Assembly: GCA_015206935.1 (NCBI GenBank)
Contig: JADEXW010000001.1
Span: forward strand, 1 to 36,936
Length of the DNA stretch: 36,936 nucleotides
Reading direction: 5' to 3'
From: Pseudanabaenaceae cyanobacterium LEGE 13415
Lineage (GTDB): Bacteria; Cyanobacteriota; Cyanobacteriia; Leptolyngbyales; Leptolyngbyaceae
Below the pieces are notes generated by a model, which did not search any database, was not told the origin of the DNA, and saw only the letters and a list, made by a program, of their open reading frames with translations. Shown here piece after piece: positions 1 to 36,936 of this stretch (its first letter is position 1; each line of letters starts with the position of its first letter). The translations under genes were made by a program, and so were the position numbers.

Positions 1-210
1 ATTGATGAATTGCTGATCAATCTCTAAATCTTTGATTTTTTCTTAAATTAGCGTCCGGACAGTCAAGTTTCGACCCGTAGAAAAGGTGGGTAGCGTGTGC
101 GAATACTACTTGCAAGCTAACTTTTCACACAGCCCACATAAAATTGGTTTTGCTCCTCAGCATGACGCAGTTCCCCATTTCTGCCCTTTAACGACATCAA
201 AGGAGAAACA

Positions 211-327
211 ATGGAAACGACCAAACTCCAGCATCAAACCGCTGCGATCGAACTGACTTTTACTCGTGATGCGATCGCGAATTCAGGCTGTGCAAATCTC
301 ATCGGTATCGATGCCAGCGTCCCCTAA
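211..327 (+). CDS. 38-residue peptide, candidate cargo of the adjacent exporter
   Basis: Small ORF of 38 codons starting METTKLQH and ending GIDASVP. The ATG at 211 follows AGGAG at 201-205 with five bases of spacing, the best ribosome binding site in this part of the window. It lies about 190 bases upstream of the prolyl isomerase gene and heads a same-strand run encoding an ABC exporter and HlyD adaptor, which is where precursor peptides for C39-type exporters often sit. The front half is hydrophilic; the rear half contains SGCANLIG, a short Gly/Ala/Cys stretch loosely like a double-glycine processing site, but no true GG is present. I do not recognise a family. Bases 328-513 after it hold no convincing gene, so a longer ancestral peptide cut by an early stop is also possible. 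Function is inferred from position only. Confidence 0.45.
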   Translation: METTKLQHQTAAIELTFTRDAIANSGCANLIGIDASVP

Positions 328-513
328 ACATCGTCCTAGTCTTCGATTAGCATTCTCTGGAATTTGTTCTAACCGTTTGCGTGTCGCTTACGTTTTCCTA
401 GATGAATTGATCAGCACTAAAGTTCCTTGCTGCACTCTAATTTTCTTCTGCCTAGGAATGACACCGCAAAAGACTGGTTAGGCGCATTGCACTTTGAGCA
501 GTTTCGGTGACTC

Positions 514-1311
514 ATGAGTACTTGTCTAAAGATTGGAAACTTAGCGCTAACGGGAACGCAGGTTGTTTCTGCACTTGCTCGCTATCAATTACTGGAACCC
601 TTTATAGAACAAATCTTTCTAGATTCTGTGCTACAAACTGTCCCGCTCACCGAAGAGGATGTGTTTCGCGCACTGACAGGTCGTGCAGGTGCAAACGCGC
701 CCGTAGATTTTGAGGCATTTGTGGCGGAGTGGTTGCAGCAGCGGCAATTGTCGAAAACTTATTTAGAAGGAGTCATTTATCGACAGCTTCGGATCGAGAA
801 GCTAAAACGGCTACGCTTCGAGCAACATCTACAATCTGAATTTCTGCGGCGCAAGTCGGAATTCGATCAGGTTGAGTTTTCTCTCATTCAACTATCGAAT
901 CTGTCTTTGGCGCAGGAACTCTTTTTTCGGATTCGAGATGATCAAGCAGAATTTGGAGCGTTGGCGCAAAAATATTCGCAAGGCATGGAACGCCAAACAC
1001 AGGGCTGGGTCGGTCCAGTCAAGCTCCAACAGCTACCACAATCGATCGTTCAAGCATTTGTTCAAGGTCGAGTCGGGGGGGTCTATGGTCCGTTTGCGAT
1101 CGACACTCACTTCTGGATTGTTCGCTTAGAGCAAATGTATCAAGCCCGATTAACTGAGTCAGTTCGATCGGAACTGCGCGATCAGCTATTTTCTAAGTGG
1201 CTGAAGATGAGCGCTCGATCAGTGATGCAGGATACTGCAAAACTCCAAATTGTAGGAGCGCAAACCGATGTGAAAGCTTCAGCGGCTCTACCAGAGCAAA
1301 AGGCTTCTTAG
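514..1311 (+). CDS. Parvulin-type peptidyl-prolyl cis-trans isomerase of a secretion locus
   Basis: A 265-residue protein. Residues about 1-110 are helical and resemble the SurA/parvulin N-terminal region. Residues about 117-208 match a PPIC-type rotamase domain: strand VEFSLIQL, then AQELFFRI, FGALAQKYSQG, the turn QGWVGPV, PQSIVQAF, and the end strand FWIVRLEQM. Parvulins catalyse proline peptide-bond isomerisation and act as folding helpers. No signal peptide or membrane segment is visible, so it probably works in the cytoplasm on the exporter's substrate or components, unlike periplasmic SurA. The gene lies upstream of a cyclic-nucleotide-binding-like protein, ABC exporter and HlyD adaptor on the same strand, with a 50-base gap to the next gene. 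Family assignment is good; the link to export is inferred from the neighbours. Confidence 0.82.
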   Translation: MSTCLKIGNLALTGTQVVSALARYQLLEPFIEQIFLDSVLQTVPLTEEDVFRALTGRAGANAPVDFEAFVAEWLQQRQLSKTYLEGVIYRQLRIEKLKRLRFEQHLQSEFLRRKSEFDQVEFSLIQLSNLSLAQELFFRIRDDQAEFGALAQKYSQGMERQTQGWVGPVKLQQLPQSIVQAFVQGRVGGVYGPFAIDTHFWIVRLEQMYQARLTESVRSELRDQLFSKWLKMSARSVMQDTAKLQIVGAQTDVKASAALPEQKAS

Positions 1312-1361
1312 CCTGCTGAAATCGAAATGATACCCGTTTAGAAAGTCGATGACACTGTGTT

Positions 1362-2129
1362 ATGACGAGTACCTATGCTCAAATCGAAGCGCTATTACCT
1401 ATCTTTCATAACGCTTATCCGTTCAATGGCTTGTCTGCCTTTATTTGTCGTTATTTGACGAGTCGCCTAGAAGTCGTTTCTTTCTTGCCTGGTCAGGTGA
1501 TTTATTCCGAGGATAAGCCGATTTCGATGATTCATTGCTTGGTCAAGGGACAAGTTCAGGTTCTTGGTTCTGCGGCGATTCAGTCTCCGACGCTTGCTGT
1601 GTTAGGAGCAGGGACAGTCATCGGATGGGAAAGATGGTTGCGATCGACAACATTTGGGTCAGTCAGAGTTGCCGGAATTGAAGATCCTGTGACGACATTG
1701 GCGCTGCGGATTGAACATTTTGAACAACTTGCGGTGCCAGAAGTGCTGCCCGTTTTGGCTGAACAATTGTCGATCGCTGAATTGTTCGAGGTGATGATTC
1801 GCTTTGTCGAAAGGCTACCTACTCCGCTCTCAATCAATGACCTAAAAGCGCTGATTTACCGAATCTATCAGCAGCGTTTAGCGATCGCCTATCACTATTT
1901 ACCGAATACAGACGGTTCTCTCTCTCCGAAGTATCAATGGTTTATGAGTAGCAATCACGCGATCCCGATCGGGACTCCGATCCGATCGCTGTCTGCACTG
2001 TCCACTGATACGACCCATCAACCTGTGCGATTAATTGGCATCGATCGTCAATGTTTAGCGACTGCGCTGAAGCCACAAAGTCCGCCTCCGATTGCCGTGT
2101 TCCATGCTGAGAAGGAGTACATTTCGTGA
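1362..2129 (+). CDS. Stand-alone cyclic-nucleotide-binding-like protein, paralogue of the exporter N-terminus
   Basis: A 255-residue protein whose first 150 residues have the layout of a CNB/Crp-type beta-roll: PGQVIYSEDKPISMIHCLVKGQVQVLG, shown here only by its parts (PGQVI, IHCLVKGQVQV), then AGTVIGWERWL and FGSVRVAG. The usual phosphate-binding cassette FGE-x-AL is changed to IGWERWL, so cyclic nucleotide binding is doubtful. The whole length aligns with about residues 1-250 of the next gene, including shared pieces AYPFN, SIAEL/TIAEL, RLIGIDR and a terminal domain after residue 150, so the pair arose by duplication. The stop codon overlaps the next start (GTGA, 2126-2129), which implies translational coupling and joint function. 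It may pair with the exporter as a docking or control subunit; this is inference. Confidence 0.78.
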   Translation: MTSTYAQIEALLPIFHNAYPFNGLSAFICRYLTSRLEVVSFLPGQVIYSEDKPISMIHCLVKGQVQVLGSAAIQSPTLAVLGAGTVIGWERWLRSTTFGSVRVAGIEDPVTTLALRIEHFEQLAVPEVLPVLAEQLSIAELFEVMIRFVERLPTPLSINDLKALIYRIYQQRLAIAYHYLPNTDGSLSPKYQWFMSSNHAIPIGTPIRSLSALSTDTTHQPVRLIGIDRQCLATALKPQSPPPIAVFHAEKEYIS

Positions 2130-5100
2130 CTCATGTTAACCTCCAAGTTCAGTCATTTTTGCCGATCTTGCTAACCGCTTATCCGTTTAATCGGTTGTCT
2201 CCTGCTGCTCATCAGCGGTTGGGTCAGCAAGTAACGCTGAATACCTTTCAGGCTGGGCAAGTGATTGCAGATGAAGGAGAGCTTCCTTCTGCAATTCATT
2301 GCGTTGTGCAGGAGCAGGTTCGGATTGTTGGATCTGCTAAATCTGGCTCACCTACTTTGCGCGTGACAGAACCAGGAGATGTCGTGGGATGGGAAAGTAT
2401 TCTGAGACGGCGGGCATTTGGTTCGATTCGAGCAGTCGGGCTAGAAAGTGAGGTGCTGACACTATCGATCAGCGCGGACGATTTTGAAACCCTGATGCAC
2501 GATGAACTGCTTCCCAGTTTGACTGAAGAAGTGACGATCGCGGAGCTTTACGATATTCTGCTGCAATTCATCAGCAAAATTCCAGTCCAGCTTCCCACAT
2601 TTGATCTCAAAGTCGTTATCCAGCATTTGCAGGATCATCAATTAGCGATCGCTCGTCATTGGTTCCCACAAAATGGAACTGCTGAACTCCTACCGACTGA
2701 TTATGTTTGGTTTGTGAGTGGAGGCGCTCCGGTTTCTGTGCCTGTCGGAATTCCAATCAAAGCGTTAGAGCGGATTGTGCCGCTAAGAGATTCAAGGCTG
2801 CCCGTTCGATTAATCGGCATCGATCGTACTGTGTTGGCAACGGTTCTCACATCAGGGACACTTCCGGTTCACGCTACCAACGATTCGGGACTTCCGCGAG
2901 AAGCAGAAACAGTCATTGCATTACTAGAGGGATTATTATCACCAAAATCAGATGTAGACCCTGAAGAGCTACCTACGCAATCCTCCTATCCAATTCACTT
3001 TGCTCGATCGTACGAGATGGAAGAATATTCGGTTGCCTGCTTCTGGATGGTGTGTGACTATCTGAAGATTCCTTATCGTCCGGATGTGCTGCGACGCTGG
3101 TTTACAAAATTCCCGACGCTACCTAGTGATATGCTGCCGATTTATAGTCGAATTGCTGAAGCATTTGGACTGCGATCGCAGCTTGTCGAGCTACTTCCCA
3201 CAGTCGGCGGATTAGGACGATTGCAAACGCCAGCTTTAGTGATTGTCGATAATATTCCTTGTGTATTGTATGAAGTCACTCCAAGAGCTGCGATTCTCGG
3301 ATCACCTGCGACCGGACTATTAAGACTGTCTCCGAATGAAGTTTCAAAACAACTAAAACGAAGCGATCGTAAGCTAACTCATGCGCTATTGCTCGAACGC
3401 CAACCGATGAGTCCAGTGAAACGATTTGGCTGGGGCTGGTTTTTGCCGTCACTGCAACCGCATCGAGCGATCGTCTTTCAAATTCTAGTAGCATCGGTCT
3501 TTGTGCAACTATTAGCGCTTGCGAATCCACTGTTAACGCAGCAAATTATTGATAAAGCGATTATTAACGGCAGTGCTGATGCCCTGCCTGTATTTGCGCT
3601 ATTGATGCTAACGTTTACCCTATTGGAAAATGTATTAACTATTTTGCGAACTTATCTGCTCAACAGTACGACCAATCGGATTGATCTGATGTTGGGGACT
3701 GAAATTGTTCGACATTTACTAAATCTACCGCTCAACTTTTTTCAAAAACGCCCTGTCGGAGAACTCGCAACGCGGATTTCAGAACTTGAAAATATTCGTC
3801 AGTTTCTCACAGGTACATTTCTAACCGTCTTGTTAGATGTGCTGTTCTGCGGCATCTATATTGCGATGATGCTGGTTTATAGTGTTCCATTAACGCTCTG
3901 TGTCCTTGGCTTCGTACCGATCGTCATTGGAATTACACTGTTTTCTTCACCGCTTCTGCAAAAGCTGATCCGGAAGAAGTCTGATCAAAACGCCAGAATG
4001 CAGTCTTATCTGATTGAGATTCTGAACGGAATTTTCACGATGAAGTCCCAGAGCATGGAAAATCTGGTGCAAGCCAACTGGCGCATTCAGTATCTAGGCT
4101 ATTTAGGAACAAGCTTTCGTACCACAATGCTAGGGGCTGCCGCTGGATCAATCAACAACATTGCAAACAGTGCCAGCAGTTTAGTTGTGCTTTGGGTAGG
4201 GGGGAGTCTTGTCTTACAGGGAAATATGACGGTTGGAGGACTGATTGCTTTCCGAATTATTTCTGGCTATGTAACAGGCCCACTCGTGCGTTTATCGAGA
4301 CTTTGGCAGAAGTTTCAGGAAACAAACTTATCGATGGAACTCTTAGCAGATGTTGTCGATACTCCGACCGAAATTGCGGGAGACGATGCGAATCTATCAA
4401 TTCCTCAAATTCGTGGACAAGTGAAGTACGAAGCAGTCAATTTTTCATTCCCCAATAGCGGTCAACAACAACTGACCAACATTAATCTAGAAATTCCATC
4501 TGGAACGTTCATCGGTTTAGTGGGACAAAGCGGCTCTGGAAAAAGTACTTTATTGAAACTATTACCGCGCTTTTATCTGCCGAGCGAAGGCACAATCTAC
4601 CTAGATGGATATGACATCAGCAAAGTTAGCTTGAGTTCACTCCGGCATCAACTTGGCGTTGTCCCTCAAGATCCGGTATTGTTTGAAGGAACCATTCGAG
4701 ATAACATTACAAGCTTTGCTGAAGTCGAGGATGCGATCGTCATGCAAGCTGCCAAAATTGCTGAAGCGCATCAGTTCATCATGGAACTTCCAAACGGCTA
4801 TAGTACCAGAGTTGGAGAGCGCGGCTCTAATCTTTCGGGTGGACAGCGACAGCGCATTGCACTTGCCCGGATGATCGTTAGCAATCCTCAACTCGTGATT
4901 CTAGATGAAGCGACGAGTGCTTTGGACTATGAAACCGAACATCGAGTTTGTCAGAATTTGCGAGAACACTTTCGAGGAAAAACCTTGTTCTTCATCACTC
5001 ATCGCCTTGCTAATTTGGTCAATGCTGATTTGATCCTCTATCTACAGTCAGGCACAGTTGTTGAGCAGGGAACACACGCGCAACTGATAGCCAAGCGACA

Positions 5101-5134
5101 ACGATATTATTCACTGTTTACTCAACAAGCCTAA
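2126..5134 (+). CDS. ABC exporter with CNB-like domain, degenerate C39-like domain, TMD and NBD
   Basis: A 1002-residue one-polypeptide half-transporter of type 1 secretion or bacteriocin-export type. Order: CNB-like region (about 1-250, paralogous to the preceding protein); C39 peptidase-like domain (about 285-430); six-helix ABC transmembrane domain (about 450-730); nucleotide-binding domain (about 755-1000). The NBD is intact: Walker A GQSGSGKST near 800, signature LSGGQRQR near 903, Walker B LVILDEATSALD near 923, and H-loop ITHRL near 957. In the C39-like domain my manual alignment puts Tyr301 at the catalytic Cys, Ile377 at the His and Ser in place of the Asp, so it probably binds rather than cleaves, like the HlyB CLD. 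The start is GTG at 2126, overlapping the previous stop. HlyD follows after 34 bases. Exporter function is secure; cargo is unknown. Confidence 0.93.
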   Translation: MTHVNLQVQSFLPILLTAYPFNRLSPAAHQRLGQQVTLNTFQAGQVIADEGELPSAIHCVVQEQVRIVGSAKSGSPTLRVTEPGDVVGWESILRRRAFGSIRAVGLESEVLTLSISADDFETLMHDELLPSLTEEVTIAELYDILLQFISKIPVQLPTFDLKVVIQHLQDHQLAIARHWFPQNGTAELLPTDYVWFVSGGAPVSVPVGIPIKALERIVPLRDSRLPVRLIGIDRTVLATVLTSGTLPVHATNDSGLPREAETVIALLEGLLSPKSDVDPEELPTQSSYPIHFARSYEMEEYSVACFWMVCDYLKIPYRPDVLRRWFTKFPTLPSDMLPIYSRIAEAFGLRSQLVELLPTVGGLGRLQTPALVIVDNIPCVLYEVTPRAAILGSPATGLLRLSPNEVSKQLKRSDRKLTHALLLERQPMSPVKRFGWGWFLPSLQPHRAIVFQILVASVFVQLLALANPLLTQQIIDKAIINGSADALPVFALLMLTFTLLENVLTILRTYLLNSTTNRIDLMLGTEIVRHLLNLPLNFFQKRPVGELATRISELENIRQFLTGTFLTVLLDVLFCGIYIAMMLVYSVPLTLCVLGFVPIVIGITLFSSPLLQKLIRKKSDQNARMQSYLIEILNGIFTMKSQSMENLVQANWRIQYLGYLGTSFRTTMLGAAAGSINNIANSASSLVVLWVGGSLVLQGNMTVGGLIAFRIISGYVTGPLVRLSRLWQKFQETNLSMELLADVVDTPTEIAGDDANLSIPQIRGQVKYEAVNFSFPNSGQQQLTNINLEIPSGTFIGLVGQSGSGKSTLLKLLPRFYLPSEGTIYLDGYDISKVSLSSLRHQLGVVPQDPVLFEGTIRDNITSFAEVEDAIVMQAAKIAEAHQFIMELPNGYSTRVGERGSNLSGGQRQRIALARMIVSNPQLVILDEATSALDYETEHRVCQNLREHFRGKTLFFITHRLANLVNADLILYLQSGTVVEQGTHAQLIAKRQRYYSLFTQQA

Positions 5135-5168
5135 TCGAGACCACTGTTCCATCACTCCAACCCGTCCT

Positions 5169-6641
5169 ATGCAGAAGAAGTCATGGTTTACCAATTTTGT
5201 TCGCGTGATTCAGGGAAAAGCCGATGCCGCGATCGCGGTAATTGACGATCGACAAGTCCCACAACTCGAACTTCCACAGCCCGCAAATTGGGCGAAACGC
5301 ACTACTCAGGTCATTATGTTCGGGTTAGTGGTGGGATTGGGTTGGTCGATTTTTGCACGCATGGAAGTGGTCGTGACAGCACGCGGAAAGCTCGAACCTT
5401 TATCTTCAGCACAATCGGTACAACCCCGCTTCAATGGTGTCATCAGCGCTGTCTTAGTCAAAGAAGGTCAAAAAGTTCGAGCTGGACAAGTCCTGATGCA
5501 GCTTGACAAAGGGGATTTGTTGAATCAATTGAAAACGCTTTCGACTCAGCGTGAACTGCTAGTGAAACAAGTTGCGGTCTTGAGATTAGCGCGACAAGGG
5601 CAACCGATCAATGCTCAAGTTCAACGAGCATTCCGCATTCCGCCAGAACTTTACAATCGCGTCCAAAACCGTCAATTGTTAACAGCACAACTCACAGGTA
5701 ATCCGAGTGGACTCTCGCCGGATCAACTCCAGCGATATCGCTTATTTGTGCGAGAACTCCAAGATGTACAGGCAGAAAATCGATTGCAATTGGGCAATTT
5801 GCGCGTTCAAGAATCTGGCGCAAATTCAGACCTGACCAATAACAGTTCTCAGCTGCGCGTAGAGCAGGAATTGGTGGCGAGACTGAATGAGTTAGTCAAG
5901 CAGGGCGCAATTTCTAGAACTGACTATCTTCGTCGCGTCGTAGGGGTGAATGACTTACAAAACGAGGTGAACCAAAGCCAAGTCCAACGCGGTCAAATAG
6001 CGATGAGTCAAATTCAAGCGCAGGTGAGTGGCAGAAAAGCGATCGATGAACTTTATCGCAACGTCCAAGATCAACTGGCTCAACTGGATAACCAACTCGA
6101 CAGCAGTATCGAAGCGAGTCAGCAGCGAATTATCCAGCTCAATGGTCAACTTCAGCAGCTCAGATCGGATCTCAAAGCGCAAGAGCTACGATCTCCGGTC
6201 GATGGCGTTGTCTTTGATATCAAACAAAAAGTGGCAGGAACTGCGGTTCGTCCGGGCGACGTGCTGATGCAAATTTCGCCTGATGAATCGCTTGTGGCAA
6301 ATGTTCAGGTAGCAAATTCAGATATTGCTGATCTCCGAGTGGGTCTGCCTGTGGATGTCCGTTTAGATGCTTATCCGTTTACCGAATTTGGCTCAATTCA
6401 GGGTGCGATTACTCGAATTTCCAGTGATGCGGTTCCGGTTTCCGAGCAATCTCCGAATGCTGGGACTGTCTTTCCGGTGACTGTCGTTCTCAAGCAATCG
6501 CTACAGAAACGGGACAAGAAATTTTCGCTATCGCCGGGTATGACGCTCAATGCAAATATTAAAGTGCGATCGCGAGCGCCAATCTCGCTCGTTGCAGATC
6601 AAGTGGTGAAACTCTTTGACAGCACAAAGAATATTCGATAG
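5169..6641 (+). CDS. HlyD-family periplasmic adaptor (membrane fusion protein)
   Basis: A 490-residue type 1 secretion adaptor. A short cytoplasmic head (about 1-45) is followed by one membrane segment (about 46-63, MFGLVVGLGWSIFA). Then comes the first half of a lipoyl/barrel-sandwich domain (VVVTARGKLEP, VISAVLVKEGQKVRAGQVL), and a long Gln-rich coiled-coil hairpin from about 115 to 340. The returning lipoyl half is LRSPVDGVVFDIKQK (ELRSPVDGVV) and a beta-barrel domain follows, with SPGMTLNANIKV at the end. Such adaptors bridge the inner-membrane ABC exporter to a TolC-type outer-membrane channel. No outer-membrane partner is encoded in this window, so a TolC homologue elsewhere would be needed. 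It is the last gene of the export locus and is followed by a strong hairpin 20 bases downstream. Confidence 0.92.
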   Translation: MQKKSWFTNFVRVIQGKADAAIAVIDDRQVPQLELPQPANWAKRTTQVIMFGLVVGLGWSIFARMEVVVTARGKLEPLSSAQSVQPRFNGVISAVLVKEGQKVRAGQVLMQLDKGDLLNQLKTLSTQRELLVKQVAVLRLARQGQPINAQVQRAFRIPPELYNRVQNRQLLTAQLTGNPSGLSPDQLQRYRLFVRELQDVQAENRLQLGNLRVQESGANSDLTNNSSQLRVEQELVARLNELVKQGAISRTDYLRRVVGVNDLQNEVNQSQVQRGQIAMSQIQAQVSGRKAIDELYRNVQDQLAQLDNQLDSSIEASQQRIIQLNGQLQQLRSDLKAQELRSPVDGVVFDIKQKVAGTAVRPGDVLMQISPDESLVANVQVANSDIADLRVGLPVDVRLDAYPFTEFGSIQGAITRISSDAVPVSEQSPNAGTVFPVTVVLKQSLQKRDKKFSLSPGMTLNANIKVRSRAPISLVADQVVKLFDSTKNIR

Positions 6642-6660
6642 TACTCCTATCATTTTTGTT

Positions 6661-6694
6661 GAAGCAAAATCAAGTTCAATCTTGATTTTGCTTC
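6661..6694 (+). terminator. Perfect 14-bp hairpin after the export locus
   Basis: Bases 6661-6674 (GAAGCAAAATCAAG) are the exact reverse complement of 6681-6694, with a six-base loop. It begins 20 bases after the hlyD stop and is followed by TTATT, so it is a plausible transcription terminator. The long A/T-rich stem also gives a T-rich exit on the other strand, so it may serve the minus-strand remnant ending at 6702 too. Confidence 0.7.
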
Positions 6695-6701
6695 TTATTC
6701 A

Positions 6702-6944
6702 CTAGCTGTAGAATTGATGCTGCAAGTCATGAACTTGCTCGGCGAGTTCGGCAAATGGATCTTCTACCACCAGATTAGGAACAATTTCCTGAATCAGTAG
6801 GGAACGGACGGGCGGGGTCGGAACTCCGAATTCGGTAAGCCAGGTTGTGAGTTGTTCAGCCGAACGGTTAATTTCCTCCCGCTAATGCTCGGTTGCTAGC
6901 TTGATACATCGCTGTAAATGCTGCAAGTCAGTGTCGTTAATCAT
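6702..6944 (-). pseudogene. Small conserved-looking ORF broken by one amber codon
   Basis: Reading the minus strand from ATG at 6944 gives 20 residues (MINDTDLQHLQRC...), a TAG at 6882-6884, then 59 residues in the same frame to a TAG at 6702-6704. The second half reads as ordinary protein (LTEFGVPTPPVRSLL, then IVPNLVVEDPFAEL) and ends just before the hairpin at 6661-6694. A single substitution from a GAG or CAG codon would explain the break. I do not recognise the family; it looks like a small helical protein of about 80 residues. A sequencing error or true readthrough cannot be excluded. Confidence 0.5.
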
Positions 6945-7427
6945 CAAAATTCCTGCGTGATTAGTTACGATGAGAGAGATAGTACGGATTTTGCTCTGAG
7001 ATTAGGGCTTAAGCTATTCTCAGAGAGCAGATTAGTCTGCCTTGTCATCATTCTAATTTGGCGGTTGTCGGTTAGAAATGGAACTCGATGAGTGACCTCA
7101 AGTGAACTAACAGGTGGAGCGGATCGCAATAGTTCTGCTCGGATCATCGTTATGCAGTTCGATAGAGAAGCATCAAACAGTGAAAATATAGCTAACTTAA
7201 ATGCTGAAACGAACACAGCGATCGACTTATCAATGAGTGGCACATGGAAGTTGTTGATTCACCACAATTTGACTACCTCGCAAAATCCCAAAGCTTATCG
7301 TGGAACTATTTTGCTTTCTATTTCCGATCAATAGGAAGTAGTACTAGAACACTCATCGGGTACAGTCAGCGAGCCAAGTCCTCGAAGTGTTGCGCTCGAC
7401 ACTTGCACTCATCACACTATCGCACCT
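6945..7427. other. Intergenic stretch without a convincing gene
   Basis: Several short open frames occur on both strands but none has a recognisable family pattern, a good ribosome binding site or the hydrophobic rhythm of a real protein. An inverted repeat (CTCTGAGA at 6994-7001 and its complement at 7018-7025) encloses the palindrome GCTTAAGC at 7007-7014. The stretch may be decayed DNA between the export locus and the convergent permease gene. Confidence 0.4.
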
Positions 7428-8477
7428 TTAATCACCTTGCGCTTCTTCAAGATTTAACAAACTCACAATCACACCTGCGATCGGTACAGATAAAAAGACA
7501 CCAAGCAGTCCTGACACTCGTGTTCCTACTAAGAGCGCAAAAAATACAATCACAGGACTCAGATGCACCGTCGTTTGCATCACACGCGGTGCTAGTAGAT
7601 TGTCTTGTAGTTGCTGTAGAATCACACAAATCGCCAGTACCTTGAGTGCTGTTAGCCAGCCGCTCTGCACTAAGATGATTAAGCAAACAACTGTTACACC
7701 CAACGTTGCACCAATACCAGGAATTAAGTCAAATACACCAACCGTTACTGCAAGCAAAAACGAAAATGGGATCTCAAACAGCACAAACACAAGAAAAGTT
7801 GCAACACTCAACAGAAATGAAATGAGTAATTGACCTTGAAGAAATCCGACAAAGTTCGTTTGCACTGCTGCCGCGACTCGCTTTCGATGCTGGGATGGCA
7901 CTAATTTCAGTACCAGTTGCCAGAGTTTTGCGCCATCAATTAACATAAAAAAGGCAACGACGAGAATAATAATGAATGTGACATAGTTTTGTAAAAGAAT
8001 TGGTAGAGAACTCACTGCCCAATTGAATCCAGCCGTAAATACGTTACGAACCTGAAGCTCGATCGCATCAAGGTTGAGCGGAATATTTTGGGCTGCGAAT
8101 AGAGATTGCAACTGGTCGAGTGGATTGTTTGTCGTATTGAGCGACTGTAGTAATAACGTGGTTAATTGCTGAATTTGATTGGTGAGTGTGAGCGCGATCG
8201 CGATGACTGCGACAAGAATAATAATCAGGCTCGAAGCAATGACTAAACTGAGTGCAACGCTTCTCTTCATAAAGCGCTGTAAATAGCGCACTGGATAGTT
8301 TAAGATAAGAGCGAGAATGGCGGAAATCGCAAACACGAAGATAACATATTCAAAATATTGAAACAGGGCAACAAACGCCCAACCGGAGGCAAAGAATAGC
8401 AGAAAACGAACTAAAGCGTTTGTGCTAATTCGACTCCAAAGCGGAGAATGATGGTTGGAATTCGTCGATCGACTCAT
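7428..8477 (-). CDS. AI-2E/UPF0118-family membrane permease
   Basis: A protein of about 349 residues with many hydrophobic helices, matching the AI-2E transporter (UPF0118, YdgG/TqsA/PerM) family. The N-terminal pair of helices (FLLFFASGWAFVALF, FVFAISAILALIL) precedes the family pattern NYPVRYLQRF, a polar central region with Gln-rich helices, and the C-terminal block with FDLIPGIGATLG and SPVIVFFALLVG, where Pro and Gly spacing is typical. Members export small molecules or ions; the name AI-2 transporter comes from one E. coli member, and the substrate here is unknown. I place the start at ATG 8477 (MSRSTNS) rather than an upstream TTG at 8516, because the latter lacks a binding site and adds a basic stretch outside the family. 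It is transcribed towards the export locus and divergently from the oxoprolinase. Confidence 0.88.
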   Translation of the reverse strand: MSRSTNSNHHSPLWSRISTNALVRFLLFFASGWAFVALFQYFEYVIFVFAISAILALILNYPVRYLQRFMKRSVALSLVIASSLIIILVAVIAIALTLTNQIQQLTTLLLQSLNTTNNPLDQLQSLFAAQNIPLNLDAIELQVRNVFTAGFNWAVSSLPILLQNYVTFIIILVVAFFMLIDGAKLWQLVLKLVPSQHRKRVAAAVQTNFVGFLQGQLLISFLLSVATFLVFVLFEIPFSFLLAVTVGVFDLIPGIGATLGVTVVCLIILVQSGWLTALKVLAICVILQQLQDNLLAPRVMQTTVHLSPVIVFFALLVGTRVSGLLGVFLSVPIAGVIVSLLNLEEAQGD

Positions 8478-8691
8478 AACCGTTGTGACTCTCTTGAACT
8501 TTCTACCGCACCGCAAAATGAGTCGATAGAACTCTGTTTAAAGTCCAAATTCCATGAGCAGAAAGCAGAAATTTGAACAAACGAAAATATCTAAAATCAT
8601 GTCTAAAACTCCGTCAATCAACATCATCCCTTGGAGGCTTGCCTATCGCCTGAATACGATGAATATCTAGGCAATGTTGATGAAAAAGTTC

Positions 8692-8696
8692 AGAGG
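8692..8696 (+). promoter_or_regulatory. Ribosome binding site that decides the oxoprolinase start
   Basis: AGAGG at 8692-8696 is placed five bases before ATG 8702. An in-frame GTG at 8696-8698 shares a base with this site and so would have no binding site of its own. Confidence 0.6.
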
Positions 8697-8701
8697 TGAT
8701 C

Positions 8702-11700
8702 ATGCTCAAAGTATTTGCCGATCGAGGAGGAACATTTACAGATTTAGTAGCCGTCACAGATGATGCAAAAATCATCGATCGACTATCAACCCAGTCTGAA
8801 CGCTTCCAAATTACATCGCTTGCAGATCAGTCCTGGATCATTATCTATAAATTGCTCTCAGAGCAACCCGAACAGTATCAAGATGCAGTCATTCAAGGGA
8901 TTCGAGACATTTTAGGATTGTCCAGCGATCAACCGATTCCATCTAGAGCAGTTGAAGTCGTGAAGATGGGAACAACGGTTGCCACAAATGCTTTATTAGA
9001 GCGCAAAGGGGAACGAACCTTGCTACTGATCACCGAAGGATTTCGAGATGCACTCGCAATCGGCTATCAGAATCGTCCAAATATCTTTGCGCGGCAGATT
9101 GTTCTACCAGAGCGAGTTTATGAACGAGTGATTGAAGTTAAAGAACGCTACACAGCACAAGGAGAAGAGATCGTTCCAATCACCGCTGAAGAAGAAGTAA
9201 GACTTACGACACTGTTACGGGAAGCTTATACCGATGGAATTCAAGCCGTTGCGATCGCATTTCTGCATAGTTATCGCTATCCGCAACACGAACAGCAGAT
9301 TGCAGCGATCGCGCATCGCATTGGCTTTACTCAAATCTCTATTTCTCATGAAGTAAGTCCATTGATGAAGCTGATTCGTCGAGGGGATACAACGGTGATC
9401 GATGCGTATCTTTCTCCGATTCTCAGGCAATATGTCGATCGAGTTGGATCAGCACTGCAATCCACAACTAAGCTAGAGTTCATGAAATCTGATGGTGGAC
9501 TTACTGAAGCACAACGATTTCAAGGTAAAGATAGTATTCTTTCTGGTCCTGCTGGTGGCATTGTTGGAGCGGTAAAAACCAGTACTGCTGCGGGATTTGA
9601 TAAAATCATTGGCTTTGATATGGGAGGAACTTCAACGGATGTATCTCACTACAATGGAGAGTATGAGCGCACGTTTGAAACTGAAGTTGCAGGCGTGCGA
9701 TTGTGTGCCCCAATGATGTCGATTCATACGGTTGCAGCGGGTGGCGGATCAATCTTGCAGTTTGATGGATCGCGCTACAGAGTAGGACCAGAATCGGCTG
9801 GAGCAAATCCCGGGCCTGCTTGCTATCGGAAAGGCGGATCGTTAACTGTGACCGATTGCAATGTTCGATTAGGTAAAATTCAGCCTGAATTCTTTCCGCA
9901 AGTATTTGGATCTGAGGGAAATTTGCCACTCGATCGAGCAATTGTAGAGCAAGAATTCGCAGCACTGACCGCAGAAATTCAAGCGAAAACCGGAGATACT
10001 CGCACTGATGAACAGGTTGCCGCTGGATTTTTGGAAATTGCGATCGACAAAATGGCGAATGCAATCAAAAAGATTTCCGTTCAACGCGGCTATGATGTCA
10101 CGCAATACACGCTCTGTTGCTTCGGAGGTGCAGGAGGGCAACATGCTTGTCTAATTGCTGAAGCGCTGGGAATGACAAAAATTTTTATTCATCCGTTTGC
10201 TGGAGTGCTTTCGGCATATGGGATTGGACTCGCAGATGTACGAACTTTGAAAGAGAAAGCGATCGAAGCTCCTTTAAGCACAGAGCAAATTTCTACATTA
10301 GAACAAACATTGTTAATGCTTGATACAGAAAGTCGATCAGAAATTATTGCTCAAGGAAAAAGTAGCGATCGCATTGAAACGATTTTCAAGGTGCGTTTAC
10401 GCTATCAAGGAACCGATTCTGCTTTAACCGTGAACTTCGATCGAGCAGAAACAATGAGACAGCAGTTTGAGGAAATCTACCAGCAGCGCTATGGATTTTC
10501 AATGCCCGATAAAGGGTTAATTGTTGAAGCGGTTTCAGTAGAAGCGCTTGCACATACCGATTCAATTACAGAACGTTTGATTGCTGAAGGTCGATCGACT
10601 CCACTTCGGTCAATTGCAACTGTTCGGATCTACACGAAAGGAGCTTGGCACGACACTCCCGTTTATCGTCGGCAAGATTTAAGACCTGGAGATCGTATTA
10701 CTGGTGCAGCTTTGATTCTGGAACCGACTGGAACGAATGTGGTTGAGCCTGGGTGGTGTACAGAACTCACACAACAGAACTATCTAATCTTGAGCAAAAT
10801 TAAGGAGGTTCAGGAGCTTTCTACAGCCATTTCACCTGTTGCGGCAACTCCTGATCCAGTATTGTTGGAGATTTTTAATAACTTGGTTCGCGCGATCGCA
10901 GAAGAGATGGGAATCACGCTTCAGAACACAAGCTACTCAGTCAACATCAAAGAACGGCTCGATTTCTCTTGCGCTATCTTTGATCAATTCGGGCAACTGG
11001 TCGCAAATGCTCCTCATATTCCCGTTCATCTAGGTTCAATGAGCGAAAGTGTGAGTCGTTTAATACGGGCTAAAGGCAATGTACTAAAACCTGGAGACGC
11101 TTTCGCCTCGAACAATCCTTATAACGGCGGTACTCATTTACCAGACATCACAGTGATTACTCCGGTGTTTGTTCCGAATCGCCCTACACCGATGTTTTAT
11201 GTTGCTTCGCGGGGACATCATGCGGATATTGGCGGAATCACACCCGGATCAATGCCGCCCCATAGTACGACGATCGACCAAGAAGGCATTTTGCTCGACA
11301 ATGTGCAAATCGTCGATCGCGGAAAGTTTCAAGAAGCAGACCTCTTAGAAATTCTCACAACCGGAAACTATCCCGTTCGTAATCCAGTTCAGAACTTAGC
11401 CGATTTACAAGCTCAGATTGCAGCAAATGAGCGCGGCGTACAGGAACTCTGTCGCATTGTTGAACAATACGGATTAGAAGTCGTACAAGCTTACATGCAG
11501 CATGTTCAGAACAATGCAGAAGAATCCGTTCGGCGCGTGATTGATGTTCTGAAACCCGGTTGCTTCGACTATCTGATGGACGATGGCAGCAAAATTTGTG
11601 TTGATATTCAAATCGATCGTACAACTCGATCGGCTCGAATTGATTTCACCGGAACTTCTCCACAGCAATCCACAAATCTCAATGCTCCTCTAGCAATTTG

Positions 11701-12379
11701 CAAAGCTGTAGTACTCTATGTTTTTCGTACCTTAGTTAATGATGATATTCCACTCAATGCAGGCTGTCTGAAACCGCTTGAAATCATTGTTCCTGAAGGT
11801 TGTTTGCTCAATCCGCGTTCTCCTGCTGCGGTCGTTGCTGGCAATGTCGAAACCTCACAAGCGATCGCGAATTCACTTTACGGTGCATTAGGAGTGATGG
11901 CAGCCTCTCAAGGCACAATGAATAACTTTACTTTTGGCAATGAGCAACATCAGTACTATGAAACAATCTGCGGAGGATCAGGAGCAGGGGCGACCTTTGA
12001 TGGAACCGATGCCGTTCAAACTCATATGACGAATTCACGGCTCACTGATCCAGAAGTTCTAGAATGGCGCTTTCCGGTATTGATCCAAGCCTTTTCAATT
12101 CGATCGAACAGTGGTGGACGTGGAAAACATCAAGGTGGAAATGGTGTGATTCGTTGTATTCAGTTTCGAGAAGCAATGACGGCTGCTATCTTGTCTGGAC
12201 ACCGAATCGTGCCACCATTTGGTTTGGCGGGTGGCGAATCGGGTACAACGGGACGTAACTTTGTTATTCGGTACAATGGCTCGATCGAACCTCTTGCTAA
12301 CAAAGCAGAAGTTTCGATGAATCCAGGTGATGTCTTCGTGATTGAAACTCCCGGAGGTGGCGGATTTGGAATGTATTAA
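8702..12379 (+). CDS. 5-oxoprolinase/hydantoinase, fused HyuA and HyuB parts
   Basis: A 1225-residue protein with the full layout of ATP-dependent 5-oxoprolinase (OPLAH type). The HyuA part covers about 1-700: the ATPase start FADRGGTFTDLVAV, GTTVATNALLERKGE, and the phosphate motif FDMGGTSTDVSHY near residue 305. The HyuB part begins near residue 718: LEIFNNLVRAIAEEMG, PHIPVHLGSM, GDAFASNNPYNGGTHLPD, GHHADIGG, and a Gly-rich end TPGGGGFGMY. Such enzymes use ATP to open 5-oxoproline to glutamate, or related hydantoins; the exact substrate cannot be read from sequence. Start: AGAGG at 8692-8696 is five bases before ATG 8702, whereas a GTG at 8696 overlaps that site and is a poorer choice. It stands alone, divergent from the permease. 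Confidence 0.93.
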   Translation: MLKVFADRGGTFTDLVAVTDDAKIIDRLSTQSERFQITSLADQSWIIIYKLLSEQPEQYQDAVIQGIRDILGLSSDQPIPSRAVEVVKMGTTVATNALLERKGERTLLLITEGFRDALAIGYQNRPNIFARQIVLPERVYERVIEVKERYTAQGEEIVPITAEEEVRLTTLLREAYTDGIQAVAIAFLHSYRYPQHEQQIAAIAHRIGFTQISISHEVSPLMKLIRRGDTTVIDAYLSPILRQYVDRVGSALQSTTKLEFMKSDGGLTEAQRFQGKDSILSGPAGGIVGAVKTSTAAGFDKIIGFDMGGTSTDVSHYNGEYERTFETEVAGVRLCAPMMSIHTVAAGGGSILQFDGSRYRVGPESAGANPGPACYRKGGSLTVTDCNVRLGKIQPEFFPQVFGSEGNLPLDRAIVEQEFAALTAEIQAKTGDTRTDEQVAAGFLEIAIDKMANAIKKISVQRGYDVTQYTLCCFGGAGGQHACLIAEALGMTKIFIHPFAGVLSAYGIGLADVRTLKEKAIEAPLSTEQISTLEQTLLMLDTESRSEIIAQGKSSDRIETIFKVRLRYQGTDSALTVNFDRAETMRQQFEEIYQQRYGFSMPDKGLIVEAVSVEALAHTDSITERLIAEGRSTPLRSIATVRIYTKGAWHDTPVYRRQDLRPGDRITGAALILEPTGTNVVEPGWCTELTQQNYLILSKIKEVQELSTAISPVAATPDPVLLEIFNNLVRAIAEEMGITLQNTSYSVNIKERLDFSCAIFDQFGQLVANAPHIPVHLGSMSESVSRLIRAKGNVLKPGDAFASNNPYNGGTHLPDITVITPVFVPNRPTPMFYVASRGHHADIGGITPGSMPPHSTTIDQEGILLDNVQIVDRGKFQEADLLEILTTGNYPVRNPVQNLADLQAQIAANERGVQELCRIVEQYGLEVVQAYMQHVQNNAEESVRRVIDVLKPGCFDYLMDDGSKICVDIQIDRTTRSARIDFTGTSPQQSTNLNAPLAICKAVVLYVFRTLVNDDIPLNAGCLKPLEIIVPEGCLLNPRSPAAVVAGNVETSQAIANSLYGALGVMAASQGTMNNFTFGNEQHQYYETICGGSGAGATFDGTDAVQTHMTNSRLTDPEVLEWRFPVLIQAFSIRSNSGGRGKHQGGNGVIRCIQFREAMTAAILSGHRIVPPFGLAGGESGTTGRNFVIRYNGSIEPLANKAEVSMNPGDVFVIETPGGGGFGMY

Positions 12380-12385
12380 ACAACT

Positions 12386-12418
12386 CAGGGGATTGAACAA
12401 TGACCCTGCTTAATTTTT
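12386..12418 (+). terminator. Weak hairpin plus T-run after the oxoprolinase gene
   Basis: CAGGG at 12386-12390 can pair with CCCTG at 12404-12408 across a 13-base loop, and a T6 run lies at about 12413-12418. The stem is short, so this is a tentative terminator for the gene ending at 12379. Confidence 0.35.
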
Positions 12419-12494
12419 TCTACTGATCGAAGCAAAAAAGACTTGTGTATGTACAGTAGCGCTCGGATGCCGAGTCAAACAAAAGTTAACGAAA

Positions 12495-12704
12495 TTGCTA
12501 CGTTTCTACAAATCACGGATTCCGATTATAACGCTGAGTGACTCAGGCAGTGAAACAGATATTTTTGATAGTTATGCCCTACAAGGCAATAGTTACGTGA
12601 TTAAATTCTCAGATCACGATCGACTACGACTGATTGTGCAACGAATCAAAGCATTTTGGTTAGAAATTGTGACGCTACCGATTGGTAGAAGCTCACTCTT
12701 TTGA
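12495..12704 (+). pseudogene. C-terminal half of an Rcp-type response regulator
   Basis: The open frame reads IPIITLSDSGSETDIFDSYA, then GNSYVIKFSDHDRLRLIV and AFWLEIVTLP. This matches the second half of cyanobacterial Rcp1-like single-domain response regulators, with the conserved Thr/Ser at the end of beta-4 (TLSDS) and the conserved Lys of beta-5 (VIK), although the usual Pro after Lys is Phe. The first half, including the acidic pocket and phosphorylated Asp, is absent; only a few in-frame residues precede it. The only start is a TTG without a binding site. It is most likely a truncated remnant. It sits beside a second receiver fragment from a different kind of protein. Confidence 0.62.
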
Positions 12705-12756
12705 GAATTTTGATTAAAATCTTCTAAGTCTTATCAATCTAAAAATCAACGTTGTA

Positions 12757-13158
12757 TTGATTCAATCAACGTCGAATCGATTTGTTTTAATCAAAGAAGT
12801 TCTTCTTTTTTATTTAACAATTCGATTCCACTTTTCTTTGGTTCTTAAGGTATGCTACCAAGTTCTCATTGCTCAAAATGGCGTAGAAGCGATCGCGTTA
12901 ATGAGTCAAAATCAACAACGGATTCGGTGTGTATTGATGGATTTAATGATGCCAACTTTAGACGGTCTTACCACATTGCCAGTATTGCGCCGCTCTAATC
13001 CAAATCTTTGCGCGATCGCAATGAGTGGATTAACGGCAACTGAGAGTATGACTCAAGTGGAAAGACTCGGCTTTCAAGGTTTTTTGCAAAAGCCCTTCAC
13101 TCGGAAAGACTTACTGCAAATGCTTGGCTTACATCTTCACTCAACTCACTCAGATTAG
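12757..13158 (+). pseudogene. Truncated receiver domain, likely from a hybrid histidine kinase
   Basis: From about 12850 the frame encodes YQVLIAQNGVEAIAL, RIRCVLMDLMMPTLDGL, NPNLCAIAMSGL, and FLQKPFTRKDLLQMLG. This is a receiver domain from its second helix onward, with the phosphoacceptor Asp in VLMD and the Lys in QKPF. The style is that of receivers at the C-terminus of cyanobacterial hybrid kinases. The first beta strand and acidic pair are missing: the upstream residues (LIKEVLLFYLTIRFHF) do not fit the fold. It has either lost its front or is a rearranged remnant. The kinase body is not in the window. A short functional protein is unlikely but not excluded. Confidence 0.62.
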
Positions 13159-13222
13159 AAGCAAAGCTGAATCAGGGATAAATTGTCGGGGAATTCTCGA
13201 TCGCAATTAGTTGTTTCGTTGA

Positions 13223-13493
13223 TTGATATTCCAGTCGAGGGCGGGGCAGTGCAACGAACGGCGGGATTTTATTAAGGAGCAGATCCCTAAAGATGGTGTA
13301 AAACAGTACTATCTCCATGTGATTTGGAGCGATCGTGGAACGGCTTATCTCCGCAATCCTGACTTACTCTCTCAAAGTGACGGGTGACTATCTTGGAATG
13401 GATGTGAATGTTTCAATTCGTAAGCTGGGAACGATGCCAGACTTTGAAGCCGCTCCGAGAGTGCCAATGGTTGTGTCTAAAGAGGGACGGTAG
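13223..13493 (+). pseudogene. Two overlapping unidentified coding scraps
   Basis: One frame, open from a TTG at 13223 to TGA 13385-13387, reads QCNERRDFIKEQIPKDGVK, then YYLHVIWSDRGTAYLRNP. A second frame from GTG 13335 to TAG 13491-13493 reads VERLISAILTYSLKVTGDYL and ends PRVPMVVSKEGR. The GTG follows GGAG at 13326-13329. Both look protein-like, and the pair could be one gene split by a frameshift near 13370-13385, or a 52-residue small protein over a dead reading frame. I recognise neither. It lies between the receiver fragments and the photolyase gene, in a stretch that appears decayed. Confidence 0.35.
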
Positions 13494-13543
13494 ACTATTG
13501 TTTTATTGCGATAGGATAAATCTTTGTTGAGCGAAGCACGAAG

Positions 13544-15136
13544 ATGAAAACTGGAGTTTGGGTACTGGGCGACCAGCTTTGGACAGGGCAATCCGCATTG
13601 CAAAGTTGTTATAGCGATCGAGAAAATATTCCTGTCTTTTTCGTTGAGTCGCTCAATCACGCTCAACGATTACCGTATCATCTGCAAAAGATTGTTCTTG
13701 TTTGGTCAGCAATGCGCCATTTTGCTGAAGAACTACGACAAGAGGGCTGGACAGTTGAATATACAGCCTCGGTTGATTTCAAAACGCCTTTGTTGCACTG
13801 GATCGAGAAGCATCAGATCAGCGAATTGCGAATCATGTCTCCGGTCGATCGACCTTTTAAGAAATTAATTGCATCGCTTGAATTACCTTGCACTGTTACC
13901 TTCACCCCGAACAATCGATTTATTTGGGAAGATCAGGAGTTTGTAGACTGGGCGAAGACTCGAAAACGCTTACTGATGGAGGATTTTTATCGGGAAGGAC
14001 GGCAGCGATTTAACATTCTGATGGAAGGAGATCAGCCGATTGGGGGAAGATGGAACTTCGATCGAGAAAATCGTAAACCTCCAAAAGGCAAACTTACGCT
14101 TCCTGAAGCACTTTGGTTTGAACCCGATAGCATCACGCAAGAGGTAATTGATTGGATTAAACAATCTACTTTATTTCAGGATAGTCAAACCTATTGGGAG
14201 ATTGAACTGTTTCGCTGGGGGGTGACTCGCAAGCAAGCCTTACAAGTTCTAGACTTTTTTATTGAAACTCGACTCTCTAATTTTGGTCCGTATCAAGATG
14301 CAATGGTAACGGGTGAACAAACGATGTGGCACGCCATGTTATCGCCCTATCTCAATATCGGACTATTGCATCCCTTGGAAGTGGTACAAGCGGCTGAACG
14401 AGCGTTTCATGCCAATCGTGAGAAGTGGGCGATGAATAGCATCGAAGGCTTTGTGCGACAGGTGATTGGATGGCGTGAATACATGCATGGGATCTATGTT
14501 TATATGGGCGAAGATTATCCCGATCGTAATTATTTCAATCACACGCATCCGCTTCCTAGCTTCTACTGGACAGGTGAAACAAAGATGAACTGTCTACATC
14601 ATGTTTTGAATCAAGTGAAAGAAACCGGATATGCTCACCACATTCAACGATTGATGGTTCTGAATAACTTTGCTTTGATTGCGGGTATTTCACCTCAAGA
14701 ATTGCAAGATTGGTTTCACACGGCATTCATTGATGGATATGACTGGGTGATGCAAGCCAATGTGATTGGAATGGGACAGTATGCAGATGGTGGAATGATG
14801 GCATCTAAACCCTATGCCGCGTCTGCAAATTACATCAATAACATGAGCGATTATTGTAAGCATTGTGCCTATAATCCAAAGCGTCGAACTGGAGAAGATG
14901 CTTGTCCGTTTAACCTGATGTATTGGGACTTCTTAGCGCGACACTATGACAAGCTAAAACCAAATCCTCGAATGTTCCAAATCATGGCAAACTTAGAGCG
15001 AATCTTACCCGAAGAACTAGAGCAGATCCGTCAACAGGCAGAACAATGGCGCACCGAGAACTTACATACTGAATATCGGCTTCCTTCTACGCCCGATCAT
15101 GGATCAACTCACGCAACTCCGCAATCAGTATCTTGA
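13544..15136 (+). CDS. phrB: FeS-type bacterial photolyase/cryptochrome (PhrB-like, likely 6-4 photolyase)
   Basis: A 530-residue protein of the FeS-BCP (cryptochrome/photolyase-related, DPRP) branch. The N-terminal Rossmann-like antenna domain begins KTGVWVLGDQLWTGQSAL. The C-terminal helical FAD domain contains GFVRQVIGWREYMHGIY, HHIQRLMVLNNFALIAGI and GMGQYADGGMMASKPYAASA. Four cysteines fall at residues 350, 438, 441 and 454 (MNCLHH, YCKHC, DACPF). These are the positions of the [4Fe-4S] ligands that I recall for Agrobacterium PhrB, which repairs 6-4 photoproducts. Blue-light DNA repair is therefore the likely role; signalling as a cryptochrome is possible. A small gene overlaps its end and a radical SAM lyase-like gene lies convergently beyond. 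Confidence 0.93.
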   Translation: MKTGVWVLGDQLWTGQSALQSCYSDRENIPVFFVESLNHAQRLPYHLQKIVLVWSAMRHFAEELRQEGWTVEYTASVDFKTPLLHWIEKHQISELRIMSPVDRPFKKLIASLELPCTVTFTPNNRFIWEDQEFVDWAKTRKRLLMEDFYREGRQRFNILMEGDQPIGGRWNFDRENRKPPKGKLTLPEALWFEPDSITQEVIDWIKQSTLFQDSQTYWEIELFRWGVTRKQALQVLDFFIETRLSNFGPYQDAMVTGEQTMWHAMLSPYLNIGLLHPLEVVQAAERAFHANREKWAMNSIEGFVRQVIGWREYMHGIYVYMGEDYPDRNYFNHTHPLPSFYWTGETKMNCLHHVLNQVKETGYAHHIQRLMVLNNFALIAGISPQELQDWFHTAFIDGYDWVMQANVIGMGQYADGGMMASKPYAASANYINNMSDYCKHCAYNPKRRTGEDACPFNLMYWDFLARHYDKLKPNPRMFQIMANLERILPEELEQIRQQAEQWRTENLHTEYRLPSTPDHGSTHATPQSVS

Positions 15137-15410
15137 ACTGACAAACCGGGTACTTCCAAGCCTTGCAAGCTCTCGAAAGTTTCCGGTTCGATACAATCAC
15201 TGTTTTCAGCGAATTATTCTGGATAATTTATTCGATCGATGTTGGTATGAAGTTCTAGAACGTAAACGCATTCCTGCGTATCAACAGTTGAGCGAAGACC
15301 AGTTAGAAAAAGCGATCGCATTAGCGAACACGATTATCGCTCAACCCGATTCGTATCTAGAGCAGCTTAACCAGAACAGTCTCCGATGGCGCGGACATCA
15401 GAACGCATAA
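15099..15410 (+). CDS. Conserved small protein overlapping the photolyase end
   Basis: A 103-residue protein, MDQLTQLRNQYLELTNRVLP at its start, then FPVRYNHCFQRIILDNLF, CWYEVLERKRIPAYQQL, and a helical tail rich in Gln and Asn. It overlaps the photolyase by 38 bases in another frame, suggesting translational coupling, and its stop overlaps the convergent SPL-like gene by 13 bases. It looks like a family found as a stand-alone short protein in cyanobacteria, sometimes loosely labelled acetyltransferase, but I see no acetyl-CoA-binding motif. Two cysteines (NHC, RCW) and a Trp-rich middle are the only notable residues. Function is unknown; a link to photolyase is inferred from overlap. Confidence 0.72.
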   Translation: MDQLTQLRNQYLELTNRVLPSLASSRKFPVRYNHCFQRIILDNLFDRCWYEVLERKRIPAYQQLSEDQLEKAIALANTIIAQPDSYLEQLNQNSLRWRGHQNA

Positions 15411-16513
15411 CGGATGGTGCAATAAGGTAAGCGCTCCTTCAACAGTCCCGTCAAACCCTCAACCAATGTGCCCTTAAAGCCGCGTTTATAGCGAACATTC
15501 TTGCCGCCCGTCTGTGAATACTTCGTCTCTTGCAAATCCGGTCTCCAGAGCAATTCCTCGCCTTGGGGATGCCAGCCTAAGTTCACTTCGTGCAGCTTAT
15601 CATTGTGAGTGAGGAAAATAACTTCGGCTTGGAGTTGGGCTTTGGCTCGATCGCTTAACGTATCATCAATCTGCTCAAACAATTCTGAATAGTCTTCGAG
15701 CCAATTCTCGTCATAGATCACAGGCGCAAAGTTGACGTGAACCTCATAACCAGCGTCTACAAAGTCATTAATTGCAGCGATACGATCGTCGATCGCAGAT
15801 GTCCGAATATCGACAATCTGAGCTTTCTTCTGTGGCATCAAGCTAAACCGAATCCGCGTCTTGCCTTGTGGATCGTAATCCAGCATGGCAGGATTCACCC
15901 GCTTCGTGGCAAAAGTCGCCTTTGCATTCGGCAATGTCCGAAACAGTGCAATCAAATCCTTGACGTTATCGCAAACGGCAGCATCGACTGAACAATCACT
16001 ATTCTCGCCAATCTCATAGACCCAGTACTGCGGATCAACTTGATTCGGCTCTAACTTGAAACCTTGCTTGGCACTATGCCGCGATAGATACTGCTGAATC
16101 CGCTCAATGTTCACAAAAGTCGTGATCGGATTCGCGAAACCCTTACGCCGAGCAACATAGCAGTACGTACATGCCATCGCACAGCCATTTGCGTGAGAGG
16201 GTGCAACGAAATCTGAACTACGACAATTGGGACGGGCTTGAAGCGACTTCTTAACACCGAGAACTAAGACCGATCGCTTAATCCGATTCCAATCCCCAAC
16301 CGAATCTGCATTGCCATTCAGCTCTGGAATCTGCCAATGAGAAGCAACCTCAATCCGAGTGGCATCAGGATGCTGATCAAAAATCTCTTGAGCGCGAGGA
16401 TAGTCTAAAACCGCTGGTTCAAAGTAAATCTCTCGAATGTTGAGCAAACGGTTTAGCTCGTCCGTGGAGTGATGAAGTGATAAAACCAAAAGACAACTCT
16501 GCATACTCGTCAT
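15398..16513 (-). CDS. Spore-photoproduct-lyase-like radical SAM protein
   Basis: A 371-residue radical SAM protein of the SPL family. The cluster motif is C-x3-C-x2-C in GCAMACTYCYVARRKGF near residue 120. It is preceded by the N-terminal region with FEPAVLDYPRAQEI, and followed by FATKRVNPAMLDYDPQGKTRIRFSL (given by its parts FATKRVN and RIRFSLM) and YEVHVNFAPVIYDENW. True spore photoproduct lyase reverses the thymine dimer of spores; cyanobacteria form no such spores, so this homologue must act on another lesion or substrate. It lies tail to tail with the photolyase pair, overlapping by 13 bases, which hints at a DNA-repair setting. The start is ATG 16513; ATG 16504 is a second possibility. 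Confidence 0.88.
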   Translation of the reverse strand: MTSMQSCLLVLSLHHSTDELNRLLNIREIYFEPAVLDYPRAQEIFDQHPDATRIEVASHWQIPELNGNADSVGDWNRIKRSVLVLGVKKSLQARPNCRSSDFVAPSHANGCAMACTYCYVARRKGFANPITTFVNIERIQQYLSRHSAKQGFKLEPNQVDPQYWVYEIGENSDCSVDAAVCDNVKDLIALFRTLPNAKATFATKRVNPAMLDYDPQGKTRIRFSLMPQKKAQIVDIRTSAIDDRIAAINDFVDAGYEVHVNFAPVIYDENWLEDYSELFEQIDDTLSDRAKAQLQAEVIFLTHNDKLHEVNLGWHPQGEELLWRPDLQETKYSQTGGKNVRYKRGFKGTLVEGLTGLLKERLPYCTIRYAF

Positions 16514-16568
16514 CTTTAATGTAGCGTAGTGGAATCACTGAAGCAGTAGGGTAATCCGAAGCGAGATG

Positions 16569-16710
16569 TATAGCAATCCGATTTGAGTTGTAAGATTCGG
16601 GAAAGCCCCTAAACCCCCAATTCTGGGGGCTAAGAGTCTTGTTCCCCCAAACTTAGGGGCTAGGGGGCACAATCAACTCCGCATCTTACGACTAATTCAG
16701 GATTGCTATA
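16569..16710. mobile_element. MITE-like hairpin repeat, copy 1
   Basis: A 142-base element bounded by perfect 11-base terminal inverted repeats TATAGCAATCC / GGATTGCTATA, with pairing continuing imperfectly to about 28 bases (GTAAGAT / ATCTTAC inside). The core has two G/C hairpins around CCCCCAATTCTGGGGG and TTCCCCCAAACTTAGGGG. It is non-coding and lies just upstream of mmsA. The core recurs in three other copies in the window. Confidence 0.72.
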
Positions 16711-16758
16711 GAGATTTGACTTGGCAGATTATGATCGAAATCAGAGTGAGGAAATCCT

Positions 16759-18237
16759 ATGACGCAACCTGTTTCGATCGTTCAAAATTACATCAACGGT
16801 GAATGGTCTACTCCGAATGCTGAAAATTATTTAGAAGTAATTAATCCTGCCACGATCGAAGTTCTCAGTAAAGTTCCGCTCTCTCCTGCTACTGAGGTCG
16901 ATCATGCGGCAAATGCGGCTCAAACTGCTTTTTCTGCTTGGAGAAGAACCCCTGCCACAGAGCGCGTTCAATATCTGTTCAAGCTCAAGGCATTATTGGA
17001 AGATCACTTTGAAGACATTGCCCAAACGATCACATTGGAATGTGGGAAAACGATCGCTGAAGCAAAAGGCGAAATGAGAAGAGCGATCGAGAATGTTGAA
17101 GTAGCCTGCGGGATTCCTATCCTGATGCAGGGTTATAACTCTGAGGACATTGCTCGCGGTATTGATGAACACATGATCCGACAACCATTGGGAGTGACTG
17201 CGATCATTACACCATTTAACTTTCCGGGCATGATTCCATTTTGGTTTATGCCGTATTCGATCGCCTGTGGTAACACCTGCATCATTAAGCCTTCTGAGCG
17301 TGTGCCGCTAACGATGCAGAAAATCTTTCATCTGCTCGAACAAACAGGACTACCGAAGGGCGTTGTGAACTTGGTTAATGGAGCGAAAGAAGTAGTCGAT
17401 GCACTGTTAGATCACCCAACGATTCGAGCAATTAGCTTTGTCGGATCGAGTCCAGTTGCAAAGTATGTTTATAGTCGGGCGGCGGCGAATGGAAAGCGAT
17501 CGCAGTGTCAAGGAGGAGCAAAAAACCCGGTGATCGTTCTGCCTGATGCGGATATTGCCATGACGACGAAGATTATGGCGGATAGTGCGTTTGGATGTGC
17601 CGGGCAGCGATGTTTAGCAGCATCAGTGGCGATTACAGTGGGTAGTGCAAAGAATACATTTACAGATGCGATCGCAGAAGCAGCAACCACGCGACAAATC
17701 GGATTTGGTCTGGATTCTGGTGTGCAAATGGGCCCGGTGATTACCGATCAAAGTAAGACTCGGATCGAAACGATTATCGGGAAAGCTGAAACTGAAGGAG
17801 CAACGGTTTTAGTAGATGGTCGATCGACAAAAGTTTCTGGCTATGAAAACGGTTATTTTGTTCGACCTACGATTTTGCAGAACGTTGATCCGGTTGGTGA
17901 AATTGCTCAAACTGAGATTTTTGGGCCCGTTCTGAGCTTGATTCATCTGGACACGATCGATGATGCGATCGCTTTAGTCAATCGCAGTCAATACGGCAAT
18001 ATGGCATCGCTCTTTACCTCCAGTGGTGGAGCCGCGAGAAAGTTCCGCTACGAAGCCGAAGCAGGAAACATTGGGATCAACATTGGTGTTGCGGCTCCGA
18101 TGGCGTTCTTTCCGTTTAGTGGATGGAAAGAAAGCTTCTTCGGAGACTTACATGGACAAGGATGGCAAGCGATCGAGTTTTTCACGCAAACCAAAGTGAT
18201 TGTGGAACGCTGGCAGGATTGGACGCGCCAATTCTAA
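16759..18237 (+). CDS. mmsA: CoA-acylating methylmalonate-semialdehyde dehydrogenase
   Basis: A 492-residue aldehyde dehydrogenase of the MMSDH (MmsA/IolA) branch. Seen: the N-terminal [20 protein letters not shown], the Asn motif [13 protein letters not shown] near residue 152, the NAD-binding loop [13 protein letters not shown], and [15 protein letters not shown] where ordinary ALDHs have ELGGK with a catalytic Glu. The nucleophile Cys285 is in [11 protein letters not shown]. Loss of the Glu and the GAKN pattern are typical of this CoA-dependent group, which turns methylmalonate semialdehyde or malonate semialdehyde into propionyl- or acetyl-CoA in valine, inositol or beta-alanine breakdown. 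GAGG at 16747-16750 precedes the ATG by eight bases. MITE copy 1 lies about 50 bases upstream and may carry part of its promoter. No pathway partners are adjacent. Confidence 0.92.
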
Positions 18238-18911
18238 TCAGCTTTGTTCAGGTTGCATGAAATTTCTTCGTTCAACTCTGAAAAGTCGATGAATTCACCG
18301 TTTCTTGCTTCCGCATTTTTCAATCGGGCTAACACTTCAGGATGGAGTGCTTCGGTGACTCGCTCTTGACCGCTGACAAAGAAGAAAAAGCGAGTACCAC
18401 CCACACAGATACAATCGCCATCCTGAAGTTTTTGGCTCTGTTGAACTCTCACACCATTGATATAAGAACCATTCATGCTGTTGAGATCGATGAAGTAAAA
18501 GCCATCTTGCCGATACAGAATCACGGCATGACGACGGGACAGTTTGCGGTCTTGTAGTGGAAGTGCCGCCGATCGATTTCTTCCGATCGTCCAAACCATC
18601 TGTGGCTGTCTCAGCGTGATTGATTCCGGTCTCAGCAAATTTGTCACTAAACAGACTTGCTTGCCATTTACCACACCTTGAACGTAACGCGGTTTCGCAT
18701 CAGGCATTCCGGGCGGAGGCTCGATCGTGACCTGAGCATCTCGCTCGATCGTTAACGTGGGACTTTTTGCAATTTGCTGTTCTTCGGGGTTTTCCGCATC
18801 CAGTTCCACTTCGAGTTCTTCCCAAAATCCAGCTAGTGCATCACGAGATTGGGTTGTGGCAGCGGAAAGGATCGAGGCGCGGTCATCGGGGCTATGGAAT
18901 TCGTGCTTCAT
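18234..18911 (-). CDS. FHA-domain protein
   Basis: A 225-residue protein with a forkhead-associated domain at about 105-180. The phosphothreonine-binding residues are in place: Gly110-Arg111 (WTIGRNRS), Ser125 and His128 (LSRRHAV), and Asn147-Gly148 ([10 protein letters not shown]). The first 100 residues are acidic and low in pattern, with a Pro-rich stretch ([11 protein letters not shown]), and the C-terminus is charged. FHA domains bind phosphothreonine peptides and connect Ser/Thr kinases to targets; no kinase is nearby. It converges on mmsA with a four-base overlap. A GAGG about ten bases upstream supports ATG 18911. Partner and role are unknown. Confidence 0.9.
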
Positions 18912-19010
18912 CGGGATTTCCTCAAATCAGGATGCAATCCGAGGCGAGTGTATTGCCCCTAGATTTCCCCTAAAAGATACCGTTTGCGACTGTAAAAATC
19001 TTGATCTCAA

Positions 19011-20018
19011 TCACAAAGCCAGCGATCGCCACCAATCAGAATAATTCAAATACCATAAAACCGTTTTTCGCAATCCGGTTTCAATTTGCTCGATCGGTTG
19101 CCAATTCAATTCGGTTTTGATTTTAGTAATGTCGATCGCATATCGTCGATCGTGTCCAGGTCGATCGGTTACATAAGTAATCAATTTCTGACAAGGACGA
19201 ACAGGCAAATCCGGTGCAAGTTCATTCATCAACTCGCACAGAATGTCCACTAGCTCAATGTTGGTGATTTCATTGCCGCCTCCAATGTTGTAAGTTTCTC
19301 CAATCTGTCCGCGTTGAATCACAGCATCTAACGCACGACAATGATCTTCCACATAAATCCAATCCCGAACATTCAACCCATCCCCATAAATCGGTAAAGG
19401 CTTACCCAACAGCATGTTGATGCACATCAATGGAATCAGCTTTTCAGGAAATTGGTAAGCTCCATAGTTATTAGAACTATGTGTGATCAAGGTAGGAACA
19501 TCATAAGTTTTGGAAAATGCTCGAACAAAGTGATCACTACTGGCTTTTGAAGCAGAATAAGGACTATTCGGAGCATAGGGAGATTGTTCTGTAAAAGCAG
19601 GATCATCCGCATCTAAGCTGCCATACACTTCGTCGGTTGATACATGGAGAAATCTTGCTGCTTCTGAATGATCGCGAAACGCTTCTAATAGAGTAAACGT
19701 ACCAATCACATTCGTTTGAACAAACGCAGCAGGACTCGAAATCGATCGATCAACATGAGATTCCGCCGCAAAATGAACAATCGTATCAATCCGTTCCGTT
19801 GCCAGAAGCGAATCCACCAAAGCGCGATCGCAAATATTCCCATGAACAAATCGAAAATTCCCCTTCAGTTTAGCGAGATTGCTCCGAATCCCAGCATACG
19901 TCAGTGCATCTAGAACAATCACACGATCGTCTGGGTACTTTCCACACCAGTACTGAACAAAATTCGTCCCCATAAATCCCGCACCTCCTGTTACCAGCAA
20001 TCGTTTTGATCTCACCAT
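19011..20018 (-). CDS. rfbB: dTDP-glucose 4,6-dehydratase
   Basis: A protein of about 335 residues from ATG 20018 (MVRSKRLLVTGGAGFMGTNF). The short-chain dehydrogenase fold has the NAD motif GGAGFMG, the dehydratase signature VSTDEVYG with Thr-Asp-Glu, and the YSASKAS Tyr-x3-Lys pair. Family blocks HSSNNYGAYQFPEKLIP and YGDGLNVRDWIYVEDHC are also present. It converts dTDP-glucose to dTDP-4-keto-6-deoxyglucose in the cytoplasm, the second step towards dTDP-rhamnose and other deoxysugars for surface polysaccharide. The upstream TTG at 20060 adds 14 residues outside the fold and lacks a binding site. No rmlA, rmlC or rmlD is adjacent, so the pathway genes are scattered or this copy serves a different deoxysugar. 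It is divergent from gvpA. Confidence 0.92.
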   Translation of the reverse strand: MVRSKRLLVTGGAGFMGTNFVQYWCGKYPDDRVIVLDALTYAGIRSNLAKLKGNFRFVHGNICDRALVDSLLATERIDTIVHFAAESHVDRSISSPAAFVQTNVIGTFTLLEAFRDHSEAARFLHVSTDEVYGSLDADDPAFTEQSPYAPNSPYSASKASSDHFVRAFSKTYDVPTLITHSSNNYGAYQFPEKLIPLMCINMLLGKPLPIYGDGLNVRDWIYVEDHCRALDAVIQRGQIGETYNIGGGNEITNIELVDILCELMNELAPDLPVRPCQKLITYVTDRPGHDRRYAIDITKIKTELNWQPIEQIETGLRKTVLWYLNYSDWWRSLAL

Positions 20019-20175
20019 GTCATTGATATCCGTAGAACTGCGGGAATAAAAATTAATCAAATGATAAAGCTTCCGTGATTGTTCTCGATAGTTCTGAATC
20101 CTGCCTGTCTATCTTATGCACAGGAAGCATTTAAAAGGTGCGACCCATTCAACCACACCCATACGGAAGTACATC

Positions 20176-20394
20176 ATGGCTGTTGAAAAAGTAAACTCCT
20201 CCTCTAGCTTGGCAGAAGTCGTCGATCGCATTCTTGACAAAGGAATTGTGGTCGATGCTTGGGTTCGTGTTTCGCTCGTGGGTATTGAATTGCTCGCAGT
20301 TGAAGCTCGCGTCGTAATCGCATCGGTGGAAACCTACCTGAAGTATGCAGAAGCCGTTGGTTTGACTGCTCAAGCGGCTGTTCCCGCTGCATAG
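20176..20394 (+). CDS. gvpA: Gas vesicle major structural protein GvpA
   Basis: A 72-residue protein [20 protein letters not shown]... with all GvpA hallmarks: [21 protein letters not shown] (here up to DKGIVVD), then [10 protein letters not shown]-like [18 protein letters not shown], and [14 protein letters not shown]. GvpA forms the ribs of the gas vesicle shell that gives buoyancy. ATG 20176 fits the known N-terminus; an upstream in-frame TTG/ATG extension from 20116 (MHRKHLKG...) is outside the family. ACGGAAG at about 20163-20169 is the likely binding site. The usual partners (gvpC, gvpN, gvpJ, gvpK, gvpF/L, gvpG, gvpV, gvpW) are not in the window, and a second gvpA copy is not seen. MITE copy 2 begins 19 bases after the stop. 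Confidence 0.95.
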
Positions 20395-20413
20395 GAATCT
20401 TCCGAGCAAGATT

Positions 20414-20557
20414 CTAATACCAAATCAATCTATTAATGCTACAAATCCCTAGCCCCCTAAATCCCCCAATGCTGAGGGACTTTGATTCTTGTTCCCCCAA
20501 ACTTGGGGTTAGGGGGCTTTCCGAATCTGTAGCACTCAAAAATTAATTTGGTATTAG
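20414..20557. mobile_element. MITE-like hairpin repeat, copy 2
   Basis: A 144-base element with perfect 12-base terminal repeats CTAATACCAAAT / ATTTGGTATTAG, and inner pairing GCTACA / TGTAGC. The core (CCCCCTAAATCCCCCAATG, then TTGTTCCCCCAAACTTGGGG) is the same as in copy 1, but the ends are different. It lies directly behind gvpA and may act as its terminator. Confidence 0.7.
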
Positions 20558-20682
20558 GACAAAACCACGACAATTTCAAATGCAAACGAACGTTTTTCAC
20601 AAAAGTTGATTAGCTATCTATAAAGAGAGATAAATTTGGCTTGAAATGCTTGCCCCACTTACGTTTTCGTTTTTCTAAATAC

Positions 20683-20823
20683 TATAGCAGTAGAAGTTTA
20701 GATTAGGACATCCTCGGAGTTGCCCCCAGACCCCCAATTCTGGGGGCTAAGACTCTTGCTCCCCCAAACTTGGGGGCTGGGGGGCTTTCTCGAAGTGTCC
20801 TAACTAAAGTGGGTACGGCTATA
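20683..20823. mobile_element. MITE-like hairpin repeat, copy 3
   Basis: A 141-base element with imperfect terminal repeats starting TATAGCAGTA and ending TACGGCTATA; TTAGGACA (left) pairs with TGTCCTAA (right) further in. The core is nearly palindromic: CCCCCAATTCTGGGGG and CTCCCCCAAACTTGGGGG. It is closest to copy 4 at 27952-29749. Confidence 0.7.
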
Positions 20824-21097
20824 CTACGCACAATATTAAAATATGCTGAAATCGCTGATTGAAGATGCAATTTACCTACCGAGTTGCGTCAAGTTTGATT
20901 AGGCACAATGTTGCAGCAAGCTGACGAATGACGCAGGTAACAACTTTTACTAAGCAACCCTTGACTTAGCAAATTACACAAAATTGTTTCTGCTCGGTGC
21001 AGAGTGGTAATGCAGCAATCTCGTAATCCTACCTTGTAGCGTTGATCGCAATCACAGCCGCAATGTAGCTCTGCAACTTTGTGAGCATCGCTGAACT

Positions 21098-21385
21098 TTA
21101 CCTGCGTTCACGACTCCGAAACCACTGTAGCCGTCCTGCAATTCGAGCTTGCAGCTCCGGACTCGGATGCTGACGGTGCAGAATGATCGACCATACGAGC
21201 GCCACAAACGTTCGTGCCTCAATGCACCAGTCCAAGGCTTCATTATTAAACGATCGACCATAGCCATCGAGTGCCAGTTCCGCTTGATCTCGATCTGTAC
21301 CAAACACAAAAGGAGCCGCAACTAAAGCTCTTCTATTTTGAATCAGAGAAAATAGCTCATGGTTGCATTTGTTATCAAGCCTCAC
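21098..21385 (-). CDS. Hypothetical protein, 95 residues
   Basis: The minus-strand frame from GTG 21385 gives MRLDNKCNHELFSLIQNRRA, then LVAAPFVFGTDRDQAELALD, EALDWCIEARTFVALVWSII and a basic end RLQWFRSRERR. The regular mix of hydrophobic and charged residues and the CGATCG sites read as real coding. I do not recognise the family and see no signal peptide or membrane segment apart from a short hydrophobic stretch (TFVALVWSIIL). The start is weak: a GTG with no clear binding site. Its 5' end overlaps an ORF on the other strand at 21359. It could be an intact small gene or the tail of a longer lost one. Confidence 0.45.
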   Translation of the reverse strand: MRLDNKCNHELFSLIQNRRALVAAPFVFGTDRDQAELALDGYGRSFNNEALDWCIEARTFVALVWSIILHRQHPSPELQARIAGRLQWFRSRERR

Positions 21386-21484
21386 CTTGCACGATCGCTC
21401 ATGCTCAGTGGTGAAACCCTAAAGAAATATCGCCAGCAAGGAGATTGGTTGGAAGGAATTCATCTCCTGACTGTTATGCTCTGA
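21359..21484 (+). pseudogene. Fragment resembling a small HTH/excisionase-like protein
   Basis: A 41-residue frame MVAFVIKPHLARSLMLSGET then LKKYRQQGDWLEGIHLLTVML. The piece LSGETLKKYRQQGDWLEGIH resembles the recognition-helix part of short MerR/excisionase-type proteins, in which a Tyr-Arg and Trp-x-Glu-Gly-x-His pattern follows a first helix. The expected continuation after GIH is missing, so it is probably truncated. It sits about 60 bases from the 3' end of tRNA-Gly, a common target of integrases. The assignment rests on pattern memory only. Confidence 0.3.
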
Positions 21485-21542
21485 CGTTACGACAACGCTC
21501 AGAAGCCCGTGAAATCAAGGCTGTCAGAGATTTCTGTTAAAA

Positions 21543-21614
21543 AGCGGGTAACGCGATTCGAACGCGCGACATTCACCTTGGCAAGGTGACGCTCTACCAC
21601 TGAGCTATACCCGC
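21543..21614 (-). tRNA. tRNA-Gly (anticodon GCC)
   Basis: A full cloverleaf on the minus strand: acceptor GCGGGTA / TACCCGC, D arm GCTC-AGTGGTA-GAGC, anticodon arm TCACC-TTGCCAA-GGTGA with GCC, five-base variable loop, T arm GCGCG-TTCGAAT-CGCGT. The discriminator base is U and CCA is not encoded. A run of T follows the 3' end. Confidence 0.96.
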
Positions 21615-21755
21615 ATTTGCTACTTTATTAATATCTCAGACTCGTTTGGAATTGTCAAGATAAATCGATAAAAATCTAGTTGTATTGTTGAACAATCCCG
21701 TCAAATTCACGTCATCAGAGTAAGATTAGTATAGATATTCTTATGATGATGCCCA

Positions 21756-22244
21756 ATGGTTCAGTACACTTTGGCTCAAAGCCCCGAAATCATTCTCACA
21801 GTTCCCGGTAAAGATTCGTCTAAAGCCCGCGAAAAGGCGATGGATCAACTCATGGAGTTGATGGACGAAGGCAAACTTCCAACTGATTTGGCTGATGGTT
21901 TCGGTCCTCAAAACTTTATTGAGGTGAAAGATCCAGGGAGTCAACCTGCAAATGATGAAGACGCAATTACTCAAGCAGTTCAGACTTTGAGTAGTCTGGC
22001 AACGTTGAAATTGAAAGCGCAAGAATCGCGATCGGAAGCACTTCAAGTCCGCCAACAAATCGATGTTCTCTTTACTGATGATCCTGTGACCGAGGAAGAA
22101 ATTAACGGGCTGAAAGAAGGCTTTAAACTGCTAAAAAGCTATGCACAGACGAACTTGAGATATCGAGAAGCACGATCGCAAGCAGAAGAAGCCCGTTCTA
22201 TTCTCGATCGCGCTCTTTCAGAACCCGAATCGAAGAAGAAGTAG
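21756..22244 (+). CDS. Conserved cyanobacterial-type protein of unknown function
   Basis: A 162-residue acidic protein, MVQYTLAQSPEIILTVPGKD at the start, then KAREKAMDQLMELMDEGKLP, FGPQNFIEV, and a long charged helical C-terminus (residues about 75-160, with LKLKAQESRSEALQVRQQID and YREARSQAEEARSILDRAL) that could form a coiled coil. The N-terminal 55 residues look like a small folded domain. No signal peptide, membrane segment or catalytic motif is visible. It begins about 140 bases from the divergent tRNA-Gly and precedes an alpha/beta hydrolase by 80 bases on the same strand. The even codon pattern supports a real gene; function is unknown. Confidence 0.8.
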   Translation: MVQYTLAQSPEIILTVPGKDSSKAREKAMDQLMELMDEGKLPTDLADGFGPQNFIEVKDPGSQPANDEDAITQAVQTLSSLATLKLKAQESRSEALQVRQQIDVLFTDDPVTEEEINGLKEGFKLLKSYAQTNLRYREARSQAEEARSILDRALSEPESKKK

Positions 22245-22324
22245 CAAAATCCGAACGATCACACTCTAGAAATTCTTTGATTGCTCATATTATGATTAGA
22301 TTCAGTTAAAAAATCTTTACAAGA

Positions 22325-23224
22325 ATGACGACTACTGAGCAAGCAAGAGCGCTTCCGACACTGGAGAAGCTGACCTGGGAATGGCAAGGGCATTCAATCC
22401 AGTACACGGTGCTGGGTGTGGGTCAACCCCTCGTTCTCGTGCATGGATTTGGAGCCTCGATCGGGCATTGGAGAAAAAATATTCCCGTTCTCGCAGATGC
22501 CGGATATCAAGTGTTTGCGATCGACCTTCTCGGTTTTGGTGGATCAGATAAACCTGCTTTGGATTACACCGTTGAACTGTGGGTTGAGTTGCTGAAAGAT
22601 TTCTGGACAGCAAATATTCAGCGTCCAGCCGTATTTGTCGGGAACTCGATCGGTGGATTGCTTTGCATGATGGTGTTGGCGCAACATCCAGAAATTGCAG
22701 CAGGTGGGGTTTTACTCAATCCAGCAGGGGGACTGAATCACCGTCCAGAAGAATTGAATCCGCCGCTACGATTGGTGATGGGAACGTTCTCTAAATTGGT
22801 TAGCTCGAAGCAGTTTGGCGGATGGATGTTTGATCAAGTGCGGCAGAAACGACGGATTCGCAATAGTCTGAGACAGGTTTATCGCAATCCGGATGCAATT
22901 ACTGATGAATTAGTTGATTTGTTGCATGAGCCATCTTGTCATCCGGGAGCGCAACAGGTGTTTGCTTCGGTGTTGATGGCTCCTCCAGGACCTAAACCCA
23001 CTGAACTCCTACCGCAGATTAAAATGCCGCTGTTGGTGATTTGGGGAGAATCCGATCCGTGGACACCGATCGCAGGATCAAAAATTTATCAATCCCTGGT
23101 TGGGACGCAGGCTGTGGAATTCAAATCGATTCCGAATACGGGACATTGCCCACATGATGAGCGACCGGAGATCGTCAACGAGTTGATGATTCAGTGGCTC
23201 GATCGAACCTTGGGGAAAAACTAG
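22325..23224 (+). CDS. Alpha/beta-fold hydrolase
   Basis: A 299-residue serine hydrolase of the alpha/beta fold. The oxyanion region is HGFGASIGHW at 40-49; the nucleophile elbow is GNSIGG with Ser108; the acid is likely Asp in WGESDPWTP near 240, and the base is His in NTGHCPHDE near 275. The fold strand FAIDLLGFGGSDKP is typical of the group that contains haloalkane dehalogenase-like and chlorophyll-related hydrolases in cyanobacteria and plastids. Substrate cannot be read from the sequence. No signal peptide is seen, so it is probably cytoplasmic. It follows the 162-residue unknown gene on the same strand. Confidence 0.9.
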   Translation: MTTTEQARALPTLEKLTWEWQGHSIQYTVLGVGQPLVLVHGFGASIGHWRKNIPVLADAGYQVFAIDLLGFGGSDKPALDYTVELWVELLKDFWTANIQRPAVFVGNSIGGLLCMMVLAQHPEIAAGGVLLNPAGGLNHRPEELNPPLRLVMGTFSKLVSSKQFGGWMFDQVRQKRRIRNSLRQVYRNPDAITDELVDLLHEPSCHPGAQQVFASVLMAPPGPKPTELLPQIKMPLLVIWGESDPWTPIAGSKIYQSLVGTQAVEFKSIPNTGHCPHDERPEIVNELMIQWLDRTLGKN

Positions 23225-23237
23225 GCAGTTTCACTGA

Positions 23238-23310
23238 ACACCCTCATTCAATTGACAGGTTAGGCTCTCAATAAAAGTCCTGAAACTCTGTTTAAAACCA
23301 GTGAGGGTGT
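23238..23310 (+). promoter_or_regulatory. Long-range inverted repeat that can mask the TPR gene ribosome binding site
   Basis: ACACCCTCA at 23238-23246 is the exact complement of TGAGGGTGT at 23302-23310, which contains the GAGG-type binding site just before ATG 23312. The 55-base interval is A/T-rich. If the leader is transcribed from before 23238, the pairing would hide the binding site. Confidence 0.45.
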
Positions 23311-23311
23311 C

Positions 23312-24358
23312 ATGAATCTAGAGATTAGTCCGAAGCACGAGCCGTCTAAATTGAATTCGCCAGAGCGTGAGACTCTGATCCCGATCGAGGAATTGTCTGA
23401 GATGGATGATTCTGAATACGATCTTGCTGAAGCGAATCGATTGTTGAAGCAAGGAATGGAGTTGAATCAGCGGGGAGAATTGCAAGCCGCGATCGCAACT
23501 TTACAGAAAGCGCATCTGCAATTTTGGGAATTGGGTGATCAGCAAGGCACAAAGCAATCATTAGAAGCTTTGGGATTGGTTTGCTACACGATGGGCGAAT
23601 ATGCAAAATCGATCGAGTATTCGCAGCGGAGTTTGGTGCTAGCTCAACGGATTCGACACTATCTCAGCAGCGTCAAGATTCTTGGGACTTTGGGAAATGC
23701 GTATCGCCATCTTGCCGATCATGAGAAAGCGATCGAGTACCAGCAACAAAGTTTGATGCTGGCACAGGAACTTCGAGATCAGCGCAGTGAAATGGCAGCT
23801 TTGAATAATCTGGGCTTGGCGTATAAAGCTGCAAATAATCCACAAGCTGCGATCGGGTGTGAGCGAAAAGCATTAGAGATTGCTCAAGACTTGCAGGACT
23901 CTGTGGCAACGGGGCAAATTTTGAAGAATCTTGGCAATGCGTACTATGCGTTGGGCGATTTTGAGCAAGCGATCGCGTATTACGAGCAGCGGTTGTCTTT
24001 GGCGCGTCAATTGGGTGATCAGCGGCTTGAAATGCAGGTGTTGAGAAATTTGGGAAATGCTTGCAATGTGATGGGAGAGCATGAGAACTCGATCGGATAC
24101 AACATCAAGCGATTAGAAATTGCAAAGATGCTGAAAGACGATCGAACTCAAGAGCAAGCATTGGGCAGTTTATGTGTTGCTTATGAGGCACTTGGACAAA
24201 CGCATTCTGCAATTCAATGTTATGAAGACCGATTGCAGTTGGCAAGACAACATCAAGATGAGCGTTTGGAATTCTACATCTTGAGCAATCTGAAAGCTGC
24301 TTTCTCGATGTTAGGAGACTTTAGCAAAGCAAATGAGTATAGCCCCCAGTTGGTTTAA
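23312..24358 (+). CDS. Tetratricopeptide-repeat protein
   Basis: A 348-residue protein built of about seven TPR units of some 40 residues after a charged 35-residue leader (MNLEISPKHEPSKLNSPERE). Repeats carry the pattern LGNAYRHLADHEKAIEYQQQ, LGLAYKAANNPQAAIGCE, LGNAYYALGDFEQAIAYYEQ and LGNACNVMGEHENSIGY, as in GPSM/Rapsyn-like or Rap-type scaffolds. No catalytic domain or membrane segment is visible, so it likely serves as a binding scaffold. Start ATG 23312 follows GAGGGTG, which lies in an inverted repeat with 23238-23246. It converges on the SGNH hydrolase gene with a four-base overlap. Its partner is unknown. Confidence 0.92.
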   Translation: MNLEISPKHEPSKLNSPERETLIPIEELSEMDDSEYDLAEANRLLKQGMELNQRGELQAAIATLQKAHLQFWELGDQQGTKQSLEALGLVCYTMGEYAKSIEYSQRSLVLAQRIRHYLSSVKILGTLGNAYRHLADHEKAIEYQQQSLMLAQELRDQRSEMAALNNLGLAYKAANNPQAAIGCERKALEIAQDLQDSVATGQILKNLGNAYYALGDFEQAIAYYEQRLSLARQLGDQRLEMQVLRNLGNACNVMGEHENSIGYNIKRLEIAKMLKDDRTQEQALGSLCVAYEALGQTHSAIQCYEDRLQLARQHQDERLEFYILSNLKAAFSMLGDFSKANEYSPQLV

Positions 24359-25227
24359 CGAACGATTGTCTTCACTTGCTCGAACGCAAAATCTCCTAAG
24401 ACTTTGTGAGCAGCGGTGGTTGGGTGGATACCATCCCAGAATAGATAGCGATCGCAGTTTGCAGAAGAACCCAAACAAGCATTGGTCACGTTCGTAAAGC
24501 CGAATTGTTCTGGGTTATTGATGGCATCTCGATAGATGCGGAACACATCCAATTCTGCGATCGTAATATCCGGTTTGCGGAATTGATTGAGCGTATTTGC
24601 AAGCGATTGATTGTACGCGATCGCAAAGTTCGATAATTTCTGTGAAGCTTCGGTACGACGGGTTGCAGGCAATTGTCCTAAATCGGGTAAGTTTGCAACC
24701 AAAAAGCGTTTTGCCCCAGAATTCACTAGAGATTGTAGCGATCGCTGAAAGTTATCGATCGATCTTGTCGGCGTTTCGGTGCTGTAGAGATAATCATTTG
24801 CACCTGCCCAAATGACAAAAAGCGATTGAGGATCAACTTTTGGTTGATTCTGCACAAACGTTTGAACCTGAGCGAGAACGCCTGGAACCTGATTCAGTCC
24901 ATTAATTCCGGTCGTTGCGCCACCCCAAGCAAAATTATCGAAACGCTCTTGGGGAAGGTCTAATTTTGCGGCAAGTTCTTCAACCCAAACTCTTCCATTT
25001 GAGTATCGTCCTTCAAAATAAGGGGGCGCAGGAATTTCTCCACCCGTTGCCCGGAAAACGTTACCAACATCAGAAAGGCTATCTCCGAAGACATAAAGCT
25101 GATTCACCGCTTGCACTTGGGGCTGAGGTTGCTGCACACGAGAAGGAATCATAATCGCGATCGCTGCGACGATTAAGACAACAACGATGAATAGAGTACT
25201 TTTTGGTAGTCGAAACAAACGCTTCAT
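24355..25227 (-). CDS. Membrane-anchored or secreted SGNH/GDSL hydrolase
   Basis: A protein of about 290 residues from ATG 25227 (MKRLFRLPKS). A basic start and hydrophobic stretch (about 9-28, STLFIVVVLIVAAIAIMI) indicate a signal anchor or signal peptide. The enzyme blocks are FGDSLSD with Ser50, then GGATTGINGL with Gly, IWAGANDY with Asn, and DGIHPTTAAH with the Asp-x2-His pair near 266. This is the lipase-like GDSL esterase family, acting outside the cytoplasmic membrane on an unknown ester. An extra GTG/TTG start six bases upstream is less likely. It converges on the TPR gene. Confidence 0.9.
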   Translation of the reverse strand: MKRLFRLPKSTLFIVVVLIVAAIAIMIPSRVQQPQPQVQAVNQLYVFGDSLSDVGNVFRATGGEIPAPPYFEGRYSNGRVWVEELAAKLDLPQERFDNFAWGGATTGINGLNQVPGVLAQVQTFVQNQPKVDPQSLFVIWAGANDYLYSTETPTRSIDNFQRSLQSLVNSGAKRFLVANLPDLGQLPATRRTEASQKLSNFAIAYNQSLANTLNQFRKPDITIAELDVFRIYRDAINNPEQFGFTNVTNACLGSSANCDRYLFWDGIHPTTAAHKVLGDFAFEQVKTIVR

Positions 25228-25254
25228 CACCAATCACAGAAAATGGAACAAGCT

Positions 25255-25291
25255 CAAAAAAGAGGAGTTCCAATCAACAGAAACTCCTCTT
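25255..25291 (-). terminator. Hairpin terminator on the minus strand
   Basis: AAGAGGAGTT at 25260-25269 is the exact complement of 25282-25291, loop 12 bases. Read on the minus strand the stem is followed by a T-run (the A-run at 25255-25260), as in a Rho-independent terminator. It lies downstream of the NYN gene and just before the SGNH gene start. Confidence 0.65.
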
Positions 25292-25394
25292 CACATTACT
25301 TAGGATTTCGGGAGGGTGAATCTCCCTTTGGGCTAATGCACCACATTCTTACTTTTTACTACAGTGTAAAAGAACAATATGGGTCAGTAATCGG

Positions 25395-25419
25395 GGGTGT
25401 TGCACTGTAACACCCTTTT
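25395..25419. terminator. Hairpin just past the NYN gene stop
   Basis: GGGTGTT at 25395-25401 pairs with AACACCC at 25409-25415 across seven bases, and four T follow on the + strand. For the minus-strand NYN gene it lies ten bases past the stop but lacks a T-run, so it may stabilise the mRNA 3' end and leave termination to 25255-25291. Confidence 0.4.
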
Positions 25420-25424
25420 CCATT

Positions 25425-26039
25425 TCAAGTTGGAACTAACTCATCGCGTTGAATTAAGCTCTTGATTTTTGCTAAATCAACATAGCGATCGGCAATATTA
25501 ACCAAACTATCGCTCGTCATCGATTGCAGACTGACCACTTCGACTTGGACACCGCGATAAGCGATCGTATTCACAGCATAAGTTAAATCACCATCGCCAC
25601 TGAGCAAAATCATCGTGTTGCAGTACGGAGTGAGTTCCAGCATATCGACTGCAATTTCGACATCTAAGTTTGCATGTTTCGAGCCATCTGCATTTTGAAT
25701 CAGATCTTTGGTGACGACTCGATAGCCATGACGACGCATCCAGAGCAGGAAACCTTGTTGTTTTTCGTTGTTTGGATCAACGCCTGTATAGAAATAGGCT
25801 CTTAATAAGCGCCGACCCCCTGCAAGATAGCCGAGCAGTTTTGAGTAATCGATTTCGAGTCCCAATTGCATCGCCGCGTAGAACAAATTGGAACCATCGA
25901 TGAAAATACCAACACGATCGCGGATTGAATCTGGCTCACTGAGCGGAGTTGGAGGAAGTGAGACTAAATGAGCTGCTGGTTCGGCTGCTAGTTCGATCGT
26001 GGGAGCAGCCCGACGCTGTGGACGGGGGACAAGTTGCAT
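25425..26039 (-). CDS. LabA-like NYN-domain protein (DUF88)
   Basis: A 204-residue PIN-like NYN protein. After a 40-residue Pro/Ala-rich leader, the domain reads RVGIFIDGSNLFYAA with Asp48, then YFYTGVDPNNEKQQGF, GSKHANLDVEIAVDML with Asp126 and Asp132, and LLSGDGDLTYAV with Asp149 and Asp151. These acidic residues form the metal site of NYN nucleases, so RNA cleavage is plausible. The group includes LabA of Synechococcus, which affects circadian output through KaiC, but many cyanobacteria have several NYN paralogues and the role here cannot be fixed. The gene is monocistronic, ended by hairpins at 25395-25419 and 25255-25291. Confidence 0.88.
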   Translation of the reverse strand: MQLVPRPQRRAAPTIELAAEPAAHLVSLPPTPLSEPDSIRDRVGIFIDGSNLFYAAMQLGLEIDYSKLLGYLAGGRRLLRAYFYTGVDPNNEKQQGFLLWMRRHGYRVVTKDLIQNADGSKHANLDVEIAVDMLELTPYCNTMILLSGDGDLTYAVNTIAYRGVQVEVVSLQSMTSDSLVNIADRYVDLAKIKSLIQRDELVPT

Positions 26040-26456
26040 AAGAATATAGGAGTGAATTTAATAAAGCCTGCTCGTTTCCGGTTGGAGCATGTTTGTATGT
26101 GGGTGAACGCAAGTTCGGCTGGTTTCGACCTTACCAGAACACTCATTGTGTAGAAAAAATGAGCCAATATACCTTGCGCTGGGGTAGATACCGGAGAAAC
26201 TCAAGACTATCTTTAGGTTTACCTTGGATTTTAAGGTTGTAGGCAGATTATTAAGAGACCCGATACGATTTTTCACGTTTGTTCTCTTTAGTTCAAAGGA
26301 GTACGGATCGGGAGGGGTGAAGGGTTCAGTCTGAGCGGCAAAAAAATCTGGAAATCCCTGATGCAGCGGAATCTAATAGAGTAGATATGGTGTTCCGACT
26401 GATTGTAGTTCGACCAGTGCAACAAAATTAGCACGATCGCGTTTGGGAGAGTTGAG
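26040..26456. other. Divergent intergenic region, no gene seen
   Basis: About 417 bases between the divergent NYN and site-2 protease genes. Short frames on both strands lack a family pattern or binding site. It must hold the promoters of both genes; GGGAGAG at about 26445-26451 is the likely ribosome binding site of the protease gene. I see no clear riboswitch or operator. Confidence 0.4.
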
Positions 26457-27923
26457 ATGTTTACTGCGCTTACAATTGTAGTCGCTTTGGGGATTTTGGG
26501 ATGGGGCTTTAATCGGGCACGTCCTTACGGCAAAATTGGGATTCTGGCTTGGCTTCAGTCTGTGGTGCTGATGGCTCCGTGGATTTTGTTCTTCGGCTTG
26601 TTTGCCGCAGGAATTTACTTGAATCTAGCGGGAATGCTGCTGCTGTTTGTGATTTCGACGGGAGCTTATATCTGGATCGGACGGCAGTTACGCGCAGAAG
26701 GGCAGGATTTTTTGGCGAAACGAGCGGCGGCAAAAGTGGCAATTGAATCTGCTCTTTCCAATTCTGAAACCGAAACATCTCCTGCACCTGTTCCTCAACC
26801 TGCTGATTCTGTTTCGATTCCTGATGAGGATTTGCAAACAATTAAAGGGATTTTCGGAGTTGATACGTTTTTCCTGACTGAGACAATTCCGTATCAAGAT
26901 GGCGCGGTTTTTCGAGGCAATTTGCGCGGTGAGCCTGAACCGACTCTGGCAAAATTAACCGGAAGTTTAACGGCACAATTGGGCGATCGATATCGGTTAT
27001 TCCTAATCGAAAATCAGGATGAAAAGCCCGTCGTCGTGGTGCTGCCGAGTAAGAATGATCCGAAACCGTTGAATTTAACGCAGACGTTATTATCGATCGT
27101 TTTATTCTTAGCGACGATCGCGGCAAGTCTAGAAACGGGTGGCATTCTTTTAGGCTTCGATTTTTATAGTTCTCCAGAACGCTACAGAGAAGTCCTGCCG
27201 TTCAGTTTAGGAATTCTTAGTGTTTTATTGGCGCACGAATTGGGACACTGGCTCGCAGCAAAGCGTTATCAAGTTCGAGTCAATCTGCCGTTTTTCATTC
27301 CAACTTGGCAAATTGGATCATTCGGTGCAATTACTCGATTTGCGTCACTGCTTCCGAATCGAACGGCTCTGTTTGATATCGCGGTTGCAGGACCGATCGC
27401 GGGAGGTTTAGTCGCGCTTGGAATGCTCATTACAGGTCTATTGCTCTCGCATGAAGGAGCCGGATTTAAAGTTCCGACTCAGTTCTTTGAGGGTTCGATT
27501 CTGGTTGGAACCTTGGCGCGGGTGATTATGGGAACGGCAGTCCAGCAATCGATCGTGGAAGTGAATCCGCTAGTTGTGCTGGGTTGGATTGGATTAGTCG
27601 TGACTGCGATTAATGTGATGCCAGCGGGACAGCTTGACGGGGGACGAATTGTGCAAGCGATTTATGGACGGCAAATCGCAGGACGAGCCACGATCGCAAC
27701 GATCGTGATTCTGGGTCTAGCTTCGTTGGTGAATCCGTTGGCACTGTATTGGGCGATCGTGATTGTTGTTTTGCAACGGAACCCGGAGCGTCCGAGTTTG
27801 AATGAGCTTAGTGAACCAGATGATGCGAGAGCTGCGATCGGTTTGGTGGTTCTGTTTTTGATGGTGATGATTCTTCTGCCGCTGACTCCGAGCCTTGCTG
27901 GACGGTTGGGAATTGGAGGTTAG
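26457..27923 (+). CDS. Site-2 protease family membrane metalloprotease, EGY1-like
   Basis: A 488-residue M50 protease. Two membrane helices at the start (about 1-75) lead into an Ala/Glu/Pro-rich linker, then a soluble region with the plant EGY motif GNLR in VFRGNLRGEPEP near 152. The membrane core follows: zinc-ligand motif HELGH at 260-264, FIPTWQIGSFGAITRF, AVAGPIAGG, and the third zinc ligand in MPAGQLDGGRIVQAIYGR near 393. Such proteases cut transmembrane substrates within the bilayer. In plants the related EGY1 is needed for chloroplast development; the cyanobacterial protein probably acts in thylakoid or plasma membrane protein turnover. Binding site GGGAGAG precedes the ATG. MITE copy 4 starts 29 bases beyond its stop. 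Confidence 0.92.
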   Translation: MFTALTIVVALGILGWGFNRARPYGKIGILAWLQSVVLMAPWILFFGLFAAGIYLNLAGMLLLFVISTGAYIWIGRQLRAEGQDFLAKRAAAKVAIESALSNSETETSPAPVPQPADSVSIPDEDLQTIKGIFGVDTFFLTETIPYQDGAVFRGNLRGEPEPTLAKLTGSLTAQLGDRYRLFLIENQDEKPVVVVLPSKNDPKPLNLTQTLLSIVLFLATIAASLETGGILLGFDFYSSPERYREVLPFSLGILSVLLAHELGHWLAAKRYQVRVNLPFFIPTWQIGSFGAITRFASLLPNRTALFDIAVAGPIAGGLVALGMLITGLLLSHEGAGFKVPTQFFEGSILVGTLARVIMGTAVQQSIVEVNPLVVLGWIGLVVTAINVMPAGQLDGGRIVQAIYGRQIAGRATIATIVILGLASLVNPLALYWAIVIVVLQRNPERPSLNELSEPDDARAAIGLVVLFLMVMILLPLTPSLAGRLGIGG

Positions 27924-27951
27924 GAGGATTGTCTGGGTTGCGTTCTCTATC

Positions 27952-28049
27952 TATAGGAGTAGAAGCTTAGATTAGAACATGCTTGGAGTTGCCCCCAGTC
28001 CCCAATTCTGCTTGCTCAAGACTCTTGCTCCCCCAGAATTGGGGGCTGG
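27952..28049. mobile_element. Left part of split MITE copy 4
   Basis: TATAGGAGTAGAAGCTTAG and the following bases match copy 3 (20683 onward) up to the second G-rich hairpin (AATTGGGGGCTGG), where a foreign sequence begins at 28050. The missing 41 bases occur at 29709-29749. Together they make 139 bases, against 141 in intact copy 3. Confidence 0.75.
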
Positions 28050-28320
28050 CAGGGTGGTTTCATACAAGGAAATGAAAAACGCGGTGCAGTTGGTTCGCCC
28101 ACACTCTGAGGGCTTGCGGAACGGTGCGCCAACCCTGGCGACGCGCCAGCGTGATGGCAAAGGTGTTGAGAATCGCCCAATGCACCGGAGCAAAGCCGCC
28201 GCGTTGAGCGGGAGAGTCCTCATGCAAGGTGACATCTTTGACCCAATGCAAGCCATTTTCAATCTGCCAGTGCTGGCGAGAAGCCTGGAGCAGTTGGGTG
28301 GCAGTCCAAGTGGCAGAGAT
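28050..28320 (-). mobile_element. ISAs1-family remnant (transposase C-terminus)
   Basis: The minus-strand frame ending at 28060 reads TQLLQASRQHWQIENGLHWV, then KDVTLHEDSPAQRGGFAPVH, WAILNTFAITLARRQGW and LHRVFHFLV. This is the end of an ISAs1/H-repeat type transposase, with the DDE-family Glu in HWQIEN. The outer edge starts CAGGGTGG at 28050, in keeping with the CAGGG-type ends of that family as I recall them. About the last 85 residues remain; the rest is cut off where the IS256-type element begins at about 28321. No right end of this IS is found, so a deletion accompanied or followed the second insertion. Confidence 0.72.
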
Positions 28321-29701
28321 ATTGTCAAATGTGGTGTACGAGAGAATTAAGCTGCATCTTTCTTGTTTAAACGATCGCGTTCCTCCTCAACACGAATTCC
28401 ATCTGCAAATTTGACTCCTTCAATCACCTCCGCTAATCGATTAAATTTCTGAATTCTGAGCCATCGGTTTTGGGCGCTCTGCACCCATTTGAACACCAGG
28501 GACAAAATGCTCGACTGTGAGACACAGCCTCTCGTTTTATCAGTTCTCAAGCGCACGGTTGCAAAGGTCGATTCAATCGGATTGCTCGTGCGAATGTGCA
28601 TCCAGTGTTCAGCCGGGAAATTGTAAAAGGCGAGCAAAGCAGTCCGGTCTTTGCTGAGGCATTCCACGGTCTTGGGATACTTGGTTTCGTAGGTTTTGAT
28701 AAAGCGGTCAAAGGCAGTTTCAGCATCAGCTTTAGTGGCAGCGAGATAGATATCTCTGAGTGCTGTCTTCGCTTGCGGTTGTTGCGAACTGGGCAAGGTG
28801 TTGAGAACATTAGCAGTCTTGTGTACCCAACAGCGTTGAACCTGAGTCGCGGGAAACACTTGCCGCAGAGCCTTCCAAAATCCTAAAGCACCATCCCCAA
28901 TTGCCAATTCTGGAGCTTGCTTTAAGCCCTGGTCTTTCAGGCGTAGCAATAAACTGCTCCAGTTTAGCTCCGATTCGCGAAACCCAGCCTCTAGTCCTAA
29001 CAGTTCTTTGTGTCCGGTGTCACCCCAATCAGCACCAGAATGCACTGTCGGTCATCTTCGGCTCGAATGTTGAAGTAAACGCCATCTGCCCACACATACA
29101 CATATCGCTTGCCCTTAAGCCTGCGAGTTTGCCACGCTTCATGCTCAGTGATCCACTTTGTTTTCAAGCGGCTAATCGTACTCGATGACAAGCCTGCTGC
29201 ATTTGCACCTAAGAGTGAAGATAATGCCTCCTCAAAATCTCCAGTGGAGATGCCTTTGAGATACAACCAGGGTAGAACTTCTTCGACCGAACGAGAACGC
29301 TTTAAGTACGGTGGCAACAAGCTCGAATTGAACTTAATCCCACTTCGACTTCTATCGCGCACTTTTGGCGCTTGGACTGCCACTTCTCCGACTCCTGTTG
29401 TAATCGTGCGTTCGGGTAGATAGCCATTCCGAACGACTGCTTTGCGTCCTTGTTCATCGCGCAAGGATTGATAATGCTCTAGAAACTCTTGTAATTCTGC
29501 TTCCACCGCTTGAGCAATAATTTGTCGTGCGCCTTGTCGAACTCATTCCGTCAGTGCATCTGTAAACGTTTCTGTTGTCTCTAGCGTTTTGAATGCAATT
29601 AAGTTATCGTTGTCCACGGTGTATTCCTCGTCTGATCTTTTTTGTCTTTCAGCAGGATACGCCTTTTTTCTCCTTATTTTTCATACACCAGATTCAACCA
29701 T
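28321..29701 (-). mobile_element. IS256-type insertion sequence, degenerate
   Basis: An element of about 1.38 kb containing one broken IS256-family transposase gene. Its ends are imperfect inverted repeats: left ATTGTCAAATGTGGTGTACG (28321-28340) and the complement of 29682-29701 agree at 15 of 20 positions, sharing TGGTGTA. No 8-base target duplication is visible, because the left flank is the ISAs1 remnant and the right flank the MITE end, which fits a deletion at one side. Confidence 0.75.
28347..29617 (-). pseudogene. IS256-family transposase with stop and frameshift
   Basis: Read from a GTG at 29617, the frame begins VDNDNLIAFKTLE, meets TGA at 29543-29545 (LTE-stop-VRQGARQII), continues EAELQEFLEHYQSLRDEQGR, APKVRDRSRSG, and GISTGDFEEAL, then shifts frame near 29020-29030. 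There LIGVTPD is followed by TKNC and a stop, where functional relatives have DG-x-KELLGLE. The second frame continues GHKELLGLEAGFRES to the end. Loss of four bases from a GGACGGAC pair would explain the shift. The DDE residues are visible: Asp in YVWADGVYF, Asp in AIGDGALGF, and Glu in NPIESTFATV. With both lesions the enzyme should be dead. Confidence 0.85.
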
Positions 29702-29708
29702 AACTCAA

Positions 29709-29749
29709 GGCTTTCCCAAAGTGTTCTTACTGAAATAGGTACGGCTATA
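29709..29749. mobile_element. Right part of split MITE copy 4
   Basis: GGCTTTCCCAAAGTGTTCTT continuing to TACGGCTATA matches the right end of copy 3 (GGCTTTCTCGAAGTGTCC to GGCTATA). It completes the element whose left part ends at 28049. Confidence 0.75.
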
Positions 29750-29818
29750 GCCACACAATAGAACAATCACAGTAGGGCAGGCATCTCACCTGCTCCTTTT
29801 CTTTTCTAAACTAAAACG

Positions 29819-30388
29819 ATGAATCTCAATCAATTTGACTACTATCTAGTCCTAGATCTAGAAGCAACTTGCTGCAACAAAGAAACAATCAAGCGGCATG
29901 AAATGGAAATCATCGAAATTGGAGCAGTAATGGTTGAAGCAAAAAACCTTACTCCGATCGATGAATTTCAAACCTTCATCAAACCAGTCCGAGTCCCGAT
30001 CCTAACCGAGTTTTGTCGATCGCTCACTTCAATCACGCAAGCCCAAGTCGAGCAAGCACCTGGATATTTAGAAGCGATCGCACTTCTCAAAAAATGGCTC
30101 TCGAACTATCCCAACGGCGTATTCGGCTCTTGGGGCGACTTTGACCATACACAGTTCAAAAAAGATAGTCGCTACCACAATGCACCTTTCCCAATTGCTT
30201 ACCCACACATTAATCTCAAGAAGCAATTCACTAAAACTCAAGGCTTATCCAAACGATATGGAATGTCAGAAGCTTTAGAACTAGCTGGAATCAAGCTAGA
30301 AGGAACGCATCACCGGGGCATTGATGATGCTCGCAACATTGCAAAGCTACTTCCATTCATCTTGGGAAGAAAACCGATCCGATCGTAG
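29819..30388 (+). CDS. DEDDh 3'-5' exonuclease (DnaQ/ERI-1-like)
   Basis: A 189-residue single-domain exonuclease. Motif Exo I is LDLEATCC near residue 12, with EMEIIEIGAVMVE behind it; Exo II is GSWGDFDHTQF near 100; Exo III is HHRGIDDARNIAKL near 163, giving the DEDDh acid and His set. The Cys after DLEAT and the short length fit the ERI-1/KapD-like group that trims RNA 3' ends, rather than the DNA polymerase proofreading subunit. No other domain is present. It begins shortly after MITE copy 4 and 80 bases before a DUF1232 gene. RNA or DNA preference is not decidable from sequence. Confidence 0.9.
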   Translation: MNLNQFDYYLVLDLEATCCNKETIKRHEMEIIEIGAVMVEAKNLTPIDEFQTFIKPVRVPILTEFCRSLTSITQAQVEQAPGYLEAIALLKKWLSNYPNGVFGSWGDFDHTQFKKDSRYHNAPFPIAYPHINLKKQFTKTQGLSKRYGMSEALELAGIKLEGTHHRGIDDARNIAKLLPFILGRKPIRS

Positions 30389-30467
30389 TTCGGTTAAGTT
30401 CACGATCGACGTAGAACCGCACTAAACCAGGGGTTTCCCACACCAGACAGCGCTTACTCCATTTGCG

Positions 30468-30767
30468 ATGATGAATTTGTCGATTGAAAGCGCACCTCAA
30501 ATGAAAAAGTTCATCGGTCAACCCCTCTTCAACTGGTACCGCAAGCTGTTACGGAACTCGAAATATCGCTGGATTGTAGTTGCGGGTAGCTTACTTTACT
30601 TAGTTAGCCCGATTGATTTTGTCTCTGACATGATTCCGATTTTGGGTTGGATTGATGATGGTGTGGTGGTGAGTGTGCTAGTTGCAGAAGTTTCCTCAAT
30701 GTTGATGGAGCAACTGAAGCAACGCAAAGCAAAGTCAACTTCAACTGAAGAAGTTGTCACTCCCTAA
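30468..30767 (+). CDS. YkvA/DUF1232 membrane-associated protein
   Basis: A 99-residue protein with the DUF1232 core: YRWIVVAGSLLYLVSPIDFV, SDMIPILGWIDDGVVVSVLV, then a charged tail EQLKQRKAKS. The SPIDFVSDMIPILGWIDD pattern is the family signature. Two hydrophobic stretches suggest membrane association. Function of the family is unsettled; it is often found with small stress-linked membrane proteins. It starts a same-strand run with gaps of 32, 32 and 24 bases to the next three genes, which end at a strong terminator, so an operon is likely. ATG 30468 or 30471 are both possible starts. Confidence 0.9.
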   Translation: MMNLSIESAPQMKKFIGQPLFNWYRKLLRNSKYRWIVVAGSLLYLVSPIDFVSDMIPILGWIDDGVVVSVLVAEVSSMLMEQLKQRKAKSTSTEEVVTP

Positions 30768-30799
30768 GTCGATCGTCTACTCATTCTCAAAGGTGAACT

Positions 30800-31309
30800 A
30801 TGTCTGATTCTCTAAAAGACCGCCTTAAAACAGATCTTGAAACGATCAAAACCGAAGGCGGAACTCGCACCAATCGCATTCGCGAAATCATTCAAACTGC
30901 TGCGGCTCAAACCTTGACCGAACTGAAAGAAGGTGCGACTGAACTTCGATCGACTGCCAGTCAAAGTGTTTCCTCGATTTCTGAAACGTTAAACGCTTCT
31001 GAGTCTTCTACTTCTTTGTTTGACTCGCTACAAAGCCGATTCATGGTTCAACTTCTGAAGCTTGATACAACGTTAGCGAGTCGTTATGGCGATCGTTATT
31101 CCACAATCAAACAACGCTTCGGATTGTTCCAAACCTGGTACAACAACACCAAAGCAAACGCGGAAATTGTTGGAATCACTCCGGTCGAACAAAAGCAATC
31201 TGAAATTGAATTAAAAGTTGCCGACCAAGGAAGCGTTGTTGCTCGCAAAGAACAGCAAATCCGGCAACAAGTAAAAGAACTGCTGAACGCAGCAATTTCT
31301 AAGCGCTAA
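30800..31309 (+). CDS. Helical conserved unknown protein
   Basis: A 169-residue protein of almost entirely polar helix: MSDSLKDRLKTDLETIKTEG, IIQTAAAQTLTELKEGAT, ASQSVSSISETLNASES, and KEQQIRQQVKELL at the end. Thr/Ser/Ala/Glu/Lys heptad-like repeats resemble LEA-like or coiled-coil proteins; no Cys, catalytic motif or membrane segment is seen. It sits between DUF1232 and Pmp3 genes, so a role in membrane stress is possible by association only. I do not recognise a named family. Confidence 0.82.
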   Translation: MSDSLKDRLKTDLETIKTEGGTRTNRIREIIQTAAAQTLTELKEGATELRSTASQSVSSISETLNASESSTSLFDSLQSRFMVQLLKLDTTLASRYGDRYSTIKQRFGLFQTWYNNTKANAEIVGITPVEQKQSEIELKVADQGSVVARKEQQIRQQVKELLNAAISKR

Positions 31310-31341
31310 AGTCTTGTCTATTTACCAATGAGGTTAATGTT

Positions 31342-31527
31342 ATGCAACTTCTTCGATACCTTCTCGCGATCGTGCTACCCCCCGTTGCGATTTTCTTCAC
31401 CTATGGCTTCAGTTTCACGTTAATCGTTAGTATCGCACTCACCTTGTTAGGTTGGGTTCCTGGAATGATCCACGCGATTTGGGCAATCTCGAAGCACCAA
31501 GAAAAGCTCAACGAATCTGCAACCTAA
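31342..31527 (+). CDS. Pmp3/YqaE (UPF0057) small membrane protein
   Basis: A 61-residue protein with two membrane helices: MQLLRYLLAIVLPPVAIFFT and FTLIVSIALTLLGWVPGMIH, then AIWAISKH and a polar tail. The LPPxAI, LGWxPGxIHAxW layout is that of the Pmp3/YqaE proteolipid family, which affects membrane potential and salt or cold tolerance in yeast and plants. It is the third gene in the run 30468-31923. Confidence 0.92.
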   Translation: MQLLRYLLAIVLPPVAIFFTYGFSFTLIVSIALTLLGWVPGMIHAIWAISKHQEKLNESAT

Positions 31528-31551
31528 CTGATTAAACAAGGAGAAACAACT

Positions 31552-31923
31552 ATGCTTAGTTTTTTGATCACAACTCTTACAACCGCGCTCGGTCTTTTAG
31601 TCGTTGATATCGCAATTCCAGGAGTGACGATCGCTTCTTTCCCCGCTGCTCTGATTGCTGCGATCTCGGTTGGATTGGTGAATAGTTCAGTTAAGCCTGT
31701 TCTGTCAGTACTGTCCCTGCCGATTAACTTCGTGACGCTTGGAGCGTTCTCGCTGGTTGTAAACGGTTTATGCTTCTGGTTAGCTTCAGTGTTTGTTCCA
31801 GGATTTGCAGTTCATGGCTTCCTGGCGTTCATTCTCGCTCCAGTTGTACTGTCCTTTGCAACGACGTTCCTGAATCGCTACTTTGTTGAGAAAGGAATCG
31901 GTCAACTGCCTGCTAAACAATAG
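31552..31923 (+). CDS. YvlD/holin-superfamily IV membrane protein
   Basis: A 123-residue protein with four hydrophobic helices (LITTLTTALGLLVVDIAIPG, FPAALIAAISVGLV, FVTLGAFSLVVNGLCFWLA, FLAFILAPVVLSFATTF) and the polar signature NSSVKPVLSVLSLPINF between helices two and three. This is the PF04020/YvlD-type family, named phage holin IV by similarity but widespread in chromosomes; no phage genes are near. It has AAGGAG upstream and is the last gene of the run, 17 bases before a strong terminator. Confidence 0.92.
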   Translation: MLSFLITTLTTALGLLVVDIAIPGVTIASFPAALIAAISVGLVNSSVKPVLSVLSLPINFVTLGAFSLVVNGLCFWLASVFVPGFAVHGFLAFILAPVVLSFATTFLNRYFVEKGIGQLPAKQ

Positions 31924-31940
31924 TTAACCGTGATGGATTG

Positions 31941-31969
31941 AGCGATCGCAAAAGCGCGATCGCTTTTTT
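31941..31969 (+). terminator. Rho-independent terminator built from HIP1 motifs
   Basis: AGCGATCGC at 31941-31949 pairs perfectly with 31956-31964, loop AAAAGC, followed by six T. Both arms contain the HIP1-type GCGATCGC core. It ends the run of small membrane genes and abuts the stop of the convergent SDR gene at 31968. Confidence 0.9.
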
Positions 31970-32792
31970 ATTGCGCTAAATTCCGCTGAGAATCTTTCAT
32001 TCCAAACACGCGACGAACTATCGGTTTCATCACCGAAGGCACAACATGGAACATTGTTGTCCAGAAATTCGCTGTTCCAACTAAGACATCCTTCTTTCGA
32101 TGTTCGATCGCATTTCTCAAAGTCTTAGCGACAAATTCTGGTGTTTCCAACACTGGACTATGAAATGCTTTGTACATGAACTCAAAGCGATTTTTTGCAT
32201 CTTCACCCCGAAACAGTGCCCGTTCATAAAGCTGCGTCCGAATAAAGCTCGGATAGATACCACAAACATGAATTCCTTTCGGTTCTAGTTCCGATCGCAA
32301 AGATTTCGTCAATCCTGTTAAAGCATGTTTACTCGTCGTATAAGGCACTTGATAAGGAATTGGATCAAGTCCACCAATCGAGACTACATTTACGATCGTG
32401 CCTGCTTTCCGTTCCAGAAAATGAGGCAGCAAAGCACGAATCGTATAGATATAGCCCCAAAGATTCGTATCAATGATTGTGTGCCAATCTTCTAGAGAAG
32501 CATCTTCAACCGGGCCCATATAGTAAACTGCGGCGTTGTTCACTAACACATCAATTTGACCCACTTGTGCGATCGCATTTTTCACCATTTGTTCAACCTG
32601 CCCCGAATCACGCACATCAGTTGAAATGACGATCGCTTGTTGCCCCAAATTTCTCACTTCAGTCGCCACAGCTTCCAGTCGCTCTTGTTCACGCGCCACA
32701 AGAACAATATCGTAACCATGCTTTGCAAGTTCCAGAACGGTTGCTTTTCCAATTCCTTGTGATGCGCCAGTAACCAGAGCAGTTTTAGCCAT
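31968..32792 (-). CDS. Short-chain dehydrogenase/reductase
   Basis: A 274-residue classical SDR. The cofactor motif is TGASQGIG at 8-15, with NNAAV at 85-89, catalytic Ser138 in NVVSIGG, and Tyr151/Lys155 in YTTSKHALTG. The Arg34 in LVAREQERL after the second strand suggests NADP(H). The C-terminus (TMFHVVPSVMKPIVRRVFG) is hydrophobic and basic, as in SDRs that touch membranes. The substrate cannot be predicted. Its 3' end overlaps the terminator at 31941-31969, and its 5' end is divergent from the Tas-like gene. Confidence 0.92.
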   Translation of the reverse strand: MAKTALVTGASQGIGKATVLELAKHGYDIVLVAREQERLEAVATEVRNLGQQAIVISTDVRDSGQVEQMVKNAIAQVGQIDVLVNNAAVYYMGPVEDASLEDWHTIIDTNLWGYIYTIRALLPHFLERKAGTIVNVVSIGGLDPIPYQVPYTTSKHALTGLTKSLRSELEPKGIHVCGIYPSFIRTQLYERALFRGEDAKNRFEFMYKAFHSPVLETPEFVAKTLRNAIEHRKKDVLVGTANFWTTMFHVVPSVMKPIVRRVFGMKDSQRNLAQ

Positions 32793-32902
32793 TTGAGCTT
32801 AATTCTTATGATTTCGGTGCTATCTTAATGAATTAGTTCTCTTGAATGCTTGTATCGCTCGGATGACTTGCATTCTCTCATCAGATAGAGCGTTCATTAA
32901 CT

Positions 32903-33940
32903 ATGCAACATCATTCTCTTGGCGAAAGCAATCTCAAAGTTTCTGAAATCTGTTTAGGAACGATGACCTTCGGGCAGCAAAATACGATCGAGGAAGCGCA
33001 TCAACAACTCGATTATGCGATCGCTCAAGGTGTAAATTTCATTGATACCGCCGAGATGTATCCGGTTCCACCACGGGCTGAAACGTATGGAATGACAGAG
33101 ACTTACATCGGTGAATGGTTGAAGCATCAACAGCGCGATCGATTAATTGTTGCTACTAAGATCATTGGTGCAGGACGCGGCTTCAAATGGGTTCGCAGTG
33201 GAGTGAACAATGTCGATCGACAAAACATTCTACAAGCTGTCGATGATAGTCTTAAACGGCTCCAAACCGATTACATTGATCTCTACCAAATTCATTGGTC
33301 AGATCGCTATGTTCCAATCTTTGGTCAAACTGTATTTGATCCAGAACGAGAACGAGAAACAGTTTCGATCGCCGAACAGTTAGAGGTCTTTGCTGAACTG
33401 ATCAAAGCAGGTAAAATCCGCTATTTAGGAGTAAGCAATGAAACCCCTTGGGGAATTACAACTTTTAGCTATCTTGCTAAACAGCTTGGACTCCCTAAAA
33501 TTATCACGGTTCAAAATGCTTACAATCTACTTAATCGTGTGTTTGACTCCGCTTTAGCAGAAGCTTGCTATCGAGAGAAAGTTAGCTTACTTGCCTATAG
33601 TCCTCTAGGTTTTGGATTGCTATCTGGGAAATATTTGCAAGGTGATCCAGGTCAGACACGAGTGACAATGTTCGATCGATTTGCTCAACGCTATCTTAAA
33701 CCGAGAGTGAATGAGGCTGTTGCGGCTTATGCGGAAGTAGCTCAACAGTATGGTCTAACTCCAACTCAACTTGCGATCTCGTTTGTCAGAAGTCGCTGGT
33801 TTGTGGGTAGTACGATCATTGGTGCAACGACTTTAGAGCAACTCAAAGAGAATTTAGACTGTGTAAATGTGGAGCTAACACCAGAAATTCTGAAAGCGAT
33901 CGACGAAGTGTACACAACCTATCCGAATCCTGCACCTTAG
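32903..33940 (+). CDS. tas: Tas-like aldo/keto reductase
   Basis: A 345-residue aldo/keto reductase close to E. coli Tas: start MQHHSLGESNLKVSEICLGT, MTFGQQNTIEEAHQQLDYAI, then FIDTAEMYPVPPRAETYG with the catalytic Asp and Tyr, VATKIIG with Lys, and YQIHWSDRY with His. YLGVSNETPWG and SLLAYSPLGFGLLSGKYL follow, and the C-terminal cofactor region is STIIGATTLEQLKENL. Such enzymes use NADPH to reduce aldehydes or ketones. The physiological substrate of Tas is uncertain. The stop overlaps the convergent recJ stop by four bases. Confidence 0.92.
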   Translation: MQHHSLGESNLKVSEICLGTMTFGQQNTIEEAHQQLDYAIAQGVNFIDTAEMYPVPPRAETYGMTETYIGEWLKHQQRDRLIVATKIIGAGRGFKWVRSGVNNVDRQNILQAVDDSLKRLQTDYIDLYQIHWSDRYVPIFGQTVFDPERERETVSIAEQLEVFAELIKAGKIRYLGVSNETPWGITTFSYLAKQLGLPKIITVQNAYNLLNRVFDSALAEACYREKVSLLAYSPLGFGLLSGKYLQGDPGQTRVTMFDRFAQRYLKPRVNEAVAAYAEVAQQYGLTPTQLAISFVRSRWFVGSTIIGATTLEQLKENLDCVNVELTPEILKAIDEVYTTYPNPAP

Positions 33941-36195
33941 TTCCACTGAGTGGCGATCGATTGAATCGTACTAAATGGAACTTGTGCAAAATACTGTCGA
34001 TAAAATTGCTCCTCACGCACAGCCGTAAGAAATTGTTCGATCGCAGTATTCGCTCTATCTGAATTCACATTGCTCATTGTGACTTTGAAACTATGATCCT
34101 CATAAGTCACGTGAAAGCCAAACTGCTCCAGGGCTTGGATTCCAGCTTTCAGAGCAACATCACCGATTTGTAAGCGATCGTAGAATTGCTGTCGAGTTGC
34201 AGTCTTTCCAGTCCGACTCAAATATTTAGCAATACCCACTAAAGTTTGCCAAACCTCGATCGCTGGAACAATCGTCGGTGTGGAATATGCGATCGCTAAC
34301 GGTAACTGTTGATTGACTGCCCGTCTAAACCAGGCTTGAAATTCGATCCAACTTGCAGGAGCAATTTTAAGCTCGATTGCTTTCTCTTCGGTTCGCTGTG
34401 TTCTCCAATCTAACAACCATTGCAAATTTGCAGTCACATTCACTTGATCACAAGCGCGAACTGCTACTAATCGAACTTCATACCGTTTGTGGTGAGTATT
34501 GTTCTCAAGTTCAACAATGGCATCACATCGCCCTACAGGAAGCTCATAAGCATAATGTCCCCACCAAACCCCATGAAAGCCTTTATCAGCGGTTTCATCC
34601 CAAATCGTAAATGGAGTGCGAATATATTCCACCTTACGTCCGCGTAGATCTTGAAGCTTCACATTCCGACCTGCTTGGAACCAACAATTTTGAATCAATA
34701 ACTTTGGAATTGGGTTGCCCATTCCACAAGGTTCAATCAATCGAAGCTCTTTGTAGAGGTCTAATCCTAACTCGCTTACAGTTACACACAAATCCGCTTG
34801 AATCGTTGGAGTGGGCGGATCGCTCTGCTGTAGTAAACGTTGATTAATCGCTTGAGCAAATAATGGGAGATTGTCGATCGCTAGACTCAATCCCGCTGCA
34901 AATGGATGTCCTCCAAATCGATGAAGTAAATGCTCTTGATCTTTAACTAACTGGTAGAGATCAATTTGATTTGTCGATCGAGCTGATCCCTTCGCATATT
35001 CACCATCAATGGTTAATAAAATCGTCGGCTTTCCATATTCCTGAGCAATCTGCCCTGCCACTAATCCCAATACACCACCGCTCCATTGCTCATCCCACAG
35101 AACAATTACACCTGTTGTAGAGAGATCAATCTGAGCTAATTTTGCTTTTGCTTGCTGTAAAACATCTTTTTGCAATGCTTTCCGACGAGCATTTGCAAGT
35201 TCCGTTTCGTCTGCCAGTTCTCGACAGCGTTGCACATCTTGACTGGTCAACAGTTCTACACAAAAATGAGCATCCCCTTGAATTCGGCTCACTGCATTGA
35301 TTCTAGGACCCAAACCAAACGAAATATCAGTCGGTCGATCGCCCGATCGCTTACACAGTTCTAACAATCGAGTAATACCGGGACGAGTTGCTTCTTGAGT
35401 CGATTGCTTCTGTAATTGCTCAATCCCTCTTTGAGCTAAATATCGACAATCACCTTTTAGCTCCACTAAATCTGCAATCAATCCAATTGCAACTAAATCA
35501 AGTAGATGATCAATATGCTTTTCAGGAATATCCGGTAATGCTTCATACAATGCTTCTACAAGCTTATAAGCCACTGCGACACCGGACAGTGAAGCAAATG
35601 GATGATCTTTCTCAAGCGATCGAGGATTGATGATCGCTATCACAGGCGGACGCGATTCTGGCAATGTATGATGATCTGTCACAATCACATCAATGCCTAA
35701 ACTGTGAGCATACTGAATCTCTTCTAAGTTCGTACTGCCCGTGTCACAAGTCACAATCACTTGAACATGCTTCAGTTGATCAATCCCAATTTTTGATAGT
35801 CCATGAGATTCAGTAAACCGATTTGGAATGTAGTAGAACAGCTTTTCATGCTGCGGAAAGAACTGTCCCAAACCATCCCAAAGCACAGCCGTTGAAGTGA
35901 CTCCATCTGCATCAAAATCGCCCCAAATCGCGATCGCTTCCTGTCGCTCGATCGCCTGCATTAATCTCTGTACCGCCCACTGCATTTCCTGACCAAAATC
36001 AAGCGCACTTGTCGGCTGATAGTTCGCCGCAGATAGATAACCTGCTAACTGTTCAATCTCTCGAATTCCCCGTTGCCACAACAATCGCGGCAAATATCGC
36101 CCTTCAATTCCAGCAACTTGCTTTACTGCTTGAACAAACGTCACTGGGACATCAGAATCGCTATAAATTTGCCAGTTCGGAGTGGAGTCAGTCAT
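33937..36195 (-). CDS. recJ: Single-stranded-DNA-specific 5'-3' exonuclease RecJ
   Basis: A protein of about 752 residues from ATG 36195 (MTDSTPNWQ); the TTG at 36204 is less likely. DHH-family motifs in order: IWGDFDADGVTSTAV near 92-106, VTCDTGSTNLEEI, VIVTDHHTLPE near 170, INPR, and LSGVAVAYKLVEAL. The DHHA1 region follows with GGVLGLVAGQIAQEYGKPTI and RFGGHPFAAGLSL. The C-terminus beyond the OB-fold extends with an extra domain (ATRQQFYDRLQIG), longer than E. coli RecJ (577 residues) and common in cyanobacteria. It degrades ssDNA 5' to 3' in recombination and mismatch repair with Mn or Mg. It is convergent with the Tas-like gene. Confidence 0.95.
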   Translation of the reverse strand: MTDSTPNWQIYSDSDVPVTFVQAVKQVAGIEGRYLPRLLWQRGIREIEQLAGYLSAANYQPTSALDFGQEMQWAVQRLMQAIERQEAIAIWGDFDADGVTSTAVLWDGLGQFFPQHEKLFYYIPNRFTESHGLSKIGIDQLKHVQVIVTCDTGSTNLEEIQYAHSLGIDVIVTDHHTLPESRPPVIAIINPRSLEKDHPFASLSGVAVAYKLVEALYEALPDIPEKHIDHLLDLVAIGLIADLVELKGDCRYLAQRGIEQLQKQSTQEATRPGITRLLELCKRSGDRPTDISFGLGPRINAVSRIQGDAHFCVELLTSQDVQRCRELADETELANARRKALQKDVLQQAKAKLAQIDLSTTGVIVLWDEQWSGGVLGLVAGQIAQEYGKPTILLTIDGEYAKGSARSTNQIDLYQLVKDQEHLLHRFGGHPFAAGLSLAIDNLPLFAQAINQRLLQQSDPPTPTIQADLCVTVSELGLDLYKELRLIEPCGMGNPIPKLLIQNCWFQAGRNVKLQDLRGRKVEYIRTPFTIWDETADKGFHGVWWGHYAYELPVGRCDAIVELENNTHHKRYEVRLVAVRACDQVNVTANLQWLLDWRTQRTEEKAIELKIAPASWIEFQAWFRRAVNQQLPLAIAYSTPTIVPAIEVWQTLVGIAKYLSRTGKTATRQQFYDRLQIGDVALKAGIQALEQFGFHVTYEDHSFKVTMSNVNSDRANTAIEQFLTAVREEQFYRQYFAQVPFSTIQSIATQWN

Positions 36196-36278
36196 AAGAA
36201 ACAAAACAATAAATACATAAATACTATAAGAAAATCACCACTTGCGCTACGATCGACAAATCAAGCGACGACACCGAC

Positions 36279-36863
36279 ATGACTCAAGCCAAACTGCGAT
36301 TCTCCAGCTTTGAAGAGTATCTTGTTTACGATGATAACTGCGATCGTCGATATGAATTGATCCGTGGAGAATTAGTCGAGTTGCCGCCAGAATCAGAACC
36401 AAACGACTGGATCGCGCTCAACCTGCGCGACGAATTAATCACTCTCATCAATCGGCGGCTTGTACGTCTAGGAAAATGCGAAATTCAAGTTCCGGTATTG
36501 CAAAGTGACGATGCCGCAAATCGCTATCCGGATCTAGTTGTTCTGCGCGAAGAGCATTTAGAAATGACTCAGAAGCGTCTAACGATTACGACCGAGATGC
36601 CTCCTCCGCGAATGGTTGCAGAAGTCCTTAGCCCTGGAAAAACCAATCGAGAAAGAGACTTAATCAACAAACGCGCTCAATACCAAGCAATCGGAATCCC
36701 TGAATATTGGCTAATTGATCCGCTAAATCGAACGATTACTGTACTGAAATTAGAAATAGATCGCTATGTTGAATTCGGAATCTTTAGCGGTCAGGCTCAA
36801 ATTATTTCGCTTGAATTTCCGAGCTTGCAACTAACAGCAGATTCAGTTTTTCAGGCTGGTTAA
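36279..36863 (+). CDS. Uma2-family (DUF820) putative endonuclease
   Basis: A 194-residue protein of the Uma2/DUF820 family, which is greatly expanded in cyanobacteria and has a PD-(D/E)XK nuclease fold. Visible: SSFEEYLVYDDNCDRRYELI, RGELVELPPES, RYPDLVVLREEH with the acidic Asp, then MVAEVLSPGKTNRERDLINK with the Glu and Lys of the active site, and YQAIGIPEYWLIDPLNRTI. The biological role of the family is unclear; many copies move or multiply. It is divergent from recJ. The remaining 70 bases to the window end hold nothing I recognise. Confidence 0.92.
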   Translation: MTQAKLRFSSFEEYLVYDDNCDRRYELIRGELVELPPESEPNDWIALNLRDELITLINRRLVRLGKCEIQVPVLQSDDAANRYPDLVVLREEHLEMTQKRLTITTEMPPPRMVAEVLSPGKTNRERDLINKRAQYQAIGIPEYWLIDPLNRTITVLKLEIDRYVEFGIFSGQAQIISLEFPSLQLTADSVFQAG

Positions 36864-36936
36864 GTTTAAAGTGGCACTTCTTGGATTGCTGCAAAATCGA
36901 GAAAAGAATCAGAGCTAATAGCCTCTTGCGTCGATC

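What the first reader, a model, noticed from the sequence alone, without database searches (positions are those of the whole stretch)
211..6694. Compact type 1 secretion locus with an unusual set of parts
Seen: a small peptide ORF, cytoplasmic-looking parvulin isomerase, a free CNB-like protein, a transporter carrying a second copy of that CNB-like region plus a C39-like domain, an HlyD adaptor and a terminator hairpin, all on one strand. Known: C39 exporters usually travel with GG-leader peptides and an HlyD protein. Inferred: a one-cargo export machine in which the isomerase helps the cargo and the two CNB-like parts act as a regulatory or docking pair. A prolyl isomerase without a signal peptide in such a locus is uncommon in my knowledge.
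Basis: partly seen in the sequence, partly recalled or inferred. Interest (0 to 1): 0.72.

Follow-up and report, generated by a model that had tools for sequence, protein, structure and literature searches.

The report
Cyanobacterial exporter operon with dead helpers
This is a type 1 secretion operon of a kind common in cyanobacteria, usually filed as a 'bacteriocin' cluster, but its processing peptidase and its prolyl isomerase have both lost their active sites and its relatives sit beside large calcium-binding proteins, so it most likely exports those; only an extra stand-alone nucleotide-sensor-like gene sets this copy apart.

Summary
All parts described are in the sequence: PpiC-like gene (514-1311), free CNB protein (1362-2129), transporter with CNB + C39-like + ABC (2126-5134), HlyD (5169-6641), 14-bp hairpin (6661-6694). 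The 38-aa 'peptide' ORF (211-327) is not conserved; no GG-leader ORF was found. ppi-transporter-hlyD is not unusual: 32 of 40 related loci have it, and Wang et al. 2011 described it as group I cyanobacterial 'bacteriocin' clusters. Three tests change its meaning. (1) The C39 triad (Cys, His, Asp) is lost in the window and in every relative aligned, PCC 7002 included, so it cannot mature GG peptides. (2) All 23 named close relatives have an RTX-like gene nearby. (3) The isomerase has the SurA/PrsA fold, no signal peptide and no parvulin catalytic residues. Best reading: an HlyB-like secretion system for RTX-like exoproteins with a cytosolic pseudo-parvulin chaperone and a CNB regulatory domain. 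The free CNB is a diverged paralogue of the transporter's own N-terminal module, translationally coupled to it, and found as a clean separate gene in no other genome examined. Its function and the window's own cargo are unproven: the contig starts 513 bp before ppi.

The parts
211..327 (+).
514..1311 (+). PpiC/SurA/PrsA-like protein, 265 aa, no signal peptide by eye, parvulin catalytic residues lost; proposed cytosolic chaperone of the exporter
1362..2129 (+). free CNB protein, 255 aa: paralogue of the transporter's N-terminal module; stop overlaps the next start (GTGA)
2126..5134 (+). 1002-aa ABC exporter: CNB module + C39-like domain + TMD + NBD
2126..2923 (+). N-terminal CNB module of the transporter (the second copy)
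2963..3439 (+). C39-like domain (CLD); Cys to Tyr, His to Pro, Asp to Ser relative to active C39
3482..4285 (+). ABC transmembrane domain (residues 453-720)
4472..4918 (+). ABC ATPase domain (residues 783-931)
5169..6641 (+). HlyD-family periplasmic adaptor, 490 aa
6661..6694 (+). 14-bp perfect hairpin after hlyD, likely transcription terminator with a weak T-tract

Best explanation
An operon for a type 1 secretion system of the HlyB (C39-like domain) sort that exports RTX-like or other large exoproteins in one step, with HlyD and a TolC-family protein encoded elsewhere. Shown by sequence: domain content, loss of the C39 triad, loss of the parvulin catalytic residues, SurA/PrsA-like fold (predicted model), conserved order ppi-transporter-hlyD, RTX genes beside the close relatives. 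Inferred: the pseudo-parvulin keeps the unfolded cargo export-competent in the cytosol and hands it to the C39-like domain; the transporter's CNB gates the exporter in response to a small ligand that is probably not cAMP (HetC's CNB binds ppGpp). The free CNB is a diverged duplicate of that regulatory module, made together with the transporter by translational coupling; it most likely pairs or competes with the transporter's CNB and so tunes export.
For: Gene order: ppi upstream in 32/40 related loci and hlyD downstream in 37/40; three of the eight without ppi begin at a contig edge within 180 bp. RTX: 22 of 23 named close relatives, the 23rd (L184) completed by the longer stretch L135; HemolysinCabind confirmed on representatives. 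C39 triad: every transporter of the family that was aligned lacks the Cys, His and Asp that active paralogues L154/L061 and PCAT1 have. CLDs go with RTX cargo (review PMC8277102). Parvulin: H, C, H of PpiC become L, G, W; the model matches PrsA and SurA, E 4e-8 to 1e-6. CNB fold Z 17. The free CNB keeps 43/66 family-conserved columns against 52/74 for the fused window copy and has no stop, so it looks maintained as a folded protein. TolC-family (OEP) genes are in the genome.
Against: No RTX or other cargo gene is on the window's contig and the upstream side is missing. More distant relatives sit beside giant Ig/PKD/Calx-beta or nuclease proteins without RTX repeats by Pfam, so the cargo class may be broader. 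The C39-like domain of the window scores below Pfam's cut-off. Chaperone role, CNB ligand, co-transcription and CNB pairing are untested. The free CNB is known from one genome, so it could be a neutral acquisition.
Confidence: 0.7

Rival explanations
1. Bacteriocin (double-glycine peptide) export cluster, as group I clusters were named in 2011: the transporter cleaves a GG leader and exports a small peptide, the SurA-like protein modifies it.
For: Gene content equals Wang et al. group I: long-type CAP_ED-C39-ABC transporter, SurA/rotamase, HlyD (PMC3140520). Databases annotate the relatives as bacteriocin exporter or 'peptidase domain-containing'.
Against: Catalytic Cys, His and Asp are absent in the window and in all relatives of this family aligned, including the pAQ7 cluster of PCC 7002; no GG-leader ORF in 1-9000 by a pattern scan; the 38-aa ORF is not conserved.
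Confidence: 0.07
2. The free CNB is a relic of a second transporter copy whose C39-like and ABC parts were lost, with no present function.
For: Same length and register as the transporter's N-terminal module, ends in the linker before the C39-like domain; only one genome has it; longest branch in the tree (1.03).
Against: No stop codon despite deep divergence; retains 65% of conserved columns, close to the fused copy's 70%; the Shine-Dalgarno of the transporter lies inside its 3' end and GTGA overlap ties it to the operon.
Confidence: 0.3
3. The free CNB is a dedicated subunit that forms mixed dimers with the transporter's CNB, or a soluble decoy for the same ligand, and sets when export runs.
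For: Paralogy to the transporter's own module, coupling to its translation, constraint similar to the fused copy; CNB proteins commonly dimerise (own knowledge); HetC's CNB is needed for function and binds ppGpp (PMC10986499). Stand-alone proteins of two CAP_ED domains occur in group V clusters.
Against: No interaction data; single genome; the position of the conserved phosphate-binding Arg is F in the free copy, so the ligand is unknown.
Confidence: 0.4

Closest known systems
Group I cyanobacterial 'bacteriocin' gene clusters (Wang, Fewer, Sivonen 2011, PMC3140520); e.g. ppi-ABC-hlyD on plasmid pAQ7 of Picosynechococcus PCC 7002 and on plasmids of Leptolyngbya boryana
   Same: SurA/PpiC-like gene, long-type CAP_ED-C39-ABC transporter and HlyD
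   Different: The window has an extra free CNB gene. My alignments show the C39 is dead in this family, so the bacteriocin reading does not fit. That the pAQ7 cluster is the one Wang et al. counted is inferred from gene content and their count of one for PCC 7002.
HlyB/HlyD/TolC type 1 secretion (CLD subgroup)
   Same: Inactive C39-like domain with Tyr at the Cys position, ABC core, HlyD adaptor, RTX genes beside relatives
   Different: N-terminal CNB module and dedicated SurA-like protein; His and Asp of the triad lost too; scores below NCBIfam's HlyB cut-off
HetC of Nostoc PCC 7120 (PMC10986499)
   Same: CNB + C39 + ABC in one chain, cyanobacterial
   Different: HetC's C39 is active (C347, H420), no adaptor gene nearby, acts in heterocyst formation
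SurA / PrsA chaperones and TIGR04500 PpiC-related peptide maturation proteins
   Same: Helical lobe plus one parvulin domain; TIGR04500 matches 24 of 26 members at E<1e-3
   Different: No signal peptide seen, catalytic residues lost; far below TIGR04500's cut-off (41.7 against 180 bits in the window)

Membership tests
HlyB-type (CLD) type 1 secretion system | ABC exporter core plus HlyD-family adaptor in one operon | tested here: met
   TIGR01843 229.9 bits over cut-off 208.65
HlyB-type (CLD) type 1 secretion system | C39 fold present but catalytic Cys lost | tested here: met
   Tyr in the window
HlyB-type (CLD) type 1 secretion system | NCBIfam type_I_sec_HlyB (TIGR01846) curated cut-off | tested here: not met
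   best family hit but 634.7 bits against 725.55: works like HlyB, not a strict member of that model
HlyB-type (CLD) type 1 secretion system | RTX cargo gene in the cluster | tested here: inconclusive
   none on the window contig, but in 23 of 23 named close relatives
HlyB-type (CLD) type 1 secretion system | TolC-family outer membrane protein available | tested here: met
   OEP family at several places in the genome
PCAT / double-glycine bacteriocin exporter | catalytic Cys-His-Asp of the C39 peptidase | tested here: not met
PCAT / double-glycine bacteriocin exporter | GG-leader precursor gene nearby | tested here: not met
   pattern scan of small ORFs in 1-9000, none; sequence upstream of the contig start not available
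Wang group I cluster (by gene content) | CAP_ED-C39-ABC transporter + SurA/rotamase + HlyD | tested here: met
   C39 in a degenerate form
Parvulin-type prolyl isomerase (as an enzyme) | active-site His, Cys/Asp, His | tested here: not met
   L, G, W in the window; none of 33 family sequences has the first or last His
SurA/PrsA-like chaperone | helical chaperone lobe plus parvulin fold | tested here: met
   model pLDDT 88.1; PrsA/SurA matches E about 1e-7, parvulin domain TMt 0.84 to 3gpk
SurA/PrsA-like chaperone | export signal | tested here: not met
   N-terminus MSTCLKIGNLALTGTQVVSAL shows no signal peptide by eye; no predictor was run
Cyclic-nucleotide-binding domain | CNB fold | tested here: met
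   Z 17.3, rmsd 2.2 over 138 residues
Cyclic-nucleotide-binding domain | phosphate-binding cassette (Gly-Glu ... Arg) | tested here: not met
   Glu and Arg positions are W and F in the free copy and other residues in the fused ones; register compared by eye with the canonical motif
HetC | active C39 and no membrane fusion protein nearby | tested here: not met
   dead C39, HlyD present

The most novel reading that the evidence does not exclude
A ligand-gated type 1 secretion system: a catalytically dead cytosolic SurA-like chaperone feeds unfolded exoproteins to the exporter, and a stand-alone CNB paralogue pairs with the transporter's CNB to switch export by an alarmone such as ppGpp. The most abundant class of cyanobacterial 'bacteriocin' clusters would then be misnamed exoprotein secretion systems.
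Probability: 0.2. Interest if true: 0.62.

Novelty: new variant of a known kind. Interest (0 to 1): 0.42.

Why it matters
Group I clusters (57 of 145 in the 2011 survey) carry the label bacteriocin. If, as here, their C39 is dead and their neighbours are RTX or giant exoproteins, many such predictions are wrong and the true exoproteins can be sought. A dedicated cytosolic pseudo-parvulin would be a chaperone part that the classical RTX systems lack, and a CNB on the exporter makes regulation of secretion by a nucleotide directly testable. The free CNB gives a natural two-copy case for that test.

Tried and rejected
GG-peptide cargo: rejected (dead triad, no GG-leader ORF, non-conserved 38-aa ORF). 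Other free CNBs: candidates in class genomes (L135, L136, L138, L139, also L137) have ORFs that end or begin in unrelated residues, as frameshifts do, so none is a clean separate gene. RTX, DUF2808 or U471-like remnants in the window: none by tblastn. Rfam elements in 1-7500: none. Promoter-like sites: fewer than in shuffles, uninformative. The window's C39-like domain alone finds no solved structure; the family profile finds PCAT1. The first genome-contig scan with the transporter alone found nothing. Grouping the free CNB with the window's own transporter (local tandem duplication) is not the best tree but is not rejected (p-AU 0.112). The C-terminal half of the CNB module (about 170-255) is barely covered by fold matches; its fold was not tested apart. 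Literature searches for a parvulin + CNB + type 1 system found no functional study; the 2011 survey surfaced only with the words bacteriocin gene clusters.
Full report
What is there. The window is a whole contig (C260 of a 5.86-Mb, 1060-contig cyanobacterial genome), beginning 513 bp before the first gene of the locus. On the plus strand lie a PpiC-like gene (514-1311), a free CNB gene (1362-2129), a 1002-aa transporter (2126-5134), hlyD (5169-6641) and a hairpin (6661-6694). The free CNB's stop and the transporter's GTG start overlap (GTGA), and the transporter's Shine-Dalgarno (AAGGAG) lies inside the CNB gene.

Gene order elsewhere. In 40 related loci drawn from 58 genomes, a homologue of the PpiC-like gene lies just upstream of a fused CNB-C39-like-ABC transporter in 32 and hlyD just downstream in 37. 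Named relatives include Leptolyngbya, Stenomitos, Oculatella, Phormidesmis, Tildeniella, Calothrix and others. In all 23 close named relatives an RTX-like gene lies nearby, typically divergent upstream and/or downstream of hlyD, often followed by a DUF2808 gene. More distant members sit beside giant Ig/PKD/Calx-beta proteins or, on pAQ7 of PCC 7002, an extracellular endonuclease.

The C39-like domain is dead. Aligned with PCAT1 and with active long-type cyanobacterial paralogues (SDCGAAC, HYVVVY, ADPALG), the window has EEYSVAC, PCVLYE and GSPATG: Cys to Tyr, His to Pro, Asp to Ser. None of the transporters of this family that I aligned has the triad. HlyB too has Tyr for Cys, and such domains go with RTX cargo and not with cleaved leaders (review PMC8277102). 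This removes the GG-peptide reading.

The isomerase is a pseudo-enzyme. PpiC's His, Cys and C-terminal His correspond to Leu, Gly and Trp in the window, and the two His are absent across the family. The predicted structure (pLDDT 88) matches PrsA and SurA foldases. With no signal peptide it should act in the cytosol, where unfolded cargo waits; that is inference.

The CNB modules. The free CNB model (pLDDT 87.5) has a clear CNB fold. By comparison of the motif, the residues that hold the cyclic phosphate are replaced in the free and fused copies. HetC's CNB, in an otherwise similar but catalytically active exporter, does not respond to cAMP, binds ppGpp with Kd about 59 uM and is needed for function (PMC10986499); transfer to this family is inference. 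The free copy is 41% identical to the fused window copy, falls with the copies of its genus (support 87/80, long branch), and keeps 43 of 66 conserved columns against 52 of 74. Among 42 genomes of the family and 291 of the class no other clean separate copy was found.

Other modules in the same genome. C667 carries ppi-transporter-hlyD after a 2798-aa PKD/Calx-beta/endonuclease protein. C691, C154 and C356 look like pieces of a canonical RTX cluster. C136 and C50 pair other C39-family exporters with PpiC-like genes. C450 holds two RTX-like genes that could be cargo of the window system; this is a guess.

What is known. Wang et al. 2011 defined seven groups of cyanobacterial 'bacteriocin' clusters; group I, with this gene content (long-type CAP_ED-C39-ABC transporter, SurA, HlyD), was the commonest, in one to three copies in nearly all genomes that had clusters (PMC3140520). 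The single group I cluster they list for PCC 7002 is most likely the pAQ7 locus, whose C39 is also dead. So the layout is known; what I add is the loss of both active sites, the RTX neighbourhood and the free CNB. I found no functional study of this family in the library searched, which lacks most subscription journals.

Verdict. A known kind of locus, probably misnamed as a bacteriocin cluster, with one lineage-specific extra gene. Moderate interest.

Noticed in passing
L057 (G000:C154), L194 (G000:C691), L193 (G000:C356): A second, canonical RTX-type cluster of the same genome seems split over three contigs: RTX + U471-like gene; 5'-truncated transporter + hlyD + RTX start; RTX remainder + DUF2808 gene. 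Its ppi is missing from the assembly.
   Followed up: partly
L058 (G000:C667): A third module: ppi-transporter-hlyD downstream of a 2798-aa protein with PKD, Calx-beta, cadherin-like and DNA/RNA non-specific endonuclease domains.
   Followed up: partly
L199 (Picosynechococcus PCC 7002 plasmid pAQ7, record 68503-79721): The group I-type cluster follows a 1686-aa ExeM/NucH-family extracellular nuclease gene, a likely cargo in a laboratory strain.
   Followed up: partly
L154:6485-14411 and L061:4195-7317: Long-type transporters with a CNB-like N-terminus and intact C39 triad (HetC-like); L154 also has hlyD and a PpiC-like gene downstream.
   Followed up: partly
window 28347-29045 and 28997-29506, minus strand: Two overlapping ORFs look like one transposase gene (mutator/IS256-like by eye) broken by a frameshift.
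   Followed up: no
L135, L136, L138, L139 (draft genomes): Transporter genes of this family broken by frameshifts in or after the CNB part; may be assembly errors.
   Followed up: partly
L039:11792-13207 and homologues: A conserved 260-470 aa protein with no Pfam match lies divergently upstream of the module, often behind the RTX gene.
   Followed up: no
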